6,789 nucleotides of DNA from Thermoprotei archaeon (lineage in GTDB: Archaea > Thermoproteota > Thermoprotei > Thermofilales > B15-G2), in the NCBI GenBank assembly GCA_003649445.1, contig QMRV01000098.1:1-6789 (forward strand), written 5' to 3'. The notes beneath the pieces were generated by a model. That model made no database searches, had not been told where the DNA came from, and worked only from the letters and a program-made list of their open reading frames with translations. How positions within the stretch are numbered: position 1 is the first letter of the stretch; each line of letters starts with the position of its first letter. Below, piece by piece: positions 1 through 6,789 of the stretch. Both the position numbers and the translations under genes were made by a program.

Positions 1-485
1 CCGTCAGGATATGTAATTAAAGCTAAAAGAGGAGGTTTTCCGTAATTCTTTTTAACTAGCTCTATTTTTTCTTCAAAGTCCTCGGGTACTACTTTGAACT
101 CAGGGTAGTCTGTAGTCTTTGTTAAAACTACTTCAAGCATACTTCTCTCGGCTGCAAGAAGGCTCGTGTAGTGTGCATTTCCGTCTGCAACAACTACAGG
201 GGCTTTTTCATTCTTCAGTACATATTCTTTGTAGAGAGCGAACATTACTGTAAATATTCCTTCTCTAGCTCCGTGAACGAGTCTCACTTTACTGCAGTCG
301 ATAAAGGTCTCGAGTTCTTCTACTAGTTTCTTGATATTAGGGCGCCTAATGCTGTGTAGATCTCCTGTACAGTAAAGGCATGTAGAATAGCCGTCTAGAT
401 AGTCTATTAAGTTCTTTTTCACTCCTTCGGGAACAATACCGCCGCTACGAATAGGATCAACAATAAGTATTCTACCCGACGACAC
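1..485 (-). CDS. pscS: Sep-tRNA:Cys-tRNA synthase (SepCysS), N-terminal part, runs off the window
   Basis: This PLP-dependent enzyme converts O-phosphoseryl-tRNA(Cys) to Cys-tRNA(Cys) using a sulfur donor, after SepRS has charged the tRNA with phosphoserine. It acts in the cytoplasm. The visible 161 codons carry the family's N-terminal landmarks in order: PIRSGGIVPEG (residues 11-21), GYSTCLYC with a CxxC pair at C36 and C39, HGAREG (71-76), DGNAHYTS (101-108) and the stretch ending LITYPD. The CxxC pair corresponds to two of the three cysteines (64, 67 and 272 in Methanocaldococcus jannaschii) known to relay sulfur. The PLP lysine and third cysteine lie beyond the window edge; the family is usually about 370-395 residues. 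The start is GTG at 485: the frame holds no ATG, GTG or TTG between it and an upstream TAG, and a TATA box at 509-520 suits a leaderless transcript. No SepRS gene is visible here. Recognition is from remembered family motifs, and I am confident of it. Confidence 0.93.
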   Translation of the reverse strand, partial: MSSGRILIVDPIRSGGIVPEGVKKNLIDYLDGYSTCLYCTGDLHSIRRPNIKKLVEELETFIDCSKVRLVHGAREGIFTVMFALYKEYVLKNEKAPVVVADGNAHYTSLLAAERSMLEVVLTKTTDYPEFKVVPEDFEEKIELVKKNYGKPPLLALITYPD

Positions 486-508
486 ATCCGGGCATTGTAA
501 TAACTAAG

Positions 509-520
509 TTAATAAATATG
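509..520 (-). promoter_or_regulatory. TATA-type promoter of the SepCysS gene
   Basis: On the minus strand this reads CATATTTATTAA, preceded by a purine-rich AGAAA that could serve as a BRE. Its centre is about 29 bp from the GTG at 485, so transcription would begin within a few bases of the start codon. No Shine-Dalgarno sequence precedes the GTG. Confidence 0.6.
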
Positions 521-557
521 TTTCTGTAGTGCTTTACCTCGTATTTATAGAAGTGAT

Positions 558-573
558 GTTTCAAGACTGAAAC
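558..573. repeat. Perfect 16-bp inverted repeat between divergent promoters
   Basis: GTTTCA, four bases (AGAC), then TGAAAC. The symmetric site lies just upstream of the guide-RNA TATA box (578-586) and about 40 bp from the SepCysS TATA box. It could be a dimeric regulator's operator or chance; no regulator gene is visible in the window. Confidence 0.4.
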
Positions 574-577
574 AAAG

Positions 578-586
578 AATATATAC
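578..586 (+). promoter_or_regulatory. TATA box of the putative C/D guide RNA
   Basis: The sequence AATATATAC is preceded by an A-rich AAAG. Its centre at about 582 predicts initiation near 607-608, exactly where the terminal stem of the guide RNA begins. No protein gene starts at that distance, so the box is best explained by an RNA gene. Confidence 0.5.
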
Positions 587-607
587 TCAAGACAGGAGAA
601 TGCACAT

Positions 608-676
608 AGCGGATGATTGATACCAGGCCGGCTCTGATGAATGATGACCTCTCGCCCCCTTTTGATGACCGCTTTT
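608..676 (+). ncRNA. Probable archaeal box C/D sRNA (2'-O-methylation guide)
   Basis: Elements appear in canonical order: a 5' strand AGCGG (608-612), C box ATGATTG (613-619), first guide (620-633), D' box CTGA (634-637), a 3-nt spacer, C' box ATGATGA (641-647, perfect consensus), second guide (648-664), D box ATGA (665-668), and CCGCT (669-673), which closes a 5-bp terminal stem with the 5' end. A TATA box sits about 26 bp upstream of the predicted start and a short T run (673-676) follows the stem. GC over 609-672 is 37 of 64, well above the AT-rich surroundings. Such RNAs bind L7Ae, Nop5 and fibrillarin and direct ribose methylation opposite the fifth nucleotide before D or D'. Weak points: the C and D boxes deviate from RTGATGA and CTGA, and the guides (14 and 17 nt) are longer than the usual 10-12. 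The modified targets are unknown. Confidence 0.6.
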
Positions 677-680
677 AGGC
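671..680 (+). promoter_or_regulatory. TATA-like promoter of the site-2 protease gene
   Basis: GCTTTTAGGC is centred near 676, about 24 bp before the ATG at 700, giving a leaderless or nearly leaderless mRNA. The element overlaps the last bases and T run of the putative guide RNA. No ribosome binding site precedes the ATG. Confidence 0.5.
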
Positions 681-699
681 TAAGCTATTTTAAGAGTCT

Positions 700-1827
700 A
701 TGTTCTATTACTATGGGAACTCTGTGTATACGCCCTATCCATTAATGCTCTTTGAGGAAGCGAGGGCCTTAGTTTCAAAGTATTTTTATGTGCTTCACTA
801 CGAGTTCGACGGCTTTGTACCTGTTTTCTATATTCAGCCTGACGGCGACTTGAAGAGTAAATTTAAGGAATTTGCTCTTGAAGCTAAAAGTAGGAAGCTT
901 CTGCCTTTCTTGAGGAAGAGTAATGGTTATTTGACTATAAGAGTACTTCCTTTCGAACCTAAGAGAAGGAACCCTAAGACACCTCTACTTCTCTTTGTGG
1001 TGACTTTCATTACAGTACTAATAGATGGTTTTCTTAGGGCTTCAGATAGTCTTCTACCTGAAGTGCTGGGACACGAAGTCAATGTTCTCTTAACGATGCT
1101 AGCCTATGCTTTAGCCCTAATGGCTATTGTAGGAATCCATGAAATGGGTCATAAAATAGTTTCGATGATACACGGCGTTAGAACATCGCTTCCCTACTTT
1201 ATACCAGCACCACCAGGAATAGGGATAGGAGGTACATTTGGAGCAGTTATTTTCCAAGAAGAGCCTCCGACAAATAAAGACGAGTTATTCGATATTGGCT
1301 TCAGCGGCCCTATTTTCGGCTTTTTAGCGACTGTGGTAGTCATGCTGGTAGCTGCTCGAGTTACAGGCGTTGTTTCGCTAGAGCAGCTTAAAGCTTGGAC
1401 AGAGCAGGGCTATGTCTTTGTTTACATTCCGACTCCTGTGTTAATGGATATTATTCTCTCATACTATAAGCCTCTTCCAGGACCCAACTATGTCTACTAC
1501 TTGCATCCACTAGCTTTCGTAGCCTGGGCAGGTTTCATTATTACAGCGCTAAATCTTTTCCCTGTTTGGCAACTCGACGGAGGCCATGTCATAAGAGCGC
1601 TTGTAGGTCCTAAGAGAGCTAGGCTCCTCTCTATAGCTGGTATAGCAGTGCTCTTTATTCTAGGGTACTGGATGATGGCTCTCATACTGTTGTTTTTCTT
1701 GATGATGGGAGGCAAACCTATAGAGCCTCTAGACAATGTTTCTCCGCTGAGCACTTCGAGGAAACTAATGATCATAGTGTACTTGGTTATACTAGTGCTG
1801 TGTCTACCAGCGCCGTTCTATGGATAA
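700..1827 (+). CDS. M50-family intramembrane zinc metalloprotease (site-2 protease type)
   Basis: This polytopic membrane protease cuts substrates within or near their transmembrane segment. The zinc motif HEMGH (H147, E148, H151) lies at the end of a hydrophobic segment. The second family motif appears as NLFPVWQLDGGH (285-296), in which D293 is the third zinc ligand. A conserved GP (GPIFG, 203-207) begins another membrane segment. Hydrophobic segments are visible at roughly 95-114, 126-146, 168-185, 201-219, 267-290, 307-336 and 354-372. Residues 1-90 form a soluble, probably cytoplasmic leading domain; I see neither a PDZ nor a CBS domain. At 375 residues it has the usual size of archaeal members and looks intact. 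The ATG at 700 lies about 24 bp from a TATA-like element. The next gene, 88 bp downstream on the same strand, encodes a single-pass surface protein that might be a substrate or partner (inference). The physiological substrate cannot be read from sequence. Confidence 0.93.
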   Translation: MFYYYGNSVYTPYPLMLFEEARALVSKYFYVLHYEFDGFVPVFYIQPDGDLKSKFKEFALEAKSRKLLPFLRKSNGYLTIRVLPFEPKRRNPKTPLLLFVVTFITVLIDGFLRASDSLLPEVLGHEVNVLLTMLAYALALMAIVGIHEMGHKIVSMIHGVRTSLPYFIPAPPGIGIGGTFGAVIFQEEPPTNKDELFDIGFSGPIFGFLATVVVMLVAARVTGVVSLEQLKAWTEQGYVFVYIPTPVLMDIILSYYKPLPGPNYVYYLHPLAFVAWAGFIITALNLFPVWQLDGGHVIRALVGPKRARLLSIAGIAVLFILGYWMMALILLFFLMMGGKPIEPLDNVSPLSTSRKLMIIVYLVILVLCLPAPFYG

Positions 1828-1883
1828 ACTTAAAATATTCAGTTAAAATCTATATTAGTAAAGGAAAAACTACAGAAAAGTAA

Positions 1884-1905
1884 GACTTAATAGAAGGTAT
1901 AAATA
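1884..1905 (+). promoter_or_regulatory. Candidate promoter region of the coiled-coil surface protein gene
   Basis: Two TATA-like elements lie close together: ACTTAATAG (1885-1893), about 27 bp before the GTG at 1916 and so suited to a leaderless start, and the better-looking TATAAATA (1898-1905). The second lies too close to the GTG: a transcript from it would begin inside the coding sequence. Which one is used cannot be decided here; transcription through from the protease gene is also possible. Confidence 0.35.
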
Positions 1906-1915
1906 TTGCTATACT

Positions 1916-4060
1916 GTGAGAAAAGTTCTGGCGTTATTTCTTACAGGATTAATTCTTATTATTTTCTTCAAAGTCGAGACTATAGCTACTTCTTCTCAAG
2001 AAATCCATGTAATGAAGAAGGTCGAGTACTATTGTATACTCGGACTTAATGGTAAGATAGAGGAGTGGAAAGTAGATGTGGAGATAACTATTGAGGGAAC
2101 AGGCTTTCGCACTATTGTAGATAGGATATGGTTTGTTTCTCCTCAAGATATTTTAGAAATCTCACCTAAGCCTTCTTCAATAAAGTATTATGGCCGCTAC
2201 TTGAAGCTTATTTGGGAGCGCTTAAAGCTTCCAACTAATATAAAATATTCAGCGAGGCTTTTTACTCCTCCTCCGATAAACTACTCTGTCGAAATATCAG
2301 TTAATGGACGCAGAGCAGAAATTATTGAAAGAAATGGTGTAGACTATGTTAAAGTAGAAGTAGGAGAAATAGTTTCACTCAATATTACTTTAGTGAATAC
2401 GAAGAAAAGATGGCTTTGCGAAAACAGCTACTTGAGGTTACCGCTGAACTTAATCATAATGTTTAACTTTCCTTCATACCTTAAGCCTTTATCGCTTAGT
2501 CCACAGCCGAACTCTACAATTATGATCGGAGACGAGAGAATGCACGTCTGGATGATTACTCTCTATAACAATATAAGCCTGAGTTTTAAAGCAAAAGTAG
2601 AAGAAGTAAACCCTTGGGGTGAAGTACCCCTCAAACGCATATCGATACAAGTTATCGACAGACCTGATTTAGTTGCTGAAAGAGTAGAGGAAATAATGAA
2701 TCGACTGAACGAGTATATCGAAGGATTATCGTCAATTGTCAGTAAGATGAAAGAAGGCATAAATGCTTCTCTTAAGCTTGCCGAAGGATTGGCCAATATA
2801 TCTACTGTGTTGAATAACACTGGTTACTCGCTTCTTAAAATATCAAGTGTTCTTAAGGATTCTGGAGAAAACTTAATAAAAGCTTCAGAAGAGATGAAGT
2901 CACTTATTAAGTCATTTAAAGGATCTATCTCATATGCTTCAGCTACATTAAATAAAATAAGTGAAGTACTGAAAGCTCTAGAGTCAAGTGAAGTAGATTA
3001 CAATGAAGTAATAAGTTCACTAGAAGAGGCAATCGATACATTGAAGAAGATATATCCTCAAAACGAAACAATAATACAGCTTTTAGAAGGCTTAAAGACT
3101 TTAATTGAGCAACTAAGCCAAAATCAAGAAGAACTATTTGAAGAGGTAGAGAAACTCAAAAAAATGGTGTCTTCAATAAACAGAGCTATTGAAGAAGGAG
3201 AAGAGGCCGCAGATAAGCTTAAAGAAGCCGGGCAGGGTTTTGTTAAATTATCATCGTCTATTAACTTAATAGGGTATACTAACATAAATTTGTCTCTTGT
3301 TCTCTACAATATTTCAGAAACTTTAGTGAGAACAGTTAATTCAAGCTTAAAACAACTCTCAACTATGGAAAATAAGCTAAATAATTTAACTGAAACAAAA
3401 GATCATCTAGAAAAAATAAGAAAATGTGCTTACGCGGAGTGGAACCTTTACTACAAGTACTCTCTTGAAATACTCTCAGAAAGTGCTGAGCAGAAGCCGA
3501 AAATAGAAATAGTGGCTATTAATAATACTGTAAAAGGTATCGTAGTGAAAACAGAGAACACTATCTATGGACTGGTGATTAAAAGCTCGAGTAAAATTAT
3601 TGTTGCTACATCTGAGAACAAAACAGTATCAGAAGAAGCCAGTATCTACACTATGGAAACATCTGTTCTAATATGTCCGTTAAGCAATGGCAGTGTCCTC
3701 AGAAACGCTGTTGACACAAAAATAATTCTTCTTAACGTCTCTAACCCCTCCGTAGAATTAGATGTTTGTAAATCTCCCGTTGACGCAGAGTACTCAACAG
3801 CATTTTCTTTAGAGCTAGTTCTTCCACGTCTATTTTCAGTTAAAGAGTTCGTGCCAACAGGGTACCATAAAGGTGAGACTACCGAAGAAGCAACGGGCAA
3901 AAATATTGTTCTAATAACAGTTTCCGCTTTATCTATTATCGCAATTTTGTATATTGCTATTAAAGCAAGAAAACACGAAAAAATCGAAGTAGATATTACG
4001 GATATACTCGAAGAAATAGAGGAAATACGTAGAGAAGTATCTAAGAGGGCGAAGACTTAA
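1916..4060 (+). CDS. Unrecognised surface-anchored coiled-coil protein, 714 residues
   Basis: I do not recognise a named family. The layout is clear. A signal peptide or N-terminal anchor (residues 1-24, basic MRK then a hydrophobic run) is followed by a beta-rich domain (about 30-248), a long helical, heptad-like region (about 250-503) rich in Leu, Ile, Glu and Lys, a second beta-rich stretch (about 527-640), a short linker, one membrane segment (664-682), and a 32-residue charged tail that begins KARKHEK and looks cytoplasmic. Sixteen N-x-S/T sequons (proline excluded) lie between residues 122 and 607 and none in the tail, as expected for an N-glycosylated external domain. Five cysteines (40, 168, 504, 587, 618) could form disulfides. 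GTG at 1916 is the first possible start after an in-frame TAA, and the next ATG would remove the signal peptide. Parts of the helical region recall the spaced Leu/Gly helices of YhgE/Pip-type proteins, but no transport domain is present. A cell-surface structural, adhesive or sensing role is inference. Confidence 0.85.
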   Translation: MRKVLALFLTGLILIIFFKVETIATSSQEIHVMKKVEYYCILGLNGKIEEWKVDVEITIEGTGFRTIVDRIWFVSPQDILEISPKPSSIKYYGRYLKLIWERLKLPTNIKYSARLFTPPPINYSVEISVNGRRAEIIERNGVDYVKVEVGEIVSLNITLVNTKKRWLCENSYLRLPLNLIIMFNFPSYLKPLSLSPQPNSTIMIGDERMHVWMITLYNNISLSFKAKVEEVNPWGEVPLKRISIQVIDRPDLVAERVEEIMNRLNEYIEGLSSIVSKMKEGINASLKLAEGLANISTVLNNTGYSLLKISSVLKDSGENLIKASEEMKSLIKSFKGSISYASATLNKISEVLKALESSEVDYNEVISSLEEAIDTLKKIYPQNETIIQLLEGLKTLIEQLSQNQEELFEEVEKLKKMVSSINRAIEEGEEAADKLKEAGQGFVKLSSSINLIGYTNINLSLVLYNISETLVRTVNSSLKQLSTMENKLNNLTETKDHLEKIRKCAYAEWNLYYKYSLEILSESAEQKPKIEIVAINNTVKGIVVKTENTIYGLVIKSSSKIIVATSENKTVSEEASIYTMETSVLICPLSNGSVLRNAVDTKIILLNVSNPSVELDVCKSPVDAEYSTAFSLELVLPRLFSVKEFVPTGYHKGETTEEATGKNIVLITVSALSIIAILYIAIKARKHEKIEVDITDILEEIEEIRREVSKRAKT

Positions 4061-4778
4061 TATATCCTTTAAGAAGCTCTCTTATCTCATTAGATGCCTT
4101 AGCAATATCGCTTTCTTTTCCAAGTAAATATATTTCTACTTCTCCGCTATTAAGTACTCTAGTCTTAAAATATATCTTAGGATATTTTTTAGCAATAGAG
4201 TATATTTTTTCAAAAACAGAGATCTCAGGGAGACCGCTTACTCTAATTCTTTCTTCATATAACTTTTCAGCAGAATATTTTTCCAAATATTTTTCTACTT
4301 CAGGAAACATAGATTTGAGCTCGTGGGGAGGACCTGGTAGGCAGACTACTATTTTAGAGTCGTGTTCTATGATCATTCCCGGCGCAGAGCCTACTTTGTT
4401 GAATATTATGTAGCATCCTTCAATTACATAGGACATTTTTTCGGTAGCCTTCAAGCCACATTTTCTCTCACGTAAAATATAGTCAAAAACTTCTTTGCTT
4501 AACACTAGCTTGCGTTTGAGCACTTGCGCTACAGCCTCGCGCGTAACATCGTCGGAAGTAGGACCTAAACCGCCTGTCAAAATTATTAAATTCGCTCGTT
4601 TCATAGATTCTTCTAAAGCACTACTTATTTCCTCAATGCTATCTCCAACTACTATAATTCTTCTTACAGTAAAACCCTTGAGAGTTAGTCTTTTAGCAAT
4701 CCACACGGCATTAGTGTTTACTACTTCTCCTACTAGAAGCTCTTTTCCTGTTGAAATTATCTCTACAATCATCTTCAT
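4041..4778 (-). CDS. CinA N-terminal / MoaB-MogA-like domain protein (COG1058 type)
   Basis: This is a soluble protein of the molybdopterin-binding-like fold that forms the N-terminal half of bacterial CinA, where that half has been linked to nucleotide (ADP-ribose) pyrophosphatase activity. Visible motifs are ISTGKELLVGEVVNTNA (8-24), TGGLGPTSDDVT (68-79, the fold's signature), VGSAPGM (129-135) and CLPGPPHE (146-153). A C-terminal alpha/beta domain continues to about 238. At 245 residues it matches the stand-alone archaeal form and lacks CinA's nicotinamide-nucleotide amidase domain. The ATG at 4778 is preferred over the one at 4772 because a TATA box at 4798-4806 lies about 25 bp upstream. 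No molybdopterin synthesis gene is nearby, so a cofactor role is not supported by context. Its last 20 bp overlap the end of the convergent coiled-coil protein gene. The family call is secure; its in vivo substrate is not. Confidence 0.9.
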   Translation of the reverse strand: MKMIVEIISTGKELLVGEVVNTNAVWIAKRLTLKGFTVRRIIVVGDSIEEISSALEESMKRANLIILTGGLGPTSDDVTREAVAQVLKRKLVLSKEVFDYILRERKCGLKATEKMSYVIEGCYIIFNKVGSAPGMIIEHDSKIVVCLPGPPHELKSMFPEVEKYLEKYSAEKLYEERIRVSGLPEISVFEKIYSIAKKYPKIYFKTRVLNSGEVEIYLLGKESDIAKASNEIRELLKGYIKSSPS

Positions 4779-4797
4779 AGATTATTTAGAGTAGAAG

Positions 4798-4806
4798 TTA
4801 ATTAAT
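4798..4806 (-). promoter_or_regulatory. TATA box of the CinA-like gene
   Basis: On the minus strand this reads ATTAATTAA, centred about 24 bp before the ATG at 4778, which implies a leaderless mRNA. It shares the 82-bp divergent spacer with the promoter of the plus-strand CxxC protein. Confidence 0.5.
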
Positions 4807-4827
4807 GTGATTTAAGCTGTAAGCTAG

Positions 4828-4837
4828 TTTTATATAA
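4828..4837 (+). promoter_or_regulatory. TATA box of the small CxxC protein gene
   Basis: TTTTATATAA is a near-ideal archaeal TATA box. Its centre lies about 28 bp before the ATG at 4861, so the transcript would have a leader of only a few bases. An out-of-frame ATG at 4856 is followed at once by TAA and cannot encode anything. Confidence 0.6.
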
Positions 4838-4860
4838 CTACTGCACTCAAGAAAAATGTA

Positions 4861-5325
4861 ATGAATAGATGTCTTTGTTGTTCTCGGCGTAGAGCTTCGA
4901 GAAAAATGCTACTCAGAAGCGAGGAAGGAGAAGAAATTCCTATAAGTCTATGCATAGAGTGCTACCATGAGTGGGTCTATATTTCAAAAGAGTATAGATT
5001 CCCTCTAAGTACTTGTGCTATAGAAAATTTTCGTAAGTTATGTAGGCATAAACTGCACCTTGAGGACTACGAGTACTTAGCATACAAAAACGAGTACCAA
5101 GAAGTGCTCGATGCACTTCGCGAAGTAGGGATAAAGGTATCTAAAACGACCCTAAAGAATGCTGTAAACTGCGATGAAAAGTGCTTAAAGTGGATTAAAG
5201 CTCTTCTTAGAGCACTACCAGAGGAAAAGAAAAAAGTACTTACTAGTCGGCTAAATACTCTCTACAGAGAAAAAGATAGCTATGTAGCAAAACTACTCTT
5301 AAGTTTGCTCAAAAATTCGCACTAA
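4861..5325 (+). CDS. Small protein with N-terminal four-cysteine zinc-binding motif, unknown function
   Basis: I do not recognise a named family. The N-terminus has two CxxC knuckles, C4-x-x-C7 and C31-x-x-C34, separated by 23 residues with a short beta-type turn (RSEEGEEIPISL) between them. This is the pattern of a zinc ribbon or similar fold; C6 is an additional cysteine. The rest (about 60-154) is basic and mostly helical, with a further C104/C108 pair. There is no signal peptide or membrane segment, so it is probably cytoplasmic; a nucleic-acid or protein-binding role is plausible but unproven. The ATG at 4861 is fixed by a strong TATA box about 28 bp upstream. Its 3' end overlaps the convergent nuclease-like gene by 27 bp. 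The promoter placement and the paired cysteines support a real gene. Confidence 0.8.
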   Translation: MNRCLCCSRRRASRKMLLRSEEGEEIPISLCIECYHEWVYISKEYRFPLSTCAIENFRKLCRHKLHLEDYEYLAYKNEYQEVLDALREVGIKVSKTTLKNAVNCDEKCLKWIKALLRALPEEKKKVLTSRLNTLYREKDSYVAKLLLSLLKNSH

Positions 5326-6216
5326 TTCCTTTCCTATAAAACGGTAATTGTACTGCACTCCATCAATCAGCACAACACTGTATTCAGCCAAATCTTCACG
5401 GATACTAGAAGGAACTTTTACTCGAGAAACAAGTATCATTTTATGAGGCTTGAATACTTCAATATAGTTTCTAACAAGCTCTATGTTAGAAATTTTTCCC
5501 CATATTCTGGCATTCTCTTTCTCAAACCATTTAGATCCTGACTCTACTTCAACTATGTAATCAGGTGAGGGATATACTCTATTATTAGCAAAAGCTATCT
5601 CAGGGACTAGTCTGCTATAGATCATTAAGTCAGGTCTATAGCGCGGTATGCCGCTTCCTTTAACAGGTCTAAGTGCTTCATAAAAAATGCTCATATACTT
5701 CCCGTCGGCAGTAGCTAGAACTACTGTAGCTGGAATTTTCCTAGGTAATGTTCTTCTCTCTAAAATTAGCTTAGAAGACGGCTTAAGGATATCGGCCTTC
5801 AAGTACAGCAGCAGAGAAAGAAATACAAACATCTGATATAGATCTCTCTCCTTTATATTTAAAGAAAGCCTTATAGCTGCTCTTACTCTATCAAAAAACT
5901 CTAATCCCGATAATTTGCCTAAACTATATAGCTTAAATACTTTTTTAAGACTAATAAAGCATTTAGGATCTAGCTCTAAAACGTATTCTTTTATAGATCC
6001 TTTTTCAATCAATTTATTAATACTAAATCCAGCGTCAATTTCTTCTATAGAATACTTTGACTTTATTTTACCAATAAGCATTAATATTTTACTTAGAAGT
6101 GTATCTAGTTCTCTGCACTTCTCATGAAACTCTGTTATGAGCAATCCAGCTGCGATTTCTCTAGCTTTTGCTACGGCGTTAAGTATTTCATGCTCTGATA
6201 CAGAGGACACTATCAC
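5299..6216 (-). CDS. Putative PD-(D/E)XK-type nuclease-fold protein, 305 residues
   Basis: I do not recognise a named family. Residues 1-150 look helical. The C-terminal half has an order that fits the restriction-endonuclease-like core: E180 in a helix (SIFYEALRP), a strand with RPDLMI (D196), a strand DYIVEVES with E223 and E225, then a helix (about 232-254), a strand HKMILVSRV (258-266) and a last strand SVVLID (280-285). The usual ExK is replaced by ExE, as known in BamHI; K229 or K233 might act as a displaced lysine. Catalysis is therefore inferred, and a non-catalytic or unrelated fold remains possible. No methyltransferase, helicase or CRISPR gene is adjacent, so a restriction or defence role has no support from context. 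The first possible start is GTG at 6216. A second in-frame GTG at 6210 fits a TATA box at 6234-6243 about equally well. The gene runs convergent to the CxxC protein with a 27-bp overlap. Confidence 0.75.
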   Translation of the reverse strand: MIVSSVSEHEILNAVAKAREIAAGLLITEFHEKCRELDTLLSKILMLIGKIKSKYSIEEIDAGFSINKLIEKGSIKEYVLELDPKCFISLKKVFKLYSLGKLSGLEFFDRVRAAIRLSLNIKERDLYQMFVFLSLLLYLKADILKPSSKLILERRTLPRKIPATVVLATADGKYMSIFYEALRPVKGSGIPRYRPDLMIYSRLVPEIAFANNRVYPSPDYIVEVESGSKWFEKENARIWGKISNIELVRNYIEVFKPHKMILVSRVKVPSSIREDLAEYSVVLIDGVQYNYRFIGKELVRIFEQT

Positions 6217-6233
6217 TAAGTTTTCTGCTTCAG

Positions 6234-6243
6234 TTAAATTTTT
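6234..6243 (-). promoter_or_regulatory. Candidate TATA element of the nuclease-like gene
   Basis: On the minus strand this reads AAAAATTTAA. It lies about 22 bp from the GTG at 6216 and about 28 bp from the GTG at 6210, so it leaves the choice between the two starts open. Confidence 0.4.
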
Positions 6244-6300
6244 GTCGAAGAACTTCCGCGTAACTTACTATATTTGAGTTTAACGATAGTGATTGGAGCG

Positions 6301-6360
6301 TTTCGGTACGTGAGTAGAGTAGAAGCTTACTAGGTGGTTTACTTGATAACTAGGCCGAAA
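6301..6360. repeat. Spaced inverted repeat TTTCGG...CCGAAA enclosing a direct repeat
   Basis: TTTCGG (6301-6306) and CCGAAA (6355-6360) could pair across 48 bases. Inside lie two copies of ACTAGG (6329-6334 and 6349-6354), 20 bp apart, and two weak hairpins (GTGAG/CTTAC at 6310-6330 and one around 6338-6350). Each element is short and none resembles a known RNA class. It could be regulatory DNA between the divergent genes, or chance. Confidence 0.25.
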
Positions 6361-6379
6361 AGGCTATAGTCATAGTCCT
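6361..6379. repeat. Short hairpin
   Basis: AGGCTAT can pair with ATAGTCCT across the loop AGTC, giving seven pairs with one bulged T. It directly follows the CCGAAA arm of the preceding inverted repeat. Function unknown. Confidence 0.25.
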
Positions 6380-6408
6380 AGAGGGAGTTATTATTTATGA
6401 TACTCTAG
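6378..6408. repeat. Inverted repeat CTAGAG...CTCTAG upstream of the alpha-mannosidase promoter
   Basis: The perfect 6-bp arms at 6378-6383 and 6403-6408 are separated by 19 AT-rich bases. The centre is about 36 bp upstream of the TATA element of the GH38 gene, a position where an archaeal activator could bind. The spacing is long for a simple dimer site, so chance is possible. Confidence 0.3.
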
Positions 6409-6424
6409 CAGAAGACTTTTAAAT

Positions 6425-6433
6425 GATATATTT
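6425..6433 (+). promoter_or_regulatory. TATA box of the alpha-mannosidase gene
   Basis: GATATATTT is centred about 26 bp before the GTG at 6455. A second TATA-like element, CTTTTAAA (6416-6423), lies just upstream and would start transcription about ten bases earlier. No Shine-Dalgarno sequence precedes the start. Confidence 0.5.
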
Positions 6434-6454
6434 CTCAAGTAAACTTCTTTAAAC

Positions 6455-6789
6455 GTGGTGGGAAACAAGCAACTGAAAATATTCATTATTCCTCACTGGC
6501 ACTTTGACGCTCTCTGGCAGCTGTCTTTTGAGGAGTATTTTAAGATAACCGTAGAAAATATAGTAGATCTGCTAGAGTTTCTCGAGAAAAACCATGAGTA
6601 TAAATTTAATTTAGATCAAACAATTTATATTGAAAAATTTGTAGAAGAATATCCTGAGCTTGTAGAGAAATTCAAGAAAGCTGTAGAAAGTAAGCTAATA
6701 GAATTCGTTTGCTCCGGCTATACTCAGCCTGACTCCAATATTCCTTCAGGAGAATTCCTGGCAAGAAATATCGTTATTTTCCAAAAGTA
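6455..6789 (+). CDS. GH38 alpha-mannosidase, N-terminal part, runs off the window
   Basis: Glycoside hydrolase family 38 enzymes are retaining, metal-dependent alpha-mannosidases. The 111 visible codons hold the N-terminal family signature IIPHWHFDALW (11-21), in which H16 and D18 match the first two metal ligands of the family, then FNLDQ, and the block YTQPDSNIPSGEFLARN, equivalent to the W-x-x-PD-x-N-x-PSGE-x-L-x-R region of bacterial and archaeal members. The catalytic nucleophile Asp and the remaining metal ligand lie past the window edge. There is no signal peptide, so the enzyme is probably cytoplasmic, acting on mannosides or glycan fragments. An in-frame TAA upstream limits the start to GTG at 6455 or GTG at 6458; the TATA box at 6425-6433 slightly favours 6455. 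It is transcribed divergently from the nuclease-like gene. The substrate linkage cannot be told from this fragment. Confidence 0.92.
   Translation, partial: MVGNKQLKIFIIPHWHFDALWQLSFEEYFKITVENIVDLLEFLEKNHEYKFNLDQTIYIEKFVEEYPELVEKFKKAVESKLIEFVCSGYTQPDSNIPSGEFLARNIVIFQK

What the first reader, a model, noticed from the sequence alone, without database searches (positions are those of the whole stretch)
608..676. Unannotated box C/D guide RNA between divergent genes
Seen: C, D', C' and D boxes in the correct order, a closing 5-bp terminal stem flush with the C and D boxes, a 3-nt D'-C' spacer, a TATA box about 26 bp upstream of the predicted 5' end, and higher GC than the surroundings. Known: this is the architecture of archaeal 2'-O-methylation guides. 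ORF-based annotation would miss it.
Basis: partly seen in the sequence, partly recalled or inferred. Interest (0 to 1): 0.75.

Follow-up and report, generated by a model that had tools for sequence, protein, structure and literature searches.

The report
Archaeal C/D-box methylation guide RNA
A short unannotated stretch between two genes of an uncultured archaeon very probably encodes a small guide RNA that directs methylation of ribosomal RNA, an ordinary kind of archaeal RNA gene that gene finders based on proteins miss.

Summary
Observation confirmed, interpretation supported. Window 608-673(+) has the anatomy of an archaeal C/D box sRNA: C AUGAUUG, D' CUGA, 3-nt spacer, C' AUGAUGA, D AUGA and a 5-bp closing stem. 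A relaxed scan found such an arrangement in 1 of 1000 order-2 Markov copies of the window. MAG Thermoprotei archaeon B15_G2 keeps it between the same divergent genes (SepCysS, M50 protease) while the rest of the gap does not align. A similar guide pair lies elsewhere in another class genome, G037. B15_G2 encodes fibrillarin, Nop and L7Ae-family proteins and 18 other C/D candidates in the stretches scanned. Against rRNAs of 11 order relatives, the best joint site of the window's two guides is a 16S pair about 65 nt apart in 10 of 11, so a 16S double guide is the best mechanism. The D' target is firmer than the D target. Against: host rRNA is not held, the stem is absent in B15_G2, its D guide prefers another 16S spot, Rfam gives no match over threshold, and transcription is untested. 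New member of a known kind.

The parts
578..586 (+). TATA-like AT-rich box AATATATAC, possible own promoter
   Evidence: Read; B15_G2 has an AT-rich stretch (L001 9801-9809) at a similar distance before its C box. Weak evidence by itself.
608..612 (+). 5' arm of terminal stem, AGCGG
   Evidence: Pairs with 669-673; not conserved in L001.
613..619 (+). box C, AUGAUUG (consensus RUGAUGA; position 6 is U)
   Evidence: AUGAUU kept in L001.
620..633 (+). D' guide AUACCAGGCCGGCU; predicted target in 16S rRNA, AGCCGGCC region
   Evidence: ACCAGGCCGGC identical in L001; complementarity.
634..637 (+). box D', CUGA
638..640 (+). D'-C' spacer, 3 nt (length kept in L001 and G037, letters not)
641..647 (+). 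box C', AUGAUGA
648..664 (+). D guide CCUCUCGCCCCCUUUUG; tentative target in 16S rRNA, AGGGGGCGGGAG region
   Evidence: GCCCC core shared with L001 and G037; complementarity.
665..668 (+). box D, AUGA (position 1 is A, matching U at box C position 6)
   Evidence: UUGA 662-665 is the alternative.
669..673 (+). 3' arm of terminal stem, CCGCU
3..485 (-). flanking gene, start of a SepCysS (O-phospho-L-seryl-tRNA:Cys-tRNA synthase) homologue, cut by the window edge
   Evidence: TIGR02539 E 1.6e-43, 149 bits, below the 365-bit cut-off for the whole protein; PDB 2e7i E 3.1e-28.
700..1827 (+). flanking gene, M50-family metalloprotease
   Evidence: PF02163 E 2e-20; 70% identity in L001.

Best explanation
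Window 608-673(+) is a gene for an archaeal C/D box sRNA. Shown by sequence: four boxes in order with guide-sized spacers, kept at the same place in another genome. Inferred from the known family: boxes C/D form a k-turn and C'/D' a k-loop bound by L7Ae; Nop5 and fibrillarin join; each guide pairs with a target RNA, and fibrillarin methylates the 2'-OH opposite the fifth guide nucleotide before box D' or D. Inferred from complementarity to rRNAs of relatives: it is a double guide for the central domain of 16S rRNA. The D' guide pairs with AGCCGGCC (about E. coli 583-595, +5 base about G587) and the D guide tentatively with AGGGGGCGGGAG about 65-70 nt downstream (about E. coli 653-664). Separate confidences: C/D sRNA 0.93; D' target in 16S about 0.65; D target in 16S about 0.35. 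The overall figure is for the statement that it is a C/D guide sRNA.
For: Anatomy with low chance rate. Conservation between the same divergent genes in B15_G2 with blastn 608-661 against 9827-9879, 80%, E 4e-6, and no other alignment in the gap. Non-syntenic copy in G037 found by a model of the other two, 21.2 bits, E 4.2e-4, and by the pattern search, 3 of 398 genomes against 0 of 398 for the reversed pattern. Fibrillarin, Nop and L7Ae-family genes in B15_G2; 20 C/D-like hits in 1,359,434 bases of it against 0 in each of five Markov controls. Box C position 6 and box D position 1 covary and the window fits. Joint guide match to 16S: shuffles as good in 3 of 1000 with G020 rRNA; in 10 of 11 relatives the best joint site is the same 16S pair.
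Against: No transcript evidence. No Rfam match over threshold. Stem not kept in L001, and flush stem is atypical. Own rRNA of the host, of B15_G2 and of G037 not held. D' duplex has one mismatch in the relatives. With G012 rRNA the window guides fit a 23S pair best. The L001 D guide prefers a spot about 25 nt further down in all 11 relatives. Single guides are weak: D guide 166 of 1000 shuffles as good. tRNA-Leu is an alternative for the D guide.
Confidence: 0.92

Rival explanations
1. It is a C/D box sRNA, but the D guide (and so part of its job) serves tRNA-Leu rather than 16S rRNA: UUUCCCCC pairs with the AAAGGGGG stretch of tRNA-Leu.
For: In B15_G2 tRNA-Leu(GAG) the window D guide makes 11 pairs (two G-U) with the +5 base inside the duplex. 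Archaeal guides to tRNAs are known (PMC4644070 section 16 read).
Against: Score 25.0 against 31.5 for 16S with the same guide. Only 18 tRNAs were found in the 1.36 million bases. The tRNA is from B15_G2, whose own D guide fits it less well (23.5) than 16S (27.0-29.0).
Confidence: 0.2
2. It is a k-turn element in the 5' leader of the M50 protease mRNA, through which L7Ae controls translation in cis, rather than a guide RNA in trans.
For: It lies on the same strand, 26 nt before the M50 start codon. L7Ae control through 5'-UTR k-turns is known in archaea (PMC5539422, abstract seen).
Against: In L001 the distance to the likely start codon is about 92 nt (read). The G037 copy has no M50 or SepCysS among the ORFs listed around it (judged by eye). 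A cis k-turn needs no C', D' boxes or conserved guides.
Confidence: 0.04
3. Chance arrangement of short boxes in an intergenic gap.
For: Boxes are short and two of them are not consensus; no Rfam match over threshold.
Against: 1 of 1000 Markov copies with any relaxed hit and conservation restricted to the site in L001, with a third copy in G037.
Confidence: 0.02

Closest known systems
Archaeal C/D box sRNAs, double-guide type (Dennis et al. 2015, PMC4644070, sections 5, 6, 8-11 and 16 read)
   Same: Box order, guide layout, length, two guides that fit rRNA within 100 nt, and slipping of the guide register between copies.
   Different: Boxes C and D depart from consensus in a paired way; 5-bp stem flush with the boxes; targets are inferred from relatives' rRNA only.
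Rfam sR47 (RF01131), an archaeal C/D sRNA family
   Same: Best Rfam match on the site; it aligns over the whole model.
   Different: 17.8 bits, far below the gathering score of 40; guides differ. It is not a member on this test.
sRNAs proposed as rRNA folding chaperones, e.g. N. equitans sR15 and sR17 (PMC4644070 section 11 read)
   Same: Two guides of one sRNA fit two places of 16S.
   Different: There the sites are distant in sequence; here about 65-70 nt apart. The chaperone role is a proposal there and untested here.

Membership tests
archaeal C/D box sRNA | Boxes C, D', C', D in this order | tested here: met
   C and D are variant, D' and C' canonical.
archaeal C/D box sRNA | Box C RUGAUGA and box D CUGA, able to form the GA/AG k-turn | tested here: inconclusive
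   UGA of both boxes present; position 6 of C and position 1 of D changed together (U, A), as in other B15_G2 candidates. No k-turn folding was tested.
archaeal C/D box sRNA | Guides of about 10-12 nt between boxes, total about 50-70 nt | tested here: met
   Spacers 14 and 17 nt (14 and 14 with the alternative box D), total 66 nt with stem. Somewhat longer than the usual 12.
archaeal C/D box sRNA | Terminal stem that brings C and D together | tested here: inconclusive
   5 bp in the window, not kept in L001; flush stem leaves a 2-nt bulge.
archaeal C/D box sRNA | Guide complementarity to rRNA or tRNA that covers the +5 position | tested here: inconclusive
   Met with relatives' 16S for the D' guide with one mismatch; edge of the duplex for the D guide. 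Host rRNA not held.
archaeal C/D box sRNA | Organism has L7Ae, Nop5 and fibrillarin | tested here: met
   In the relative B15_G2; the window's own genome is not held.
archaeal C/D box sRNA | Expressed small RNA bound by the RNP and guiding methylation | not testable with these tools
   No RNA data.
Rfam sR47 (RF01131) | Score at or above the gathering threshold | tested here: not met
   17.8 bits against 40.

The most novel reading that the evidence does not exclude
In the lineage of the window and B15_G2 some C/D guide RNAs have exchanged the G-C pair between box C position 6 and box D position 1 for U-A or A-U. This sRNA is such a variant and works as a two-site clamp on the 16S central domain around helix 21, kept across the class apart from its gene context while its D-guide register drifts.
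Probability: 0.25. Interest if true: 0.4.

Novelty: new member of a known kind. Interest (0 to 1): 0.25.

Why it matters
It adds a credible non-coding gene that ORF-based annotation and Rfam thresholds miss, and it shows that the guide set of an uncultured archaeal lineage can be read from metagenome contigs. If the paired change of box C position 6 and box D position 1 is general, C/D sRNA finders should accept paired non-consensus boxes.

Tried and rejected
Rfam at E up to 5: four weak matches in the window, none at its gathering score, one of them (sR47) on the site. snoR66 at 1939-2020(-) scored higher (24.4 bits, gathering 43) but lies antisense to the start of ORF 1916-4060; taken as chance, not followed.

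Sigma-70-type promoter and terminator scan: uninformative here and of the wrong type for archaea. Fold energy: not informative.

Alternative box C CGGAUGA (610-616) with box D UUGA (662-665): leaves a terminal stem of about one pair, and UUGA has no counterpart in L001, which has AUGA. Set aside, not excluded.

Model searches of 81 class genomes: R1 at E<=1 gave a match in 18 of 81, R2 at E<=0.1 in 19 of 81. I saw the printed alignments of the best 10 of 23 matches and the letters of 13 loci and 25; five of those 25 came from shorter loci and printed the wrong place, so they were not judged. Apart from B15_G2 and G037 (which is itself in R2) the ones I judged show boxes with other guides or no clear C/D layout. 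G035 (L120/L244) shares only the D-guide core and was not counted as an orthologue. The G390 pattern hit has no C or D box at guide distance and was taken as chance.

M50 search in the order of B15_G2: 1 of 27 genomes. LSU family: none in B15_G2; SSU family: none in B15_G2 (G001 row); SSU in 16 further class genomes: 7 with a match, none in G037 or G035. So no target test on an own genome was possible.

The surrogate rRNA (G020) was chosen after one search had shown a good D' match there; therefore repeated the test with all 11 relatives that have both full rRNAs.

Full report
What was checked. No whole genome is held for the window. The finding lies in a 214-bp gap (486-699) between two divergent genes. 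The left gene matches SepCysS (TIGR02539 E 1.6e-43, below the whole-protein cut-off because the window cuts it; PDB 2e7i E 3.1e-28). The right gene is an M50 metalloprotease (PF02163 E 2e-20). A relaxed scan found this site only, with box D either AUGA or UUGA. Order-2 Markov copies of the window gave any hit in 1 of 1000 and a hit with canonical D' and C' in 0 of 1000. The scan rules were set after seeing the site and its L001 copy, so this measures rarity and is not a blind test.

Conservation. The M50 search of species genomes gave 75 loci; one is close, L001 (QMSB01000007.1, MAG Thermoprotei archaeon B15_G2), 70% identical, the next 44%. L001 has the same divergent pair. In the gap only window 608-661 aligns, to L001 9827-9879 (80%, E 4e-6); nothing else between the genes aligned at E 10 with words of 7. 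The alignment keeps AUGAUU of box C, ACCAGGCCGGC of the D' guide, CUGA, a 3-nt spacer with other letters, purine-UGAUGA, the GCCCC core of the D guide and AUGA of box D. It does not keep the 5-bp stem. The M50 protein occurs in 1 of 27 genomes of that order, B15_G2 itself, so synteny rests on one comparison.

A copy without synteny. The pattern GGCCGGCNYTGA-N(2-6)-RTGATG occurs in 3 of 398 phylum genomes, the reversed control in 0 of 398: B15_G2, G037 and G390. The G390 hit has no C or D box at guide distance. The G037 copy is complete: C GUGAUGA, guide CUAACUGGGCCGGCC, D' UUGA, spacer UUG, C' GUGAUGU, guide GUACCCGCCCCCU, D CUGA. A model made from the window and L001 alone found it at 21.2 bits, E 4.2e-4 for one genome. 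The ORFs listed around it do not look like SepCysS or M50 (judged by eye). Shared guides could also arise by convergence on the same rRNA site.

The guide system in the relative. B15_G2 (G001) has fibrillarin (E 5.5e-103) and Nop (E 1.5e-74) close together on contig C9, and two L7Ae-family matches. In 88 stretches, 1,359,434 of about 2.0 million bases, the relaxed scan gave 20 hits and 0 in each of five order-2 Markov controls. One of the 20 is the L001 copy and one overlaps another hit and is probably spurious, leaving 18 other candidates. In 400,000 bases of G037 it gave 12 hits and in 350,127 bases of G020 one weak hit.

Which boxes. Position 6 of box C faces position 1 of box D in a C/D k-turn (recalled). 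With alternatives chosen by spacing only, B15_G2 has 14 G-C, 3 U-A, 1 A-U and 2 G/A of 20; G037 12 G-C of 12; G020 one A/A of 1. Pooled as G or not against C or not: 26, 2, 0, 5; Fisher p 8.8e-5; B15_G2 alone p 0.003. The L001 copy, which prompted the idea, is among them, and related sRNAs are not independent. The window has U618 and A665, the same exchange, which favours AUGA over UUGA as box D. With AUGA the 5-bp stem lies flush and leaves a 2-nt bulge; in B15_G2 candidates that have a stem of three or more pairs the 3-nt bulge is the more frequent.

Targets. Host, B15_G2 and G037 rRNAs are not held, so rRNAs of order relatives served. With 16S and 23S of G020, the best joint site within 100 nt for the window guides is 16S 546 (D') and 611 (D); shuffled guide pairs did as well in 3 of 1000. 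L001 guides: 546 and 640, 6 of 1000. G037 guides: 546 and 615, 1 of 1000, the same D site as the window's, whose longer guide starts 4 nt earlier. Singly (D', D): window 15 and 166, L001 231 and 175, G037 44 and 111 of 1000. Because G020 had been picked, one search repeated this with all 11 relatives that have both rRNAs: for the window guides the same 16S pair is best in 10 of 11, with 0-4 of 200 shuffles as good; with G012 a 23S pair is best (3 of 200). For the G037 guides the 16S pair is best in 11 of 11 (0-4 of 200). For the L001 guides the D' site is the same in 11 of 11, but the D guide's best partner lies about 25 nt further down in 11 of 11 (0-13 of 200). So the D' site is shared by three sRNAs; the D site by two.

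Details of the duplexes. D': eight Watson-Crick pairs, one A.C mismatch, four pairs, with +5 paired. AGCCGGC is present in 21 of 21 relatives read, AGCCGGCC in 19 of 21; one (G030) has AGCCGGCCU, so a U that would mend the mismatch does occur in the class. AGGGGGCGGGAG is exact in 13 of 21. The D duplex of the window is 12 pairs with one G-U, with +5 at its edge. With these boxes the +5 base would be A653 for the window and G657 for G037. Dennis et al. describe such slipping of the site by indels in duplicated sRNAs (PMC4644070 section 10 read). For the D guide, tRNA-Leu(GAG) of B15_G2 is an alternative (11 pairs, two of them G-U).

How it works. Shown: conserved box-and-guide anatomy and, in a relative, the protein partners. 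Inferred from the family (PMC7994747 section 3 read): L7Ae binds k-turn and k-loop, Nop5 and fibrillarin follow, and the base opposite the fifth guide nucleotide is methylated. Inferred from complementarity: the 16S sites. Not shown: transcription, processing, methylation.

What is known. The class is well described: 489 sRNAs in seven archaea, 262 of them predicted double guides (PMC4644070 section 16 read). Its supplementary tables were not read, so I cannot say whether these 16S sites are already predicted elsewhere; the main text does not hold 'helix 20', 'helix 21' or 'helix 22', and a search for double guide, 16S rRNA, box sRNA and helix 22 gave no paper with all four. Only about 20% of such genes have a TATA-like motif (PMC7994747 section 9 read), so the TATA-like box is plausible and no proof. 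Papers seen: PMC4644070 (abstract, sections 5, 6, 8-11, 16, passages), PMC7994747 (abstract, sections 3 and 9), PMC5539422 (abstract, outline); others in listings only.

Verdict. Observation confirmed, interpretation supported, interest modest. The confidence in the D target was lowered from about 0.4 to 0.35, and the novel case from 0.3 to 0.25. The least ordinary part is the paired C6-D1 exchange in this lineage.

Noticed in passing
G001 (B15_G2) stretches: L146 10518(+), L208 4256(+), L147 11849(-), L164 14325(+): Four of 20 C/D candidates carry U-A or A-U in place of G-C between box C position 6 and box D position 1; 12 of 12 candidates in G037 have G-C.
   Followed up: partly
L120/L244 around 1501-1545(+), genome G035: A C/D-like RNA that shares the D-guide core CUCCUGCCCC with the B15_G2 copy but has another D' guide, possibly a re-paired guide module.
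   Followed up: no
window 1916-4060(+): ORF of 714 aa with no Pfam match at E 0.001; by eye a long helical stretch and a hydrophobic segment near each end. Blastn finds similar DNA in L001 in the same order.
   Followed up: no
window 4861-5325(+) and 5299-6216(-): Two ORFs without a Pfam match at E 0.001; the first has a CxxC-rich N-terminus by eye and only a sub-threshold NCBIfam match, the second none.
   Followed up: no
window 4041-4778(-): CinA/MoCF-type domain protein (PF00994 E 1.2e-35; best NCBIfam PRK01215 E 1.5e-60, below its cut-off).
   Followed up: no
window 1939-2020(-): Sub-threshold Rfam match to snoR66 (24.4 bits, gathering 43), antisense to the start of ORF 1916-4060; probably chance.
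   Followed up: no
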